Source: Pyrinomonas methylaliphatogenes | Lineage (GTDB): Bacteria; Acidobacteriota; Blastocatellia; Pyrinomonadales; Pyrinomonadaceae | DNA length: 64,000 nt | Assembly (NCBI RefSeq): GCF_000820845.2 | Contig: NZ_CBXV010000004.1 | Coordinates: forward strand, 124,001-188,000 | Reading direction: 5' to 3' | In this document: one piece after another, positions 1 through 64,000 of the stretch | How the letters are laid out: every line of letters begins with the position of its first letter | Position numbering within the stretch: position 1 is the first letter of the stretch | Translations under genes and position numbers: made by a program | Notes under the pieces: model-generated | Database searches by the model: none | Told to the model about the DNA's origin: nothing | Seen by the model: the letters and a program-made list of their open reading frames with translations, nothing else

Positions 1-2092
1 GGAGAAGTTGTCGCAGCGAGAACTCCACGCGCGCTCCCTTTTCGCTCAGCGTGCCATCGTACCAGACGGCGCGTATCTCCGCTGTGTAAGCGGCATCTGG
101 ATCGAGGTTGCGTAGGGTGAAAACGTTCGTCGGAGTGAAACCGAGCGGGCGCCCATTGAGCGCCACCACGTAGCCAGCGACGCCCTGATAAGGCGGGTTC
201 CAGCGCAGATCGACGCCGTCGAGACTGACGCGCTCGATCCACGGATTCGACGGCTCGCGGACCGGATAGCGATAAAACTCCGCCGGTTCGAAAGCGACTT
301 CCCACCGCACTTCGGTCGTCCGCGGCGCGGCGAACTCGATGGTCGCCCAGCCTTGATGGTTGTCGATCTTCACCGGCAGTTCGCCCGCCTCGGTACGTGC
401 GATTGCCTTCTTGATGGCGAAATTCTTCCCGCGCGGAAAGACGAAGCGCAGTTCGTAAGGGTCATCTTTGATAACTCTGCTTCGCCCTGAATAGGAATGG
501 GTCGCCGGATCGTAGCGCTGGTCCAGTAGATCGACCCAGCCTTGGGTGATATGTCGACTGGTCGAAATCAGTTGGATGCGATCTTCATCGGGCAGAAGCG
601 TAAGCACGCGGCAGCTCGCCGGGTTGAGTTCGATCGTCATCCCGTGTTCCCACGCTCCCAGATATTCGCGGTTCCAGAAGTCGAAGATGTGGACCGGGCG
701 ATTAGCCGGAAGCCCCAGCTCCTGCCAATTCAAATAGACGAGCGATGGACGATCCTCGTCGTAATTGAAGATGCCGACGACATCGTACTGCCGATCGAGA
801 TGTTTGATCTTCAGATCGAAGATCCGTTTATCTCGCTCAGCCGGGAAGAGGTCGAGCGGTCTGATGTCGACGGCGGGATAGATGCGGCGCAAAAGTTCGA
901 CCCGCTCTTCCGGCAGATCCATCAACCGGTCGCTCGTCAAGAGGGCTTGACCCGTCAATCCTTGCAGCGTCGCCCAGGCGCGCGCTTGCTCTAAGGGAAG
1001 CGGCGGGCGCACGACGAAGACATCGGGGTCCGTGTACCAAGCGATGTTGTGCAGAAAGTAGTATTGCATCGTGGCGCGAAGCGCGTACTTGAAGCCGTTC
1101 CATGCGGCGACGATGTCCGTGCCGGTGCGCGAGCCGTTCATGATCCCGATGCCTTCGAGCGGGATGCCCCAACAGCCAAGCAGATAGCTATCCGGGCCGA
1201 TCGCCGAACGGATGCTCGCCAGCGTCTTACGATAGAGCGCAACCGGATCCTCGGTCTGATCCTTCATGAAGGCGCGCTTCGTCCGATACTCGCGAACGAC
1301 GATCGGTTGGCCATCTATCTTGAAATACTCATATCCCCAACGTTTGAGCGTGCGGAAGAGATCCTTCAGATACTCGCGAGCTTCTGGAGTCGAGGGATCG
1401 ACAAGATAACGTCCCTCCCATGTGCTCGAGGCCGACGATCCATCCTCTTTGAGCAGGAAGACGCGCGGATGGCTCTTGACGACTTGCTCGTTGCTCTGTC
1501 CGTGCGGCGCGAGCCAGATGCCCGGCTTCAGTCCGAGTTCTTTGATATAAGCGGCGAGCCCATCCAGCCCGCTCGGGAAGCGCGCCGCATTGACTTTGGT
1601 CCAGTCGCGGTTGTCGCTTTGACCGCGCCCGGCGCCTTGCCATCCGTCGTCGATCTGCACGTATTGCGCGCCATAATCCTTGAGGTTACGCGCGATCCAC
1701 TCCGCGTTACGTCTGACTTCGGTTTCGTTGATCTCTTGGTAGTAGTAATACCACGAACACCAGCCCGCTGGCGGGAGAGGGAAGTGCGATTTATCTATCG
1801 GCGCGAAGTATCTTACGCGAAGTCTATCTTTGTAGTAACCTTTGATAACCGTCCCGTCTTTCAACCGCAGTTCGTCTGCCGCGGGATCGAAGACTCCATC
1901 GGCCAGCGGCGTGTCGACATCGCCGAGCGTCATCACGAAGAGGTCCTTGTTCGTCCCGTCTTTGATCCTCGCCTGAATGGGGTGGGGCCACGCCCGTGCC
2001 GGAGAGGTCTGCGCGACGAGCGGCGCGCAGATCATCGCGTGCGCGACCAAACAGCAGGCGAGCAGTTTAACTTTTTGCGAAACGATGCGCAT
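1..2092 (-). CDS. Alpha-galactosidase-like glycoside hydrolase (GH27/GH36 clan), 3' end outside window
   Basis: About 697 codons are visible and the C-terminus lies beyond the left edge. A hydrophobic N-terminal signal ends near VAQT (residue 28), so the enzyme is exported. The barrel carries GWCSWYYY (110-117), QIDDGWQ (146-152) and FKID with the likely nucleophile Asp260; SRTGTD (Asp326) is the likely acid/base. This is the clan GH-D layout. A fibronectin-III-like domain follows near the visible end (SNPWIERVSLDG onward). It probably removes terminal alpha-galactose from oligosaccharides. The ATG at 2092 follows a GGAGG placed inside the end of the upstream GH97 gene, only 3 bases away, so the two are translationally coupled. 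It is the fifth gene of the leftward fucoside-degradation operon. The exact substrate is not certain. Confidence 0.85.
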   Translation of the reverse strand, partial: MRIVSQKVKLLACCLVAHAMICAPLVAQTSPARAWPHPIQARIKDGTNKDLFVMTLGDVDTPLADGVFDPAADELRLKDGTVIKGYYKDRLRVRYFAPIDKSHFPLPPAGWCSWYYYYQEINETEVRRNAEWIARNLKDYGAQYVQIDDGWQGAGRGQSDNRDWTKVNAARFPSGLDGLAAYIKELGLKPGIWLAPHGQSNEQVVKSHPRVFLLKEDGSSASSTWEGRYLVDPSTPEAREYLKDLFRTLKRWGYEYFKIDGQPIVVREYRTKRAFMKDQTEDPVALYRKTLASIRSAIGPDSYLLGCWGIPLEGIGIMNGSRTGTDIVAAWNGFKYALRATMQYYFLHNIAWYTDPDVFVVRPPLPLEQARAWATLQGLTGQALLTSDRLMDLPEERVELLRRIYPAVDIRPLDLFPAERDKRIFDLKIKHLDRQYDVVGIFNYDEDRPSLVYLNWQELGLPANRPVHIFDFWNREYLGAWEHGMTIELNPASCRVLTLLPDEDRIQLISTSRHITQGWVDLLDQRYDPATHSYSGRSRVIKDDPYELRFVFPRGKNFAIKKAIARTEAGELPVKIDNHQGWATIEFAAPRTTEVRWEVAFEPAEFYRYPVREPSNPWIERVSLDGVDLRWNPPYQGVAGYVVALNGRPLGFTPTNVFTLRNLDPDAAYTAEIRAVWYDGTLSEKGARVEFSLRQLL

Positions 2093-2095
2093 GGT

Positions 2096-4027
2096 TTACC
2101 TCCTCATCGCTTGGACTTCGAGCTTGCCGATGAAACCGCCTCCCGCGCGAAGCGCGATCGTCAAATCATCACGGCGCGTTAGGATGGCGCGTTCTATGAC
2201 TACAGCTGCCGCTTCGTCCGGCTGATCGCGGACGAGCAGAGCTGCGTATCTCGCCGCATCGAGGAATGAGAGCGGAAGGCGCACGGTCCGCGCCGCCGGA
2301 CCGTTCATGATCGCCAGAAACCACGTCTCGCCGCGCCGCCGCGCGAACGCCGCGATCTCGCCTATTCTAGAGAGCGGCAGCGCGATCGTCTCATCCCACA
2401 CGCTGGGGAGGCTCCGAATCATCTCGACCGCCGGATGGTCGAGGATCTTCTGCGGATGGGCCGCGAAAGTGAGAAGCGGAGAGGTGAAGACTGCGGCGCT
2501 GGCGATCTGATGCGCCCAACTCGTCTCGGCGCGCCGCGCGCCGAAATGCATGGGAGTGTAATCGGCTGGTCCAGCTAGGAAACGCGTGAACGGCAACGTC
2601 GTATCGTGTTGAGCGCGCGTCGCCATCCGACTGTACTCCATGCCGCGAACGGCTTCGCGCGTCAATTCGTTGGGCCACGTGCGCATTTCGCCCGTCGGTT
2701 TATTGGCGCCGTGAAAGTTGATCATGATCTGAAATTCGGCGGCTTCGCGAAGTAGAGCCTGATAGAGATCTATTATCTCTTTGGCTTCGTGGTCGAAAAA
2801 GTCTATCTTCGCGCCGACCGCCCCCACGTCGCGACATAGCTCGAAGAATTGGCGCCGCGCTTCCGGCGTCCGCAGTTCGCGGCTGTGTTTCCACAACCAG
2901 ATCCCAACGCCTTGCCCTCTTGAGTAAGCGGCGAGTTCGCGCACCTGTTGGACGGGCCATCGTTGCCAGAAGCCTTCGACGATGTTGTATTCGAACCCAA
3001 GTTGTCCGGCGAGCCTGGAGAACTCTTTCATCCCTTCGAGCGTATTGTCGCCGCCGTCGAGATAGCGCCAGACGGCGCGGCCCGGCTTGATCCACGGCGT
3101 GTTGAAACCGGCGGGGAAGAGCTTGGGATCAGGCGGAGGCGAGACGTTATGGATGATATCGCAATTGACCAAAGTGTTGAGATCGGCGCCGATCATCACA
3201 ACGCGCCATGGCGAGATGATCGTCCCACCGATCGCCGCCGGGACGGATAGACGTTTCGCTTCTTCCGTGCCGTACCTCAAATTGAACGGGTAACTGACGG
3301 GATGCAGGTGAGCCAAGCGCAAGGCGAATCCGCCCTCGCCATCCGCTTGCAGGCCCATCCCGCTATAGTTGATCAAGGCGGCTTCGGTGATGCTGGCGTA
3401 ACCTGCGCCGTTCGGCAGTTCGATCGTCAAGGGCGGAGCGGCCCACTCTCCACGGCTGACGGCGGAGAGCGCCTTCTTCGTGTAGATCCCTTCATAATGT
3501 CCTTCGAAGCCGTGGTACCAGACGGCGCTTCCCGCGGGAAGTTTGAAGCCCGTCGTTTCATCCACGACCTTGGGGCGATCATCGCCGGGCACGATGTAAC
3601 GAAAGGCGATCCCATCATCGAAGGCGCGCGCTTCCAAGCGATAGGCGATCCCGCTGGCGCGATCTTTGAGGAAGATGATCGCGCCGCGACAATCGTTGAT
3701 GGCCTCCGCGTGGACTCCGCGCCACGGGTATCTCTCCTTGAGGCGGTAAACTTCGACTCGCTCGACCTCGACCTCCGCGCAGAGATCACGACCATCGACG
3801 CTGATCCCAAGCGGCGAACGCTCGATGACAGCGCGCCTTTTGAAGGTCACCAGATAGTGCAAGCGCGGGCTCCTGCGCCAAAAAAGAGTGAACTTGATAT
3901 CACCCTGCGGACTCGTGATCTCGATCGGATCCGAAGGCGCAGCGAAAGTCGCTTTCGATCCGACGCCCAGCGCCGGGACGGCCAACGCGGCGGAAAGGAA
4001 CGTGCGACGAGAACATAGAGCACACAT
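2096..4027 (-). CDS. Glycoside hydrolase family 97 protein (retaining, alpha-galactosidase-like)
   Basis: 643 aa. The N-terminus has a Tat-type signal (CSRRTFLSAALAVPALG), predicting folded export. An N-terminal beta-sandwich (about 35-285) precedes a TIM barrel. The segment GAKIDFFDHE puts Asp409 where retaining GH97 enzymes (the BtGH97b alpha-galactosidase type) hold the nucleophile; the inverting SusB type uses glutamates instead. The NFHGANKPTGE and WPNE segments are also family-typical. Taken with the next gene, two alpha-galactosidase-type enzymes may act on the same glycan. The start at 4027 follows a GGGGA about 10 bases upstream. It sits 15 bp after the alginate-lyase-like gene in the same leftward operon. 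Family assignment is firm, substrate inferred. Confidence 0.85.
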   Translation of the reverse strand: MCALCSRRTFLSAALAVPALGVGSKATFAAPSDPIEITSPQGDIKFTLFWRRSPRLHYLVTFKRRAVIERSPLGISVDGRDLCAEVEVERVEVYRLKERYPWRGVHAEAINDCRGAIIFLKDRASGIAYRLEARAFDDGIAFRYIVPGDDRPKVVDETTGFKLPAGSAVWYHGFEGHYEGIYTKKALSAVSRGEWAAPPLTIELPNGAGYASITEAALINYSGMGLQADGEGGFALRLAHLHPVSYPFNLRYGTEEAKRLSVPAAIGGTIISPWRVVMIGADLNTLVNCDIIHNVSPPPDPKLFPAGFNTPWIKPGRAVWRYLDGGDNTLEGMKEFSRLAGQLGFEYNIVEGFWQRWPVQQVRELAAYSRGQGVGIWLWKHSRELRTPEARRQFFELCRDVGAVGAKIDFFDHEAKEIIDLYQALLREAAEFQIMINFHGANKPTGEMRTWPNELTREAVRGMEYSRMATRAQHDTTLPFTRFLAGPADYTPMHFGARRAETSWAHQIASAAVFTSPLLTFAAHPQKILDHPAVEMIRSLPSVWDETIALPLSRIGEIAAFARRRGETWFLAIMNGPAARTVRLPLSFLDAARYAALLVRDQPDEAAAVVIERAILTRRDDLTIALRAGGGFIGKLEVQAMRR

Positions 4028-4042
4028 CGTGAAGCATCCCCT

Positions 4043-5263
4043 TCATGGATTCGGGTAAAGCAATCGTTCTAGATCGCTCGGCGCGGCGCGCGGCACTTTC
4101 GCCACCATCGCCCTATACTTTTCGTCTTTGTATTTGACGGCGGCGCGGCGCAGCAGCGGAAAGAGCTCTTGAGGCGTCCATGCGGTGATCTGCTGATACG
4201 GCCACTTCCTCTCTCCGATGGCGAAGGGGAAGAGATATTCGAGGGCGCGGCGAATGCTGCGCCCATCGGCGGTTTGGTAGTTCCAAAGATCCACGCCGAC
4301 GTTCTCCGCGAGCGCGGCCAATAGCATCAGCCCTTCGAGATTCCCGACGCTGTAACTCCAAGAGCGCGTCCGCGCCAGCTCGAGCGGTTGGCGACCGTCG
4401 GGTTCGATCTGTCGGGCGATCCTCTTCTGTCGCGCCGTTAGCAGGATCTCCGTCGCTAATTCGCGTTTTCCGAGGAAGAGCGCGAACGAGGCAACTTGTG
4501 CGTCGTAATAGGTCCCGTGATTGTTCTCGGCGGCTGCTTCGTCGCGCCCGTTCTTGCTTTCGCGCATCCATCGGAGAAAGCGCGCGAACCAATCTTCGAG
4601 GCCGCGTTGATCGTCAGTGGTCCAAGATTTCGACCCGGCCAGTAGCCCGATCGCATCGACCACGCGGATCAAACCGCGCGTTTCGATCAAGCCTATGCCA
4701 CGCCCGGTGGTTACGCCGGGGATGGCCTGTGCATATTGCAAGTGCGGGTTCATGCGCGTACGCGCATCGAGAAACCACGCGCGAAGCAGTTGCGTCGCTT
4801 TTGCCGCGTAAACTTCATCGCCGCGAAGATAGTAGGCGAGCGCGAGCGTGTAAACGGCAGCGACCATCTGGTCCAGTTCGCGATGGTCCGAAATGCGGTC
4901 GATCTCCGGATTGCGTTCGCCGTCGCGGCGCACGTAGGGGAGCCCGTTAGGGGTGCGAGGATTGGGCCAGAAATATGGCGCTTGGCTCATGTAGTCGTGT
5001 TTGTCGCCGCTCGGCGGAACGGTCATTTTGTGCGTGACGGAGAACGGACCGGCGCGAAGCGCTCGTCGCGCCTCGGCTTCGAGCGCGGCGAGCGCTGGGG
5101 CGAAAGTCCGATCGCCAGAAGCGATGCGCCGCTTAACGGTCACGAGCCACTGCGCGTCGGTCGCATAGACCTGCGGGCGAGCGATTTGAAGGGCCTGCGC
5201 GCTTGCGCCCAGGAGAAGGATCGAGACCGAACAGCTCTTCATCAACGCATAGACCTTTCGCAT
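4043..5263 (-). CDS. Alginate lyase-like polysaccharide lyase family protein
   Basis: 406 aa with a signal peptide (hydrophobic SVSILLLGASAQA after MRKVYALMKSC). The rest is an (alpha/alpha) toroid of the alginate lyase superfamily (PF05426): YFWPNP near 97-102, the RRDGERNPE segment near 112-120, and ENNHGTYYDAQ with the Asn247-Asn248-His249 triplet typical of the catalytic region. Family members cleave uronate-containing glycans or remain uncharacterised, so alginate itself is not proven. Its place between a fucosidase and a GH97 enzyme suggests the operon targets a fucose-bearing, possibly uronate-containing polysaccharide. A 197-bp gap separates it from the fucosidase gene upstream, and I see no clear promoter there. 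Confidence 0.8.
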   Translation of the reverse strand: MRKVYALMKSCSVSILLLGASAQALQIARPQVYATDAQWLVTVKRRIASGDRTFAPALAALEAEARRALRAGPFSVTHKMTVPPSGDKHDYMSQAPYFWPNPRTPNGLPYVRRDGERNPEIDRISDHRELDQMVAAVYTLALAYYLRGDEVYAAKATQLLRAWFLDARTRMNPHLQYAQAIPGVTTGRGIGLIETRGLIRVVDAIGLLAGSKSWTTDDQRGLEDWFARFLRWMRESKNGRDEAAAENNHGTYYDAQVASFALFLGKRELATEILLTARQKRIARQIEPDGRQPLELARTRSWSYSVGNLEGLMLLAALAENVGVDLWNYQTADGRSIRRALEYLFPFAIGERKWPYQQITAWTPQELFPLLRRAAVKYKDEKYRAMVAKVPRAAPSDLERLLYPNP

Positions 5264-5460
5264 AGCGAAAAGACCATCCTCCCTTTCGCTAGAACATCTT
5301 TATCGCCCTTAGCCGATCGAGATCCGCTCGGCGGGCCCTCACGCGAAATTTGGGCGGCACGCCCTTGAACGCGGCGCTCGTAAAGCTCGGGATTTCGCGC
5401 CGCATCGGTAACCTTCTTTCGCTCACTCTCCATCTCCCTTCGCGTCGTTCGACATCTTCA

Positions 5461-6798
5461 TCAGACGTTTCCTCGCGGCCTTTTGCGCACGAAGATCTCA
5501 TCTTGCCGCGGTTCCGATTCGCATTCGATGGCGAGCGTCGTGATGGGATCGTCTGGCGGGTGCGGCGGTAGCCCGGTGAAACGGACGCGATAGGCATCCT
5601 GTTGGAAGTCAACCTTTTGCCCGGTGGCGAACAGGTGGGCCGCTTTGACCTTCGTCATCAGGCCGGCAATCGCCACTTCGCTGCCGGGCCAGAAATGGAC
5701 GTGCATGTAGAGCGTATTGCCGCGGCGCGTGAAGTTGGCATAGCGCGAGCGGCGCGGCTGGCAACGATCGGTCCCGTAGATGGTCTGCCCGTTGCGCTCC
5801 ATCCACTGGCCCACCTTTTCGAGGATGCGCACCGATTCTTCCGGGACCGAACCGTCGGCTTTAGGCCCGATGTTGAGCAGATAGTTGCCGCCATCGCGCG
5901 CGCAGGTGATCAGATTGCGCAGGATCGTCTTCGGGCTCTTCCAGTTATCGTCCGCCGCGTGATAGCCCCAACTGTCGTTCATCGTCATGCAGGTTTCCCA
6001 AGCGCGTCCGGCCTCCGCCGCTTCGATGCGTTGTTCGGGAGTTGAAAAATCGCCGGGGAGCTTGTTGCGGTTGTTGACTATGATGTCGGGTTGTAGCTCG
6101 AAGACCATGCGGTTCATCTTCTCCGATTCCCAACCCTTAGCATCCAGCGGCCACGCCACGTCGTACCAGAGGATGTCGATCTTGCCGTAATTGGTCATCA
6201 GTTCGCGTATCTGCGTGTGGATGTATTCGACGAACCTCTTACGGGCCGCTTCGTCTTCGGCGCAACGCGCGCCGTCCGGATGGTGCCAGTCCATCAACGA
6301 GTAGTAGAAACCGACGCGCAGACCTTCGGCGCGCGCCGCTTCGACGAACTCGCGGACGAGATCGCGACCGGCAGCCTGTTTCGGCGCACAGTAGTTGGTT
6401 GTCTGCGTCTCGAAGAGACAGAAGCCTTCGTGATGTTTGGTCGTCAAGACCATGTACTTCTGCCCTGCGCGGCGCGCAAGGCGCGCCCACTCGCGCGGCG
6501 CACCGGGGCGCGGATTGAAACGTTTGGCGAGTTGCTCGTATTCGGAGACGGGAATGCCTTCCATCTCCATGACCCATTCGTGTCGCCCGAGGACGCTGTA
6601 CAGCCCCCAGTGGATGAACATCCCGAACTTCGCTTCGTGCCACCAGCGCATGCGACGTTCGCGGTCGCGGGCATAGGGATCTTCTTGCGCTGAAGCGGGC
6701 GAGGTCTGCGCCAGATCGAGCGGCGCGGTCGCGGCGGTGATCGCGCCCGCGCCGAGCAGCTTGATGCATTCGCGCCGCGATAATCTGTTCCCCTTCAT
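5461..6798 (-). CDS. Alpha-L-fucosidase, GH29
   Basis: 445 aa. A Tat-like leader (SRRECIKLLGAGAI) predicts export. GH29 signatures run in order: FGMFIHWGLYS (58-68), EWARLAR, KYMVLTTKHHEGFCLF (115-129), VGFYYSLMDWHHP (162-174) and KIDILWYDVAWP (206-217), where Asp213 is the expected catalytic nucleophile. GH29 releases L-fucose from glycans by a retaining mechanism. The gene lies 17 bp downstream of the TonB-dependent receptor gene, in the operon divergent from the L-fucose catabolic genes, so it most likely supplies the L-fucose imported and oxidised by those gene products. Confidence 0.95.
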   Translation of the reverse strand: MKGNRLSRRECIKLLGAGAITAATAPLDLAQTSPASAQEDPYARDRERRMRWWHEAKFGMFIHWGLYSVLGRHEWVMEMEGIPVSEYEQLAKRFNPRPGAPREWARLARRAGQKYMVLTTKHHEGFCLFETQTTNYCAPKQAAGRDLVREFVEAARAEGLRVGFYYSLMDWHHPDGARCAEDEAARKRFVEYIHTQIRELMTNYGKIDILWYDVAWPLDAKGWESEKMNRMVFELQPDIIVNNRNKLPGDFSTPEQRIEAAEAGRAWETCMTMNDSWGYHAADDNWKSPKTILRNLITCARDGGNYLLNIGPKADGSVPEESVRILEKVGQWMERNGQTIYGTDRCQPRRSRYANFTRRGNTLYMHVHFWPGSEVAIAGLMTKVKAAHLFATGQKVDFQQDAYRVRFTGLPPHPPDDPITTLAIECESEPRQDEIFVRKRPRGNV

Positions 6799-6815
6799 GA
6801 GTCCTCCTTTCCGGA

Positions 6816-9800
6816 TCAGAAACTGAAACGAATCGAGCCCTGCATGACGCGCGGCGGGCGGGCCGAAGTGGCCGCCCCGAAATTGGCGTTGATCTGATTG
6901 CCGTTCGCGTCGAAGATCAACTGCGTATCCACCGCATTGAAGTTCGCGTGGTTGAAGACGTTGTAAGCCTCCCAGCGCAATTGCAGATTGCGTTTTTCGC
7001 CGAGACGGATGTTCTTGAAAAGCGACATGTCCCAGTTGTTGACGCCCGGAAGGCGCGCCACGTTCCGCGGCATGTTGCCGAAATCGCCGCGCGCGGGACG
7101 CGCGAAAGCCGAAGCATCGACGAACACGGGCGTCCCATCAGCCGCGCGCTTCGGCTCCGATAGGTTCGGATTATGAAGCATGTTGGGGCGCGCGCCGACG
7201 CTTCCTCCGGTGATGTCGAAACTCGGTTGAGTGCTCATGCTCGGCGTGAAAGGTTTGCCGGTGACGAGCGAGGTGATCCCCGATAATTGCCAGCCGTCAA
7301 AAAGCGCTCTGACGAGACGGGTATCCCAAACGCGGCTGAGATTGGGAATGTCCCAAATGTAGTTGAAGGAGAAAATGTGCGTTTGATCGAAGTCGGCTGG
7401 TCCATAGTTCCACGCGCGGTAAGGTCGCCCGAGCGAGACGTCCGACGTGTCGTCGTTGGCGAAATCCATCGCCTTCGACCACGTGTAGGCCAGCCCGAAT
7501 TGGAGTCCGCGCGCATACCGGCGGCTGACTTCGACCTGCATCGCGTGATAGTTGGAGCTGCCGGAATAGGTGTCGATCTGAATCGAGCCGTAGCCGCGAT
7601 AAGGGCGCAAGAAGTTATCCGGATAGACGCTGCCGGTCACCGGATTCCTGTTCTCCGGATGGAGATCGAGGAATCGCGCGCCATCCGGCACCTGATTTAT
7701 GTTGCGCCTTTCTCCGAGATGTCGTCCCAACGTCGATACATAAGAGACGCTGAGCACGGTCCCAAAGCCGACATTTTGCTGGATGCCGATCATGAAGTTG
7801 TATGAGCTCGGCGTCTTCGCGTACCGTTCAAGCCCCAGCACGCTGTCGGGGAAGAGGACCGCTGAGCCGAGCAGATCACCGAGTTGATCGATATAGCCAT
7901 AGAAGATCTGTTGGTTGATCTGCAGCGGCGGTTGCGGAGTGAGATTGCCGACCGATCCGCCGCCGACGCGCGGGCTGTGATAGATGCCGCCCATCGCGCG
8001 AAACACGGTCCGGCCTGTACCAAAAAGATCCCACGCGAAACCGGCGCGCGGCTCCCACTGCACGCCGTCGAGCTCTTTGAAACCTTTCGGATAGTTGGGG
8101 TCGCCTTCGACGACCATGCCGTTATATGGATCGCCAGTGCCGGGAACGATCGCTCCCGCGAAGGCGAGCGGGAGCAGTTGCTTGGTGACCGGATTGATCG
8201 CGCGCCGATTGGCGCTCGGACAGGTGCCGTTCGGCGGGATCGGCGTCGTACAGGCGAAACCGTAAAGCAGCGGGGCTTTGGCCGGATCCCATCGCTCCAA
8301 CACGAAGCCCGCCGCCCGTTTGTCCGCTTGGTACCACTGCGTATGAAAGCCCATGCGCAGACCGTAATTGAGCGTCAGACGGCGATTGACTTTCCACGTA
8401 TCCTGCCCATACCACTGGACCAGCGTCAAGCGAGCGTTGGTCCGGTTGCGCGAGTTGGTCTCGCTGTAGCTGCGGAAGATGCCGAGCAGCGCATTGGCAT
8501 AGGCATAGCCCGTGTTCAGCGGATTGTTCGAATCGTTCTGAAAGCTGAAAGAACCGGACCAGTCGCCGCCATAGCCCTCATCGTTCCTTAAATGCTCGAT
8601 GTAGAGCCCGGCTTTGTAGCTGTGTGTTCCCTGAATGAAGCTGAAGTTGTCGGTGAAGGAGCCGACCAGATCGGCGCCGCGCGAGTTCAAGCGCGCCACC
8701 CAATTGATGTTGGCGGCGTTCGGTACGCCGCCCCAGCTCGTGACGCGCGGGATGATCCCGAGCGGATTCTGGTCCGGATAGAGCTGCGGCGCGGTGTAGC
8801 CGAGGGTCGAACGAAGGATGCGATTGAGCTCGCCGTCGCTCGGGATGAACTCCTCCATGCTGTGGCGCAAACCGACGAACGCTTCATTGACCATGCGTTG
8901 ATTGAGGACGCGCGTCCAGTTGATCGTCATGCCGTTATCTGAGTAACGATAATGGGTCTTCAGTACGCCCCAGCGATTGGTCGCGCCGCTGGGCCAACCG
9001 GGCGTCGAGTAGCCTTCCGTGTCGGAAAGCCACGTCTGTCCCTTCCAGTAGATCGTATCCTTGTCCGTTCTGAAATCGACGCGCGCGACGTTCGATAGCT
9101 TCGGCACGTGCAGACTCTCCTGCATGACATAGTTCGTCCCCGTCTGCGCGAAAGAGCTCTGCGCGTTGGGGAGCGGGAAGAAGTTAAGCAACGCTTGCCC
9201 GCTCTTGTTGATCCTGTCGGGCGGGATGATGTTGCCAGGGAACGGCTGCCCGGTGAGCGGATCGCGGATGACGATCAGTTGACCTGATTGGGTGAAGGTC
9301 TGCGAAAAATCGCCGCGCCGTTCGCGCTCGGTCGGGACGGTGACGCGCACGGGACTGACGGGCGTGATCGTGTAAGGGCGCTCGATCGAGTAGAAGAAGA
9401 AGAGGCGCTTGCGATCGCGATTGGGAAAGAGCTTCGGTATCTGAACAGGTCCTCCAAGATTCGCGCCCCACGTGTTATGACGATAGAGCGGGCGCGGCAG
9501 CCCGTTCTTGTTGTTGAAGAAGTTGTTGGCATTCAACGCCTCGTTACGAATGTAGTAGTAGGCGCTGCCGTGATAATCGCGCCCGCCGCTTTTGGTGACG
9601 ACGTTGATCTGCGCGCCACCTTGATTGCCGTATTCGGCGGCATAGTTGTTGAGCAGGACTTTGACTTCGGCAATGGCGTCCATGTTGATCGTGTGGCTCA
9701 GGCGATTCGAGCCGCTCACGTCATTGCCCATCAGGCCATCAACGGTGGCCAGCGCGGAACGAGCGCGCATCCCGCCGATGTTGGGGATCACCTGACCGAA

Positions 9801-10325
9801 GCTCTCGCCCGTCGCGTCGGAATCATCCTCATAAGTTACGCCCGGCATCGTGCGCAGAAGCGAAGTCACGTTGCGCCCTTTCACTGAGATGAGTTCGATC
9901 TGATCCGCCGTCAACCGCGATGATAGATCGCTCGATTCGGTCTCAACCACCGCCCCTTGGCTCGTCACCGTGACCGTTTCGCTCACTTGCCCCGGTTGCA
10001 ATTGCAGCTCGCCGAGAGCTAGGTTCTCGTTCGCGCTCAAGACGACGTCGCTGCGCACGAGCGTCTGGAATCCGCTCCGTTCGATCTTGAGCGAGTAGGT
10101 TCCGGGTTGGACGGCGGCGAAACTGAAGCGGCCCGCCTCGTTCGTCGAAAGAGTGCGCACGTCGCGCGTCCGTTGGTTGGTGAGCGTGACGGTCGCGCCC
10201 GGGATGACTCCGCCGGATGGATCGGTCACGGTACCTGAGATCGTGCCGGTGACGATCTGCGCGCGCGCTTGGCTGCCAGCTATGACGAGCAGGGCGAATA
10301 GCGTCAAACGGGTGCTCCTGGACAT
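6816..10325 (-). CDS. TonB-dependent receptor, Oar-like, with carboxypeptidase regulatory-like domain
   Basis: 1169 aa. A signal peptide (LTLFALLVIAGSQARAQ) is followed by a carboxypeptidase-regulatory-like beta-sandwich (GTISGTVTDPSGGVIPGATV, about 27-110), a plug domain (about 115-250, VKGRNVTSLLRTMPGV, NVVTKSGG) and an outer-membrane barrel ending in an aromatic terminus (GSIRFSF). This architecture is expanded in Acidobacteriota and imports or binds glycans at the outer membrane using TonB energy. It is the first gene of the leftward operon, so it is the likely entry port for the glycan cut by the exported hydrolases. The ATG at 10325 is preceded by AAGGAG with about 10 bases spacing. A promoter and palindromic operators lie about 100 bp upstream. 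Confidence 0.9.
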   Translation of the reverse strand: MSRSTRLTLFALLVIAGSQARAQIVTGTISGTVTDPSGGVIPGATVTLTNQRTRDVRTLSTNEAGRFSFAAVQPGTYSLKIERSGFQTLVRSDVVLSANENLALGELQLQPGQVSETVTVTSQGAVVETESSDLSSRLTADQIELISVKGRNVTSLLRTMPGVTYEDDSDATGESFGQVIPNIGGMRARSALATVDGLMGNDVSGSNRLSHTINMDAIAEVKVLLNNYAAEYGNQGGAQINVVTKSGGRDYHGSAYYYIRNEALNANNFFNNKNGLPRPLYRHNTWGANLGGPVQIPKLFPNRDRKRLFFFYSIERPYTITPVSPVRVTVPTERERRGDFSQTFTQSGQLIVIRDPLTGQPFPGNIIPPDRINKSGQALLNFFPLPNAQSSFAQTGTNYVMQESLHVPKLSNVARVDFRTDKDTIYWKGQTWLSDTEGYSTPGWPSGATNRWGVLKTHYRYSDNGMTINWTRVLNQRMVNEAFVGLRHSMEEFIPSDGELNRILRSTLGYTAPQLYPDQNPLGIIPRVTSWGGVPNAANINWVARLNSRGADLVGSFTDNFSFIQGTHSYKAGLYIEHLRNDEGYGGDWSGSFSFQNDSNNPLNTGYAYANALLGIFRSYSETNSRNRTNARLTLVQWYGQDTWKVNRRLTLNYGLRMGFHTQWYQADKRAAGFVLERWDPAKAPLLYGFACTTPIPPNGTCPSANRRAINPVTKQLLPLAFAGAIVPGTGDPYNGMVVEGDPNYPKGFKELDGVQWEPRAGFAWDLFGTGRTVFRAMGGIYHSPRVGGGSVGNLTPQPPLQINQQIFYGYIDQLGDLLGSAVLFPDSVLGLERYAKTPSSYNFMIGIQQNVGFGTVLSVSYVSTLGRHLGERRNINQVPDGARFLDLHPENRNPVTGSVYPDNFLRPYRGYGSIQIDTYSGSSNYHAMQVEVSRRYARGLQFGLAYTWSKAMDFANDDTSDVSLGRPYRAWNYGPADFDQTHIFSFNYIWDIPNLSRVWDTRLVRALFDGWQLSGITSLVTGKPFTPSMSTQPSFDITGGSVGARPNMLHNPNLSEPKRAADGTPVFVDASAFARPARGDFGNMPRNVARLPGVNNWDMSLFKNIRLGEKRNLQLRWEAYNVFNHANFNAVDTQLIFDANGNQINANFGAATSARPPRVMQGSIRFSF

Positions 10326-10424
10326 GTTCGGTCATCTCCTTTCGCTCGAAATGTTCTGGCGGAGTATGTTCTCTCCTCCAACTTAAATGGCCGGACGGAC
10401 CTCGCGGTGAACTGACGGCGGCGC

Positions 10425-10453
10425 ATTATACTCGAATGTGTTACCGGTATCAA
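10425..10453 (-). promoter_or_regulatory. Sigma70-type promoter of the leftward TonB/fucosidase operon
   Basis: On the minus strand TTGATA (10453-10448) is followed by exactly 17 bases and TATAAT (10430-10425). Transcription would start near 10418 and give a leader of roughly 90 nt before the receptor start codon. Palindrome 1 overlaps the -35 box and the spacer, which fits repression by a LacI-family protein. Confidence 0.75.
10439..10452. promoter_or_regulatory. LacI/GntR-type operator 1
   Basis: TGTTACCGGTATCA is a nearly perfect palindrome, with only the third and twelfth positions unmatched. It resembles the TGTTACCGGTAACA class bound by LacI-family regulators such as E. coli GntR. It overlaps the -35 element of the leftward promoter. 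No LacI-family gene occurs in the window, so the regulator must be encoded elsewhere. Confidence 0.75.
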
Positions 10454-10458
10454 GAGCT

Positions 10459-10474
10459 ATTTTACCGGTAACAT
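10459..10474. promoter_or_regulatory. LacI/GntR-type operator 2
   Basis: ATTTTACCGGTAACAT has one mismatch to a perfect 16-bp palindrome. Its centre lies 21 bp from that of operator 1, two helical turns, which places both sites on the same DNA face. Confidence 0.7.
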
Positions 10475-10559
10475 CATCGGAAGGCGGCGCCGCCCCGCGC
10501 CCGGATGGTTGCATCTTGCGCGCCGCTCGGGTTAAGCTTCGAGACGGGCGGCGGCCCTT

Positions 10560-10573
10560 TGTTACCGATAACA
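10560..10573. promoter_or_regulatory. LacI/GntR-type operator 3, just upstream of the uxaA-family gene
   Basis: TGTTACCGATAACA is a palindrome apart from one central pair. It ends 19 bases before the ATG at 10593. A weak rightward promoter (TTGCAT 10509-10514, 17 bases, TTAAGC 10532-10537) would place this site at or just after the transcription start, a blocking position. Its centre is 100 bp from operator 2, so looping is possible. Confidence 0.7.
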
Positions 10574-10592
10574 ACGCCGCGCCCCGAAGCGG

Positions 10593-12245
10593 ATGCGAAG
10601 AAGAGCGCTCAAGATACATCCCGCCGATAACGTCGCCGTCGCGCTGGTCGATCTGGCCGCGGGCGAGCGCCTGAGCTTCGAGCGCGAGGAGATCGCGCTC
10701 GTCTCGCGCGTGCCCGCTAAACACAAGTTCGCCCTCGAAGATCTGGCGCCCGAAGACCCTGTGCGCATGTACGGCGTCATCGTCGGGCGGGCCATCCTGC
10801 CGATCAAACGCGGCGAACTGCTGACGACGCGCAACGTTCGCCACGCCGCTTCGCCCTTTCAACGTCGAGCGGGACAGTACGTGTGGGTGCCGCCGGACGT
10901 CGCGCGATGGCGCGAACGAACCTTCATGGGCTACCATCGCGCGGATGGCCGGGTGGGCACGCGCAATTATTGGCTGGTCATCCCGCTCGTCTTCTGCGAG
11001 AACCGCAACGTCGAAGTCATCAAACAGGCTTTCGCGAAGGAGTTGGGATTTGCTGGGCCTGAGGTCTATCAACGGGTCGTGGCCGATCTGGTTAAGCTCT
11101 ATCGCGAAGGTCGCACGGAGGAGCTGAAGGGCTATCGTCCGCCTGCGGAGCGGGATTCGGACCGACGCCATTCTCGTCTCTTTGCCGAAGTCGATGGCGT
11201 GAAGTTCCTGACGCACGAGGGCGGTTGTGGCGGCACGCGCGAGGATGCGCGCGCCTTGTGCGGATTGCTCGCCGGATACATCACGCATCCGAACGTCGCT
11301 GGCGCGACCGTCTTGAGTTTAGGTTGTCAGCATGCGCAGGTGGCGATGTTGCGCGAGGAGATCGCGCGGCGCGATCCGCGGTTTGCCAAACCGCTCCTCG
11401 TCTTCGAGCAGCAGCGGAGCCGTTCGGAGCGGGAGATGTTGATCGAAGCGATCAAGGCGACGTTCTTGGGGCTCGTCGAAGCGAACGAGCAACGGCGGCA
11501 GCCCGCTTCGCTCTCCGCTTTGACGGTCGGCCTGAAATGCGGCGGTTCCGATGGTTTTTCGGGCATCTCGGCCAATCCCGCGATCGGGCATGTCGCCGAT
11601 TTGGTCGTGGCGCTCGGCGGGCGGGCGATCCTTTCGGAGTTTCCGGAGCTATGTGGCGTCGAGCAGGAGTTGATCGATCGGTGTGTGAGCGATGAGGTAG
11701 CCGAGCGGTTCGTCCATCTGATGCGCGCTTACGAGGAGCGGGCGCGTGCGGTCGGATCGGGCTTCGACATGAACCCATCGCCCGGCAACATCCGGGACGG
11801 GCTGATCACCGATGCGATGAAATCCGCCGGCGCAGCGCGCAAGGGCGGGACTTCGCCCATCATGGACGTGCTCGATTATCCCGAGCGCGTGACTGAGCCT
11901 GGACTCAACCTGCTATGCACGCCCGGCAATGATGTCGAGGCGGTGACGGCGCAAGTCGGAGCCGGAGCCAACGTCGTGCTCTTTACGACCGGGTTGGGGA
12001 CGCCGACCGGCAATCCCATCGCGCCGGTCATCAAGCTTGCGACGAACAGCGAACTGGCTGAACGGATGAGCGACATCATAGATTTCGATTGCGGCGGGAT
12101 CGTTCGCGGCGAGAAGACGATCGAGCAGACGGGCGAAGAGATATTGGAGTTTGTGATCCGCGTCGCCAGCGGAGAGGTTTGGACCAAGGCCGAATTGCTC
12201 GGTCAGGATGATTTCATCCCGTGGAAACGCGGTGTATCGCTTTGA
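10593..12245 (+). CDS. UxaA/altronate dehydratase family; probable L-fuconate dehydratase
   Basis: 550 aa, full length for the family. An N-terminal SAF-type domain (about 1-90, MYGVIVGRAILPIKRGELL) is joined to the main dehydratase body (GYHRADGRVGTRNYWLVIP from about 110; LGCQHAQ; LKCGGSDGFSG; GNIRDGLITDAMKS; CTPGNDVEA). The family dehydrates sugar acids such as altronate or galactarate with Fe2+. No uronate isomerase or altronate oxidoreductase is nearby. The neighbours are L-fucose dehydrogenase-, lactonase- and ketodeoxyfuconate dehydrogenase-type genes, so L-fuconate is the likely substrate. The C. jejuni fucose locus likewise uses a UxaA-family protein rather than an enolase-superfamily fuconate dehydratase. 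First gene of the rightward operon. Confidence 0.8.
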   Translation: MRRRALKIHPADNVAVALVDLAAGERLSFEREEIALVSRVPAKHKFALEDLAPEDPVRMYGVIVGRAILPIKRGELLTTRNVRHAASPFQRRAGQYVWVPPDVARWRERTFMGYHRADGRVGTRNYWLVIPLVFCENRNVEVIKQAFAKELGFAGPEVYQRVVADLVKLYREGRTEELKGYRPPAERDSDRRHSRLFAEVDGVKFLTHEGGCGGTREDARALCGLLAGYITHPNVAGATVLSLGCQHAQVAMLREEIARRDPRFAKPLLVFEQQRSRSEREMLIEAIKATFLGLVEANEQRRQPASLSALTVGLKCGGSDGFSGISANPAIGHVADLVVALGGRAILSEFPELCGVEQELIDRCVSDEVAERFVHLMRAYEERARAVGSGFDMNPSPGNIRDGLITDAMKSAGAARKGGTSPIMDVLDYPERVTEPGLNLLCTPGNDVEAVTAQVGAGANVVLFTTGLGTPTGNPIAPVIKLATNSELAERMSDIIDFDCGGIVRGEKTIEQTGEEILEFVIRVASGEVWTKAELLGQDDFIPWKRGVSL

Positions 12246-12256
12246 AGATTCAGCCT

Positions 12257-13036
12257 ATGGAAAACTTCCGATTGGACGGCAAGGTGGCGGTCGTCACCGG
12301 CGGCGCTTCGGGCATCGGGCGCGCGATCGCCGTGACGTTCGCGACGCACGGCGCTTATGTGCATCTGCTCGATCTCGATGCGAAACGGATGGACGAAGTG
12401 GTGCGCGAGATCGGCGAAGCTGGCGGGCGCAGTGTAGCCCGCCGATGCGACGTCTCGCGGCAAGAAGAGGTCGTGCGCGTCTTCGGCGAGATCACGCGCG
12501 AGCACAAGATAGACATCCTCGTCAATAACGCCGGGATCGCGCATGTCGGGAAGCTTGAGGAGACGACGGAAGAGGATTTCGAGCGCATCTTCAGCGTCAA
12601 CGTCAAAGGCGTTTACAACTGCATGTACGCTTGCATCGAGCATTTGAAAGAGACGGGCGGCGGCGTGATCTTGAATCTCGCCTCGATCGCCGCATCGGCC
12701 GGGTTAGCCGATCGTTTCGCCTATTCGATGAGCAAGGGCGCGGTGTTGGCGATGACCCGTTCGGTGGCGAGGGATTATCTGGCTTACAACATACGTTGCA
12801 ACAGCATCTCGCCGGCGCGCGTTTACACGCCGTTCGTCGAAGGTTTCGTGCGAGAGAAGTACCCCGGGCGCGAGCGGGAGGTGTTAGAGGCTCTTTCGCG
12901 CTCGCAGCCGATCGGGCGAATGGCGCGCCCTGAAGAGGTCGCCGCGCTGGCCCTGTTCCTGTGTTCGGATGCGGCTTCGTTCATCACGGGGGCTGACTAT
13001 CTGATCGATGGCGGTTTTATGACTCTGCGCGGCTAG
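12257..13036 (+). CDS. SDR oxidoreductase, probable 2-keto-3-deoxy-L-fuconate dehydrogenase
   Basis: 259 aa from ATG 12257, 11 bp after the dehydratase stop; an in-frame GTG-type extension back to 12221 would overlap that gene and is not needed. Classical SDR: TGGASGIG cofactor loop, NNAG, catalytic Ser in LASIAAS and YSMSK (Tyr-x3-Lys), GGF near the C-terminus. The segment ISPARVYTPFVEGF, then YPGRE, resembles dehydrogenases that oxidise C4 of 2-keto-3-deoxy-L-fuconate in the Xanthomonas-type L-fucose pathway. The product would be 2,4-diketo-3-deoxy-L-fuconate, the substrate for the hydrolase encoded next. 3-hydroxybutyrate dehydrogenases are close relatives, but the context argues for the fucose role. 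Confidence 0.8.
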   Translation: MENFRLDGKVAVVTGGASGIGRAIAVTFATHGAYVHLLDLDAKRMDEVVREIGEAGGRSVARRCDVSRQEEVVRVFGEITREHKIDILVNNAGIAHVGKLEETTEEDFERIFSVNVKGVYNCMYACIEHLKETGGGVILNLASIAASAGLADRFAYSMSKGAVLAMTRSVARDYLAYNIRCNSISPARVYTPFVEGFVREKYPGREREVLEALSRSQPIGRMARPEEVAALALFLCSDAASFITGADYLIDGGFMTLRG

Positions 13037-13124
13037 TGCGGGCGAAGGGGGCGTTCGCGCAAGTTGCGACAGTGAGGACGACTGGACCGGTCGAGGGGGA
13101 TCTCTTCGTGTAAAAGGAGGTTCG

Positions 13125-13997
13125 ATGAAGCTTTTTCGCTTTGGGGCGGTGGAACGAGAAAAGCCGGGCGTCGTGTGGCATGGGCGCCATCTGGATGTGA
13201 GCGCGTTTGGCGAAGATTACGACGAACATTTCTTTGCGACCGACGGATTGCATCGTTTGGCGCGATGGTTGGAGAAGGAGGCTGAGCGATGTCCGGCGGT
13301 TGACGAGGCGGTGCGGTTCGGACCCTGCATCGCGCGTCCATCGAAGATAGTTTGCGTCGGGCTGAACTATCGCGGCCATGCGGCGGAGACGAACGCGCCA
13401 ATTCCGCGCGAACCCGTGCTCTTCTTCAAAGCGACTTCGGCTTTATGCGGGGCCAACGATGATCTGATTCTGCCGCGGGGATCGGAGAAGACCGATTGGG
13501 AAGTGGAATTGGCCGTGGTGATCGGAAGGCGCGCGAAGTACGTCGAGCGAGACGAGGCGATCGCGTACGTTGCCGGATATGCGCTGCATAATGACTACAG
13601 CGAGCGCGAGTATCAGTTGGAACGCGGCGGGCAGTGGGTGAAAGGCAAAAGCTGCGACACGTTCGCTCCGCTCGGCCCGTATCTCGTGACGCGGGACGAG
13701 GTTCCGGATCCACACGATCTGCGTCTGTGGTTGAAGGTGAACGGCGAGTTGATGCAAGAGGCGAACACCTCCGACCTGATCTTCGACATCCCGACCCTGA
13801 TCAGTTACACGAGCCAGTTTATGACGCTCTTGCCGGGCGATGTGATTTCGACGGGGACGCCGGCTGGAGTCGGTTTGGGGCGCAAGCCACCGCGCTATTT
13901 GCGCCATGGCGATGTGGTCGAAGCAGGGATCGATGGTTTGGGCACATCCTTTCAGCGCGTCATCGCTTATGAGCGATATGCCGAGACGCGCGAATGA
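13125..13997 (+). CDS. Fumarylacetoacetase-family hydrolase, probable 2,4-diketo-3-deoxy-L-fuconate hydrolase
   Basis: 290 aa with a strong AAAGGAGG five bases before the ATG. The C-terminal FAH fold covers about 70-285: KIVCVGLNYRGHAAE, the metal-binding DWEVELAVVIG segment, HNDYSERE, KGKSCDTFAPLGP and STGTPAGVGLG. FAH-family enzymes cleave C-C bonds of diketo acids with a divalent metal. In non-phosphorylating L-fucose pathways this family splits 2,4-diketo-3-deoxy-L-fuconate to pyruvate and L-lactate. Its position right after the ketodeoxyfuconate dehydrogenase-type gene supports that. The stop overlaps the next start by four bases (ATGA). Confidence 0.85.
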   Translation: MKLFRFGAVEREKPGVVWHGRHLDVSAFGEDYDEHFFATDGLHRLARWLEKEAERCPAVDEAVRFGPCIARPSKIVCVGLNYRGHAAETNAPIPREPVLFFKATSALCGANDDLILPRGSEKTDWEVELAVVIGRRAKYVERDEAIAYVAGYALHNDYSEREYQLERGGQWVKGKSCDTFAPLGPYLVTRDEVPDPHDLRLWLKVNGELMQEANTSDLIFDIPTLISYTSQFMTLLPGDVISTGTPAGVGLGRKPPRYLRHGDVVEAGIDGLGTSFQRVIAYERYAETRE

Positions 13998-15016
13998 TGG
14001 GGAGCGTGAGCGAGCAGATGAGGCGAAGGCTCTGGAGTTTTATCGGTTGTCTCGTCCTCGCCCTGGTGGCGTTCGGTTGCGGGAGGTCAGGGCGCGCGAC
14101 GAAGAGCTATCGGGTCGCGGTGATCCCGAAGGGGACATCGCATGAGTTCTGGAAGAGCATTCATGCCGGCGCGCTCAAGGCGGCGCGCGAGCTTTCGGGC
14201 GAGGGCGTGCAGGTGACGGTCGATTGGAAGGGGCCGTTGCGCGAGGATGATCGCGAGCAGCAGATTCAGGTCGTCGAAAATTTCATCAGTCAAGGTGTGG
14301 ATGGGATCGTTCTCGCGCCGCTTGATGATCGCGCGCTGGTCCGCCCGGTCGAAGAGGCGCGGCGCGCCGGGATTCCGACGGTGATCATCGATTCGGCTCT
14401 GGCTTCCGAGGCGATCGTCAGCTTCGTGGCGACGGATAATTTCAAGGGCGGCGAATTGGCCGCCGAGCGGCTCGGTTCATTACTGCAGGGGAAGGGCAAG
14501 GTTCTGCTTCTACGTTATCAGGAAGGGTCAGCGAGCACGCACGAGCGTGAGGAAGGTTTCATCAAAAGGTTGAAGGAGAGATATCCGGCCATCGAACTGA
14601 TCTCATCGGACCAGTATGCTGGACCGACGCGCGACACGGCCAAAAGGGCGGCGGAGAATCTGCTCAACCGATATGGCGAACAGATCCAGGGCATCTTCTG
14701 CCCGAACGAATCTTCGACGGCGGGGATGCTTCTGGCGTTGCAGGACATAGGCAAAGCTGGCCACGTTTTCTTCGTCGGGTTCGATGCGACCGAATCGCTC
14801 ATCGAGGCCCTCCGCAACAAGCAGCTTCATGGCCTCGTCGTGCAGAATCCGTTCAACATGGGCTATCTAGGCGTGCGGACGATGGTGCGATATCTGCGCG
14901 GCGAGCCGGTCGAAAAGCGCATCGATACCGGCGTCATGCTCATCACGCTGGAGAACCTCTCGACGGCGGAGGCGCAAGCGTTGCTTCATCCGCCGCTCGA
15001 TGAGTATCTGAGATGA
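13994..15016 (+). CDS. Sugar ABC transporter substrate-binding lipoprotein
   Basis: 340 aa. A charged N-terminus, hydrophobic core and VAFGC suggest a lipoprotein, although Phe at -2 makes the lipobox imperfect. The rest is a periplasmic-binding-protein fold of the ribose/galactose type: VAVIPKGTSHEFWKSIHAGA, QIQVVENFISQGVDGIVLAPLD, GIPTVIIDSA, VATDNFKGGELAAERL, FVGFDATESLIEAL, QNPFNMGYLGV. It delivers a monosaccharide to the permease encoded two genes downstream; L-fucose is inferred from context. The start overlaps the hydrolase stop, and the two genes are co-transcribed. Confidence 0.9.
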   Translation: MMGSVSEQMRRRLWSFIGCLVLALVAFGCGRSGRATKSYRVAVIPKGTSHEFWKSIHAGALKAARELSGEGVQVTVDWKGPLREDDREQQIQVVENFISQGVDGIVLAPLDDRALVRPVEEARRAGIPTVIIDSALASEAIVSFVATDNFKGGELAAERLGSLLQGKGKVLLLRYQEGSASTHEREEGFIKRLKERYPAIELISSDQYAGPTRDTAKRAAENLLNRYGEQIQGIFCPNESSTAGMLLALQDIGKAGHVFFVGFDATESLIEALRNKQLHGLVVQNPFNMGYLGVRTMVRYLRGEPVEKRIDTGVMLITLENLSTAEAQALLHPPLDEYLR

Positions 15017-15038
15017 AGCGCGTTCGCTTCTTCCGTCT

Positions 15039-16559
15039 ATGCTGAGGCTGTTCGGAATCGAAAAGCGGTTCGGTTCGACCGTCGCGCTCCGCGGCGTCAC
15101 GCTCGAGCTGGGGCGTGGCGAGGTTCATGCGCTCATCGGGGAGAACGGCGCGGGCAAGACGACCTTGATGAATGTGCTTGCAGGGGCGGTGCGCCCGGAC
15201 GCCGGCGCGATGGAGCTCGAAGGGCAACCTTATCTCCCGCAGACGCCGCGCGAAGCGCGCCAACGCGGGATCGCGCTCATCCATCAGGAGCTATCCTTGT
15301 GCCCGCATCTGACGGTTGCCGAAAACATCCTGTTGGGCAACGAACCGCAGCGCTTCGGTTGGTTAGATCGCGAGGCGGCCCGGCGAAAGGCGTTCGAAGT
15401 GTTGCGCGATTTCGGCCATCCGGAGATAGATCCGGCGCGGCGCGTGGCGGACCTCTCGCTCGCGGCGCGTCAAGTGGTCGAAATATGCCGCGCCATTGCC
15501 GCGCGGGCGAAGATCATCCTGATGGACGAGCCGACGAGCAGTCTGCAGCGCGATGATGTCGAGCGCCTCTTTGCTCTGATTCGCCATCTGCGCGCGCGCG
15601 ATCAGGTGAGCTTTATCTACATCAGCCATTTCCTCGAAGAGGTGCGCGCCATCGCCACACGCTACACGGTCTTGCGCGACGGTGCGAGCGTCGCTTCAGG
15701 CGAGATCTCTACTGTCACGGACGAGTATCTCATCGCCAAGATGGTCGGGCGGGCGATCGAGGATCTTTATCCGCGGCGCAAGCGCGCGCCGGGCGCCCCC
15801 TTGCTCGCAGTGCGCGAACTGTGCGCGCCGCCGCTGCTCAAACGCGCTTCGTTCGAGGTGCGGGCTGGCGAGATTTTCGGGATCGCAGGGCTCATCGGTT
15901 CCGGAAGGACCAAGCTCGTGCGAACTCTCTTCGGTCTCGAACCGGCGCGCTCGGGCGCGTTGATCTTTCAAACGCAACGGCTCGTCGTCCGCGGCGCGAC
16001 TCCAGCGCTCCGTTTGCGCCAAAGCTTCGGATACTTGAGCGAGGATCGCAAGGGCGAAGGATTGGCGCTTCCGCTCTCGATCGCGGATAACATCACGTTG
16101 ACGCGCTTTGAAAGCTGCGCGCGACTCGGCTGGCTCGATCGAACGCGACAGCAGGCGCAGGCCAGATCTTGGATGGACAAGCTCGGCATTCGCGCGCGTT
16201 CGCCCGCACAGGCGGTCGGCACGCTCTCGGGCGGCAATCAGCAGAAGGTCGCGCTCGCGCGTCTGCTTCATCAAGGGGCCCGCGTGCTGCTTCTGGATGA
16301 GCCCACGCGCGGCATAGACATCGGCAGTAAGCTCAAGGTCTACGAGACGATCGCAGAGTGCGCCGCGCGCGGATGTGCCGTTTTGTTGATCAGTTCATAT
16401 CTGCCGGAGCTATTCGGCATGTGTGACCGATTGGCCGTCATGTGCCGTGGCGTGCTTTCGGCAGCGCGGCCCATTGAGGAGTGGACGCCGGAAGAGGTCA
16501 TGCGCATTGCGATCAGCGGCAAGCGAAACGAAGATGCGGGAGCAAAAGGCGTAGATTGA
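15039..16559 (+). CDS. Sugar ABC transporter ATP-binding protein (RbsA/MglA type)
   Basis: 506 aa with two fused ABC domains, the usual length for monosaccharide importers. Domain 1 has Walker A GENGAGKTT and Walker B IILMDEPTS. Domain 2 has an altered Walker A (GLIGSGRTK), signature LSGGNQQK and Walker B VLLLDEPTRGID. This asymmetry is normal for RbsA-like proteins. In domain 1 the signature appears as LSLAARQ. It energises import of the sugar bound by the preceding lipoprotein. The ATG at 15039 lies 22 bp after the binding-protein gene and no strong ribosome site is seen. Confidence 0.93.
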   Translation: MLRLFGIEKRFGSTVALRGVTLELGRGEVHALIGENGAGKTTLMNVLAGAVRPDAGAMELEGQPYLPQTPREARQRGIALIHQELSLCPHLTVAENILLGNEPQRFGWLDREAARRKAFEVLRDFGHPEIDPARRVADLSLAARQVVEICRAIAARAKIILMDEPTSSLQRDDVERLFALIRHLRARDQVSFIYISHFLEEVRAIATRYTVLRDGASVASGEISTVTDEYLIAKMVGRAIEDLYPRRKRAPGAPLLAVRELCAPPLLKRASFEVRAGEIFGIAGLIGSGRTKLVRTLFGLEPARSGALIFQTQRLVVRGATPALRLRQSFGYLSEDRKGEGLALPLSIADNITLTRFESCARLGWLDRTRQQAQARSWMDKLGIRARSPAQAVGTLSGGNQQKVALARLLHQGARVLLLDEPTRGIDIGSKLKVYETIAECAARGCAVLLISSYLPELFGMCDRLAVMCRGVLSAARPIEEWTPEEVMRIAISGKRNEDAGAKGVD

Positions 16560-16575
16560 TATGGTGGCTTGAAAG

Positions 16576-17607
16576 ATGGAAGAACGGGATGAAATCTCCG
16601 TCGTCGCGTCGGAAGAAGCGTTGACGCGCGTCTCAGGTCCATCTTGGGTGAGATTGTGGCTCGGCAGAGTGGGCCCGTTTCTTGGCCTGATCTTCGTCCT
16701 CCTCGTCTTCACCTTGCTTTCCGCCGACCCGGCCCAGTATCTCAGCCCGCGCAATCTGCGCATCGTCGCGGCCCAAACCGTCATCATCGCGGTCGGAGCT
16801 ATCGGCATGACGCTCATCATCGTCAGCGGCGGCATAGACCTTTCGGTCGGCTCGGCGATCGCGCTTACCGGGGTCGTCACCGCGCTCGGGCTGCGCGCCG
16901 GTTGGGCGCCCTCAGTCGCCGTGTTAGCGGGCGTTCTCGCTGGTGGTCTGATCGGAGTGATCAACGGGTTGGTCATCACGCGCTTGCGCGTGATCCCATT
17001 CATCGCCACGCTCGGCATGCTCGGCGCGGCGCGCGGCATAGCCAAGTGGTTGGCCGCGCAGCAAACGGTCAACGTGCCGGAGACTTGGGTCAATGAGCTG
17101 GCCGTCACCTTCCCAGCGCGCCGGTGGATGTTCTTCGCTCCGGGGGTTTGGTTGGCATTGGCGCTCGCCGCGATCGTTGCGGCCATCTTGCGCAATTCGG
17201 TCTGGGGCCGAAGAGTCTTCGCGCTCGGGTCGAACGAGGCCGCGGCGCGGGCGTGCGGGATCGATGTCGAAAATTTGAAGACGAGCGTTTACGGTTTGGC
17301 CGGACTGTTCTTCGGTCTCGCCGGCGTCATGCAGATGTCGCGCCTCAGGCAGGGCGATCCGACTGTCGCCGTCGGCACGGAGCTTGATGTGATCGCCGCC
17401 GTGGTCATCGGCGGCGCGAGCCTCAGCGGCGGCGAGGGGAGCATCCTCGGTTCGATGGTCGGCGCATTGATCATGGCTCTCTTACGCAACGGCTGTCAGC
17501 AGATGGGGTGGCCCAATTACGTGCAGGAGATCATCATCGGCGCGATCATCGTCTTGGCGGCGGTGGTGGACCGCTTGCGCCATGTGCGGCGACTGGCTGA
17601 AACTTGA
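16576..17607 (+). CDS. Sugar ABC transporter permease (RbsC type)
   Basis: 343 aa with about nine hydrophobic segments. The family-specific GMTLIIVSGGIDLSVGS occurs near residues 75-95, followed by GLINGLVI-like GVINGLVITRLRVIPFIATLGM, and the cytoplasmic loop GSNEAAARACGIDV. The C-terminal part has VVIGGASLSGGEGS. It forms the membrane channel of the importer with the adjacent ATPase. The inserted periplasmic-like segment QQTVNVPETWVNEL is common in the family. It lies 16 bp downstream of the ATPase gene. Confidence 0.92.
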   Translation: MEERDEISVVASEEALTRVSGPSWVRLWLGRVGPFLGLIFVLLVFTLLSADPAQYLSPRNLRIVAAQTVIIAVGAIGMTLIIVSGGIDLSVGSAIALTGVVTALGLRAGWAPSVAVLAGVLAGGLIGVINGLVITRLRVIPFIATLGMLGAARGIAKWLAAQQTVNVPETWVNELAVTFPARRWMFFAPGVWLALALAAIVAAILRNSVWGRRVFALGSNEAAARACGIDVENLKTSVYGLAGLFFGLAGVMQMSRLRQGDPTVAVGTELDVIAAVVIGGASLSGGEGSILGSMVGALIMALLRNGCQQMGWPNYVQEIIIGAIIVLAAVVDRLRHVRRLAET

Positions 17608-17623
17608 AGCGGGAAAGAGGAAC

Positions 17624-19350
<1,727 letters not shown>

Positions 19351-19393
19351 CGGTAAAATCGGGAGCTCGAACTGGCATCTCTCGGGCGAGATC

Positions 19394-20146
19394 ATGAAGG
19401 TCGCTCTGTTCGTCCCCTGTTATGTTGATCAGTTCTATCCGCGCGTCGCGCGCGCGACGCTCGAGCTGTTGGAAAAACAGGGGCTGGAGGTGGAATTCCC
19501 TCTGGCGCAGACCTGTTGCGGGCAGCCGCTGGCGAATGCGGGCGGCGAAGATTACGCGCTCGCGGTCTATCGCCATTTCGTCGAGACATTCGCCGGGTAC
19601 GAATATATCGTCTCCCCTTCGGGGAGTTGCGTCTATCACGTGCGCCATCATTTCGCGCGTGCGGAGCAGACGCCTGAAGTGCAACATGTGCGCGCCAGGA
19701 CCTACGAGCTATGCCAGTTCTTATCGGAGGTCATCGGCGTCGAGGGGTTCGATTTCGCCTTCCCTCGCCGAGTCGGCTTGCACATCGGATGTCACGCGCA
19801 ACGTGGTCTGCGACTGGCCCAGTCTTCCGAGTTGAGCGATGAATGGGGCGGCGTCGCTTCCTCTCTTCTCAAGAGGATCAAGGGATTGGAGTTAGTCGAG
19901 CTGGATCGGCGCGATGAATGCTGCGGTTTCGGCGGCACGTTCTGCGTGACGGAAGAGGCGGTTTCAGTGCGCATGGGATTGGATCGCGTGCTGGACCACC
20001 AGCGGCATGGGGTGGAAGTCCTCACCGGAAGCGATATGTCGTGCCTCATGCATCTCGAAGGGATCATCCGGCGTCACCGGATCCCGATCGAAGTGATGCA
20101 CATCGCCGAGATATTGAACGGAGGCAATCATGATCGATCACCCTAG
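19394..20146 (+). CDS. lutA: LutA, L-lactate oxidation complex Fe-S subunit
   Basis: 250 aa with two CCG (cysteine-rich) repeats: FVPCYVDQFYP with QTCCGQP, and HIGCHAQRGL with DECCGFGGTFCV. This is the pattern of LutA/YkgE, a subunit of the flavin-independent L-lactate dehydrogenase complex described in Bacillus and Shewanella. Together with LutB and LutC it oxidises L-lactate to pyruvate. The gene starts 43 bp after the L-fucose dehydrogenase-type gene on the same strand, and the fucose pathway upstream produces L-lactate. Its 3' end overlaps lutB by 17 bp. Confidence 0.9.
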   Translation: MKVALFVPCYVDQFYPRVARATLELLEKQGLEVEFPLAQTCCGQPLANAGGEDYALAVYRHFVETFAGYEYIVSPSGSCVYHVRHHFARAEQTPEVQHVRARTYELCQFLSEVIGVEGFDFAFPRRVGLHIGCHAQRGLRLAQSSELSDEWGGVASSLLKRIKGLELVELDRRDECCGFGGTFCVTEEAVSVRMGLDRVLDHQRHGVEVLTGSDMSCLMHLEGIIRRHRIPIEVMHIAEILNGGNHDRSP

Positions 20147-21506
20147 CGCGGCCAGAGAGTTCAACGCGGATCCCGGGCGCGTCGCGTGGCACGATCAAAC
20201 TCTTTGGGTCGTAAGACAAAAGCGCGACCGCGCCGCGCGCGAGATCGCCGAGTGGGAAGAGCTCCGCGCGCTCGCCTCTGAAATCAAAGCGCACACGCTC
20301 AGCCATTTGGATGAGTACCTGATGGAGTTCGAATATAACGCGACGCGCCGCCGCATCGCCGTCCACTGGGCTAAAGACGCGGCGGAACATAACCAGATCG
20401 TCCACCGGATCTTAAGTCAACGCGGCGCGCGGCTCGTGGTCAAAAGCAAATCAATGTTGACCGAAGAGTGCCACTTGAACTCTTTCCTCGAACGGCGCGG
20501 CATCACGGTAATCGATACGGATCTTGGCGAGCGCATCGTTCAATTGGCCGGCGAAGCGCCGAGTCACATCGTCCTACCGGCGGTTCACAAGAGGAAAGAG
20601 GAGATCGGCGCGCTCTTTGAAAAGCACCTGGGGACGGCTAAAGGGGCGAGCGATCCGCAATATTTGACCGAGATGGCGCGCCTCTCTTTGCGCGAGAAGT
20701 TCCTTGCGGCGGATGCGGCGATCACGGGAGTCAATTTCGCTATCGCGGAGACGGGCGGCGTCGTCGTTTGCACGAACGAAGGTAACGCCGATCTCGGGGT
20801 GAATCTCGCGCCCGTACATATCGCTTGCATGGGGATCGAGAAGATCATCCCGAAACTCGAACACCTCGGCGTCTTCTTGCGTCTCCTTGCGCGCAGCGCG
20901 ACGGGCCAGCCGATCACGACCTACAGCTCACACTTCCACGGCCCGCGCGAGGGCGCTGAGATGCACGTCGTCATCGTCGATAACGGGCGCTCCGAACAGT
21001 TGGGGCGCGAGGAGTTTCGCCGCTCCTTACACTGCATACGTTGCGGCGCGTGCATCAATACCTGTCCCGTTTATCGGCGTAGCGGCGGACATAGCTACGG
21101 CTTCATCGTGCCCGGCCCAATCGGTTCCGTTCTCGCCCCCGGGACCGATCCCGGAAGATACAAGAGTTTGCCGTTCGCTTCGACCCTGTGCGGTTCGTGT
21201 TCGGATGTCTGTCCGGTCAAGATAGATCTGCACGAGCAACTCTACCGATGGCGACAGGTGATCGTGCGCGATCGGAAGGCTTCCCTTAAGAAGAGATTGG
21301 CGCTGAAGGTCTTCGGCGCGATCTTGGCCGACCCTGTGAAGTTCGCTCTTGCGGGAACCATCGCGCGGCGACTCCTCGCCCATGCCCCGAATTTCTTGGT
21401 CAAGAACCGTTTCAACGCCTGGGCGCTGGGGCGCGAGCTGCCGCCGGTGCCGCGAGAGAGTTTCAGGGAGTGGTATCGACAAAAGTACGAGCGCAAGGAG
21501 TCTTAA
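20130..21506 (+). CDS. lutB: LutB, L-lactate oxidation complex ferredoxin-like subunit
   Basis: 458 aa. The N-terminal LUD domain covers about 60-290 (KSKSMLTEE, FLERRGITVIDTDLGE, TGVNFAIAETGGVV, NEGNADLGVNLAPVHI). A double [4Fe-4S] ferredoxin region follows (CIRCGACINTCPVY near 307-320, CGSCSDVCPVKID near 358-370) with a C-terminal tail. Domain order and length match LutB/YkgF. It overlaps lutA by 17 bp, so the subunits are translated together. It would carry electrons from lactate oxidation; the final acceptor is not encoded here. Confidence 0.92.
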   Translation: MIDHPSAAREFNADPGRVAWHDQTLWVVRQKRDRAAREIAEWEELRALASEIKAHTLSHLDEYLMEFEYNATRRRIAVHWAKDAAEHNQIVHRILSQRGARLVVKSKSMLTEECHLNSFLERRGITVIDTDLGERIVQLAGEAPSHIVLPAVHKRKEEIGALFEKHLGTAKGASDPQYLTEMARLSLREKFLAADAAITGVNFAIAETGGVVVCTNEGNADLGVNLAPVHIACMGIEKIIPKLEHLGVFLRLLARSATGQPITTYSSHFHGPREGAEMHVVIVDNGRSEQLGREEFRRSLHCIRCGACINTCPVYRRSGGHSYGFIVPGPIGSVLAPGTDPGRYKSLPFASTLCGSCSDVCPVKIDLHEQLYRWRQVIVRDRKASLKKRLALKVFGAILADPVKFALAGTIARRLLAHAPNFLVKNRFNAWALGRELPPVPRESFREWYRQKYERKES

Positions 21507-21538
21507 CGCGCCCTTTCGAGCGGCTTCGGATCTTGAGG

Positions 21539-22111
21539 ATGAGCAGTCGAGATTTGATCCTTCAACGCATCAAACGGAACAGACCCTCTGACGCGCGGCT
21601 GCCGACGGTGCCAGATTTTTCTTGGCCGCCCGGTATCGACCTTGTCGAGAAGTTCAAGATCGCGCTCGAAAGAGTGGGCGGCAGAGCGATCGCGCTTTCC
21701 CCGCAGGCCGATCTCAAAGAGCAGATCTCGATCCTTTACCCTGGTTGTCAGCGGATCGCTTCGCGCAACGCGCTTCTTTCGCGGATCGAGATAAGCGATC
21801 GAAGTTCGACAGATGAGCTGCGACGGATCGAGTTAGCGGTCTTGAGGGGCCGTTTCGGCGTCGCTGAAAACGGAGCCGTTTGGGTTCCCGAAGAGGAGAT
21901 GATCCATCGCGCGGTGCCGTTCATCGCCGAGCATCTCATCCTTCTGCTGTCGAGGGGCGCGATCGTCGAGAACATGCACCAAGCTTACAAGCTCGTTCCG
22001 CCCTCCGGCTATGGCGTCTTCATCGCCGGCCCATCGAAGACAGCCGATATCGAGCAATCTTTGGTCATCGGAGCCCATGGCCCGCGGAGTTTGACCGTGT
22101 TGCTCGAGTGA
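21539..22111 (+). CDS. lutC: LutC, L-lactate utilisation LUD-domain protein
   Basis: 190 aa from ATG 21539, with a short GAGG just upstream; a reading extending to 21470 would overlap lutB and adds no conserved residues. LUD domain: GGRAIALSP, FGVAENGAVWVPEEE, HLILLLSRGAIVENMHQAY, GVFIAGPSKTADIEQSLVIGAHGPRSLTVLL. This is the smallest member of the LutABC complex. Gene order A-B-C matches Bacillus. It is the last gene of the proposed fucose/lactate operon; a terminator candidate lies 100 bp downstream. Confidence 0.9.
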   Translation: MSSRDLILQRIKRNRPSDARLPTVPDFSWPPGIDLVEKFKIALERVGGRAIALSPQADLKEQISILYPGCQRIASRNALLSRIEISDRSSTDELRRIELAVLRGRFGVAENGAVWVPEEEMIHRAVPFIAEHLILLLSRGAIVENMHQAYKLVPPSGYGVFIAGPSKTADIEQSLVIGAHGPRSLTVLLE

Positions 22112-22148
22112 CGGATCGCTGCTCCTCTCTCCAGAAAGGCCTTGGCTA

Positions 22149-22220
22149 GGACGAGCATAGAGCGAACTTGTTCGCCTGCCCGACGCGCACTGCCTTTGAT
22201 TCGGACGAGCGTAGGGCGAA
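22149..22220. repeat. Two imperfect 18-bp direct repeats downstream of lutC
   Basis: GGACGAGCATAGAGCGAA (22149-22166) recurs as GGACGAGCGTAGGGCGAA (22203-22220) with two changes, 54 bp apart. The second copy forms the left arm of the terminator hairpin. Function unknown. Confidence 0.5.
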
Positions 22221-22234
22221 TCGCTCTGTTTTTT
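22213..22234 (+). terminator. Rho-independent terminator candidate after lutC
   Basis: AGGGCG, loop AAT, CGCTCT (one G-U pair), then G and six T (22229-22234). It lies about 100 bp after the lutC stop and would end the rightward fucose/lactate transcript. Confidence 0.6.
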
Positions 22235-22314
22235 GGGAATGATGCTTGAGTGGCGGGAAGGCGAGATGCTTAGCCTAAAAGATGATGCGAAGGGAAAGCC
22301 CTTCGCATCCGAAC

Positions 22315-22389
22315 TGGTGCCCGCTAGAAGATTCGAACTTCTGACCCCTCGCGTGTGAAACGAGTGCTCTACCACTGAGCTAAGCGGGC
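22315..22389 (-). tRNA. tRNA-Val (anticodon CAC)
   Basis: 75 nt on the minus strand. Acceptor stem GCCCGCT/AGCGGGC, D-arm GCTC-AGTGGTA-GAGC, anticodon stem CTCGT/GCGAG (one G-T pair) with loop TTCACAC giving anticodon CAC, T-arm AGAAG-TTCGAAT-CTTCT, discriminator A and an encoded CCA. It reads GUG codons. Confidence 0.97.
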
Positions 22390-22400
22390 TTCGGAGAAAA

Positions 22401-22430
22401 AATCTAGCAAAAGATGTTTCCGAGCGTCAA
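22401..22430 (-). promoter_or_regulatory. Promoter of tRNA-Val
   Basis: On the minus strand TTGACG (22430-22425), 18 bases, TAGATT (22406-22401), about 12 bp before the mature tRNA 5' end. Confidence 0.6.
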
Positions 22431-22444
22431 GCATGAGGGATCTT

Positions 22445-22906
22445 TCATTCGATCGGCGGATCATCGGGCGAGGCCGGTTGTTCGCTGTTTTCGCGCGGTA
22501 CGCTGACGTTCGAATCGATGTAGAAATAGCGCGTGCCCGTCACGCCTGGCTGTTGCGGATCGGCGTTGACGCTGAAGAAGGCTGGCTGTGTCCCTGATTT
22601 CGGCGTCACCTTCAGTCTGAAGATGTAGCCGCTGATGACCGGCTGATCGCCCGCGAAGCGTTGATCGAGATATTTGGCTTGGATCAGCTGATCGAACGTG
22701 CCGTATTCGCCACGGTGCGACATGGCATAGTCGATCTGGCTATCGCGGATGGTGCGCAACGTCCCGATCGCCGCCGCTTCGTTGCCGCGTCGGATGCTCG
22801 AGCGATAAGCGGGTACGATGATGCTCACCAGAATGCCGATGATCGCGACGACGATCAGCAGTTCGATGAGCGAGAACCCGCGTTGGGTCCGTTCCGTTCT
22901 CGACAT
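22445..22906 (-). CDS. Type II secretion/type IV pseudopilin (GspG-like)
   Basis: 153 aa from ATG 22906; a GTG start at 22918 would add four residues. A short basic leader is followed by the prepilin peptidase site RG|FSLIELLIVVAIIGILVSIIVPAY, with Glu at +5 of the mature protein, then a globular domain with the A(A)IGTLRTIRDSQIDY helix and PKSGTQPAFFSVNADP. The C-terminus is acidic and proline-rich (SPDDPPIE). It would be processed by a prepilin peptidase and assembled at the inner membrane. No other pilus or secretion gene lies nearby, so it is an orphan and its machine cannot be named. Confidence 0.85.
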   Translation of the reverse strand: MSRTERTQRGFSLIELLIVVAIIGILVSIIVPAYRSSIRRGNEAAAIGTLRTIRDSQIDYAMSHRGEYGTFDQLIQAKYLDQRFAGDQPVISGYIFRLKVTPKSGTQPAFFSVNADPQQPGVTGTRYFYIDSNVSVPRENSEQPASPDDPPIE

Positions 22907-23086
22907 CTCTTCCCCCACACGTATAACACGCTCAACGGGCGGTCGGGGTTCCGAAAAGATCCGGTTGCGTGAGACCGCAGAGAACAGATTTTACTACGAT
23001 CGCGATGGGAGCGCTAACCGGCGCGAGGGGCCGGAAGGCGTGCAGACGCGACGTTAGTTGTGTAGAATGGGCGCAAATGGTGCGGC

Positions 23087-24064
23087 ATGAAACGTTTGGC
23101 GGATAGGGAAGAGGAGCGCGCGGCCCTGGCTTTCGCGCGGATCGAACGATTACAATCGGCGATCGAAACGGTCATTCACGGCAAATCCGAAGCCGTGCGT
23201 TTGGTGATCGTCGCGCTCATCGCCGGCGGGCATATCCTTATCGAAGATGTCCCGGGCGTGGGCAAGACGACGCTCGCGCAGGCGCTCGCTCGCTCGTTGG
23301 ATCTCACTTTTCAGCGCATTCAGTTTACGTCTGACCTATTGCCTTCGGATCTTATCGGATTATCCGTGTATAACGAGCGGACCGGCGAGTTCGAGTTCAA
23401 AGCTGGTCCGATCTTCGCCAACGTCATCTTAGCCGATGAGATCAACCGCACCACGCCGAAGACGCAATCGGCACTGCTTGAGGCGATGGCCGAAGGGCAC
23501 GTCACGGTCGAAGGGGAGACATATCCGCTGCCCCAACCGTTCGTCGTCATCGCCACGCAGAACCCGATCGAGCATCATGGGACTTATCCGTTGCCCGAGT
23601 CGCAACTCGATCGTTTCATGTTGCGCGTGCGGATCGGTTATCCCGAGGCGCAGGCGGAACGACGGATATTGCACGAGCGCGCGAAGCGCGATCCGCTCGA
23701 TGAGCTTCGCCCCGTGATGAACGGCGAAGAGGTGTGGGAGTTGAGGCGTATCGCCACGCAAGTGCGCGTCGATGATGCGCTCATCGATTATCTGCTGCGC
23801 ATCGTTGATGCGACGCGGCGCTCGGAGATGCTCGATCTCGGGGTCAGTCCGCGTGGCACGCTCGCGCTCTTCCGCGCGGCGCAGGCGTTGGCCTTGACCG
23901 AGAATCGCGCCTATTGCGTCCCGGATGACATCAAGCGGCTCGTGATGCCAGTTTTCGCACACCGTTTGGTCGTCAACTCTCGCTTCTCCTCCTCCTTGCG
24001 GCGGAGCGAAGAGGCCGAAGCCGTCCTGCGCGAAATCATCAAAACGATCGCCGTTCCAGTCTAA
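23087..24064 (+). CDS. MoxR-family AAA ATPase
   Basis: 325 aa. Walker A VPGVGKTTLAQ (near 52-62), LPSDLIGLSVYN, Walker B VILADEINRTTPKTQSALLEAM, sensor 1 VIATQNPIEHHGTYPLPESQLDRF and a C-terminal lid with SPRGTLALFRAAQALA. MoxR ATPases act as chaperones in maturing metal-containing or secreted complexes and nearly always pair with a DUF58 protein, as here 11 bp downstream. A client cannot be told from the sequence. The ATG lacks a clear ribosome site. Confidence 0.93.
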   Translation: MKRLADREEERAALAFARIERLQSAIETVIHGKSEAVRLVIVALIAGGHILIEDVPGVGKTTLAQALARSLDLTFQRIQFTSDLLPSDLIGLSVYNERTGEFEFKAGPIFANVILADEINRTTPKTQSALLEAMAEGHVTVEGETYPLPQPFVVIATQNPIEHHGTYPLPESQLDRFMLRVRIGYPEAQAERRILHERAKRDPLDELRPVMNGEEVWELRRIATQVRVDDALIDYLLRIVDATRRSEMLDLGVSPRGTLALFRAAQALALTENRAYCVPDDIKRLVMPVFAHRLVVNSRFSSSLRRSEEAEAVLREIIKTIAVPV

Positions 24065-24075
24065 ACCGATCTGGC

Positions 24076-25386
24076 ATGCGATGGGGAGAGGTATATTCGG
24101 CTTGGCGACGGATGTTGCCGCGGACGCGGCGGGCTTGGTTGCACGCCATCATCAGCTTGCTGCTCGTCTTGGGCGGCATCTCGATGGCATCCGTTACGGC
24201 TTTGGCGCGCCATTACGATAGATTGGAGTTGGCGCGTGTGGCCGCCATCGCTTCGCTCATCTTCGTTGCGCTCATCGTCATCTTCGTCCTCCCGCCCCTT
24301 TTTCGTTCAGCGCGCGTCGAGATCGCGACGCTCGATCTCCCGTTCAGCATCAGCGCGGGAGGGTGGTTGTTCATCGCGATCCTCATCGTAGTCGCATTCG
24401 CCGCAGGCAACACGGGCAACAACTTGCTCTTCCTCATCTTCTCCGTGTTCGTCTCGGCACTTTTCATCGCTTGGGCCGCCGGTCGGATCGCTCTGCGCGA
24501 TCTTCAAGTGCAAGCGCGTTTCCCCGATCACATCTTCGCTGGCGAATCCGCGCCGGTCCTCGTCGCGGTGAACAACGCTAAGCAGATATGGCCTTCGATC
24601 TCAATCCTCGTCGAGGCGCGCATCATCGTGTCTTCGGAGCGCGCGAAAGTTGAGAAGCGCACGCTCGCGCATTTCACCTATATCCCGGCCCGCGCGCGCG
24701 TCGAGCAGCGCGTCGAACAGAACTTCGCCAAGCGCGGTCGTCTGATCGTTACTGGATTCGATCTTTCGACGCGCTTCCCGTTCGGATTCTTCCGCCTGCG
24801 CCGCCGTTTGCGCACGCGCGAGGTCGAAATAATCGTCTATCCGAAGCCTGAACCGCTCGGCGATGAGCTCCATCTGTTGCCGATCGCCGTCGGACAGACG
24901 CAAGCCATGCGCCGCGGCGCCGGTCACGATCTATACAGCTTGCGCGATTATCAACCACACGATAATCTGCGCCACATAGATTGGAAAGCCACGGCGCGCG
25001 CGCGACGCTTGATCGTCCGCGAATTCACGGCTGAAGAGGAGCGGCGCGTGCACATCGTTTTCGACATCGCGTCTTGCGCCGAAGAGTGTCATCCGCTGCG
25101 CTTCGAGCGGGCGGTGGGCTTGGCCGCATCTCTCATCGCGCACTTCATCGAAGAGCGAATGGAGGTCCGTTTGACGCTCGGCGAAGAAAGCGGCGGGTAC
25201 GGAAGCGGACCAGATCACTTATACGCTTGTTTGCGCCGTCTTGCCGTGGTCGAGTTGCCGACGGGGGGGCGGCGCAGCCTTGAAGCGATCGCTTTTGATG
25301 AAGAGTATGCCATTCTGCTGACCTTTGCCCCGCACGGCACGATCCCCGCGCGCATTTGGCGACAGTCGCACGTGATCCATGTCTGA
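24076..25386 (+). CDS. DUF58 domain membrane-associated protein
   Basis: 436 aa. Hydrophobic segments near residues 25-42, 60-78 and 95-135 (AGGWLFIAILIVVAFA, NNLLFLIFSVFVSALFIAW) anchor the N-terminal half. The DUF58 core is clear: GAGHDLYSLRDYQPHDNLR followed by HIDWKATARARRLIVREF, then a vWA-like region (RRVHIVFDIAS). It forms an operon with the MoxR ATPase 11 bp upstream, the standard pairing. Transglutaminase-type partners often found next to such pairs are absent here. Confidence 0.9.
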   Translation: MRWGEVYSAWRRMLPRTRRAWLHAIISLLLVLGGISMASVTALARHYDRLELARVAAIASLIFVALIVIFVLPPLFRSARVEIATLDLPFSISAGGWLFIAILIVVAFAAGNTGNNLLFLIFSVFVSALFIAWAAGRIALRDLQVQARFPDHIFAGESAPVLVAVNNAKQIWPSISILVEARIIVSSERAKVEKRTLAHFTYIPARARVEQRVEQNFAKRGRLIVTGFDLSTRFPFGFFRLRRRLRTREVEIIVYPKPEPLGDELHLLPIAVGQTQAMRRGAGHDLYSLRDYQPHDNLRHIDWKATARARRLIVREFTAEEERRVHIVFDIASCAEECHPLRFERAVGLAASLIAHFIEERMEVRLTLGEESGGYGSGPDHLYACLRRLAVVELPTGGRRSLEAIAFDEEYAILLTFAPHGTIPARIWRQSHVIHV

Positions 25387-25412
25387 GCGCGTTCATAACA
25401 ACCTCGCAAGGA

Positions 25413-25440
25413 AACCCGCAACTTCAGTCGCGGGTTATTT
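25413..25440. terminator. Hairpin between convergent DUF58 and hemG genes
   Basis: AACCCGC (25413-25419) and GCGGGTT (25430-25436) form a perfect 7-bp stem with a 10-nt loop, followed by ATTT on the plus strand. It may end transcription from the left; the T tract is short, so confidence is moderate. Confidence 0.5.
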
Positions 25441-25474
25441 ACGAGGGAGCGTGCTCGCTGGGCCAACCGATGGA

Positions 25475-26914
25475 CTAAGATCCCATCTGTTGCGAGAGGT
25501 ATTCGAGGATCCGCTCGGCAGCCGACTCGCCGCTGCGTATGCAATCAGGGATCCCTACGCCCTCGTAGGCATTCCCGGCTAGTTGCAACGATGGATAGGC
25601 GCTCAAGCGTCGGCGCACGCGTTCGATCAGGTCGAGATGGCCCAGTTGGTATTGCGGCATCGAATGCGGCAGGCGCGCGACGTGCGCGAAGATCGGGGCG
25701 CTCTCGATGGCGAGCAGCTCTTCGAGATCATGGCGTGTTAGTTCGAGAAGCTCGTCATCATCGAGCGCGAGCTTTTCGGATTGCAATGCGCCGCCGACGA
25801 AAGCGCGTAAAAGTGCGACCCCTTCGGGCGCGCGCCCGGCGAACTTCACGCTGCTGAAGGTGCAAGCGATGATAGCGCGGCGTTCGATGGCGGGGACGAC
25901 GAAGCCGAATCCGTCGAGCGGATGGCGAATGGCGGCCCGCCTGTAAGCGAGATTGATCGTCGCGGCTGAAGCGTAAGTGATGGAGCGAAGATCAGCCGCT
26001 AGCTCCCCGTCCAACTCGCCGAGCACGCGCGCGGCTTGAGGGGCTGGCAGCGCGAGGCAGATCGCATCGGCGAAAATCGTCCCGCGCGTCGTCATGATCT
26101 GCCATTGCTGCTTCGGCGCATCGAAGCGAAGTCCACATGCTTCAGTCCGAAGGCGGATCGCGTTTTGTGGGAGCCGTTCGACGAGCCGTTCGACGATCGT
26201 TTGCATGCCGTCTTGGAAAGAGATGAAGAGATCGTAGCGCGCCCCGCTCGCCGCGCCATTGGCCTGGCCTCTCTTCCTCATCGCCAAAATGAGGCTTCTG
26301 TGCTCGCGCTCCATCTCAAGGAGAAACGGCATCGTCGCTTTTAAACTCAATCGTTCGGGATCGGCGGTGTAGATGCCGCCGATTAGCGGTTGAGCGATCC
26401 GCTCGAGCGCTTCGCGCCCGAACCGGCGACGGACGAAGCTCGCCAAACTTTCGTCCTCTTTGGCGCGAGGGCGGGGAAGCAGCAGATCGAGCGCCATGCG
26501 CGCCTTGCCGGGCCAGCTGATGATGTCTGAGGCGAAGAACGGCCACAGACGAATCGGGGCCAACAGGTGGAAACCTTGTGGGATGGGACGCAGTCGCCCT
26601 TCGCGCACGATGAAGCTCCGTCTGTGTTGAGGGTTCGTCCTAATCAAGCGATCTTCGAGACCGAGGCGCTGCGCGAGCGCGACGGCCCAGGGTTTTGCTG
26701 AGATGAAAGCATCTGGACCAGTTTCGATCAGCAGATCGTCGCTGCGCAACGTGTTGATCACCCCGCCAGCGCGTTCGCGCGCCTCGATCAGCGTAAGCTC
26801 CGGCTTTACAGCGCGCGCCGCGGACAGTTCTAGTAGTCTGTTGGCTGCGGCGAGACCGCTGATGCCGCCGCCGATGATCGCGATGCGAGGTCGTTTGACG
26901 CTCATCACTTTCAT
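25475..26914 (-). CDS. hemG: Protoporphyrinogen/coproporphyrinogen oxidase (HemG/HemY type)
   Basis: 479 aa from the ATG at 26914, which overlaps the hemH stop as ATGA; an upstream in-frame start at 26956 would run into hemH. The N-terminal dinucleotide fold is RIAIIGGGISGLAAANRL, followed by ERAGGVINTL, LLIETGPDAFISAKP and a C-terminal NAYEGVGIPDCIRSGESAAERIL. It is a FAD enzyme of the amine oxidase/PPOX family that oxidises porphyrinogen to porphyrin in late heme synthesis. The order hemE-hemH-hemG matches the Bacillus hemEHY operon. Whether it uses coproporphyrinogen or protoporphyrinogen cannot be decided from sequence alone. Confidence 0.9.
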   Translation of the reverse strand: MKVMSVKRPRIAIIGGGISGLAAANRLLELSAARAVKPELTLIEARERAGGVINTLRSDDLLIETGPDAFISAKPWAVALAQRLGLEDRLIRTNPQHRRSFIVREGRLRPIPQGFHLLAPIRLWPFFASDIISWPGKARMALDLLLPRPRAKEDESLASFVRRRFGREALERIAQPLIGGIYTADPERLSLKATMPFLLEMEREHRSLILAMRKRGQANGAASGARYDLFISFQDGMQTIVERLVERLPQNAIRLRTEACGLRFDAPKQQWQIMTTRGTIFADAICLALPAPQAARVLGELDGELAADLRSITYASAATINLAYRRAAIRHPLDGFGFVVPAIERRAIIACTFSSVKFAGRAPEGVALLRAFVGGALQSEKLALDDDELLELTRHDLEELLAIESAPIFAHVARLPHSMPQYQLGHLDLIERVRRRLSAYPSLQLAGNAYEGVGIPDCIRSGESAAERILEYLSQQMGS

Positions 26915-27942
26915 TCGTGCAGCCTTCGCTTCGAAGGATTGAATGGCAGACAGCATGTCGCCGGACAGAAGTCTTGATGTGGACCGCGAGCGCCGAGCGC
27001 GCGCCGTTGACTATTCGGGTCGAGCCGCTCCGCGATCAGTTCTCGAATCATGCTGATGAAGGCTGGATGCGTCCCCACGGTGCGCGCGCGGACCATGTTC
27101 AAGCCGAGATCTTCAGCGATGGCGCGCGCTTCTGTATCCAGATCGTAGAGGATCTCCATGTGGTCGGAGATGAAGCCGATCGGCGATATGATCACGTCCT
27201 TAAGGCCGGCGTTTTTCGCTTCGCGCAGATAGTCGCCGATATCCGGTTCGAGCCATTGTTGCGCTGGCGATCCGCTGCGACTTTGATAAACCAAGCGCCA
27301 ACTTCCGTGCCCTAGCTTTTCGGCGACGAGACGGCAGGTTTCGAGCAGTTGCGCTTCATAATCGCAACATTCGGCCATCGCCAACGGTATGCTATGCGCC
27401 GTGAAGATCAGATGCACGTCGGAGTGACGCTCTTCGGGGAAATGAGCGAACGCTTCACGTATGCGTTCGACGTTGGCTTCGATAAAACCGGGATGGTTGT
27501 AAAAGACTCTGATCTTATCGACGCGCGGCGCTTCTGGACCGGCTTCTAATTGCGCTTGTTGGATGTTCTCACGATATTGCCGGCAACCTGAATACGAGCT
27601 GTAAGCTGAGGTGACGAAGGCGAGCGCGCGGCGCACGCCATCGCGCGCCATCTGACGCATGGTATCCGGCAACAGCGGATGCCAGTTGCGATTGCCCCAA
27701 TAGATCGGCAAGTCGATCCCGTGCGCGTCCAGCTCTCGCCTCAGAGCGGCGATCAATTCGCGATTCTGTTGATTGATCGGGCTTACGCCCCCGAACATTT
27801 CATAGTGGTGCGCGACCTCGCGTTTGCGTTCTTCGGGGACATTGCGTCCGCGGAGTACGTTGTCGAGGAACGGCATGACTTCATCCATGCCTTCTGGACC
27901 GCCGAATGAGACGAGCAGAATTGCATCGTAGGGGTGATTCAT
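26911..27942 (-). CDS. hemH: Ferrochelatase
   Basis: 343 aa. Typical elements: ILLVSFGGPEG at the N-terminus, GGVSPINQQNRELI, YWGNRNWHP, TSAYSSYSGCRQY, FTAHSIPLAM with the active-site His, YQSRSGSPAQQWLEPDI and the metal-site region SPIGFISDHMEILYDLDTEA. It inserts Fe2+ into porphyrin. The C-terminus has a cysteine group (FCPATCCLP) that could belong to an Fe-S site, as in some bacterial ferrochelatases. It is the second gene of the heme operon, 41 bp after hemE, and overlaps hemG by four bases. Confidence 0.95.
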   Translation of the reverse strand: MNHPYDAILLVSFGGPEGMDEVMPFLDNVLRGRNVPEERKREVAHHYEMFGGVSPINQQNRELIAALRRELDAHGIDLPIYWGNRNWHPLLPDTMRQMARDGVRRALAFVTSAYSSYSGCRQYRENIQQAQLEAGPEAPRVDKIRVFYNHPGFIEANVERIREAFAHFPEERHSDVHLIFTAHSIPLAMAECCDYEAQLLETCRLVAEKLGHGSWRLVYQSRSGSPAQQWLEPDIGDYLREAKNAGLKDVIISPIGFISDHMEILYDLDTEARAIAEDLGLNMVRARTVGTHPAFISMIRELIAERLDPNSQRRALGARGPHQDFCPATCCLPFNPSKRRLHE

Positions 27943-27983
27943 GATTCCTCCTCGAAGCTGAGAGTGGCGTTATGAAGACATCT

Positions 27984-29114
27984 TCATGTCATCGAGCGAG
28001 TTTCTCGCCGCTGCGACATCTCGTGCACCATCTCGACGAGCGCGACGACGTTCTCCACCGGAGTTTGCGGCAAGATGCCATGTCCGAGATTGAAGATGTG
28101 GCCCGGACGATTGTCGGCGCGATCGAGGATCGATCGTGCGCGGTCGCGGATGATGGGAAGATCGGCGAAGAGGGTCACGGGATCGAGATTCCCCATGATG
28201 GCTCTTTCGCCTATGCGCTGCCACGCATGGTCCAACTGGATACGCCAATCGACGCCGATCACATCGCCGCCCGTTTCGCGCATCAACTCCAGCAACCCCG
28301 CAGTCCCTGTTCCGAAGTATATGACCGGCGCTCTGGGCGAGATGCTCTCAATCAAGCTCTTCGTGTGCGGAAGGACGAATTTGCGATAGTCGTCCGGAGA
28401 GAGCGTGCCGACCCATGAATCGAAGATTTGGATCGCTTGCGCCCCGGCTTCGATCTGCGCGCTGAGAAACCTCGCCAGCGAGCGCGCAAGGCGCGACAGC
28501 AGTTCATTCCACAGGCCTTCGTCCGAATACATGAACGTTTTGGTACGCATGAAGTTGCGCGATCCCCCGCCTTCGATCAGGTAGGAAGCGAGCGTGAAAG
28601 GAGCGCCAGCGAATCCGATGAGCGGCAAATCCTGTGGCAACGCGCGCCTCGTCAGGCGGATCGCTTGAAGGACATAGTCGAGCGGCGCGGCGTCTTCCAT
28701 CTCGCGCAGTCCCTCGACATCTTGCGCCGAACGCACGGGATTGTGAATGATCGGACCATCGCCCTTCGCATATTCGAGACGGAAGCCCATCGGTTCGACG
28801 ATCAACAGCAGGTCGGCGAAGATGATCGCGGCATCCACGCCGAGGCGCTCCGCCGCATTGACGGTCACCTCGGCGGCGAGTTCGGGCGATTTGCATAGCT
28901 CCAGAAAGGGGACGCGCTCGCGCAATAGTCTGTATTCAGGCATGTAACGCCCAGCTTGGCGCATGAGCCAGATGGGCGTATACGGGGTCGGCTCGCGTCG
29001 GCACGCGCGCATGAACGGACTGTTTTGCAGCAGGTCTATTTGCGCGAAAGAGGCTGTTTCTTCCAACTCGCGCGCTCTCTCGGAGATTCGCTTCGCTTTA
29101 GGCTCTTCGCTCAC
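27984..29114 (-). CDS. hemE: Uroporphyrinogen decarboxylase
   Basis: 376 aa including an N-terminal extension of about 35 residues rich in Glu and Lys before the conserved part. Conserved elements: PIWLMRQAGRYMPEYR, DAAIIFADLLLIVEPMG, GFAGAPFTLASYLIEGGGS, QIFDSWVGTLSP, YFGTGTAGLL, IGVDWRIQLD and FNLGHGILPQTP. It decarboxylates uroporphyrinogen III to coproporphyrinogen III. The GTG at 29114 is chosen because TATAAT lies six bases upstream, implying a leaderless message. A later internal start (MRACRRE, near residue 34) is a less likely alternative. Confidence 0.93.
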   Translation of the reverse strand: MSEEPKAKRISERARELEETASFAQIDLLQNSPFMRACRREPTPYTPIWLMRQAGRYMPEYRLLRERVPFLELCKSPELAAEVTVNAAERLGVDAAIIFADLLLIVEPMGFRLEYAKGDGPIIHNPVRSAQDVEGLREMEDAAPLDYVLQAIRLTRRALPQDLPLIGFAGAPFTLASYLIEGGGSRNFMRTKTFMYSDEGLWNELLSRLARSLARFLSAQIEAGAQAIQIFDSWVGTLSPDDYRKFVLPHTKSLIESISPRAPVIYFGTGTAGLLELMRETGGDVIGVDWRIQLDHAWQRIGERAIMGNLDPVTLFADLPIIRDRARSILDRADNRPGHIFNLGHGILPQTPVENVVALVEMVHEMSQRRETRSMT

Positions 29115-29120
29115 GAAGCG

Positions 29121-29149
29121 ATTATAGCGAAAGTCTTCACGTCGCTCAC
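29121..29149 (-). promoter_or_regulatory. Promoter of the hemE-hemH-hemG operon, probably leaderless
   Basis: On the minus strand TATAAT (29126-29121) is followed by six bases and the GTG start at 29114. A weak -35 (GTGAGC, 29149-29144) has a 17-bp spacer. Transcription would start at or next to the start codon. Confidence 0.5.
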
Positions 29150-29387
29150 GCCCGAGGCTGCTCCCTCTCGCAACGTTAGCGTCGAAGCGGCTCTCGATTC
29201 GGCGAACCGATCTGATCTTTACGCCTGCGGCGAAAATCGTCGCGCGAAGTCAGTGGGCTCTTCGCACACCGCTGCGGCTATGCGGCGATCGTCATCGGGC
29301 GTGTTATTGTCGTCGAATTCTGCCGTTTGGGTGAGATGGTGCCGGAGATCGAACGCGCGAATTGGCTCTCCTCCAAGCGAAACGCGG

Positions 29388-29945
29388 TTATGATTGGGGA
29401 TGGCGTTTCGATCGGCGCAGCCTCTGAAGGATCTGTTGGAGTCGCCCTGAGATCCACCTCAGGGCGGTGCGAAAAAAGCCGTGTTTGGGCGGAGCTTCGC
29501 CTTCCTGCGTTTGCGCTTCGGCTTCCAGCGCGGTGAAAAACTGCGTCGCCATCATCTTCGCCGCGCCTTGGATCATTCGCTGCCCGACGCTGGCGAGCGT
29601 GCCGCCGACTTGTACGTCGCCCGCATAGCGGATCAGAGTCGTGCCATCGGTCTGTTCTTCGAGATCGAGATCACCCGCGCCTTTCAAAAAGCCGGGCTGT
29701 CCTCGCCCTTCGACCGCGATGCGGTAGTGTTCGGGCGGGCGAACGTCTTCGAGTCGGACGATACCGGTGAAGACGCCTTTGATTGAACCGACGCCGGTCT
29801 TCATCGTGGTTGAGTAAGAGTTCTCCCCAGTCTTTTCGAGACGCTCACAACCCGGCAGGCATCTTTGCAGGACCGCCGGATCGGTCAGCGCGCGAAAGAC
29901 GCGCTCGCGCCGCGCGCGCAGTGTGTGTGTGCCTTCAATCTTCAT
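29388..29945 (-). CDS. CoxG-like SRPBCC family protein (CO dehydrogenase subunit G type)
   Basis: 185 aa. The N-terminus MKIEGTHTLRARRERVFRALTDPAVLQRCLPGCERLE and the segment GSIKGVFTGIVRLEDV, then YAGDVQVGGTLASVGQRMIQGAAKMMATQFF, match the CoxG group of START-like proteins. These accompany molybdenum hydroxylases and have been linked to membrane attachment of the enzyme; the tail is basic (RLRRSKRHPQS). It is the last gene of the S-L-M-G operon, downstream of the medium subunit after a spacer with a duplicated 23-mer. Confidence 0.85.
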   Translation of the reverse strand: MKIEGTHTLRARRERVFRALTDPAVLQRCLPGCERLEKTGENSYSTTMKTGVGSIKGVFTGIVRLEDVRPPEHYRIAVEGRGQPGFLKGAGDLDLEEQTDGTTLIRYAGDVQVGGTLASVGQRMIQGAAKMMATQFFTALEAEAQTQEGEAPPKHGFFRTALRWISGRLQQILQRLRRSKRHPQS

Positions 29946-29983
29946 ACAGGATCAAGGGGAGAGAGTTCGTGCCGTTGATTCTT

Positions 29984-30076
29984 CCTGAATTTCCCAGCAT
30001 CTAACCCCAGTAACACGACTAATTGGCCCGCCGCGAGTAGTTGATTCTTTAAGCCTGAATTTCCCAGCATCTAACC
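29984..30076. repeat. Duplicated 23-bp sequence between the medium-subunit and coxG-like genes
   Basis: CCTGAATTTCCCAGCATCTAACC occurs identically at 29984-30006 and 30054-30076, a 70-bp period, each preceded by GTTGATTCTT. The second copy covers the last codons of the medium-subunit gene, so the spacer seems to have grown by tandem duplication of that gene's end. Confidence 0.85.
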
Positions 30077-30937
30077 TCTATTAGCGCGAAGCGCCGCTTC
30101 GATGGCCCGCCGCGTACAGACTCGCGCAAGATGGCGGCGATACTCAGCCGAAGCGTAAAGATCGCTGTTGGCGTCAACGCCATCGCAGGCGTGTGCGGCG
30201 GCGTCTTTGATCGTCTGCTCGTCGAGCATCTTGCCTCTTAAAGCGTCTTCGACGGCGCTCGCGCGGTAGGCTTTGGGGCCGACGCCCGTGATGCCGACGC
30301 CGATCATCTGACAAGAACCATCGGCGTTGCGCGTAAGATTCACCGCGACGCCGACGATGGCGAACCCGGATGCCGGTTGAGCCGCTTTCAGGTAAGCTTG
30401 GCTGGTTCCTGTCGGTAGGGGGACGCGAATCTCGCGCAGGATTTCGTTCGGTTCGAGCGCTGTGGTGAACATGTCGATGAAGAAATCGTCAGCGTGGATC
30501 GTGCGTTCGCCATTGGTGCTTGTGGCGACCAATTCAGCGCCGAGCGCGATGATCGCGGCGGGCCAATCGGCTGCCGGATCGGCGTGCGCGAGGCTGCCGC
30601 CGATTGTTCCCTTATTGCGCACTTGAACGTCGCCGATCGAAGCGGCGCATTCGGGGAGCAACGGGCAGATCTCGCGCAGGCGCGCAGAGGATTCGATTTC
30701 GTAATGAGTCGTCATCGCGCCGATGCGTATTTGGCCGTCCTCTTCGCGAATGTACGAGAGGCTTTTGATCCGTCCCAGGCTGATGAGCATCGCGGGCTGC
30801 GCCAAGCGAAGCTTCATCGCCGGAATCAGGCTATGACCGCCGGCGAGGATCTTCGCGTCGTCCAGATGTTGAGACAGGAGCGACAGCGCTTCATCGAGCG
30901 TCGACGGGGCGAAATAGTCGAACCGAGCTGGGATCAT
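30071..30937 (-). CDS. Molybdenum hydroxylase FAD-binding medium subunit (CoxM-like)
   Basis: 288 aa. FAD-binding PCMH fold: AGGHSLIPAMKLRLAQP (near 34-50), TTHYEIESS, VRNKGTIGGSLAHADPAADWPA (near 107-128) and a CO_deh_flav_C domain at the C-terminus (AYLKAAQPASGFAIVGVAV). It carries electrons from the [2Fe-2S] subunit to FAD in the heterotrimeric xanthine oxidase family. The gene follows the large subunit after 69 bp. Partner identity (form II, see the large subunit) applies to the whole complex. Confidence 0.92.
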   Translation of the reverse strand: MIPARFDYFAPSTLDEALSLLSQHLDDAKILAGGHSLIPAMKLRLAQPAMLISLGRIKSLSYIREEDGQIRIGAMTTHYEIESSARLREICPLLPECAASIGDVQVRNKGTIGGSLAHADPAADWPAAIIALGAELVATSTNGERTIHADDFFIDMFTTALEPNEILREIRVPLPTGTSQAYLKAAQPASGFAIVGVAVNLTRNADGSCQMIGVGITGVGPKAYRASAVEDALRGKMLDEQTIKDAAAHACDGVDANSDLYASAEYRRHLARVCTRRAIEAALRANRG

Positions 30938-31006
30938 AAGCGCCTCCTTCGAATTGGTCCGGTTTGACTTCGTCCGGCTTCAACTTGATCCGCCAAACGT
31001 GCATCC

Positions 31007-33382
31007 TTAACTTCTGTTCACGATGCGCCAGATCGTTTCCGGTTTGATCGGCATATCCAAGTGATGGACGCCGAAGGGCGCGAGCGCATCGATGATGGCG
31101 CCGACGATCGCCGGCGTCGCGCCGATGGTCCCGGCTTCGCCGACGCCTTTGATGCCCAAGGGGTTGACATCGGTCGGCGTCTCCGTGCGATCGAGTTCAA
31201 AGCGCGGAATCATATGCGCGCGCGGCACGGCGTAATCCATCAGGCTTCCGGTGACCAGTTGCCCTTGCTCGTCGTAAACGACCTCTTCGTAAAGCGCCTG
31301 CCCGATCGATTGCGCGATGCCGCCTTGAATCTGACCTTCAACGAGCATGGGATTGATCACTTTGCCGCAATCATCGACGGCGACATAGCGCAGGAACTTC
31401 ACGTCGCCGGTCTCCCGGTCGATCTCCACAACGACGATGTGCGTGCCGAAGGGGAAGGTGAAGTTCTTCGGCTCGAAGAAGTATGTCGCTGAAAGTCCCG
31501 GTTCCATGTCGGGCGGGAGATCTTTCGCCAGATGCGCGGCGAGCGCAACGTCTTTCAGCGACACGCTCTTCTTCCCGTTGGGCTTGGGTTCAGGGGGCCC
31601 GGCGGCGGTAACTTCTCCCGCCGCAGCGGCGCGTTTCGCTTCTCGAATTGAGAAGCGACCTTCGCTAAATGCGACCAAAGAGGCATCCGTGCCGAGCAGA
31701 TGGGCGGCGATGCGATTGATCTTCTCTTTCAACTTTTCGATCGCTTTCAAGACGGCCGTTCCGCCGACGGCCGTCGCGCGGCTGCCGAACGTGCCGATGC
31801 CGTACTGCACGATCGATGTGTCGCCATGGATGACGGTGACGTCGTTGATGTCAACTCCCAATTCATCCGCCGCGATCTGCGCGAAACTGGTCTCTTGGCC
31901 CTGACCGTGAGGCGAAGCGCCCGTTAAAATCGTCACTTTGCCCGTCGGTTCGATCCTCACGGTCGCGCTCTCCCAACCGCCGGCGGGCATCGCTTGCGAA
32001 GGGCCGAGCGCGCAGATCTCGACGTAGGATGACACGCCGATGCCGATGAGCCTGCCTTGGTCGCGCGCGCGGCGCTGCTCTTCGCGCAGCTTCGCGTAAT
32101 CCGAAATCTCCAAAGCCTTGTTGAGCGCCGCTTCGTAATTGCCGCTATCGTAGAAAAGCCCGGTTGCGGTCTTAAACGGGAACTCTTCGGGCTTCGGGAA
32201 GTTCTTGCGGCGCACTTCGACCGGATCTAGTCCCAGTTCGGCGGCGACCAGATCCATCGCGCGTTCGACGACGTATGTCGCCTCGGGCCGACCCGCGCCG
32301 CGATATGCGTCGGTCGCCATCTTGTTCGTGAAGACGGCTGTGACGTTGATCTGAATGGCGGGGATTTTGTAGCTGCCCGATAGCATCAAGCCCGTCAGCG
32401 TCGGGATCGCAGGCGTCAGAAGCTGAAGATAGGCGCCGAGATCGGCGATGACGTTATAACGCAGCCCGGTGACGGTGCCATCGTTCTTGCAGCCGATTTC
32501 GATCTCGCCAACTTGGCCGCGCCCGTGAATCGTCGCTTGAAGATTCTCGCGCCGCGTCTCGATCCATTTAACGGGTTTGCCGAGTTGCATCGAGATCCAA
32601 CCGAGCAACGCCTCTTCGCCGTAAACGTTCAACTTCGACCCGAAACCGCCGCCGACTTCAGGGGCAATCACGCGCAGCTTGTTCTCGGGAATGCCGAGCA
32701 TCAAGGCGAGCTGCGTTCTGAGAAGGTGCGGGATTTGCGTCGAAGACCAGATGGTCAATTCCCCTTCTCCCGGAAGGTACCGGGCCAGCACGCCGCGCGG
32801 CTCCATCGCTACGGGGGCCAGGCGTTGATTGACGATGCGTTGCCTGATGACGCGATCGGCAGAAGCTAACGCTGCGTCTATGTCGCCTTCGCCCGCGGTG
32901 AGACGATAGGCGATGTTGTCGCCGAACTGCTCGTGGATCACGGGGCTCCCGGACTTCGCCGCCTCTTCCGCATCGACCACCGCCGGAAGCTCTTCGTAAT
33001 CGACCGTGATGAGATCGACGGCATCGCGCGCTAGGTAAGGATCGGTGGCGACGACGGCGGCGATGGGATGGCCGACGAAATAGACTTTGTCGCGCGCGAG
33101 TGGACGATGATCGGGCACTTTCAGCCCTTCGAGCGCGCTCGCGCATGGCACGGGGCCGATGCGATCGCCGATATCGCGACCCGTGAAGACGGCGACGACG
33201 CCTGGGGCTTTCGTCGCTTCGTCTGAGTCGATCTTGGTGATGCGCGCATGCGCGTAGATCGAACGCAAGAAGACGACATGAAGCGTATCGGGCAAGCGTA
33301 TGTCATCAACGTAGTGGGCCAGTCCCTTGATCAGTCGCGGGTCTTCCGTGCGCTTGACTCTCTGTCCGATGTACTTGGCCAT
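31007..33382 (-). CDS. Molybdenum hydroxylase large subunit, form II CO dehydrogenase/aldehyde oxidase-like
   Basis: 791 aa from ATG 33382, preceded by GGAGG; a longer reading from 33454 lacks conserved residues. N-terminal Ald_Xan_dh domain (YIGQRVKRTEDPRLIKGLAHYVDD) and a molybdopterin-binding domain (GGGFGSKLNVYGEEA; GASPHGQGQETSFAQIAADELGV; GVGEAGTIGATPAIV with the catalytic Glu region). The active-site loop reads DAYRGAGRPEA. AYRGAGR marks form II (putative) CODH; form I enzymes that oxidise CO have AYXCSFR with the Cu-binding Cys. CO oxidation is therefore not supported, and an aldehyde or N-heterocycle substrate is more likely. Confidence 0.92.
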   Translation of the reverse strand: MAKYIGQRVKRTEDPRLIKGLAHYVDDIRLPDTLHVVFLRSIYAHARITKIDSDEATKAPGVVAVFTGRDIGDRIGPVPCASALEGLKVPDHRPLARDKVYFVGHPIAAVVATDPYLARDAVDLITVDYEELPAVVDAEEAAKSGSPVIHEQFGDNIAYRLTAGEGDIDAALASADRVIRQRIVNQRLAPVAMEPRGVLARYLPGEGELTIWSSTQIPHLLRTQLALMLGIPENKLRVIAPEVGGGFGSKLNVYGEEALLGWISMQLGKPVKWIETRRENLQATIHGRGQVGEIEIGCKNDGTVTGLRYNVIADLGAYLQLLTPAIPTLTGLMLSGSYKIPAIQINVTAVFTNKMATDAYRGAGRPEATYVVERAMDLVAAELGLDPVEVRRKNFPKPEEFPFKTATGLFYDSGNYEAALNKALEISDYAKLREEQRRARDQGRLIGIGVSSYVEICALGPSQAMPAGGWESATVRIEPTGKVTILTGASPHGQGQETSFAQIAADELGVDINDVTVIHGDTSIVQYGIGTFGSRATAVGGTAVLKAIEKLKEKINRIAAHLLGTDASLVAFSEGRFSIREAKRAAAAGEVTAAGPPEPKPNGKKSVSLKDVALAAHLAKDLPPDMEPGLSATYFFEPKNFTFPFGTHIVVVEIDRETGDVKFLRYVAVDDCGKVINPMLVEGQIQGGIAQSIGQALYEEVVYDEQGQLVTGSLMDYAVPRAHMIPRFELDRTETPTDVNPLGIKGVGEAGTIGATPAIVGAIIDALAPFGVHHLDMPIKPETIWRIVNRS

Positions 33383-33650
33383 GGTGCCCTCCAAACAGTT
33401 GAGGCGATGAGGGATCGGGAGCGGTTCGAGCGTGGCTTCGCCCTCCAATCTCATCCGGTGACTGAAAAGCGATCACAATCGCCGAACCGTAACCATTTTC
33501 GCCACGGTTTCCGATCGACCCTCATCTTCACTGAAGCGCAACTTAGCTTGAAGATGAATCCATTTGCGATCGTTACTGACTAACCTCGTTTCTGACTCCG
33601 CCGAACTGTGTCGGAATCTCGGTCAGGGGCGAAAAATGCTTCGCTGTGGG

Positions 33651-34127
33651 TTAACTGCCGCTCCCCAATTTCCGCGCCGCATATTGCACAGCTTCGACGA
33701 TATGTTGATAACCCGTGCAGCGACACAGGTTCCCTTCCAAACCGTGCCGAACCTCATCTTCGGTCGGATTGGGATTGCGTTCGAGCAATTGCACCGCCGC
33801 GATGATCATGCCGGGCGTGCAGTATCCGCACTGCAAGCCGTGACATTCCCAGAACCCTTCCTGCACCGGATGCAGTTTGCCGTTGCTCGCCAAACCCTCG
33901 ATAGTCGTCACTTCGGCGCCATCGGCTTGTACGGCGAACATGGTGCAGGATTTGACCGCCTGCCCGTCGATCAGAACGGTGCAAGCGCCGCAGATTGAAG
34001 TGTCGCAGCCGATGTGTGTGCCCGTCAGTCCGAGCACATCGCGCAGGTAGTGAACGAGTAACAGGCGTGGTTCGACTTCGTGGCTATGTTCCACGCCGTT
34101 GACTTTCATGCGGACGGTGGTCTTCAT
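33651..34127 (-). CDS. Molybdenum hydroxylase [2Fe-2S] small subunit (CoxS-like)
   Basis: 158 aa from ATG 34127; an open frame extends to 34298 but the added residues look non-conserved. The plant-type [2Fe-2S] motif is [16 protein letters not shown] and the second cluster is [13 protein letters not shown] with NLCRCTGYQ. Length and order match small subunits of the xanthine oxidase family. It is the first gene of the operon; a 268-bp gap, unusually long, separates it from the large subunit. Confidence 0.92.
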
Positions 34128-34227
34128 GGCGTGGCCTCGCTTTCTTCGCAAAACTGACGGCGAACCAGTTAGGAAAGACGCAATGGAGCCTTCGTCTGTG
34201 GGACTTTTATGCCAAACGGTGAAGAAA

Positions 34228-34377
34228 GTCAATAGCTGTGCAGTTGAGATCTGCGGATCGAGCGTTCCCGCCACTCGCCCGACTAAGAAGAAGGTCAATA
34301 GCTGTGCGGTTGAGATCCGAGTGGGATTAAAATCTCGCGGATGAAAAGGATCAGGTCAATCGTGCGGTTGAGAATTG
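34228..34377. repeat. Three-copy direct repeat upstream of the coxS-like gene
   Basis: GTCAATAGCTGTGCAGTTGA (34228 on), GTCAATAGCTGTGCGGTTGA (34294 on) and a shortened GTCAATCGTGCGGTTGA (34355 on) are spaced 66 and 61 bp apart. The first two also share AAGAA upstream and GATC downstream. They fill much of the 362-bp gap between divergent coxS-like and sigma-factor genes. I see no other gene there. Confidence 0.7.
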
Positions 34378-34489
34378 ACATCGTCTCGAAACAGAGGGGG
34401 CGATGTTGTCGGCTGTGGCGGGATGGCGCTTAAATTGTTGCCACAAGATCGAGGCGCGCGGCGTTTTCTTCAGATGAGAGCGAGAAAGA

Positions 34490-35041
34490 ATGGATGGGCA
34501 GGCGCAAGTTTTGGCGAATTCGGTTTCAAAAGAGACGGCGTCGGAAGCGCTTGCAAGTTTCGATGAGGCCTTCGAGTTGCATCATCGAATCGTCTATCGG
34601 GTCGCCTATGCGCGGTTGCGCGACGCCGCGTTGGCCGAGGATGTCACGCAAGAGGTGTTTTTAAAGTTGTATCGGAACTTGGGGAAGGTGCCGCGCGATG
34701 AAGGCTTGCGCGCATGGCTGCTTCGCGTGACGATCAACGAAGCGCGCGATCTTTCGCGGCGAAGGCGGCGCGCCTCGGCGCGCGAGGAGGCCTTTGCCCA
34801 AAGGGCGAGCGAAAGGTATGCGTTCGATTGCGAAAAGCGTTTGGAGGTTGACGAAGTGCGGCGGGCGCTTGAGCGCGTGCGCGAGCCGGCGCGCAGTTGT
34901 CTTCTGCTTCAGCAGCAAGGCTTGTCATATCGCGAGATCGCCCAAATCCTCTCGCTCAATGAGCGAAGCATAGGCAGCCTGATCGCGCGCGGACGACGCG
35001 AGTTCCTGCGTTTGTACGGAAAGCTCAGAGGGCGGAGATGA
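34490..35041 (+). CDS. ECF-type RNA polymerase sigma factor
   Basis: 183 aa. Region 2 (HHRIVYRVAYARLRDAALAEDVTQEVFLKLYRNL, about 35-68) and region 4 with its helix-turn-helix (LLLQQQGLSYREIAQILSLNERSIGSLIARGRREF, about 140-175) are both present, with a basic linker between them. This is the two-domain layout of extracytoplasmic-function sigma factors. It overlaps the anti-sigma gene by four bases, so both are made together. Likely controls the envelope-protein genes downstream. Start at 34490 follows GAGAAAGA. Confidence 0.9.
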   Translation: MDGQAQVLANSVSKETASEALASFDEAFELHHRIVYRVAYARLRDAALAEDVTQEVFLKLYRNLGKVPRDEGLRAWLLRVTINEARDLSRRRRRASAREEAFAQRASERYAFDCEKRLEVDEVRRALERVREPARSCLLLQQQGLSYREIAQILSLNERSIGSLIARGRREFLRLYGKLRGRR

Positions 35042-35877
35042 AGGAGTGTCTCAAAGAAGAGGTCCTGCAAAGTTACTTTGACGGCGAGTTGGGCCTGATC
35101 GAAGCTCGCTTGGTCGCCGCGCATCTAGACTCATGTTGCGCCTGTGCCGAATTGGCGCGCGCCGTTGAGCGAGAGCGCAGATGCTCCGAGGCGCTCCTGC
35201 AAGCGAACGTCTCGGTTCCGACGGAACATCTGCGCGCGCGCATCTATGAGCGGATCGCCGCTTCGGAGACTCTCGCGGCGGCGCGGCCTCGCTTGAGCGA
35301 AGCGATACGCGCTTGGTTTGCGGAGCTTCGTTGGGTGAGAAGTTATCGGTTGGCTATCGGTTTGGCGTCGCTCGCGATCGTCGGCGGATCGATCCTGTTC
35401 GTCGCGCTTCGCGATATCAAGCGGTTTGAGGAGAATGCGCGCTACGGCCCTCAACCGGAGGTTAAATCGCCCCTGTCCGCTTCGCCGAAGCGCTCGGAGA
35501 GCAGCGTCGGGAATGCGGTCTTGACGCCCGCGCGGACTGCAAAGAGAGCGATGGTCGGACGCGAACGGCGCGGGGCGATGAGAAGGATCGAGAAGACTTC
35601 GCGCGAAGGCGAAGTCTCGCTCGCCGAGCGTGATTATCTGCGCAAGATCGCGGAGCTTGCGCCCAGTATAAACGCGCGCGCCGATCTAGCGCCGAGCATG
35701 AAAGTCGAATTCGAGAAGAACATGCTCGTCGTAGATCAAGCCATCATCGCGGCGCGCGAGGCCATACGGCGCAATCCGCAAGATGCGGATGCGCGCGCGC
35801 TTCTGCGCTCGGCTTATGAGAGCAAGGTCGAGTTGCTAAGCGCGCTGGCGGAACAAGGCGGCATCCCGAAACGTTGA
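35038..35877 (+). CDS. Anti-sigma factor with zinc-finger-like N-terminus
   Basis: 279 aa. The N-terminal LQSYFDGEL and AHLDSCCACAELARAV match the HxxxCxxC zinc-binding anti-sigma (zf-HC2) pattern. One membrane segment lies near 102-122 (YRLAIGLASLAIVGGSILFVAL). The extracytoplasmic part has basic stretches and a helical C-terminal region (YLRKIAELAPSIN, IIAAREAIRRNPQDADARALL, repeat-like). It would hold the ECF sigma factor at the membrane until a signal releases it. Its start overlaps the sigma gene stop. Confidence 0.85.
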   Translation: MKECLKEEVLQSYFDGELGLIEARLVAAHLDSCCACAELARAVERERRCSEALLQANVSVPTEHLRARIYERIAASETLAAARPRLSEAIRAWFAELRWVRSYRLAIGLASLAIVGGSILFVALRDIKRFEENARYGPQPEVKSPLSASPKRSESSVGNAVLTPARTAKRAMVGRERRGAMRRIEKTSREGEVSLAERDYLRKIAELAPSINARADLAPSMKVEFEKNMLVVDQAIIAAREAIRRNPQDADARALLRSAYESKVELLSALAEQGGIPKR

Positions 35878-35888
35878 ACGAGGAGGCT

Positions 35889-36782
35889 ATGATTCGCAAT
35901 CCGCTCATCGGTCTTCTTCTCGCGATCCTGCTGCTGGGCGTGAGGTGCTATGCGCAAAGGAAGGGCGAGGCCGAAATGGAAGTGGCCGGACCGGTCAGCG
36001 TCTCGCTGTGCGTTGAGCAGGGAAGTATCACCGTGCGCGGTTGGGAGCGAAAGGCGGTGCGCGTCGAATCGAGCGATGGAGCGCCGGTCAGATTATCACG
36101 CGAAAATGGCGGTGGCGGCACTTTGAAACTCGAGGTGTTGCCTCCGGAGGCGGAGACGAAATGTCACCGGTGGCGCGATATTAATCTAGACGTACCGCAC
36201 GATGCGACGCTCGATCTAAGGGCGAGGAACGGCGATGTGAAGATAGATGGCGTCGCCAGCGTGCGCGCTCGTTCGTTCAGCGGCGACATCGTCGCCGAAC
36301 ATGTCGCGGAGGCGCTCGATGTCGCGACGCTGAACGGAAATATCAGCTTAAGCGATATCGTCGGAAGCGCGCACGTCAGGACCATGAGCGGAAGCGTCGA
36401 AATCAGGCGCGCGCGCGGACACGGGGTGGCGGATGGATTGTTCGTCAAATCGACCAGCGGCGATGTGACGTTAATCGATGCCGAGTATTCACAGATTATC
36501 ACCGAAGCGTTGAGCGGAAGCATCCTATTTTCTGGACCAATCATGAAGAATGGCCGTTATGATTTGAGGACCTTGAGCGGAGATATCTCGCTTGCGCTGC
36601 CAGCGGAGGCTTCGTTTCGCCTCAATGCTCGCTTCCTGTTGAAGGGCGAGTTCAGCACCGATTTCGATCTTCGGCAAAAAGAGGGCGTCGGGCAGCAACG
36701 CTTGAGCGCGATGCATGGCACGGGGGAAGCCTTTCTCAATCTCGTATCGCTCAATGGCAGGATAGCTTTGCGGAAACGTTGA
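35889..36782 (+). CDS. Exported DUF4097-type beta-helix/adhesin-like protein 1
   Basis: 297 aa from ATG 35889, preceded by overlapping GAGG and AGGAGG; a TTG at 35874 is a poorer choice. A signal peptide (NPLIGLLLAILLLGVRCYAQ) leads into strands repeating a G(D/S)(I/V) pattern: GSITVRGW, NGDVKIDGV, SGDIVAEHV, NGNISLSDI, SGSVEIRRA, SGDVTLIDA, SGDISLALPA. This is the DUF4097/DUF4098 repeat fold. The function of such proteins is not established. It follows the anti-sigma gene directly, so it is probably part of an envelope-stress module. Confidence 0.8.
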   Translation: MIRNPLIGLLLAILLLGVRCYAQRKGEAEMEVAGPVSVSLCVEQGSITVRGWERKAVRVESSDGAPVRLSRENGGGGTLKLEVLPPEAETKCHRWRDINLDVPHDATLDLRARNGDVKIDGVASVRARSFSGDIVAEHVAEALDVATLNGNISLSDIVGSAHVRTMSGSVEIRRARGHGVADGLFVKSTSGDVTLIDAEYSQIITEALSGSILFSGPIMKNGRYDLRTLSGDISLALPAEASFRLNARFLLKGEFSTDFDLRQKEGVGQQRLSAMHGTGEAFLNLVSLNGRIALRKR

Positions 36783-36934
36783 TCGAACTTCGATAGCCCC
36801 GAAACTTTCGCGAACGCATCGAAGGATCGCGGCGTTCATCGTCTTCGCCTCAACCTTCAAAAAGATGTCACAAAGCGAGAGGCCGAGACGTTTTCCACAA
36901 TAGAGTTACAGATTCTGGCCTAAGGAGGGGTGGG

Positions 36935-38587
36935 ATGTCGAAGGCTTTGTTCGTGTCGCTCCTCGGACCGATCTTGCTCATGGCCCATTGGGGGGGCGCG
37001 AAACAGGAGTTGCGCGAAGAGTTGAGTCGAACATGCCCGCTCGTCGCCGATGGGCGCTTCAGATTGAAGAATATAGTCGGTCCGGTGAGTATCACAGCTT
37101 GGGATAGAGCTGAGGTGAGCATCCGCGCGATCAAGCGCGCAAGGACGCAGGCTGCTTTAAACGGGGTGAAGATCGAGATTGAAGCGACACCCGGCGCCGT
37201 GAACGTCGAGACGAAATACGATGACGAGCGCTATCGGAAGGATGACGGCGCGAGCGTCGAATACGAGATCCGCGTGCCGCGCAGGGCAAAGCTCGAATCT
37301 GTCGAAACGGTTGTCGGCTCTTTGGCGATCAAAGGGATCGCCGGATCGGTGAAGGCATCTTCTGTCACGGGCGGCATCGAAGCCGATTTCGATAGCTTGA
37401 ATGAAGGGCAGGGGATCACGCTCAGCACGGTCACGGGGCCGATCAGGGTCGTGCTCCCTTCCGATGCGGACGTGGAGGTGCGCGCCGATACGGTGAACGG
37501 GAGCGTGCGTAACGATTTCGGTCTGGCCGTGCGCCGGAGCGGTTTCATCGGCCAACGTATGGCTGGAACGCTCGGGCGGGGCGGGGCGCGATTGTCGCTC
37601 AATTCTGTGACTGGTTCGATCTCGGTCGTCCGCGCTGTCGATGGGCGGCGAAAGGGCGAGGCGAAAGATTTGTCGGCGGATGCGCGGACGGATTGGGGGC
37701 TCGATAAGAAGGCCATCTCCGGACAGATCCAGCTTCAAATGGAAGAAGCGATCCGCTCGATGCGCAGCGCGATCGAAAGCGCGCAGTTAGAGGCCGAACG
37801 GGCGATCGAGGGCGCGTTCGAATCGCTCGCCATCGGCGATGAGGTTAAGGGGGAGACTCTCCAAACCGAACGCGAAGTGAGAAGTTTCAGCATCAGCGGC
37901 ATGCCTGAAGTCAGCGCCGAAACCTTCGATGGTTCCCTGGAGGTGCGCGGTTGGGACCGGCACGAAGTCCTCATCAATGCGACCAAGCGCGCGCGGAATG
38001 AGGCTGAGTTGCGCGCACTAAAGGTCTCGATCGAAGCGAACGGCAGCAGCGTTTCTGCGCGCGGTGAGCGCGGCGGAAGTTCAAACGGGAGCGTTTCCCT
38101 CGAGATATTTATGCCACGTCGCGCGAAACTGCGTCTGTCGACCGGCGACGGCAGCGTGCGCGTCGCCGATATTGAGGGCGATATCGAAGCGCGAACTGGG
38201 GATGGGACCGTCGAAGTGCGCAACGGTCAAGGCGCGCTCCGTATAAGCACGGGCGATGGTCGCGTGCTCGTTCGCAACTTCTCCGGCGCCGTGACCGCGC
38301 GCACGGGCGACGGCTCGATGAGCTTCGAAGGGCGCTTCGAAAAATTGGAAGCGCGCACGGGCGATGGTTCGATCACGCTCGCGCTCCCGCAGGATCAAGG
38401 GGCGATCATTGAGGCCGAGGCCGAAAAGGTCTTTGCGCGGGATCTCGACGCGACCGAAGAGCATAGCCGGGGGAACACGCATCGTTGGCGTATCGGGAAG
38501 GGTGGGCCGGTGTTCAGACTGCGCACCGACGACGGTCACGTCTTTTTGCGCCGCGCCGGTGAAAGCGTCGTTTATGAGCGAAGGTGA
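36935..38587 (+). CDS. Exported DUF4097-type protein 2, two-part with TGDG repeats
   Basis: 550 aa with a signal peptide (SLLGPILLMAHWGGA) and a strong AAGGAGGGG before the ATG. Two DUF4097-like halves each begin with a RGW/TAWDR..V.I.A.KRAR unit (near 48-75 and about 335-360), so the gene looks like an internal duplication. Between them is a charged helical stretch near 268-305 (MEEAIRSMRSAIESAQLEAERA). The second half has five TGDG units (about 402-485), forming a regular beta-solenoid-like stack. No catalytic motif is seen. It is probably a cell-envelope structural or stress protein co-regulated with the gene before it. Confidence 0.8.
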   Translation: MSKALFVSLLGPILLMAHWGGAKQELREELSRTCPLVADGRFRLKNIVGPVSITAWDRAEVSIRAIKRARTQAALNGVKIEIEATPGAVNVETKYDDERYRKDDGASVEYEIRVPRRAKLESVETVVGSLAIKGIAGSVKASSVTGGIEADFDSLNEGQGITLSTVTGPIRVVLPSDADVEVRADTVNGSVRNDFGLAVRRSGFIGQRMAGTLGRGGARLSLNSVTGSISVVRAVDGRRKGEAKDLSADARTDWGLDKKAISGQIQLQMEEAIRSMRSAIESAQLEAERAIEGAFESLAIGDEVKGETLQTEREVRSFSISGMPEVSAETFDGSLEVRGWDRHEVLINATKRARNEAELRALKVSIEANGSSVSARGERGGSSNGSVSLEIFMPRRAKLRLSTGDGSVRVADIEGDIEARTGDGTVEVRNGQGALRISTGDGRVLVRNFSGAVTARTGDGSMSFEGRFEKLEARTGDGSITLALPQDQGAIIEAEAEKVFARDLDATEEHSRGNTHRWRIGKGGPVFRLRTDDGHVFLRRAGESVVYERR

Positions 38588-38649
38588 ATGGCGAACAAAA
38601 AGATACGCCTCTTCGTAATATTAGGGCGAAGTTAGCTCGGTGAGTGGTT

Positions 38650-38943
38650 ATGAAGAGGAGGAAGGGGCAAAAGGCTATTGAGGAGCGTTTGGTCGTTCTA
38701 GAAGGCTTGATGCGCGATCTCTCGCGCGAGTTGAACGGTCTTCGTAAAGCGACCGAACGTGAATTGGTCAACGGCGGCAGCTTCTATGATCTGGTTCGCA
38801 GTTTCGAACGGAACCTGATCAAGCGCGCGCTCAGTAAAACCAACGGCCATCAAGCGCGCGCCGCACAGCTTCTCGGCATAAAAGCCACCACGCTCAATGC
38901 CAAGATCAAGCGCCTCAATATCTCGCTCGATGAATTCGGTTGA
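38650..38943 (+). CDS. Fis-family helix-turn-helix DNA-binding protein
   Basis: 97 aa from ATG 38650 (a GTG at 38644 would add two residues). The C-terminal half is a Fis-type HTH_8: ERNLIKRALSKTNGHQARAAQLLGIKATTLNAKIKRLNI. The N-terminal half is a likely coiled coil (EERLVVLEGLMRDLSRELNGLRKATERE). No AAA or receiver domain is attached, so it resembles the detached DNA-binding end of NtrC-type regulators. It sits 62 bp after the DUF4097 gene and may act on this same module. Confidence 0.85.
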   Translation: MKRRKGQKAIEERLVVLEGLMRDLSRELNGLRKATERELVNGGSFYDLVRSFERNLIKRALSKTNGHQARAAQLLGIKATTLNAKIKRLNISLDEFG

Positions 38944-39054
38944 TGGCGGAGCGAGTCGGCTTCGGTCAAGCGGAGGCCAAAGAAGCGCGCACACTGGCGG
39001 GCGCTTGCGGGCGCAAGGTGGAACAGTCCATTCTGCGGAGCCGAGGTGTCAATC

Positions 39055-39080
39055 AAAAAAAGTTCGCGCGAGCGACTTTT
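39055..39080 (+). terminator. Hairpin with A/T flanks after the Fis-type gene
   Basis: AAAAGT-T-CGC and GCG-ACTTTT pair around GCGA with one bulge, with an A run upstream and a T run at the 3' arm. It could end the sigma-module transcript just before the promoter of the RNA-binding protein gene. Confidence 0.4.
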
Positions 39081-39083
39081 CAT

Positions 39084-39112
39084 TTGCCATAATGAGCCGG
39101 TTCGTGTAGTAT
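39084..39112 (+). promoter_or_regulatory. Promoter of the RNA-binding protein gene
   Basis: TTGCCA (39084-39089), 17 bases, TAGTAT (39107-39112). Transcription from about 39119 would give a leader of roughly 230 nt, long for a bacterial gene. Confidence 0.55.
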
Positions 39113-39293
39113 GCAGCATGTAACTCTTCTCTCGCGCATCAAACGGTGATGCGCCCCGCAAGCTAAAACGGATTGAGCGGCGGCGTTCGGATGATTCGAG
39201 AGTGGATGGTGAAAAACGAGGAAGCCGCTCGATTTGAGCACGCCAAAAGAAAACCTTCGTCAGCGACCGTTACGGCGAAGACAATTTTCCAGT

Positions 39294-39330
39294 GAAGGCT
39301 TCCGATAGATGCCTTCGCCTCAGCGGAGGC
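39294..39330 (+). promoter_or_regulatory. Two hairpins in the leader of the RNA-binding protein gene
   Basis: GAAGGC (39294-39299) pairs with GCCTTC (39311-39316); directly after it GCCTC (39317-39321) pairs with GAGGC (39326-39330) over the loop AGCG. The second stem contains the Shine-Dalgarno-like GGAGG (39325-39329), which would be hidden when the stem is closed. Confidence 0.6.
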
Positions 39331-39333
39331 AGC

Positions 39334-39414
39334 ATGAAAGGTGCAAAACGAAATGTCAATGAGACTTTATGTCGGCAATCTCGCTTTTCAAACGACGAGC
39401 GAAGATTTACGTGA
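39334..39414 (+). CDS. Possible 26-codon leader ORF overlapping the RNA-binding protein start
   Basis: ATG 39334 lies four bases after GGAGG and opens 26 codons (MKGAKRNVNETL at the N-terminus) ending at TGA 39412-39414, out of frame with the RNA-binding protein gene that starts at 39353. The ribosome site is better than that of the main gene. It may be a translated leader peptide or chance; no homolog is recognised. Confidence 0.3.
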   Translation: MKGAKRNVNETLCRQSRFSNDERRFT

Positions 39415-39676
39415 GCTCTTCTCGCAAGCGGGAACGGTCGAGACGGCTAACATCATCGAGGACTATGACACCGGTCGCTCGCGCGGCTTCGGGTTCGTCG
39501 AAATGTCTTCGCGAGAGGAAGGCGAGATAGCCATCGAAATGTTCGATGGGCGCGAATTGAGCGGCCGCAATCTGAAGGTGAACGAAGCTCGTCCGCGCGT
39601 TGAACGTAGCGGCGGTGGCGACCGCTCGAGATCGAGCGGCAGTAAACAGCGTTTCAATCGCGGTCCGCGCTGGTAA
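39353..39676 (+). CDS. RRM-type RNA-binding protein
   Basis: 107 aa from ATG 39353; GTG 39341 and ATG 39359 are in-frame alternatives. A single RRM: RNP2 RLYVGNLAF and RNP1 RSRGFGFVEM, joined by the DYDTG linker, then NLKVNEARPR and a short basic, Gly/Ser-rich tail (SGGGDRSRSSGSKQRFNRG). Bacterial RRM proteins of this size, known in cyanobacteria and others as cold-induced, bind RNA. The long structured leader with a buried ribosome site fits temperature or autoregulatory control; this is inference. Confidence 0.92.
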   Translation: MSMRLYVGNLAFQTTSEDLRELFSQAGTVETANIIEDYDTGRSRGFGFVEMSSREEGEIAIEMFDGRELSGRNLKVNEARPRVERSGGGDRSRSSGSKQRFNRGPRW

Positions 39677-39761
39677 TCTCGGTCGAGGTTGCTCGATTGA
39701 CGCGAGATGCGTTTCAAGCGAAGTTCGATCTCGAGCGAGCTTCGCTCTAATGGCGATGTTG

Positions 39762-39808
39762 AGCCTCGGGCGATAACTCAAAACGCTCGCCCGAGGCTTT
39801 CGTTTACT
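39762..39808 (+). terminator. Strong hairpin terminator after the RNA-binding protein gene
   Basis: AGCCTCGGGCGA (39762-39773) and TCGCCCGAGGCT (39787-39798) form a perfect 12-bp stem with a 13-nt loop, followed by TTCGTTTACT. A smaller stem (GAGCGA/TCGCTC, 39733-39747) precedes it. Confidence 0.65.
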
Positions 39809-39824
39809 CTAAGGAGAATCGCAG

Positions 39825-40688
39825 ATGGCAATACGTGAGATAACGGATCGGCCCGATTTCGCTGCGCGGGTCGAGATGGTCGAAAAGGAGCGGCAACGAC
39901 TCAACTGGGTGACCATCCTAACCATGATCATCTTCCATCTCGGCGCGATCACAGCCTTCTTTTATTGGGATCGAGCGGCTTTCGCCGTGGCCCTTCTCCT
40001 GTTATGGATTTCGGGGAGCTGGGGGATCGGCATCGGTTACCATCGCCTGTTGACCCATCGCGGGTTCAAGACATCGAAAGCGTTCGAATACTTTTTGACG
40101 ATTTGCGGGACTCTCGCCCTAGAGGGCGGGCCGATAAATTGGGTCGCCACACATCGTATACATCATGCTCGCGCGGATAAGGGCGGCGATCCGCACAGCC
40201 CGCGCGATGGTCGTTGGTGGTCGCATATCGGCTGGATTCTGGTCGGCACTGCACAGCAGCACGATGAGACGACGTTGCGTCGTTTTGCGCCAGATTTGAT
40301 GAAGGATCGAGCGCACCGCGTGATCAATCGCTTCTATTTCGTACCGTTGATCGTCTTGGGAGTGGGCCTCTTCTTTCTCGGCGGCGTGCCGATGGTTTTA
40401 TGGGGAATCTTCTTCCGCGTCACCGTTGGTCTACATGCGACGTGGCTCGTCAACTCGGCGACTCACATGTGGGGAACGCAACGTTTCGCTACTGGCGACG
40501 ATTCGCGCAATAATTGGTGGGTCGCCTTGCTCACTTTTGGCGAAGGCTGGCACAACAATCATCATGCCCATCCGACTTCGGCGCGGCACGGGCTGGGCAG
40601 GTTCGAGATAGACGTCAACTGGCTGACGATCCGCCTGTTTCAAACCGTGGGCTTGGTGCGCGATGTGAAGCTCCCCGCGAGGCGGTGA
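39825..40688 (+). CDS. Acyl-CoA/fatty acid desaturase (delta-9 type)
   Basis: 287 aa. Three histidine boxes bind the di-iron centre: HRLLTHRGF (near 73-81), HRIHHARAD (near 109-117) and HNNHHAHP (near 245-252). Four membrane segments alternate with them (ILTMIIFHLGAITAFFYW; VALLLLWISGSWGIGIGY; FVPLIVLGVGLFFLGGVPMVLWGIF). The enzyme introduces a cis double bond into a saturated acyl chain using O2. It has a good AAGGAG ribosome site. Its neighbour encodes an RNA-binding protein of a cold-inducible type; desaturases also serve cold adaptation, though separate terminators suggest separate transcripts. Confidence 0.92.
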   Translation: MAIREITDRPDFAARVEMVEKERQRLNWVTILTMIIFHLGAITAFFYWDRAAFAVALLLLWISGSWGIGIGYHRLLTHRGFKTSKAFEYFLTICGTLALEGGPINWVATHRIHHARADKGGDPHSPRDGRWWSHIGWILVGTAQQHDETTLRRFAPDLMKDRAHRVINRFYFVPLIVLGVGLFFLGGVPMVLWGIFFRVTVGLHATWLVNSATHMWGTQRFATGDDSRNNWWVALLTFGEGWHNNHHAHPTSARHGLGRFEIDVNWLTIRLFQTVGLVRDVKLPARR

Positions 40689-40729
40689 TGGACGACTCTA
40701 TCGATCAGCTCGCCCGTGGCGATTCGATC

Positions 40730-41245
40730 TCACTTTAGATCCCGGGTCTTCACGCTCATTGCGCGCTTAGGTTCTTCGTCAATGGTTTTCAACTGAACGA
40801 GCGTCGCACCCCAACCGCCAGCTTCGGGGGGCGCATCGGTCCAGCCGATGACGAAAGGTGTGCGCGCGAGGATGGAGCGCACCTGTGCGCGCAACGCGCC
40901 GCGGCCCTTGCCATGGATGATGCGCACCGTGCGAAGTCTTTTAGCGTGGGCTTCGCGCAAGTACTCTTCAACGGCGATCTTCACCTCGCGCGGTTGAACG
41001 GTATGAAGATCGAAGACATCTTCGACCTCCAGCCGGACGGGTTCGGGGAAGGGATCGGCATTCGATTCTTCTCGAAGCGGCGAAAGGTGCTGGGTGGCTG
41101 CGTCGCTCGCCGTAGGCTCAGAAGCGGCGTCCGAGTTTTGAGCCGGTTCTATCCGCACGCGATCTCCGGCATCTTCGGGGCGATCGACCGATGGCGCGAG
41201 TTGCGCGCGCAGCCAGCGACGGATAAGCGATATGGGTTTGAACAT
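40730..41245 (-). CDS. Smr domain protein
   Basis: 171 aa from ATG 41245 (an upstream start at 41281 adds 12 unremarkable residues). The first 85 residues are low-complexity and probably disordered (basic, then S/A/E/P-rich). The C-terminal Smr domain has FDLHTVQPREVKIAVEEYL, RTVRIIHGKGRGALRAQVRSIL and GWGATLVQL. DLH and HGKG are the hallmark motifs. Such domains bind or nick branched DNA, or act in RNA and ribosome processing; which applies here is unknown. It is divergent from mdh, 65 bp away. Confidence 0.88.
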   Translation of the reverse strand: MFKPISLIRRWLRAQLAPSVDRPEDAGDRVRIEPAQNSDAASEPTASDAATQHLSPLREESNADPFPEPVRLEVEDVFDLHTVQPREVKIAVEEYLREAHAKRLRTVRIIHGKGRGALRAQVRSILARTPFVIGWTDAPPEAGGWGATLVQLKTIDEEPKRAMSVKTRDLK

Positions 41246-41304
41246 TGAGCCGAGTTCTGATATTTGATTGCGTCTGCACAAATCAACTCGAGAAAGGACT
41301 ATAA

Positions 41305-42243
<939 letters not shown>

Positions 42244-42355
42244 TCTCCGGGACTCTCAGATCTTCGGCGGGTTTCGGGAGATAGTCTGCTCCTCCCCAGC
42301 TCGAGCGGAGGCGGCGGACGTGTAGCGCTGGCGCGTTGTGATCCGAATTCAGTTG

Positions 42356-42423
42356 TGGACCAGAAGCCAGGCTCTTGCCGAAGTCTTCGCGCCATCAGGA
42401 GTTCAAGGTTGGCTTCTGGTCCA
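42356..42423. repeat. Perfect 14-bp inverted repeat between convergent mdh and fdhD
   Basis: TGGACCAGAAGCCA (42356-42369) and TGGCTTCTGGTCCA (42410-42423) enclose 40 bases, which contain a smaller CGAAG-T-CTTCG palindrome (42380-42390). The folded RNA would be long and branched. No T run follows, so it may be a bidirectional stop, an RNA element or a small mobile-repeat relic. Confidence 0.75.
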
Positions 42424-42462
42424 TTCTCTTAACGATCAATCCTCTGACTATCTGATGGCCTG

Positions 42463-43374
42463 CTAAGATCCAAGCCCCTCGTCGTGAGCAGAGCGAAGGA
42501 TCCTCTCTGCGCCCGCATAGACGTTGAAACGCGCACCGCGCAAGAAACCGATGAGCGTCATGCCAAATTCGCGCGCGAGTTCGATCGCTAAGCTGCTCGG
42601 CGCACCGACGGCGGCGAGCACGGGGACCCCAGCCATCGCCGCTTTCTGAACGAGTTCGAAACTGGCGCGCCCGCTCACCAAAACGATCGTATCCGAAGCC
42701 GGCAGCCGGTTGTTCAGAAGAAGCGATCCGATCAGCTTGTCCATCGCATTGTGACGCCCGACGTCTTCGCGCAGCAGTTGCAAACGTCCATCGGCATCGA
42801 ACAGCGCCGAAGCATGCAACCCGCCCGTGCGCGAGAAGATGCGTTGCGCGCGCCGCTGTTCCTCGGGCAGTACGGCGAGAAGTTCCGGCGCAAGCCGCAT
42901 GTTGCCGATCGGTTTTCGTTGGCATACGGCGCGAACCGATTCCAACGAGGCTTTGCCGCAGATGCCGCAGCTTGAATTCATGTACACATGACGGCTCAGT
43001 CGTTCCGGATCGAACGCGACGTGAGGGCTCAGCTCGACGTTGACGATGTTTTGTCGTTGAGGCTCCCCGGGATCGGTGCAGTAGCTTATGCGTTCGATGG
43101 CAGGCGCCTCATTGATAATGCCTTCGGTGAAAAGGAAACCGGCGGCGAGTTCGAAATCATTGCCCGGCGTGCGCATGGTCACGGCGATGCGATGGCGGAC
43201 GGGAGCGCCATCGCGCCAGGCGAAGAGACGTATCTCCAATGGCTCTTCAATCGCCACTTCATCCTGCCGGTAACGCGCTCGCTCGCCATCGACTTCGAGG
43301 ATGCGGAGGCGCGCGCTCATGCGGGCAGCTTCATATCGGGCGCGGTAATCCCACCTTGCATCTGGACGATTCAT
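42463..43374 (-). CDS. fdhD: Formate dehydrogenase accessory sulfurtransferase FdhD
   Basis: 303 aa from ATG 43374, which has AAGGCGG upstream; another ATG at 43401 is possible. Motifs: EEPLEIRLF, RTPGNDFELAAGFLFTEGII, MNSSCGICGKASL (the CxxC sulfur-carrying cysteines), TGGLHASALFD, EDVGRHNAMDKLIG and SGRASFELVQKAAMAGVP. FdhD passes sulfur from IscS to the molybdenum cofactor of formate dehydrogenases. It stands divergent to an FdhF/YdeP-type molybdoenzyme gene, 185 bp away, which is probably its client. Confidence 0.93.
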   Translation of the reverse strand: MNRPDARWDYRARYEAARMSARLRILEVDGERARYRQDEVAIEEPLEIRLFAWRDGAPVRHRIAVTMRTPGNDFELAAGFLFTEGIINEAPAIERISYCTDPGEPQRQNIVNVELSPHVAFDPERLSRHVYMNSSCGICGKASLESVRAVCQRKPIGNMRLAPELLAVLPEEQRRAQRIFSRTGGLHASALFDADGRLQLLREDVGRHNAMDKLIGSLLLNNRLPASDTIVLVSGRASFELVQKAAMAGVPVLAAVGAPSSLAIELAREFGMTLIGFLRGARFNVYAGAERILRSAHDEGLGS

Positions 43375-43559
43375 TTGGCATCCGCCTTTAACGTCTCGCA
43401 TTCGAGGTGCGAAGACGATTCGAAGTTAACACCGGCACCTATGGGTGTCAAAGCCCATTCGGTCGCGCCATGTGTTATGATTGGGATCGAGGCGTTCCTT
43501 TGAACCCGTGGCGCTGACCGGCTCGCGGAAGTGGCGATCGACTTGCAGCGGAGTCGAAG

Positions 43560-45971
43560 ATGGATGATGAAGGGCGAAGCAGCTCCTTAATGACTCTGTG
43601 GCGCGCGATGTGGACTTTCGGGCGCGAAGCGTTGCGCGCGCCATCGCCCATCGATCCGGCGCGCCAGTTGAAGCGCGGCTGGCAGCCGGAATTCTGGGCC
43701 AGCCGCGTGCCTTTGCGGCAGACGCATAACCTCGGCGAGATCTTTCGCACGCTGTGGGAGAATCGCGACAATCTCGACTACGCTTGGCGCATTCTCACAC
43801 ATGGCGTTTGCGATGGTTGCGCGCTCGGCACGACGGGCATGCGCGACTGGACCATGAAGAACATTCATCTGTGCAACGTGCGCCTGCGCCTGCTTCGGCT
43901 GAACACCATGCCGCCGCTCGACGCGCGCTCGCTCGAAGATATAGAGAAGCTCTGTCCGCTGCGCTCGCGCGATCTGCGTGGACTCGGGAGATTGCCGTAT
44001 CCGTTCATCCGAAGGCGCGGCGAACGTGGGTTCCGGCGCATCGGTTGGGATGAGGCTTTGGAATCGATCGCCGGGCGGATACGCCGGACGGATCCGAACC
44101 GAACCTATTTCTACATGACGAGCCGCGGCGAGCCGAACGAGAACTACTATGCTTTTCAGAAGGCCGTGCGCGCCATCGGGACCAACAACATAGACAACGC
44201 AGCGCGCATCTGCCATTCGCCGAGTACGTTTGCGCTCAAGGCGGCATTGGGAGTAGCCGCCACGACCTGCTCTTATCGCGATCTGATCGGCACGGATCTG
44301 GTCATCTTCCTCGGATCAAACGTCGCCAACAACCAGCCCGTGATGATGAAGTACCTCTTCTACGCGAAGAAGGCCGGAACAAAAGTCGTCGTCGTCAATC
44401 CATATCGCGAACCGGCGATGGATGTCTACTATGTGCCTTCCGATCCGGAGAGCGCGCTTTTCGGGACGAGGATGACGGATCGCTTCTTCCAGATCAAGCC
44501 GGGCGGCGATATCGCTTTCCTGACGGGCGTCGCCAAGCACATGCTCGACCATGATCGGATCAATCGGCTCGATCAGAGGCGGAGCGAGAGCGCGAATGGC
44601 GATTGGATCGATTTACGATTCATCGAAGAGCACACAGTCGGTTTCGAGGATTTCGTGCGCCACGTCGAAGCCGCGTCATGGGAAGCGTTGGAGCGGGAAA
44701 GCGGAGCATCGCGCGAAGAGATGCGCGCTCTAGCGGAGCTTATTGGGCGGGCCAGAACGGGCGTCTTCGTCTGGGGCATGGGGATCACACAGCACGCTTG
44801 CGGCGAAGATAACGTCCACGCGATCATCAACCTCGCTTTGCTCAAAGGCTTCGTCGGGCGCAGAGGGTGCGGTCTGATGCCGATTCGCGGCCACTCGGGA
44901 GTGCAGGGCGGAGCTGAGATGGGGGCTTATGCGACCGCCTTCCCGGGCGGGCTGCCGATCAACGCCGAGAGCGCGCGGAAGTTCAGCGAACTGTGGGGAT
45001 TCCCCGTGCCGGACCAGCCCGGCTTGACGGTGCCCGAAATGCTCGACGCCGCGCTCGACGGCAAGATCGACGTGCTCTTCTCCGTCGGCGGCAGCTTCAA
45101 CGAGGTGATGCCCGATCCGAAGTTGGTCGAGCGCGCATTGGAGCGGATACCTTTGCGCGTGCACTTCGATATCGCGCTCTCTTCGCAGATGCTTCTCGAT
45201 CCGGCGGAGGAGGTGATCTTGCTACCTGCCGCGACGCGTTATGAGATGCCGGGTGGCGTCACTGAAACGAGCACGGAGCGGCGCGTCATCTTCAGTCCGG
45301 AGATTCCTGGACCGAGGGTGGGTGAGGCGCGCCCGGAATGGGAGGTCTACATGGAGCTGGCGCGTCGCGTGCGCCCGGAGTGGGCCGATCGGTTGACCTT
45401 TGCGGATACGACGGCGATTCGCGAAGAGATCGCGCGCGCTATCCCCCTCTACGCTGAGATCCGCAACCTGCGGCGCGAGGGCGATAGTTTCCAGTATGGC
45501 GGACCGCTTCTTTGTGCGGGCTGGAAATTCCCTACGCCCGACGGCAAAGCCCATTTCAAAGCGCTCACCGTCGCCGAGCGACAGCTTGCGGCGGACCAGT
45601 TCCTAGTGGTCACGCGCCGCGGCAAACAGTTCAACAGCATCGTCCACGAAGATACTGATCCAATCAACGACCTGCCGCGCGATGCGGTGCTCATCCATCC
45701 AGATGATCTCGCGCGCTTGAATTTGACGGAAGGCATGAAGGTCGAACTCGTAAACGAGCATGGCGTGTTTTGCGGGCGCGTCTTCGCCGCCCCGGTATCG
45801 CGCGGCACGTTGCAAATCTACTGGCCTGAGGGGAACGTGCTGGTCGATCCCACCAGCCGCTCGCCGCTGGCGAGGATCCCAGCTTATAAAGACATCATCG
45901 CAACTCTTCGCCCCGTTCCGGTTCAGGAGGGCGCCAAGGAAGAGATTTACGAACCTGTGGTGAGGCCATAG
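43560..45971 (+). CDS. FdhF/YdeP-family molybdopterin oxidoreductase
   Basis: 803 aa. A YdeP-like N-terminus (PSPIDPARQLKRGWQPEFWASRVP) precedes a cysteine set (CDGCALG ... HLCNVR). The molybdopterin domain has FIRRRGERGFRRIGWDEAL, SRGEPNENYYAFQK, then RICHSPSTFALK, where the Cys aligns with the Mo-ligating Cys/Sec of formate dehydrogenases; the codon is TGC, so it is not a selenoprotein. Further motifs are FLGSNVANNQPVMM, VVVNPYREPA and GHSGVQGGAEMGAY, with a C-terminal dinucleotide-binding domain (LVVTRRGKQFNSIV). Formate oxidation is plausible but YdeP-type substrates are not firmly known. Confidence 0.9.
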   Translation: MDDEGRSSSLMTLWRAMWTFGREALRAPSPIDPARQLKRGWQPEFWASRVPLRQTHNLGEIFRTLWENRDNLDYAWRILTHGVCDGCALGTTGMRDWTMKNIHLCNVRLRLLRLNTMPPLDARSLEDIEKLCPLRSRDLRGLGRLPYPFIRRRGERGFRRIGWDEALESIAGRIRRTDPNRTYFYMTSRGEPNENYYAFQKAVRAIGTNNIDNAARICHSPSTFALKAALGVAATTCSYRDLIGTDLVIFLGSNVANNQPVMMKYLFYAKKAGTKVVVVNPYREPAMDVYYVPSDPESALFGTRMTDRFFQIKPGGDIAFLTGVAKHMLDHDRINRLDQRRSESANGDWIDLRFIEEHTVGFEDFVRHVEAASWEALERESGASREEMRALAELIGRARTGVFVWGMGITQHACGEDNVHAIINLALLKGFVGRRGCGLMPIRGHSGVQGGAEMGAYATAFPGGLPINAESARKFSELWGFPVPDQPGLTVPEMLDAALDGKIDVLFSVGGSFNEVMPDPKLVERALERIPLRVHFDIALSSQMLLDPAEEVILLPAATRYEMPGGVTETSTERRVIFSPEIPGPRVGEARPEWEVYMELARRVRPEWADRLTFADTTAIREEIARAIPLYAEIRNLRREGDSFQYGGPLLCAGWKFPTPDGKAHFKALTVAERQLAADQFLVVTRRGKQFNSIVHEDTDPINDLPRDAVLIHPDDLARLNLTEGMKVELVNEHGVFCGRVFAAPVSRGTLQIYWPEGNVLVDPTSRSPLARIPAYKDIIATLRPVPVQEGAKEEIYEPVVRP

Positions 45972-46192
45972 CTCTTCCCCGAGCTGTTCGAGCGGCCTGA
46001 AGGGAGAGAGAGCTACGAACCTGTGATGAAGCTGTAGCCGCGAAGCGCGCCTTACATGCGGAACGGCTGTTGAAGGAAGCATGACGAGAAGGCGAGCTGA
46101 CGAGGCGAGACGCTAGAAGCCATCTCGTAATTCCGGCCCAGTTCTCCTCAGCCTCTGCTATTTTTGAGATGCCTTCTACTTCTCATAGCGGT

Positions 46193-46228
46193 GAGCACGC
46201 CCGCCGCCAAGGCGCAGGCGTGCTCCGT
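46193..46228. terminator. Hairpin between convergent fdhF-like and sdhB genes
   Basis: GAGCACGCC (46193-46201) and GGCGTGCTC (46217-46225) form a perfect 9-bp stem, with further pairing inside the 15-nt loop, followed by CGTTT. The 361-bp gap around it (45972-46332) otherwise contains only a short imperfect copy of the preceding gene's 3' end. Confidence 0.5.
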
Positions 46229-46332
46229 TTGAGAGAAACATCAATTTTAAAGAGCTATGCGATATAGAGTCGCGGCCCACGACCCTTCGCCATTAAGCAT
46301 GCGTGCTCCGTTCCGAGGGAGCTATACCCCTT

Positions 46333-47085
46333 TCAGCGACGCAGGAGACTGAACAAGCCGTACCAAGTCGTTTCGCGATTCTCCTCGTAGATCGCTTTGG
46401 TCAAGGGGAGTTTCATCGGACAGACGCGCACACAGTTCTGTGCATTGCCGCACTTGTGAATGCCGTCCTCTTCCATCAGCACCTGTAACCGATCATCGCG
46501 CGTCATCCTGCCGGTCGGATGCATGTTCATCAGACGGACCTGCGCGATCGCTTGCGGCCCGATATAGTTGCCATCGCCATATTGCGGGCAGGCTTCCAGA
46601 CAACAACCGCATGTCATGCACCGCGAGTAGGCGTAACGCTCTTCGACCTCTTCCTGTGACATGCGCGGCCCTGGACCGAGGTCGTAGGTCCCGTCTATTT
46701 CGATCCACGCTTTGATGCGCTTCAGATGATTGAACATCTCGGAGCGATCGACGACGAGATCGCGGACGTTCGGGAATTTCGACATCGGTTCGAGCGTGAT
46801 CGGTTGCTCTAACTGGTCCACCAAAGCGGAACATGATTGGCGCACGCGCCCGTTGATCACCATCGTGCAGATGCCGCAAACTTGCTCTAAGCAGTTCATC
46901 TCCCAGACGACGGGCGTGGTCGGTCGCCCGTCTTTGGTGACGGGGTTCTTCCTGATCTCCATCAAACAGGAGATGATGTTCATGTTCGGACGATATGGGA
47001 TGGCAAACTCCTCCCAGTATGGTTCTGAATGAGGATTGGCCCGCCGTCTGATCCGCAGTTCGATGAACTTCCTCTCTGTGCCCAT
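46333..47085 (-). CDS. sdhB: Succinate dehydrogenase iron-sulfur subunit
   Basis: 250 aa. [2Fe-2S] ligands in NCLEQVCGICTMVINGRVRQSC; the [4Fe-4S] and [3Fe-4S] ligands are in CMTCGCCLEACPQY and CGNAQNCVRVCPMKLP. The N-terminal half has IELRIRRRANPHSEPYWEEF and the substrate-side segment ISCLMEIRKNP. It carries electrons from the SdhA FAD to quinone. Gene order sdhC-sdhA-sdhB and the single cytochrome subunit match the Bacillus-type enzyme. It lies 28 bp after sdhA. Confidence 0.95.
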   Translation of the reverse strand: MGTERKFIELRIRRRANPHSEPYWEEFAIPYRPNMNIISCLMEIRKNPVTKDGRPTTPVVWEMNCLEQVCGICTMVINGRVRQSCSALVDQLEQPITLEPMSKFPNVRDLVVDRSEMFNHLKRIKAWIEIDGTYDLGPGPRMSQEEVEERYAYSRCMTCGCCLEACPQYGDGNYIGPQAIAQVRLMNMHPTGRMTRDDRLQVLMEEDGIHKCGNAQNCVRVCPMKLPLTKAIYEENRETTWYGLFSLLRR

Positions 47086-47113
47086 AAATCGCTCGTTTCT
47101 GCCTCCTAGCTTT

Positions 47114-48895
47114 TCATTTCGCTTTGCTATAGTCGCGCTTGCGCGGTTTGATCAGGCTCACATCGACCGGGATGTAGGAGAAGACCGGCCCTTCATCCGA
47201 ATACTCGGCGATGGTCGTCTTCAACCAGTTTTCATCGTCCCGCTCGGGGAATTCAGGCTTGTAGTGCGCGCCGCGAGACTCGTTGCGGTTGAGCGCGCCG
47301 AGCGTGATGACGCGCGCAAGCTGTAGCATGTTGTAGAGTTGACGCGCGTGCGGCAGCGCGTGCGTCGCCCACATGTTCGAATCGTTCAACGAGATGCGCT
47401 TGTAGCGGTCGAGAAGTTCGAGAAGTTTGTTGTCCGTCTCTTTGAGTTTGTCGTTGTAGCGGATGACGGTGACGTTTTCGGTCATCCACCGGCCCATCTC
47501 TTCGTGGATGGCGTACTGATTCTCCTTGCCAGTTTGACGGATGAGCCGTTCGTTGATCTCCTGCTGGCGTTTCACTTCATCCTCGTAGATCTTCGACCCT
47601 TCGGCTCCATTGCGTTCGATGCTTTTCGCGTACTCGATGGCCGCCGGAGCCGCGACGAAGCCGCCGTAGACGCAAGAGACCAAGGAGTTAGCGCCCAAGC
47701 GATTCGCGCCGTGAATCGAGAAGTCGCACTCGCCAGCGGCCAATAGACCCGGAATGTTGGTCCGCTGGTTGTAGTCGACCCACAGCCCGCCCATCGAGTA
47801 GTGAACGGCGGGGAAGATGCGCATCGGGACATGGCGCGGATCGTCGCCGACGAACATCTCGTAGATTTCGAGGATCGCGCCGAGCTTGCGGTTGAGCACC
47901 TCTTCTGGGATGTGCGTCAGGTCGAGGTAGACTTGATTCTTGCCGCCGACGCCATAGCCCTGCAAGCAGACCATGAAGATCTCGCGCGTCGCGATATCGC
48001 GCGGCACGAGGTTGCCATAGGCTGGATACTTCTCTTCGAGGAAGTACCAGCGCTCCTTTTCCGGGATCTCCTGCGGCGGGCGCGTGTCGCCCTTCTTGCG
48101 CGGCACCCAGATGCGCCCGCCCTCGCCGCGCGCCGATTCGGACATCAACCGGAGCTTATCCTCGCCCGGAATGGCCGTCGGATGGACCTGTATGAATTCG
48201 CCGTTGGCATAGCGCGCGCCCTGCTGGTAGCAGGCGCTGACGGCGCTGCCCGTGCAGACTTGCGAGTTGGTGGATTTGCCGAAGATCAAGCCGGGGCCGC
48301 CCGTCGCCATGATCACGGCATCGGCGGGGAAGGCTTTGACTTCGAGCGTCTGTCGGTTCATCGCGACGATGCCGCGACAGACTTGGTGGCTGTCAAGCAC
48401 GAGCGAGAGCATCTCCCACCCTTCATACTTCGTCACACGGCCCAGCGCTTCATATCGGCGCACCTGTTCATCGAGCGCGTAAAGAAGCTGTTGCCCAGTG
48501 GAAGCGCCAGCGAAAGCCGTGCGGTGGTGAAGGGTGCCGCCGAAGCGACGAAAATCGAGCAGCCCCTCTTTGGTGCGCGAAAACGGCACGCCCATCCGGT
48601 CGAAAAGGTAGATGATCGACGGGGCCATCTCGCACATCGCTTTGACCGGCGGTTGATCGGCGAGAAAGTCGCCGCCGTAGACTGTGTCGTCAAAATGCTT
48701 CCACGGCGAATCGCCTTCGCCCTTCGTGTTGACCGCCGCGTTGATGCCGCCTTGCGCGCAGACCGAGTGAGAGCGACGCACGGCGACGACCGAAAACAGA
48801 TCCACATGGTGGCCGGCCTCGGCGATCTTCATCGCCGCCGACAGCCCGGCCAGACCTCCACCGACGACAGCGATCTTGATATCATTCTTCGCCAT
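47114..48895 (-). CDS. sdhA: Succinate dehydrogenase flavoprotein subunit
   Basis: 593 aa. FAD-binding VVGGGLAGLSAAMKIAEAGHHV, HSVCAQGGINAAVNTKGEGDSPWKHFDDTVYGGDFL, the substrate-binding HPTAIPG and SESARGEGGRIWVP, PAVHYSMGGLWVDYN, and LFAAGE-like LLAAGECDFSIHGANRLGANSL. The HSVCAQGG loop is where the FAD-linking His normally lies. It oxidises succinate to fumarate in the TCA cycle. Only one base separates it from sdhC. Its C-terminus is highly basic (IKPRKRDYSKAK). Confidence 0.96.
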   Translation of the reverse strand: MAKNDIKIAVVGGGLAGLSAAMKIAEAGHHVDLFSVVAVRRSHSVCAQGGINAAVNTKGEGDSPWKHFDDTVYGGDFLADQPPVKAMCEMAPSIIYLFDRMGVPFSRTKEGLLDFRRFGGTLHHRTAFAGASTGQQLLYALDEQVRRYEALGRVTKYEGWEMLSLVLDSHQVCRGIVAMNRQTLEVKAFPADAVIMATGGPGLIFGKSTNSQVCTGSAVSACYQQGARYANGEFIQVHPTAIPGEDKLRLMSESARGEGGRIWVPRKKGDTRPPQEIPEKERWYFLEEKYPAYGNLVPRDIATREIFMVCLQGYGVGGKNQVYLDLTHIPEEVLNRKLGAILEIYEMFVGDDPRHVPMRIFPAVHYSMGGLWVDYNQRTNIPGLLAAGECDFSIHGANRLGANSLVSCVYGGFVAAPAAIEYAKSIERNGAEGSKIYEDEVKRQQEINERLIRQTGKENQYAIHEEMGRWMTENVTVIRYNDKLKETDNKLLELLDRYKRISLNDSNMWATHALPHARQLYNMLQLARVITLGALNRNESRGAHYKPEFPERDDENWLKTTIAEYSDEGPVFSYIPVDVSLIKPRKRDYSKAK

Positions 48896-48896
48896 A

Positions 48897-49571
48897 CTAG
48901 TAGATGATACCTCCCAGAAGTCCTCCCGGACGGATGAAGGCTACGGCTGCATTGAGGCCGACGAAAAGGAGCACAGCGCCGACCGCTAAGCAGGCGTAAC
49001 CGATGGCGCGTTGCGCGCTCGGCCCGATGATGATCCCCCAATCGACGAGAAAGAGCCAGAGGCCATTGGCCAAGTGCCAGACGGTCGCCGTGATCCCGAT
49101 GATGTAGATGACAAAGATCACAGGCATTTGAAATTCGCGCGATACGATGTAGAAAGCTTGATCGGGATGTGTCGCGACCGCTAGATCGTTCAGCCCGGGG
49201 ATCAACCCGAACCTGAAGTTGAGCACGTGAAAGGTGATGAAGAAGAAAAGGATAATCCCCGTAATGCGTTGAATCAAGTAGAACCAGTTACGCGCATAAG
49301 GATAATGCAAGTTGTTCGGGCGCATCTCCCAAGTGATCACCAAGCCATACACGGCATGGTAGATGAGCGGAATGAAGATGCCGAAGATCTCGATCAGCAA
49401 AATGTAGGGGATGTTCTGAATATCCGTGACCGCTTGATTGAACGCTTCGCTCCCGAGCATCGCTTTGGAGTTGGTGTAGAAATGTTCGAGCAGAAAGACG
49501 CCAAGCGGGACGATGCCCGAGAGTTGATGCAATTTGCGCAAGATGAAAGTGCGACTCGGATGTATGGCCAT
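48897..49571 (-). CDS. sdhC: Succinate dehydrogenase cytochrome b subunit (single-subunit, diheme type)
   Basis: 224 aa with five membrane helices. His residues for heme ligation appear in LHQLSGIVPLGVFLLEHF, LIYHAVYGLVITWEM, FFFITFHVLNFRF and TVWHLANGLWLFLVDWG. This is the one-gene, five-helix, two-heme type of Bacillus and related enzymes rather than the SdhC/SdhD pair of E. coli. It anchors SdhAB and hands electrons to quinone. First gene of the operon, with a good promoter about 45 bp upstream of its ATG. Confidence 0.93.
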   Translation of the reverse strand: MAIHPSRTFILRKLHQLSGIVPLGVFLLEHFYTNSKAMLGSEAFNQAVTDIQNIPYILLIEIFGIFIPLIYHAVYGLVITWEMRPNNLHYPYARNWFYLIQRITGIILFFFITFHVLNFRFGLIPGLNDLAVATHPDQAFYIVSREFQMPVIFVIYIIGITATVWHLANGLWLFLVDWGIIIGPSAQRAIGYACLAVGAVLLFVGLNAAVAFIRPGGLLGGIIY

Positions 49572-49614
49572 CTTACTTTCTCCGTCGAATGAACCTCTGA
49601 ATCAAGCGCCGCGG

Positions 49615-49643
49615 ATTATACGCAGCTCTTTGCGCCATCACAA
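49615..49643 (-). promoter_or_regulatory. Promoter of sdhCAB
   Basis: On the minus strand TTGTGA (49643-49638), 17 bases, TATAAT (49620-49615). The leader before the sdhC ATG at 49571 would be about 35-40 nt. Confidence 0.65.
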
Positions 49644-49723
49644 GCGATGCTCGGCAAGATACGGCTTCGCCTGCCTTAACTAAGTTTAAGCGATAAGGGT
49701 TAATTAGGTAAAATGAAAAAAGC

Positions 49724-49752
49724 TGAGGAAGAATCTAATCGATTCTTATAAT
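49724..49752 (+). promoter_or_regulatory. Promoter of the lysR-type gene, probably leaderless, with a small palindrome
   Basis: TATAAT (49747-49752) stands four bases before the GTG start at 49757; a weak TGAGGA lies 17 bp upstream. GAATC-TAATC-GATTC (49731-49745), an inverted repeat, sits against the -10 box and may be an autoregulatory site. Confidence 0.45.
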
Positions 49753-49756
49753 CGGG

Positions 49757-50653
49757 GTGCAGATCGAAACGCTCAAAATCTTCTGCGATCTCGTCGAAAC
49801 CCGCAGCTTCTCGCAGGCGGCGGAGCGCAACCTCATCACGCAATCGGCCGTCAGTCAACAGGTGCGCGCGCTCGAAGAACGGTTCCGTCGCCGGCTTCTC
49901 GAGCGCGTGCGTGGGCGGCGTGATATCCGCCTGACCGCTGCGGGTGAAGCCTTCTATGAAGAGTGTCGCAAGGTGCTCGCCGCTTACGAAAATCTGGAAG
50001 AACGGATGCGTTCGCTGACCGAGACGGTCAGCGGCGTGGTGCGCGTCGCGACCGTCTATAGCATCGGGTTACATGAGCTTCCGCCTGCGGTGCGCCGCTT
50101 TATGACGCTCTATCCCGAAGCCAAGATCGATCTCGAGTACAGCCGCACGACGCGCATTGTGCGCGATGTATTGAGCGGCGCCGTCGATCTCGGCATCGTC
50201 GCCTATCCGGAGAAGAGGCGCGGCCTCGAGGTGGTCCCGTTGCCGGGAGATAGGCTCGTGCTCATCTGTCCGCCCGGACATCCCCTATCCAAGCGGCGAA
50301 TGGTCAATGCGAAGGATCTCGATGGCGAAGGGTTCATCCTCTTCGAGCGCGACATCCCGACACGGCGGGCAACCGATCGTATCCTCCGTTCTTATGGCGT
50401 AAAGGTAAGGCGCGTGATCGAATTCGACAACATCGAAACGATCAAGCGAGCCGTCGAGGTCGGCATGGGGCTGGCGATCGTCCCGCGTCCGAGCGTGCTC
50501 GATGAACAGAAGAGCGGGCAATTGGCTGTCGTCGCTTTGGCCGAGCCCGAGTGGACTCGTTCGGTCGGGGTCATCTACCGTAGCGATCGCGCGCTGAGTA
50601 CGGCGGCGAGAAAGTTCATCGATCTGCTGGTCGAAGGATCGGAAACAAAATAG
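49757..50653 (+). CDS. LysR-family transcriptional regulator
   Basis: 298 aa starting with GTG. N-terminal winged HTH (LKIFCDLVETRSFSQAAERNLITQSAVSQQVRALEERF, about 6-43) and a periplasmic-binding-like effector domain (VRVATVYSIGLHELPPAV, LDLGIVAYPE-type VDLGIVAYPEKRRG, VGMGLAIVPRPSV). It resembles CysB/CbbR-like LysR proteins in the effector fold, but the ligand cannot be named. It is divergent from sdhCAB, 185 bp away, so control of sdh is possible. The sulfate genes lie 4 kb downstream and are another candidate target. Confidence 0.92.
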   Translation: MQIETLKIFCDLVETRSFSQAAERNLITQSAVSQQVRALEERFRRRLLERVRGRRDIRLTAAGEAFYEECRKVLAAYENLEERMRSLTETVSGVVRVATVYSIGLHELPPAVRRFMTLYPEAKIDLEYSRTTRIVRDVLSGAVDLGIVAYPEKRRGLEVVPLPGDRLVLICPPGHPLSKRRMVNAKDLDGEGFILFERDIPTRRATDRILRSYGVKVRRVIEFDNIETIKRAVEVGMGLAIVPRPSVLDEQKSGQLAVVALAEPEWTRSVGVIYRSDRALSTAARKFIDLLVEGSETK

Positions 50654-50844
50654 AGTGCTCGACGTAAAGAGGCGTTGGGGAGATGTGTTGAAAGAGGGGC
50701 GATCGATGGGCGGCGCTGCGGAAGATCAGCCTCGCCGAGCCTCATCCGTCAAGAATGGGGCGCCGGAACTTGGAGTTGGAGAGGGTGTCGAACTCGCCTG
50801 CGATGATGAAAGCGCGCAACGCGCTCCGATCGAGGACTTCGCTT

Positions 50845-51258
50845 TTACCCGTCCGTTATTCTCTTGAGGATGGAGCGCAGATGGGGCGCGATCGAACGTA
50901 ATTCATCCCTGTGCGCTTCGGTCAAGCGCTCCAAGATGGCCGTGCCTTTCGGCGTCAGCCTAACGCGGACCTTCCTTCGGTCTTCGCGATCGCGCTCGCG
51001 CCTGACCAATCCCATGCGCGCTAATCTGTTGATTAGACCGACGGCGCTGTGATGTTTGATCTGTAGACGCTCGGCGAGCTCACCGTTGGTGATCGAATCG
51101 CTTCCCGCCCCTCTGATCGCCAATAGCGCTTGATGTTGCTGCGGAGTCAGACCGACTGTCCGCGCCGCCTCTTCGCTGAATTTGAGGAAGCGGCGCAAAG
51201 CATGGCGGAATGAGGCGAGCGCTTCGTACTCCTCTTTCTTCAAGGACCGTCTGCTCAT
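50845..51258 (-). CDS. MarR-family transcriptional regulator
   Basis: 137 aa from ATG 51258; the open frame to 51393 would run through the divergent promoter and is rejected. Winged HTH: VGLTPQQHQALLAIRG, TNGELAERLQIKHHSAVGLINRLARMGLVRRERDREDRRKVRVRLTPKG. The DR(E)DRRKVRVRLT wing is typical. MarR proteins bind short palindromes as dimers. A palindrome fills the -35/-10 spacer of the divergent ClC gene, which is probably its target. Confidence 0.92.
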   Translation of the reverse strand: MSRRSLKKEEYEALASFRHALRRFLKFSEEAARTVGLTPQQHQALLAIRGAGSDSITNGELAERLQIKHHSAVGLINRLARMGLVRRERDREDRRKVRVRLTPKGTAILERLTEAHRDELRSIAPHLRSILKRITDG

Positions 51259-51308
51259 CACTTCAACCGTTAGCGAGGGCGCGCGACAGATGTTACCATT
51301 GGCGCGTT

Positions 51309-51337
51309 TTGATTTACGTCGTACTACGACATATAAT
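51309..51337 (+). promoter_or_regulatory. ClC gene promoter with a MarR-type operator in the spacer
   Basis: TTGATT (51309-51314), 17 bases, TATAAT (51332-51337). The spacer is occupied by TA-C-GTCGTA-C-TACGAC-A-TA, with perfect 6-bp arms (51318-51330). The ATG at 51348 is 10 bases after the -10 box, implying a leader of a few bases or none. The neighbouring marR gene points the other way. Confidence 0.75.
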
Positions 51338-51347
51338 TGAACACCGT

Positions 51348-53204
51348 ATGTCACTGGAAACGCAAGCGCAAAGAGCATCCGATCGTCTCTCAACGCTCGA
51401 TCTCGATCAACTGAGCGCCTTTCGGTTGCTGCCGATCTCGGCGCTGGCGGCGCTGATCGGCATCAGCGCCGGTTTTATCGCCTACGGGCTCTATCTGCTC
51501 ATCGCCATCGTCAGCAATCTGGTCTTCTTCCATCGTTGGGGGTTAGAGATCCCTGATCTGCGGTCCAATCCGCTGGGCCTGTGGCTCGTCATCGTCCCGG
51601 CTTTGGGCGGTCTCGTCGTCGGTTTGATGGCCAAGTACGGCACGCCGAAGATCCGCGGGCATGGGATACCCGAGGCGATGGAGGCTGTGCTCGTCAACCG
51701 CAGTCGCATCCCGCCGCGCGTCGCGCTTTTGAAACCGATTTCGGTCGCCATCTCGATCGGCACCGGTGGCCCATTTGGGGCAGAAGGGCCGATCATCCAA
51801 ACGGGCGGCGCGTTCGGATCGCTGATCGGGCAGATCATTCACACGACGGCTGCTGAACGCAAAGTGCTTCTCGCGTGCGGGGCGGCAGCGGGCATGGCCG
51901 CCATCTTCAGCAGTCCCATCGCCGCCGTGATCCTGGCGATCGAACTGCTACTCTTCGAGTTCAAGTCGCGTTCTTTCATTCCGCTCGTGATCGCGACGAC
52001 ACTCGCGACCGCCGTCCGTTTTCAACTGATGGGGCGCGGGCCGCTCTTCAAAATCGGCGCTATCGATTTCGGCATCCCGCACGCCATCCCCTTCTACGCG
52101 CTGCTCGGGCTGGTCTCCGGCTTGAGCGCCGTCGCGTTGAGCCGTGCGCTCTACTGGATCGAAGATCAGTTTGAACGCCTTCCCCTAGATGAAATGTGGT
52201 GGCCCGCAATCGGAGGCTTGGGGTTGGGCTTGATTGGCCTCGTCTTTCCGCGCGCGCTTGGCGTCGGTTATGGGACCATTTCGGACATACTGAGCGGGCG
52301 TTTCGCTCTCGAGATGCTTCTCCTCATCATCGTCTTCAAAAGCTTGGCGCTTCTTATCTCTTTGGGTTCCGGAACGTCGGGCGGTCTGCTCGCGCCGATG
52401 TTCTTGATCGGCGCGGCGATCGGCGGCAGTTTCGCTTCCATCATTAACCTGATCTTTCCGGCGGCGCATCTATCTCCGGGGGCGTTCGCGCTGGCGAGCA
52501 TGGCGGCGACTTTCGGCGCCGCTTCGCGCGCGACTTTCACCTTCATCATCTTCGCTTTCGAGATCACGCGCGACTACGATTCCGTGTTGCCGCTCATGAT
52601 AGCGAGCGTCATCGCCGATGGGATAGCGCTCGTTTTGATGAAACACTCGATCATGACTGAAAAGCTGGCCCGGCGCGGCTTGCGCGTTCATCAAGAGTAT
52701 GAGCCGGACATCTTGCAACAAGTCACGGTCGCCGAAGTTATGGATCGCACGCCCCCGACCGTTCCGCCGCAGATGAGATTGAGCGAGCTGGCGCGTATGA
52801 TCGGCAGCGGCGACGCTTCCTTGAGCAAACATCAAGCGTTGCCGATCGTCGATGAAGAGCGCCGCTTGCTCGGCATCATCACGCGCGGCGACATCCTGCG
52901 CGCCGTCTCCGAACGCGATCCGGAAAAGACCACCGTGCTCGAAGCGGGAAGCACCGATCTCGTCGTCGCCTATGAAGACGAAACAGTGCACGAAGCGGTG
53001 GCGAAGATGCTTCGCCACAACATCGGTCGCTTGCCCGTCGTCAGCCGGAGTCAGCCCGATATTCTGACCGGCTACATCGGACGCGCGGAAGTCTTAAAGG
53101 CAAGGCTCTACAAGCTGCACGAAGAGCACGTGCGCCAGCCGGGATGGATTCGGCGTCGGCTTTACTTGCGCGCTCTGGCTCGTGCGGCGCGCGCGCGCCG
53201 ATAG
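51348..53204 (+). CDS. ClC-family chloride channel/transporter with two CBS domains
   Basis: 618 aa from ATG 51348; an open frame extends upstream to 51210 over marR but is not used. About 10-11 membrane helices hold the anion-path motifs GHGIPEAM (in place of GSGIP), GAEGPIIQTGG with the gating Glu, and GSGTSGGLLAPMFLIGAAIGG. The cytoplasmic C-terminus has a CBS pair (VAEVMDRTPPTVPPQM to about residue 520, then STDLVVAYEDETVHEAVAKMLRHNIGRLPVV) and a basic tail. The gating Glu suggests H+/Cl- exchange, though channel behaviour cannot be excluded. Confidence 0.93.
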   Translation: MSLETQAQRASDRLSTLDLDQLSAFRLLPISALAALIGISAGFIAYGLYLLIAIVSNLVFFHRWGLEIPDLRSNPLGLWLVIVPALGGLVVGLMAKYGTPKIRGHGIPEAMEAVLVNRSRIPPRVALLKPISVAISIGTGGPFGAEGPIIQTGGAFGSLIGQIIHTTAAERKVLLACGAAAGMAAIFSSPIAAVILAIELLLFEFKSRSFIPLVIATTLATAVRFQLMGRGPLFKIGAIDFGIPHAIPFYALLGLVSGLSAVALSRALYWIEDQFERLPLDEMWWPAIGGLGLGLIGLVFPRALGVGYGTISDILSGRFALEMLLLIIVFKSLALLISLGSGTSGGLLAPMFLIGAAIGGSFASIINLIFPAAHLSPGAFALASMAATFGAASRATFTFIIFAFEITRDYDSVLPLMIASVIADGIALVLMKHSIMTEKLARRGLRVHQEYEPDILQQVTVAEVMDRTPPTVPPQMRLSELARMIGSGDASLSKHQALPIVDEERRLLGIITRGDILRAVSERDPEKTTVLEAGSTDLVVAYEDETVHEAVAKMLRHNIGRLPVVSRSQPDILTGYIGRAEVLKARLYKLHEEHVRQPGWIRRRLYLRALARAARARR

Positions 53205-53475
53205 ATACTCGCACGGCTCTGAACGATCGGATCTGGTGTCAGGGATACACGACGCGCCGTTCGGATGAAATCGCTGCTAAAATCGGGCGTTGTACGAGGC
53301 AAGAGGCTTTGCTTGTTCTCCTTGCGGCTTGGAGAATCGTTGCAGATCTAGGAGGCGGGAGAGGCGGCGCGCTGGGGCGCTCGAAGCTGGCCGATGGGTT
53401 TGCCATGAAAATTTTTCAGCGAACTGTTGAGTCGCAGCCCGCTCAGATCGAATTCAATCCCGACGAGCGTGTGCC

Positions 53476-53970
53476 ATGAAAAGCCTAAGCGAGCTGTTGA
53501 ACTTACACAGAGATTTGGATGCCTTATTCTTTGCGCATCAATCAGCATTGTTGCGTTTCGAATTCGATAAAGCTTTGAAGCTTTTGGAAAGGTATGAAAG
53601 TCTTCTTCTGCGGCACATTCGGGATGAAGAGGAGTTACTGTTCCCGATCTATTCGGAACGCGCCGAGGTCATCAAGGGTGGAAGGATAGAACTATTTCTC
53701 AACGAACATTACAAGATGAAAGAGTTGGTCAAACTTTTCAAAGAAGAGATCTCAACGCTTTCAAGCGAACCAAATCCCGATGCGAAAGTGATTCTGCTTT
53801 TAGACGGCCAATCGTTCTTCAAACGTTTGTGTGGTCATCATGATAAAAGAGAAGCTGAGTTCCTGTACCCGGCATTGGATCGCGTTACGACAGATCGCGA
53901 AAAGTATGATCTATTGAACCGCATCGCCTGTTCCTTCCCGGTCGCTGAGCGGAGTCAGGCCGAAAGTTGA
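53476..53970 (+). CDS. Hemerythrin-like domain protein
   Basis: 164 aa. Ligand-type residues appear as HRDLDALFFAH (near 11-21), RHIRDEEELLFPIYSE (near 46-61), EHYKMKELVKLF (near 79) and GHHDKREAEFLYPALD (near 120-135). This is a four-helix bundle expected to bind a non-heme di-iron centre and O2, or serve in Fe, NO or redox sensing. The codons are clearly more AT-rich than the neighbours, which suggests acquisition from elsewhere. It stands alone: 271 bp of sequence upstream and 258 bp downstream hold no gene I can support. Confidence 0.85.
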   Translation: MKSLSELLNLHRDLDALFFAHQSALLRFEFDKALKLLERYESLLLRHIRDEEELLFPIYSERAEVIKGGRIELFLNEHYKMKELVKLFKEEISTLSSEPNPDAKVILLLDGQSFFKRLCGHHDKREAEFLYPALDRVTTDREKYDLLNRIACSFPVAERSQAES

Positions 53971-54170
53971 AGTCGTATCTGGAGCTGTCAAGCTCAGAGA
54001 TAAGTTCCAACTTCAAGCGCGCGCGGTTGACTTTATGAGACCACTCCTTGACAAACTCTGTCAGAGATGGGTTCCAGTTTCGAACGTGCGTGATGGATCA
54101 GCGGCATGCGGATCAAGCATCGGGTTGGAGCGCAGCTTTGGAGTGAGCGGTTTGCTGGATAAAGCCATTG

Positions 54171-54217
54171 AGAAGGAAGAACGCAGCTCATCTCTCTCGA
54201 GAAAGACGAGCTGCGTT
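54171..54217 (-). terminator. Terminator candidate after cysC
   Basis: AACGCAGCTC (54180-54189) and GAGCTGCGTT (54208-54217) form a perfect 10-bp stem, loop 18. On the minus strand CTTCCTTCT follows. It sits 12 bp after the cysC stop. Confidence 0.55.
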
Positions 54218-54228
54218 GGTGCGAATGT

Positions 54229-54837
54229 TCAGCAATCGACGAGGGCCTCCTGCTCGCTTTCGAGTTCGGCGGTCGCCGTCGGCACCAAACCGCGCCGTTC
54301 AAGCTCGGCGATGATCCGCGCGGCGCTCGTTTCGACCGATTCGCGATCGGTCTCGACCAGAACCTCGGGCGCGAGCGGTTCTTCATAGGGATCGGATACG
54401 CCGGTGAAATTGGGGATCTCGCCAGCCAAAGCTTTCTTGTAGAGCCCCTTCACGTCGCGTTGGGCCAGCACTTCGAGCGGGCACTTGACGTAAATTTCGA
54501 TGAAATCGGCGCCGTCCCGTTCGATCGCTTCGCGCACTTCGCGGCGCACGTCGCGGTACGGTGAGATCGCCGCCGAGATGGCGACCACGCCATTTCGCGA
54601 CAGCAGACGGCAAACGTAGCCTATGCGCCTGATGTTCGTATCGCGATCTTCTTTGGAAAATCCCAATCCCTTAGACAGGTTGGTGCGCACTTCGTCGCCA
54701 TCGAGGATCTCGACGCGCAATCCGCGCGCGCGTAGTTCGGTCGCGACCCTTGAGGCGAGCGTCGTCTTTCCAGCGCCTGATAATCCAGTGAACCAGAGCG
54801 TAAAACCTCTATGTAACGTCATTTTTCGAAACTCCAA
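54229..54837 (-). CDS. cysC: Adenylylsulfate kinase
   Basis: 202 aa. P-loop [104 protein letters not shown]. It phosphorylates adenylylsulfate (APS) to PAPS. It is the third gene of cobA-sat-cysC, 135 bp after sat. Presence of an APS kinase points to PAPS use in reduction or sulfation; no PAPS reductase or sulfite reductase is in the window. Confidence 0.95.
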
Positions 54838-54971
54838 TCGACTTTAAAGGTTTGCGAAGATTCTGGCGGCGGGCTCATCGCCACATGCGGAAACGGTGCG
54901 CGTCTAGTTTTTGGTGATAAGCCCGCCAGAATTCGTGAACGTTAGGATTCGAGCGCGGGATCCGCGGAGCA

Positions 54972-56150
54972 TCATCGCGGCGTGCTCAATTGATTCGGCT
55001 CTTCGCGCAACGCGCTGATGAGCACTTGGGCGACCTCGGGCCGCGTGAACTCCGCTGGCGGCAGTTTGCCCGCGCGCAGCATCTCGCGCACTTTGGTGCC
55101 CGATAGCGTCACGTGCTCGGTCGCATCATGCGGGCACGTTTTGCTCGAGGCCATCGCGCCACACGAGCGGCAGTAGAAGGCGTTGTCGAAGAAGAGCGGT
55201 GTGATTCCCAGCTCGCCGGGTTCGAACTCATCGAAGATATGATGAGCATCGTAGGGTCCGTAATAATTTCCGACACCCGCGTGATCGCGTCCGACGATGA
55301 AGTGCGTGCAGCCGTAATTCTTTCTGATGAGCGCGTGGAAGATGGCCTCGCGCGGACCGGCATAGCGCATGGCTGCTGGCAGCACGGCCAGCACCGTGCG
55401 CGCCGCCGGATAGTAGAGCGAAAGGAGCGTTTCGTAACAACGCATGCGCACTTCCGCCGGGATGTCATCGGCTTTGGTCTCGCCGACGAGCGGGTGCAGA
55501 AGGAGGGCGTCGGCGATCTCCAGCGCGCACTTTTGAATGTACTCGTGCGCGCGATGGATAGGGTTGCGCGTTTGAAAGGCGACGATGCGCCGCCAGCCGC
55601 GCTCGCGAAAGAGCGCGCGCGTTTCAGCGGGGCTTTTACGATATTCCTTAAAGGGAAGATCGCGCGGATGGTTGAGCAAACTGATGCGCCCGCCGAGCAG
55701 CCAATCGCCTTGGGCGCGAAGGGCGCGAACTCCGGGATGCGCGTCTTCGGTCGTGCGATAGACGAGGGCCGCTTCGCGCTCTTTGTCGTATGTGTACTTC
55801 TCGGCTAGATGGAGCACGCCAAGGAGATGGTCGCCTTGATAGAGGGCGACATCATCGCCTTCGCGTAAAGCGCGTGCCTCTTCTTCCGTCACTGCGAGGG
55901 TGACCGGGATGGACCAGACCAAGCCGTTGGCGAGACGCATCGTCTCGACGACCGAGCGATAATCCGCCTGACACATGAAGCCTTCGAGCGGAGAATAGGC
56001 GCCGTTGGCGATCAACTCGAGATCCGAGATGGCGCGCGCGTTGAGCTTGAGCGAAGGCATGCGCGCGGAAGCTTCGATGAGCTTCTCGCGCTCTGGGCCA
56101 GTCACTTGACGATTAACTAAAGTTCCACCATGAGGGCTGATAAGTCTCAT
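54972..56150 (-). CDS. sat: Sulfate adenylyltransferase (ATP sulfurylase), Sat type
   Basis: 392 aa. The N-terminal PUA-like domain ([24 protein letters not shown]) is followed by the catalytic core: [12 protein letters not shown] (near 196-207), [41 protein letters not shown] with a zinc-binding Cys3His set, and [10 protein letters not shown]. It makes APS from sulfate and ATP. The homomeric Sat type, unlike CysDN. It lies 54 bp downstream of cobA on the same strand. The ATG at 56150 is supported by the conserved MRLISPHGG start. Confidence 0.95.
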
Positions 56151-56204
56151 CTTCGTCCTTATCCTCTGAGATGAAGCCTTACGTGATCAATCTTCAAATC
56201 TTTA

Positions 56205-57023
56205 TCACTCCGCGACGAACGCGAACTCCTCTCGCGCCGCTTGATGAGCGGATTGCTTTTCGAACCACTGGAGCTTTTCGCGCAACGCGACGACTTCGCC
56301 GATTACGATCACCGTCGGCGCGCGCACCCCTGCGCGTTCGCACTCATCCGCGATCGTCCGTAAAGTGCCCGTGATGGTCCGCTGGCCGCGATATGTTCCC
56401 CAACGTATGACCGCAACGGGCGTGTCGGGTGAGCGCCCAGCGGCGATCAATTCATCGGCGATCGCGCGCAAATGAGCCGTGCCCATCAAAACGACGAGCG
56501 TGTCGGCTTGGGCGAGCGAGCGGAAGATCGGTCCGGGAACTTCGCCGCTTCGCGCCTTCGCGCCCGTAATGACGACGACCGAAGACGCCAGCTCGCGGTG
56601 CGTAAGCGGAATCCCGGCATAGGCTGGAACGGCTAGCGCCGAGCTTACACCGGGCACGACTTCAAAAGGGATGCTCGCCCGACGAAGCGCTTCGGCCTCT
56701 TCGCCGCCACGCCCAAAAAGGAACGGATCGCCGCCCTTCAAACGCACAACGCGCTCACCTCGCCGCGCCCGTTCGATGAGCAGCATGTTGATCTCCTCTT
56801 GCGGAGTGTGACGCCCGCCACCGATTTTGCCCACATCTATGCGTTCGACGTCCCTTTGCGCGAAGCGCAGAATCTCCGGGTTGACGAGATTGTCGTAGAT
56901 GACCACATCGCACGAAGCAAGCAGACCGCGCGCTTTTAGGGTCAAAAGCCCCGGATCGCCTGGACCAGCGCCGACTAGATAAACGACACCGGGTCGCGCT
57001 GCGAACTTTTCATCGAACGACAT
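56205..57023 (-). CDS. cobA: Uroporphyrinogen-III C-methyltransferase
   Basis: 272 aa. Motifs: VVYLVGAGPGDPGLLTLKARGLL at the N-terminus, LLASCDVVIYDNLVNPEIL, VRLKGGDPFLFGRGGEEAEAL, VVPGVSSALAVPAYAGIPLTHRE and VVLMGTAHLRAI. SAM-dependent SUMT makes precorrin-2, the entry to siroheme or cobalamin. With sat and cysC downstream its product is most likely siroheme for sulfite reductase. No CysG-type dehydrogenase/ferrochelatase part is fused. A promoter lies about 65-95 bp upstream. Confidence 0.95.
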   Translation of the reverse strand: MSFDEKFAARPGVVYLVGAGPGDPGLLTLKARGLLASCDVVIYDNLVNPEILRFAQRDVERIDVGKIGGGRHTPQEEINMLLIERARRGERVVRLKGGDPFLFGRGGEEAEALRRASIPFEVVPGVSSALAVPAYAGIPLTHRELASSVVVITGAKARSGEVPGPIFRSLAQADTLVVLMGTAHLRAIADELIAAGRSPDTPVAVIRWGTYRGQRTITGTLRTIADECERAGVRAPTVIVIGEVVALREKLQWFEKQSAHQAAREEFAFVAE

Positions 57024-57088
57024 CTCGTCTAGCCCTCGGAAGCTCAGAATAGACAGCCGCCATAAGCGATCGTCAATATAACGGACAG

Positions 57089-57118
57089 AATGTACAAGAT
57101 ATTATCGCAGGCTGTCAA
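57089..57118 (-). promoter_or_regulatory. Promoter of the cobA-sat-cysC genes
   Basis: On the minus strand TTGACA (57118-57113), 18 bases, TACATT (57094-57089). The -35 is consensus. The rest of the 579-bp gap up to 57602 holds no gene I can support; two loosely similar GCGA(A)GC..ATAGGG..GGCAC stretches occur near 57366 and 57430. Confidence 0.6.
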
Positions 57119-57602
57119 GGCCTTTATTGTGGGGTTGTATCTTTGGCCTCGATTGAAGCTCTAAGCCGATGAATTGATCGATCGTCTCGTCGGGGTAGGC
57201 CTAGCGGTTCTCATTTCGCGGCAAGAAGTAGCGGTTGCCGGATCGGGACCGAAGTAGGTTGCCGCTGCGTGGCGAAGAGATCGGTTTCAAGCGCCCGAAA
57301 ACGCTTGGCCATCGGCGCGGTAACCGTCGGGGCCGCTTAACTGGACTCGCCCGCTTCTGCGGACTTGGGGCGAAGCGATAGGGGGATGGCACCTGATAGC
57401 GAGCGGATACGGCGCTTGATTCGGATAAGGCGAGCTATAGGGACGGCACGCCGCTTCGGATGTTTTTCAGGCGCTTGACGAGCATGGAGCGGCCCGATAA
57501 ACTTTTGCACTCTCGCGCGTTGAGGGCGAGCCGAATTCGGGTGGTTCAGATTGGCGAGCGAAGCGGCGCGAAGTCCCGACTCGCTCGTTTTGGCGATAGT
57601 TG

Positions 57603-58526
57603 ATGGATTCAGGCATCGGGGAACAGACCGGCTTACTGGAGCAAGCTGCGCCAACAACTTCGGACGAGCAGGTAAAGCCGAAGTCAGAGGAAGCGTACGC
57701 GTTGCCAAATAAGCCGCTTATCGTCATTGAGCCGAGTCGCGGTTGGGCTCCCGTAGATCTGCGCGACCTGTGGGCCTACCGCGAACTGCTCTACTTTCTG
57801 ACGTGGCGCGACCTCAAGGTGCGCTACAAGCAGACGGTGATCGGGGTTGCATGGGTCATCATGCAGCCTCTGCTTTCGACGCTCATCTTCACGATCTTCT
57901 TAGGGAAGCTCGCGCGCGTGCCTTCAAACGGCATTCCCTACGCGCTTTTCGCCTATGCCGGTCTTCTGCCGTGGACTTTCTACTCGAGTTCCCTTAACAG
58001 CAGCGGCAACAGCATCGTCGGCAACGCGCATCTGATCACCAAAGTCTATTTCCCGCGCGTCATCATCCCGGCGGCGGCGGTCGCCGGGCGCATCGTCGAT
58101 TTCGCCATTTCTTTCACCATTCTCGTTGGCATGATGTTCTTCTACGGCGTCTCTTGGACGGCAAGCTCATTGATGCTGATCCCACTGTTGCTGCTCCTGA
58201 CGCTGTTTGCGCTCGGCACAGGGATGTGGATTTCGGCGCTCAACGTCAAATACCGCGACGTGGGCATCGCCCTGCCGGTTCTGATTCAGCTCTGGATGTT
58301 CGTCTCGCCGGTGCTCTATCCGGCCAGTCTGGTGCCACCGGCGTGGAGGGTAGTTTACGACTTGAATCCGTTGGTCGGGCTGATCGAGAATTTTCGCGCC
58401 GCTTTGTTCAACATGCCGTTCAACTGGCGCGCGCTCGCGATCTCGACGGCGGTGACTTTTGCGATGCTGATCTATTCGGCCTATGCGTTTAGGCGGATGG
58501 AGAAGGAGTTCGCCGATGTGGTCTGA
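57603..58526 (+). CDS. ABC-2 type polysaccharide/O-antigen exporter permease (Wzm-like)
   Basis: 307 aa from ATG 57603 (a TTG at 57600 precedes it); no clear ribosome site. The N-terminal 45 residues are hydrophilic. DLWAYRELLYFLTWRDLKVRYKQTVIGVAWVIMQPLL is the classic ABC-2 exporter start. About six membrane segments follow, with YPRVIIP-like VYFPRVIIPAAAV and NVKYRDVGIALPVLIQLWMFVSPVLYP. Co-encoded with the Wzt-type ATPase 75 bp downstream, it would export a finished undecaprenyl-linked glycan. Codon use matches the chromosome on the left. Confidence 0.9.
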   Translation: MDSGIGEQTGLLEQAAPTTSDEQVKPKSEEAYALPNKPLIVIEPSRGWAPVDLRDLWAYRELLYFLTWRDLKVRYKQTVIGVAWVIMQPLLSTLIFTIFLGKLARVPSNGIPYALFAYAGLLPWTFYSSSLNSSGNSIVGNAHLITKVYFPRVIIPAAAVAGRIVDFAISFTILVGMMFFYGVSWTASSLMLIPLLLLLTLFALGTGMWISALNVKYRDVGIALPVLIQLWMFVSPVLYPASLVPPAWRVVYDLNPLVGLIENFRAALFNMPFNWRALAISTAVTFAMLIYSAYAFRRMEKEFADVV

Positions 58527-58601
58527 AGGGATCGCCGAGGCATCGAAAAGCCGGATTTTTACGGCTTCGTGATCGCGTAGCTGCGTTGAAGGCGAAAGAG
58601 C

Positions 58602-59864
58602 ATGCGTCCCATCATCAGAGTGGAGAATCTGAGCAAGCAGTACCGCATCGGCACGCGTGGCCCAGCTTACAGGACTCTGCGCGATGCGCTAACCGGTTTT
58701 GCGCGTGCGCCGTTGGAGCGTTTGCGCCGCAACGGGCACTCCAATTCTGAGACGATCTGGGCGCTCAAGGACGTGAGCTTCGAGGTCTATCCGGGAGAGG
58801 TGGTCGGCATCATCGGGCGCAACGGAGCGGGGAAGAGCACCCTGCTCAAGATCCTCTCCCGCATCACCGAGCCCACGGAGGGCTACGCCGAGATCCATGG
58901 CCGGGTGGGTAGCCTGCTGGAGGTGGGCACCGGCTTCCACCCGGAACTGACCGGCCGGGAGAACATCTACCTGAACGGCGCCATCCTGGGGATGACCAAG
59001 AAGGAGATCGACCGCAAGTTCGACGAGATCGTGGCCTTCGCCGAGGTGGAGAAGTTCATCGATACGCCGGTGAAGCACTACTCCAGCGGCATGTACATGC
59101 GCCTGGCCTTCGCCGTGGCCGCCCACCTTGAGCCGGAGATCCTGCTGGTGGACGAGGTGTTGGCGGTGGGCGATGCGGCCTTCCAGAAGAAGTGCCTGGG
59201 AAAGATGGGAGATGTAGCAAAAGAAGGGCGGACGGTGTTGTTTGTAGGTCATAATATGGCAGCGGTTTCAAATCTCTGTGGAAGAGCGATTTTATTGGAT
59301 AAGGGAAAGATCATTGCTGAAGGTCCGACTGAACAGATAATCTCCCGTTATTTGGAGAGAATACGGAGCAGTAGCCTATCTTCAGATCTCGCCTCGCGCA
59401 GAGATCGTCGCGGACGAGGTCGAGTTCGTTTTACCAGCGTATATTTTGAGGACAAAGAAGGTAACCCCATAGAGCAAGGAGTATCTGGTCAGCCACTTGT
59501 AATAGTGCTCGAGTATCAATCTGTGGATAACCGGCCATTGTATAACTGCAGGGTATCGGTTGCCGTCTATGACAGCCTAGGCCAAGTCCTGTTTAACTGT
59601 TCAAGTGAACTGACAAATAATGAGGTGATAACCTTGCCACCGAAAGCTAGGATTCGTTGTGTAATTCCCCGATTACCACTCAGCCAGAGTCAATATCTAA
59701 TTTCCCCGTTTCTCGAGGTGAACCGGGAAATTGAGGATTGGATTGAGGGAGCAATGATCTTAAACGTGGTTGACGGCGACTTCTTTGGCACGGGCAAATT
59801 ATACCCAGAAGGGTGGCGCGGCAAAGGGGTGTTAGTCCCTCATAAATGGCTTTTTGAACAGTGA
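58602..59864 (+). CDS. ABC exporter ATPase with C-terminal glycan-binding domain (Wzt-like)
   Basis: 420 aa. ABC domain about 1-240: Walker A GRNGAGKSTLLK, NIYLNGAILGMTKKEIDRKF, signature HYSSGMYMRLAFA, Walker B ILLVDEVLAVGD, switch HVGHN-like VGHNMAAV. The C-terminal Wzt_C-like domain (about 265-420, FTSVYFEDKEGNPIEQGVSG onward) normally recognises the glycan's non-reducing end. Base composition changes inside the gene. The first part matches the chromosome, 58795-59210 is rich in CTG/GTG codons, and from about 59215 the DNA turns AT-rich. The variable, specificity-bearing end appears to be swapped in. Confidence 0.92.
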   Translation: MRPIIRVENLSKQYRIGTRGPAYRTLRDALTGFARAPLERLRRNGHSNSETIWALKDVSFEVYPGEVVGIIGRNGAGKSTLLKILSRITEPTEGYAEIHGRVGSLLEVGTGFHPELTGRENIYLNGAILGMTKKEIDRKFDEIVAFAEVEKFIDTPVKHYSSGMYMRLAFAVAAHLEPEILLVDEVLAVGDAAFQKKCLGKMGDVAKEGRTVLFVGHNMAAVSNLCGRAILLDKGKIIAEGPTEQIISRYLERIRSSSLSSDLASRRDRRGRGRVRFTSVYFEDKEGNPIEQGVSGQPLVIVLEYQSVDNRPLYNCRVSVAVYDSLGQVLFNCSSELTNNEVITLPPKARIRCVIPRLPLSQSQYLISPFLEVNREIEDWIEGAMILNVVDGDFFGTGKLYPEGWRGKGVLVPHKWLFEQ

Positions 59865-59900
59865 AAGTTGAGATACGAATTCGTTTCCTTTCTGGTGTGA

Positions 59901-60041
59901 AGTGGTTTCGAAGCAGTGCATGATGTAGTGGAAACCTGGCTAGGTCCTTTGAAAGCCTGGCATGAACATATCAAGCACCACCTGTGCAGGACGTTGGGTA
60001 TTGCAGCACACTGGCGTATGGTGTTAAGCCACGCTGAGTGA
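59901..60041 (+). pseudogene. Possible gene remnant, 3' end only
   Basis: An open frame of 46 codons without ATG ends at TGA 60039-60041 and reads SGFEAVHDVVETWLGPLKAW at its start, with WHEHIKHHL and AAHWRMVLSHAE later. The Trp/His-rich, well-formed peptide looks like the end of a lost gene, perhaps of a mobile element, but I recognise no family. It lies in the 187-bp gap before the GT4 gene. Confidence 0.25.
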
Positions 60042-60051
60042 GGAATCAATT

Positions 60052-61203
60052 ATGAAGGTTCTGATTGTTTACCATGCCGGTGCCATGGAAAACCCACGTC
60101 ATATCTACCGAGCGCTGGCACAAGCCAGTGACGTAGAATTGACGGTGATAGTACCGACAAGATTTAAGGTAGAAAGGGTTTACGAACCCAGCGGCTGGCT
60201 GTGTGTTGAGCATGAGGAGAACCGCGCTGGGTATCGGCTGATCCCCGTGCCTTTACGAAATCCATACAATTATTGGCAAGGCTTTGAAAGTGAACCTTTG
60301 CGTCGCCTCATCAAAGAGGTGCGACCTGACATCATTCATGTGCTGGATGAACCTACATCAGGCTGTCTCTTTCAAGTCGTTTGGCAACGGCTCGCAGTGC
60401 CGCCGCGTTCCAAAGTGCTTTTCTATGGCTTTGAAAATTTGCCTATTCGGCTGGGGAGGCGCTCCCGCCTTAAATGGAAGTTCACGTGGGCTCAGATAGC
60501 AGGGGGAGCTGCTGCCAACAGTGAGGCTTTGGAAAACTTGAAGCGGGCTGGATTTCCCCGAAACCGCCTATTGAAACGTATCTTCTGGGGCATTTCCACA
60601 GACGTATTCAGACCGCTGAATAAGCTTACTCTTAAGAACGATCTAAACCTCGATTGTGAACATATCGTGGGATTTGTCGGTCGCCTCGTACCAGAGAAAG
60701 GTTTAAGGGTTTTGCTGGCGGCAATGCGCCGTCTTCCGACTACTGTCCATTGTCTGATTATTGGTACTGGTCCTATGCGAACGGAATTAGAGCTATGGTC
60801 AGGTTTGCCCGACTTAAAAGGGAGGATTCACTTGTTCGACGTGATGCCACCGGAGAGACTTGTGGAGTATATAAACTGCATGGACGTGCTCGCTATTCCC
60901 TCTCTAACCGTCTCGCACTGGAAAGAGCAGTATGGACGTGTGACTGGTGAGGCGATGGCCTGTGGGGTGCCGGTAGTTGGCTCTGATTCAGGTGCTATCC
61001 CTGAAGTGATAGATTCAGCTGGATTGATTGTTTCGGAAGGTGATGTTTCTGCATTGGCCAAAGCTTTGCATACAGCAATCTTTGACCGAGGAGTGCGCGA
61101 GCATCTCAAACAACAGGGCTTGCAGCGTGTAGAGCAGGAGTTGAGTGTTAAAGCCATGGTCCAGCGACTCATGGATCTTTACCGTCGAGTCTTGGAGGCA
61201 TAA
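60052..61203 (+). CDS. Glycosyltransferase family 4 (GT-B fold)
   Basis: 383 aa. N-terminal GT4-type domain: KVLIVYHAGAMENPRHIYRALAQ, VEHEENRAGYRLIPV, IIHVLDEPTSG. The C-terminal domain has VGFVGRLVPEKGLRVLLAAM (phosphate loop), CLIIGTGPMRTEL and GEAMACGVPVVGSDSGAIPEVI with the EX7E-type sugar-nucleotide site. It transfers a sugar from an activated donor to the growing surface glycan. The DNA is clearly AT-richer than the left part of the window. The ATG follows GAGGAATCAATT. Confidence 0.9.
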   Translation: MKVLIVYHAGAMENPRHIYRALAQASDVELTVIVPTRFKVERVYEPSGWLCVEHEENRAGYRLIPVPLRNPYNYWQGFESEPLRRLIKEVRPDIIHVLDEPTSGCLFQVVWQRLAVPPRSKVLFYGFENLPIRLGRRSRLKWKFTWAQIAGGAAANSEALENLKRAGFPRNRLLKRIFWGISTDVFRPLNKLTLKNDLNLDCEHIVGFVGRLVPEKGLRVLLAAMRRLPTTVHCLIIGTGPMRTELELWSGLPDLKGRIHLFDVMPPERLVEYINCMDVLAIPSLTVSHWKEQYGRVTGEAMACGVPVVGSDSGAIPEVIDSAGLIVSEGDVSALAKALHTAIFDRGVREHLKQQGLQRVEQELSVKAMVQRLMDLYRRVLEA

Positions 61204-61270
61204 AATTTTGCACTTACGCCACTTCTCACACCCGATTCGCTCGGCCAAATCCTTATATCGGAAGGTCAGC

Positions 61271-62065
61271 ATGGCCGTATACAGGTGCCTTGCCGAGCGC
61301 CAGTTTCGCAACATCCGGCGTGGCCAGCGCGACCGGTGCTGGTGTGGTGGGGAATTGCTGCCATTCAAGTGGCATCCGAGTTATGGCGTGTGTGCCAACT
61401 GCGGATGTTATGTGAACCGACGCCCGCCGCTCCCTGAAGAATTGAAACGCCTTTATTCTTTTAACCTTTACTGGCTTACCAGGCAACGACTGAAAGGACA
61501 CCCAACTATTGAGCATCGCCCCGAAAACGACCTCTCTGATGGCCGTGTAGCATACTGGCTGGGGTTGATCGAACGGTATGGCCCCTCTGTGGGACGAGTG
61601 GTGGAGGTCGGTTGTGGACATGGTGTGTTGCTTGCGGAGTTGAAAGCCCGCGGATACGAATGCGTTGGCGTCGAACCGGGTGAGCAAACGGCGGAGTGGA
61701 CCAGACAAAATATGGGGATAGATGTCCGTGCAGGCTTCTTCCCTGAGGTTGATCTGCCAAAATGCGACTTGTTTCTTGCCTTTGATGTGATAGAGCACAG
61801 CCCGGAGCCAGAGGCTTTTATGAAAGGGGCTGCACAATTGCTCAACCCCGGAGGTGTGGCAATTATACAAACTCCGATTAACAGGTACGATTACCAACCG
61901 CCGTTCGGGGAACGGTTTGAGGCGGCGTTCGACGACATCGAGCATCTTTTCCTCTTCACCGACAAGGCAATGCAAGAGTTGGCTCGGCGCTCAAGACTGC
62001 AAATTGTAAGCATGACAGAACGTTTGTGGCTGCATCATGAGATATGCGTGTTCGGGAAACTATGA
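61271..62065 (+). CDS. SAM-dependent methyltransferase (class I) with N-terminal zinc-ribbon-like segment
   Basis: 264 aa from ATG 61271, preceded by GGAAGG; the longer open frame from 61145 overlaps the GT4 gene. Near the N-terminus CWCGG and CANCGC form a Cys4 zinc-ribbon-like pair. The methyltransferase core has VVEVGCGHGVLLAELKARGYECVGVEPG (motif I), LFLAFDVIEHSPEPEAFMKGAAQLLNPGG (motifs II/III) and IEHLFLFTDKAMQELA. Such Methyltransf_23 enzymes with Cys-rich starts are common in glycan clusters, where they methylate sugars or cap chains. The acceptor here is unknown. Confidence 0.87.
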   Translation: MAVYRCLAERQFRNIRRGQRDRCWCGGELLPFKWHPSYGVCANCGCYVNRRPPLPEELKRLYSFNLYWLTRQRLKGHPTIEHRPENDLSDGRVAYWLGLIERYGPSVGRVVEVGCGHGVLLAELKARGYECVGVEPGEQTAEWTRQNMGIDVRAGFFPEVDLPKCDLFLAFDVIEHSPEPEAFMKGAAQLLNPGGVAIIQTPINRYDYQPPFGERFEAAFDDIEHLFLFTDKAMQELARRSRLQIVSMTERLWLHHEICVFGKL

Positions 62066-62068
62066 TGC

Positions 62069-63373
62069 ATGTCTTTATGTTATCCAGTACGGCTAATGAA
62101 GTTTATTGTCCGGCATAAGTTAAGGTGGTTGACATCGCCCAGTGTAGCCCTTGCCTTCGGCGAATCCTTCTTCCGGCTCTTGGGCATGCGCTGCAAGGGG
62201 CGGGAGATTGACCTCCTCTCTCAGGTCAAACGTGTTCTGATTGTGCGGCTGGATGAGATCGGCGATGTGGTGATGACCACCCCTTTCCTGCGGGAACTGC
62301 GGCGCAATCTGCCAGATGCCTGGATGACGCTGGTGGTGAAGCCGGCCGTCTACAACCTGGTGGAACGCTGCCCCTATGTGGACGAGGTGCTGACTTACGA
62401 TTGGTCGGTCGCTTGGACTAAAAGGGCTTCCTTGGTGAAAGTAACTCGGCACAGTCGAGCAATAAGACTGGCATTGAAACGTCTATGGTGGCGCAACTTC
62501 GATTTAGCGATCTTGCCTAGGTTTGATATTGATTACTATCATGGCAATTTCTTAGCTTACTTCAGCCTAGCGAGATGGCGGGTTGGATACTCGGAAGATG
62601 TTACGGAGGATAAAAGAATAGTTAACAAAGGGAGCGATAGGTTACTGACCCACCCTGTAAAAGTTAGTAATCATATACATGAAGTTGAGCGAAATCTAGA
62701 CTTAATTCGTTTCCTAGGAGGAACTGTCGGCAGTAGCAGGCTTGAAACATGGCTCAGTACAGAGGATGAAAGAGTCGCGGAAAATGTTTTAACTAGTAAT
62801 GGTGTAAACCCGGTGAAGGATACAGTGATTGCATTTTGTCTGGGGGCGGGTCAGGCTAAGAGAATATGGCCGGTTGATCGTTTTATTAAAGTAGCTCGAT
62901 GGGTCAAGGAAAAGTATTCAGCAATGATAATTGTTATAGGAGGGAAAGATGAGTCAGGATTAGGACATAGATTGCGGCAGGAAATTGGTGAAAATGTGGT
63001 AAACATGGCTGGGCGTACCACTTTGAGAGAAACGACGGCTTTGCTTAAGCGATGTGTCCTCTATGTAGGTAATGATACTGGACCGATGCATATAGCTGCT
63101 GCTGTAGGAACTCCTGTCGTGGGTATATTCTGTCATCCTTTAGATGGGGACCCTTTACACTCTAACTCTCCTGCGCGTTTTGGTCCTTGGAAAGTCTTTA
63201 GCTGCATAGTTCAACCTCACGTGCCAATGTCTCCTTGTTCAGATGCTTGTATGGACTACAAACCGCATTGTATCCTAAACGTTTCCGTAGAACAGGTGTG
63301 CGAAGCGATTTCGATTCAATTGGATACCGTGCTTAAAAAGCGACGAGAAAGGATTCAGGAAAATAGTTTATGA
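62069..63373 (+). CDS. Glycosyltransferase family 9 (heptosyltransferase-like)
   Basis: 434 aa from ATG 62069, three bases after the methyltransferase stop; ATG 62096 is an alternative. GT9 hallmarks: [86 protein letters not shown] and [21 protein letters not shown]. Heptosyltransferases and related enzymes of this family build lipopolysaccharide core or similar. Bases 62150-62400 are GC-rich with CTG/GTG codons, while the rest of the gene is AT-rich, indicating a mosaic gene. The stop overlaps gmd by four bases. Confidence 0.9.
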
Positions 63374-64000
63374 AAAAAGCTCTTATTACAGGTATCACCG
63401 GCCAAGACGGTTCGTACTTAGCAGAATTGTTGCTGTCCAAAGGGTATGAGGTTCACGGCATCATTCGCCGTGCTTCCACTTTCAATACTGGGCGTATCGA
63501 TCACTTGTATCAAGACCCCCACGTCAACGGCGTGCGCCTTTTCCTGCACTATGGTGATATTGCTGATTCTACGAACTTGATCAAACTCTTGTACCGCATT
63601 CAGCCAGACGAGATCTATCATCTAGCTGCGCAAAGCCACGTGCGCGTGAGCTTTGATATCCCTGAATACACGGGCGACGTTACTGGCTTGGGTACCGTGC
63701 GCATTCTGGAAGCTATACGTGAGACGGGGCTTAAGGCAAAATTCTATCAAGCCAGTAGTTCCGAGATGTACGGCAAAGTTCAGGAGATCCCACAGCGCGA
63801 AACCACGCCTTTCTACCCGCGCAGCCCGTATGCTGCCGCGAAGGTTTACGCTTATTGGATGACGGTCAATTATCGCGAAAGCTATGGGATGTTCGCTTGC
63901 AATGGGATCCTTTTTAACCACGAAAGCCCGCGTCGCGGAGAGACATTCGTCACCCGGAAAATCACACGCGCAGTGGCACATATCAAAGCTGGATTGCAGA
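63370..64000 (+). CDS. gmd: GDP-mannose 4,6-dehydratase, 3' end outside window
   Basis: About 210 codons are visible, starting at ATG 63370, which overlaps the GT9 stop (ATGA). N-terminal NAD(P) motif [81 protein letters not shown] with the catalytic Ser/Glu region, [12 protein letters not shown] (Tyr-x3-Lys) and [21 protein letters not shown]. It makes GDP-4-keto-6-deoxy-mannose, the precursor of GDP-L-fucose, GDP-D-rhamnose or GDP-perosamine for the surface glycan. It is a continuation of the polysaccharide cluster. Confidence 0.96.

Follow-up and report, generated by a model that had tools for sequence, protein, structure and literature searches.

In Pyrinomonas methylaliphatogenes, the genes of an ECF sigma factor and a predicted anti-sigma factor are followed on the same strand by two DUF4097/Toastrack genes and a gene for a small Fis-type protein. 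Do these genes form one regulated unit, and what would such a unit do? Toastrack proteins occur widely, for the most part without an established function. To our knowledge, little regulation has been mapped in the phylum Acidobacteriota. The locus lies on contig NZ_CBXV010000004.1 within a stretch of 64,000 nucleotides (contig positions 124,001 to 188,000), called the window here, to which all positions refer. Gene content, linkage, conservation and specificity of a promoter-like site, export-type N-termini and the fold of the larger Toastrack protein were computed directly. No earlier description of the five-gene module was found in the literature searched (recent ECF group listings were outside that search), and the search returned no work on Pyrinomonadaceae in connection with envelope stress.

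Gene content of the locus

A previous sequence-only reading had placed five plus-strand genes at this locus; the open reading frames lie where it put them, and Pfam matches were obtained for all five (Table 1). For TR1, the ATG at 35889, preceded by GGAGG, is a more likely start than the TTG at 35874.

Table 1. Genes and promoter-like sites of the locus, with positions in the window
Feature	Position	Strand	Basis
Promoter-like site P1, TGCCACAA-N15-CGTTTT	34439..34467	+	exact pattern match; starts 51 nt ahead of the sigma start codon
ECF sigma factor, 183 aa	34490..35041	+	Sigma70_r2 and Sigma70_r4_2, without C-terminal extension
Single-pass anti-sigma factor, 279 aa	35038..35877	+	zf-HC2 match, conserved H/C residues, AlphaFold2 model
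TR1, exported-looking DUF4097/Toastrack protein, 297 aa	35889..36782	+	DUF4097 8.5e-14, hydrophobic N-terminus
Promoter-like site P2, TGTCACAA-N15-CGTTTT	36866..36894	+	exact match; in a 152-nt gap, starts 69 nt ahead of the TR2 ATG
TR2, exported-looking double-Toastrack protein, 550 aa	36935..38587	+	DUF4097 5e-18 in two stretches, AlphaFold2 model
Stand-alone Fis-type HTH protein, 97 aa, accessory	38650..38943 (alternative start 38644)	+	HTH_8 (Fis) 3.6e-12

The sigma factor contains sigma regions 2 and 4 only, as defines the ECF type. Both Pfam matches are over cut-off (Sigma70_r2 1.2e-15, Sigma70_r4_2 2.9e-10), and the NCBIfam model sigma70-ECF is matched with 71 bits against a cut-off of 42.9. 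The region 4 match stops at residue 170 of 183 and the anti-sigma gene comes next, with an overlap of 4 nt. The zf-HC2 match of the anti-sigma factor (4.9e-4, 20.6 bits) stays under the Pfam gathering score of 22.2. Its N-terminus displays the motif H-x3-C-x2-C, in which H29, C33 and C36 are invariant among 11 sequences, and the top 19-residue hydrophobic stretch in a hydropathy count begins at residue 106. This zinc-finger-like N-terminus together with one membrane helix identifies a ZAS-like anti-sigma factor. The AlphaFold2 model consists of a helix with the membrane stretch (105-135), a disordered linker (139-190) and three C-terminal helices (195-274). A CnrX-like sensor identity of the C-terminal helices was considered and dropped, since Foldseek returned no significant structural match for the model (best E 0.58).

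Two Toastrack proteins with export-type N-termini

Against a Pfam gathering score of 22.9 for DUF4097, TR1 reaches 51.9 bits and TR2 65.8 bits. A hydropathy count, as distinct from a signal-peptide prediction, shows each of them to begin with a hydrophobic segment that has no counterpart further along the chain. TR2 is built from an N-terminal solenoid, a helical bridge and a C-terminal solenoid. Its two halves are duplicates linked by a helix, as had been suspected from its sequence: they align with 33% identity (E 5e-14), and the AlphaFold2 model places a helix (258-297, low confidence) between two beta-rich domains. The five TGDG units that had also been claimed are turns of the C-terminal solenoid at residues 403, 421, 439, 457 and 475, with a spacing of exactly 18 residues. 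The mean pLDDT of the model is 87.8, with a pTM of only 0.52, so that the relative placement of the domains is uncertain.

Searching with the TR2 model in Foldseek gave 4qrk (E 2.9e-9) and 3pet (9.2e-5) as nearest solved folds, which assigns TR2 to the beta-helix/Toastrack fold; PDB sequence searches with a TR2 profile and with TR1 delivered nothing useful. Along with 3jx8 and 3lyc, these are 'putative adhesin' Toastrack structures, for which we know of no tested function. TR2 differs from them in that a helix connects two domains of this kind.

Two promoter-like sites and their distribution

A promoter-like pattern, TGYCACAA-N15-YGTTTW, stands before the sigma gene (P1) and before the TR2 gene (P2), while TR1 has no promoter-like site of its own in the window. 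With a -10 box that was loosened once both sites had been seen, and with up to one mismatch allowed, the 3.79-Mb genome holds no match besides P1 and P2; the reversed pattern gives one match. P1 scores 31.2 bits with a position weight matrix (PWM) whose training set contained it. The score of P2 is only 15.1 bits; resampling the window attained this value in 1 of 150 runs, and an earlier set of 20 runs produced one score of 19.5. Both sites have counterparts in the congener, that of P2 (L062:5103-5131) with one mismatch.

A conserved bipartite ECF-type site precedes the sigma gene in the window, in relatives and in the congener. It was found before 16 of 22 sigma genes (the one in the window included; absent before 6), and before none of 24 anti-sigma and none of 24 TR1 genes. 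Since the motif was derived from upstream regions of sigma genes, its presence there is not independent evidence. Under a stricter -10 box, 25 of 28 TR2 genes, including that of the window, lack it. Over 60 genomes, 106 sites were obtained in 35 genomes, 34 of which are among the 37 of the family, against two matches of the reversed pattern. Among 66 retrieved sites, the first gene encodes a Toastrack-profile protein in 16 cases (in one, L226, the contig also carries a sigma operon) and the same sigma factor in 6. About 32 precede diverse genes, and some of these may be chance matches or have other functions. From the other side, 7 of the 18 Toastrack loci listed for the family on other contigs have a site within about 700 nt upstream. 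In the relatives, a close version of the site is located before sigma operons, before Toastrack genes elsewhere and before some LytTR–Fis operons.

As inferred from sequence, P1 and P2 would act as promoters of this ECF sigma factor, and from the pattern in the window and the relatives the sigma factor is predicted to amplify its own expression and to control a regulon of exported Toastracks. A specific site in this way connects Toastracks with export-type N-termini to a single sigma factor across the family, which allows a direct search for their inducer and role. The same site offers a concrete and testable regulon in the Acidobacteriota.

Conservation in the Pyrinomonadaceae

Under an explicit gap rule, the genes for sigma factor, anti-sigma factor and Toastrack (TR1) are adjacent in 28 of 37 Pyrinomonadaceae genomes; one further genome (G025) is outside this count because its anti-sigma gene reads as two ORFs. 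The linkage on which the proposal of a conserved five-gene unit depended therefore holds for sigma factor, anti-sigma factor and DUF4097, and the congener has both sites, whereas it fails for Fis, which occurs only sporadically.

In the relatives' TR2 loci (L062-L101), the next gene after TR2 encodes a DUF5916/CBM9-like protein in 24 of 27 cases, an identity checked with Pfam on three proteins; two of the three exceptions are contig ends. We take this protein to be a probable outer-membrane barrel; no DUF5916 papers were found in the literature searched. A protein search detected relatives of it in 54 of 60 genomes and none in the window genome or the congener, nor in G031, G036, G041 and G052. 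The absence rests on this search because the Pfam model DUF5916, which matched nothing in the window genome, did not match any control genome either.

Comparison with known systems

The module resembles the Lia/PSP Toastrack systems (LiaG, LiaF, LiaX; PMC11237479 and PMC11601895) in linking DUF4097/Toastrack proteins to an envelope-stress transcription switch. Here, an ECF sigma factor and its ZAS-like anti-sigma factor form the switch. The five genes include neither PspA nor PspC, nor a LiaI/LiaF membrane domain or a two-component system, and the PspA, PspC and LiaI-LiaF membrane partners are missing from ten scanned neighbours of relatives as well. The Toastracks described here have export-type N-termini, unlike the domain which the survey in PMC11237479 infers to be intracellular and next to the membrane; the survey also notes Toastracks that share an operon with a sigma factor.

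Canonical pairs of ECF sigma factor and membrane anti-sigma factor are of the RsiW-SigW and RseA-RpoE type. Overlapping genes, a single-pass anti-sigma factor with a cytoplasmic zinc-finger-like part and an ECF-type site before the sigma gene are shared with them; the predicted Toastrack-rich regulon and anti-sigma C-terminal helices without significant structural match are not. Such pairs are named in PMC3426412, which also describes ECF41 with an almost identical promoter, TGTCACA-n16-CGTC (or TGTT) compared to TGYCACA-N16-YGTTT here. In ECF41 the sigma factor carries a large regulatory extension at its C-terminus and an obvious anti-sigma factor is lacking, the reverse of the present module. 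An assignment to ECF41 on promoter likeness was rejected, as the extension is lacking and an anti-sigma gene is present. Altogether, the module appears to represent a new form, particular to this lineage, of a known type of bacterial envelope-stress system, an ECF switch combined with Lia/PSP-like Toastracks.

Proposed mechanism and alternatives

The locus is probably an autoregulated ECF sigma-factor module of envelope response with two promoters and exported Toastracks. The ZAS-like anti-sigma factor would keep the sigma factor at the inner membrane until a periplasmic signal, presumably read by the C-terminal helices, causes its release, which in pairs of ECF sigma factor and ZAS anti-sigma factor takes place through proteolysis or a change of conformation. 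The freed sigma factor would then fire the two near-identical promoters, P1 amplifying sigma factor, anti-sigma factor and TR1, and P2 yielding TR2 and also, if transcription reads through, the small Fis protein. As exported beta-solenoids, TR1 and TR2 may scaffold or shield structures in the periplasm, or bind the anti-sigma factor as ligands in a feedback loop; the export-type N-termini and the Lia/PSP analogy suggest the envelope-protection unit that the sequence-only reading had proposed. In relatives, the same sigma factor would also drive dispersed Toastrack genes, and TR2 would work beside the presumed barrel missing from the window's genus. Tentatively, and as possible rather than probable, this extends to an envelope regulon of the Pyrinomonadaceae, in which the ECF sigma factor, and not LiaRS or PspF, runs dispersed periplasmic Toastracks, an operon with the DUF5916 barrel and, as a second tier, LytTR/Fis regulators, the Toastracks protecting the envelope and providing feedback to the anti-sigma factor. 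In the window's genus this regulon would have shrunk to a self-contained two-promoter unit, with Fis in the window where relatives have the barrel gene.

The Toastracks could instead be decoys or sensors similar to LiaX, binding membrane-active peptides or exposed lipid and restraining their own regulator until the ligand arrives, with the sigma factor replacing a two-component system. In PMC11601895, inhibition is ascribed to the C-terminal part of LiaX, and the N-terminal domain is described as being released and as interacting with daptomycin. TR1 adjoins the anti-sigma gene throughout the 28 linked genomes, and both Toastracks match the NCBIfam models LiaG (3e-16 and 8.9e-14) and LiaX (0.004 and 1.6e-5). 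Against this reading, which is unlikely, these matches are all far under cut-off, and no LiaF, PspC or LiaI partner was found among the five proteins or the ten scanned neighbours of relatives. We give an equally small chance to a regulon for outer-membrane or surface assembly, in which the Toastracks would be structural or chaperone-like partners of the DUF5916 barrel, the sigma factor would answer barrel load in a sigma-E-like manner, and the window's genus would keep the periplasmic half only. The regular position of the presumed barrel gene after TR2 speaks for it; against it, the protein is evidently not needed in the window genome or the congener, where no relative of it was found.

Within the preferred two-promoter module, the place of Fis is a separate matter. 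The protein scores 28.7 bits against a cut-off of 99 for the NCBIfam Fis equivalog, and only the generic HTH_8 domain is assigned. A consensus scan detected no terminator-like site on the plus strand between TR2 and the Fis gene, which is possibly carried on the P2 transcript. It is quite possible, falling a little short of an even chance, that Fis is an unrelated neighbour and the unit comprises the four upstream genes only. Fis is not a conserved member of the sigma/anti-sigma/Toastrack module: apart from the window, the retrieved regions show it in a Toastrack operon just for G015 (L070/L114) and, in a related operon, for G007 (L167), and G015 alone has it among the 27 relatives' TR2 loci. 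Stand-alone Fis genes are moreover found in a variety of settings, frequently behind LytTR response regulators. Against an unrelated neighbour, related ECF operons do end in Fis, namely L167 as well as L198 and L191, which have HEAT-repeat proteins in place of Toastracks. Furthermore, when the same strand is followed for 3 kb upstream, a site above 18 bits is present for 7 of 43 stand-alone Fis ORFs elsewhere, compared to one of 43 downstream and none of 402 overlapping control segments, which makes a regulatory tie plausible.

Upstream direct repeats

Direct repeats at 34221-34251 and 34287-34317 were ruled out as operator of the operon, because the genome holds two clear copies only (24-nt core, up to three mismatches), none was seen by eye in the upstream region of the congener, and half-site spacing varies from copy to copy. 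The region has no Rfam match. By eye, a degenerate third copy is located near 34354.

Conservation of the operon among relatives

Five genes follow each other on the + strand, coding for an ECF sigma factor, an anti-sigma factor, two DUF4097 (Toastrack) proteins (TR1 and TR2) and a Fis-type HTH protein. The sigma and anti-sigma genes overlap by 4 nt. A possible TTG start of TR1 at 35874 also overlaps the anti-sigma stop; judging from the sequence, the ATG at 35889, preceded by GGAGG, is the likelier start. The divergent neighbours are molybdenum-hydroxylase-like genes (xanthine dehydrogenase type, by reading the sequence), in place of which hemE (uroporphyrinogen decarboxylase) was found in the two relatives scanned.

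Relatives of TR2 and of the anti-sigma factor are present in 58 and 53 of the 60 genomes compared, respectively. Sigma, anti-sigma and a Toastrack-profile gene were detected together (one strand, gaps <400 nt) in 28 of 37 Pyrinomonadaceae genomes, a count which includes G015, where the Toastrack gene is truncated at a contig end; the search for the sigma gene covered all of the 37 but G008, G022, G030 and G035. Also outside the 28 are G025 (anti-sigma gene reading as two ORFs), G012 (operon split by contig ends), G028 (locus cut by a contig end), G026 (weaker sigma relative, 71 bits) and G004 (no sigma gene seen in its locus).

One operon class consists of sigma, anti-sigma, TR1, often an extra Toastrack of ~300 aa, TR2 and a CBM9-like/DUF5916 protein of ~860 aa. 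Of 27 TR2 loci of relatives (L062-L101), 24 have TR2 followed by the gene of this last protein, a probable outer-membrane barrel; two of the three others are at contig ends (L062, L090) and one is not (L081). In some members the TR2-DUF5916 pair is located away from the sigma operon (e.g. L076, L077, L080). A protein search of the 60 genomes identified DUF5916-type relatives in 54 and none in the own genome, its congener (second genome of the genus), G031, G036, G041 or G052.

A second operon of the own genome (3.79 Mb, 16 contigs), at L165 (G000:C8, about 384000-387260), encodes an ECF sigma/anti-sigma pair together with two small proteins of DUF4097 type, of which the latter scores under the Pfam cut-off. 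Neither a Fis gene nor the promoter-like site was detected in it.

Promoter-like sites upstream of sigma and Toastrack genes

Spaced tetranucleotide pairs were enumerated in the upstream regions of the genes. Pairs were common to 16 of 22 sigma upstream regions, the best value in three resampled sets being 6, and the site reads TGYCACAA-N11-GCGGTGTTTW. By regular expression, the site precedes 16/22 sigma genes, 6/17 small Toastracks and 3/28 TR2 genes, and none of 24 anti-sigma, 24 TR1 and 31 DUF5916 genes; this count omits the window's TR2 site (P2) because of its differing -10 box.

Features upstream of the sigma and TR2 genes
Feature	Position	Strand	Sequence
Molybdenum-hydroxylase-like genes	31007-34298	-	
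Direct repeat, copy 1	34221-34251		
Direct repeat, copy 2	34287-34317		
Degenerate third copy	about 34354-34375		
P1, before sigma gene	starts 34439	+	TGCCACAA-N15-CGTTTT
P2, before TR2	starts 36866	+	TGTCACAA-N15-CGTTTT

P1 and P2 are the only matches in the whole own genome at <=1 mismatch (reversed pattern, 1 match), with a pattern composed after both sites had been seen. At <=3 mismatches the window gave 19 matches against 11.3 expected, P1 and P2 alone having zero mismatches. The congener has counterparts of both (0 and 1 mismatches), the second beginning 64 nt upstream of the likely TR2 ATG (L062:5167). Scored with a PWM derived from P1 and 34 sites of relatives' loci, all gene classes (35 in total), P2 is weak (15.1 bits); one of 20 window resamples scored 19.5, and one among 150 further reached 15.1.

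The direct repeats upstream of P1 (31 nt, 94% identical, 66 nt apart) share their intergenic stretch with the degenerate copy. Their 24-nt core has no further match in the own genome at <=3 mismatches, and they could represent a decayed repeat-spacer element.

A candidate regulon in the family

At <=1 mismatch, the relatives' pattern gave 106 matches in 35 of the 60 genomes (reversed pattern, 2), namely 34/37 inside the family versus 1/23 outside. At 40 of these sites the next labelled gene was sigma in 20 cases, a small Toastrack in 8, TR2 in 5 and another Toastrack in 2, the last 5 sites having a different gene or none; at the remaining 66 the first gene was Toastrack-profile (16), sigma (6) or a LytTR response regulator (2). 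Because sigma genes were the source of the pattern, there is some circularity in the sigma counts, and less in the Toastrack counts. One of the 16 Toastrack-first sites (L226) lies in a sigma operon, and no sigma gene was seen on the fetched stretches of the other 15. In a motif-blind check of family genomes, 7 of 18 Toastrack loci on other contigs, among the matches listed, had one of these 106 sites within ~700 nt upstream.

About 32 of the 66 sites precede diverse genes. At another ten the first gene encodes a member of a family of repeat proteins of ~310 aa, hydrophobic at the N-terminus (L222, L254, L262, L271 and others; repeats of type FKIDSxFMREMKASGFPNLGMEELVKARIFKID). Two of these proteins scanned against Pfam gave no match, and the family has none in the own genome.

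Predicted structures and proposed mechanism

The N-terminus is hydrophobic in both TR1 and TR2, neither of which shows a later stretch of comparable hydrophobicity. In the TR2 alignment an N-terminus of this kind is present in 42 of 43 rows, and a membrane-like stretch beyond residue 120 in none. The AlphaFold2 model of TR2 (43 sequences, mean pLDDT 87.8, pTM 0.52) predicts two domains rich in beta structure, plus a helix at 258-297; the two halves of the protein align with each other (E 5e-14). The nearest solved structures, 4qrk (E 2.9e-9), 3pet (9.2e-5) and 3jx8 (1.3e-4), are Toastrack-type 'putative adhesins' and relatives. TR2 displays five TGDG turns at a spacing of 18 residues; the count ranges from 0 to 6 across the 43 rows, and TGDG itself is not conserved, as 23 rows have none. 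For the anti-sigma factor, the model (from 11 sequences; mean pLDDT 70.6, pTM 0.35) predicts a helical region at the N-terminus, then a helix spanning the membrane, a linker without order and, at the C-terminus, three further helices. It matched no PDB structure at E <=0.001.

The simplest reading is that the ECF switch regulates itself and yields exported Toastrack protein, for which we infer the promoter activity of the site, the signal, the sigma release and the function. In the Lia and PSP systems Toastracks are already linked to envelope stress. PMC11237479 mentions contexts in which a sigma factor is linked to Toastracks, and infers the domain to be intracellular; in this lineage the export-type N-termini would speak against such a location. 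The ECF41 promoter described in PMC3426412 is closely similar to the site; despite this likeness, the sigma factor does not belong to ECF41.

The Fis gene

The sequence-only reading had included the Fis gene in the unit. As a fixed gene partner it did not hold: in TR2 operons Fis is sporadic, detected only in the window and in G015, there between two Toastracks (the congener is uninformative, its contig stopping inside TR2). A regulatory tie is plausible, as 7 of 43 stand-alone Fis ORFs (40 loci) are preceded on their own strand, at a distance of up to 3 kb, by a site scoring >18 bits, versus 1/43 downstream and 0/402 overlapping control segments from L062-L101. Stand-alone Fis genes also repeatedly terminate ECF/anti-sigma operons (L167, L198, L191), that of L167 including a Toastrack-profile protein (110 bits) which Pfam fails to recognise. 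The sequence-only reading thus rightly saw a tie, but one that resembles a habit of regulation across the family rather than a fixed pairing of genes.

The operons of L198 and L191 consist of ECF sigma, an anti-sigma resembling the zinc-finger type (ZAS) and HEAT-repeat genes, with Fis last; two DUF5916-type genes lie downstream in L198. In many relatives (L173, L174, L177, L183, L186, L192, L199) a LytTR response regulator is followed by a stand-alone Fis-type gene, a succession which suggests a three-part regulatory system.
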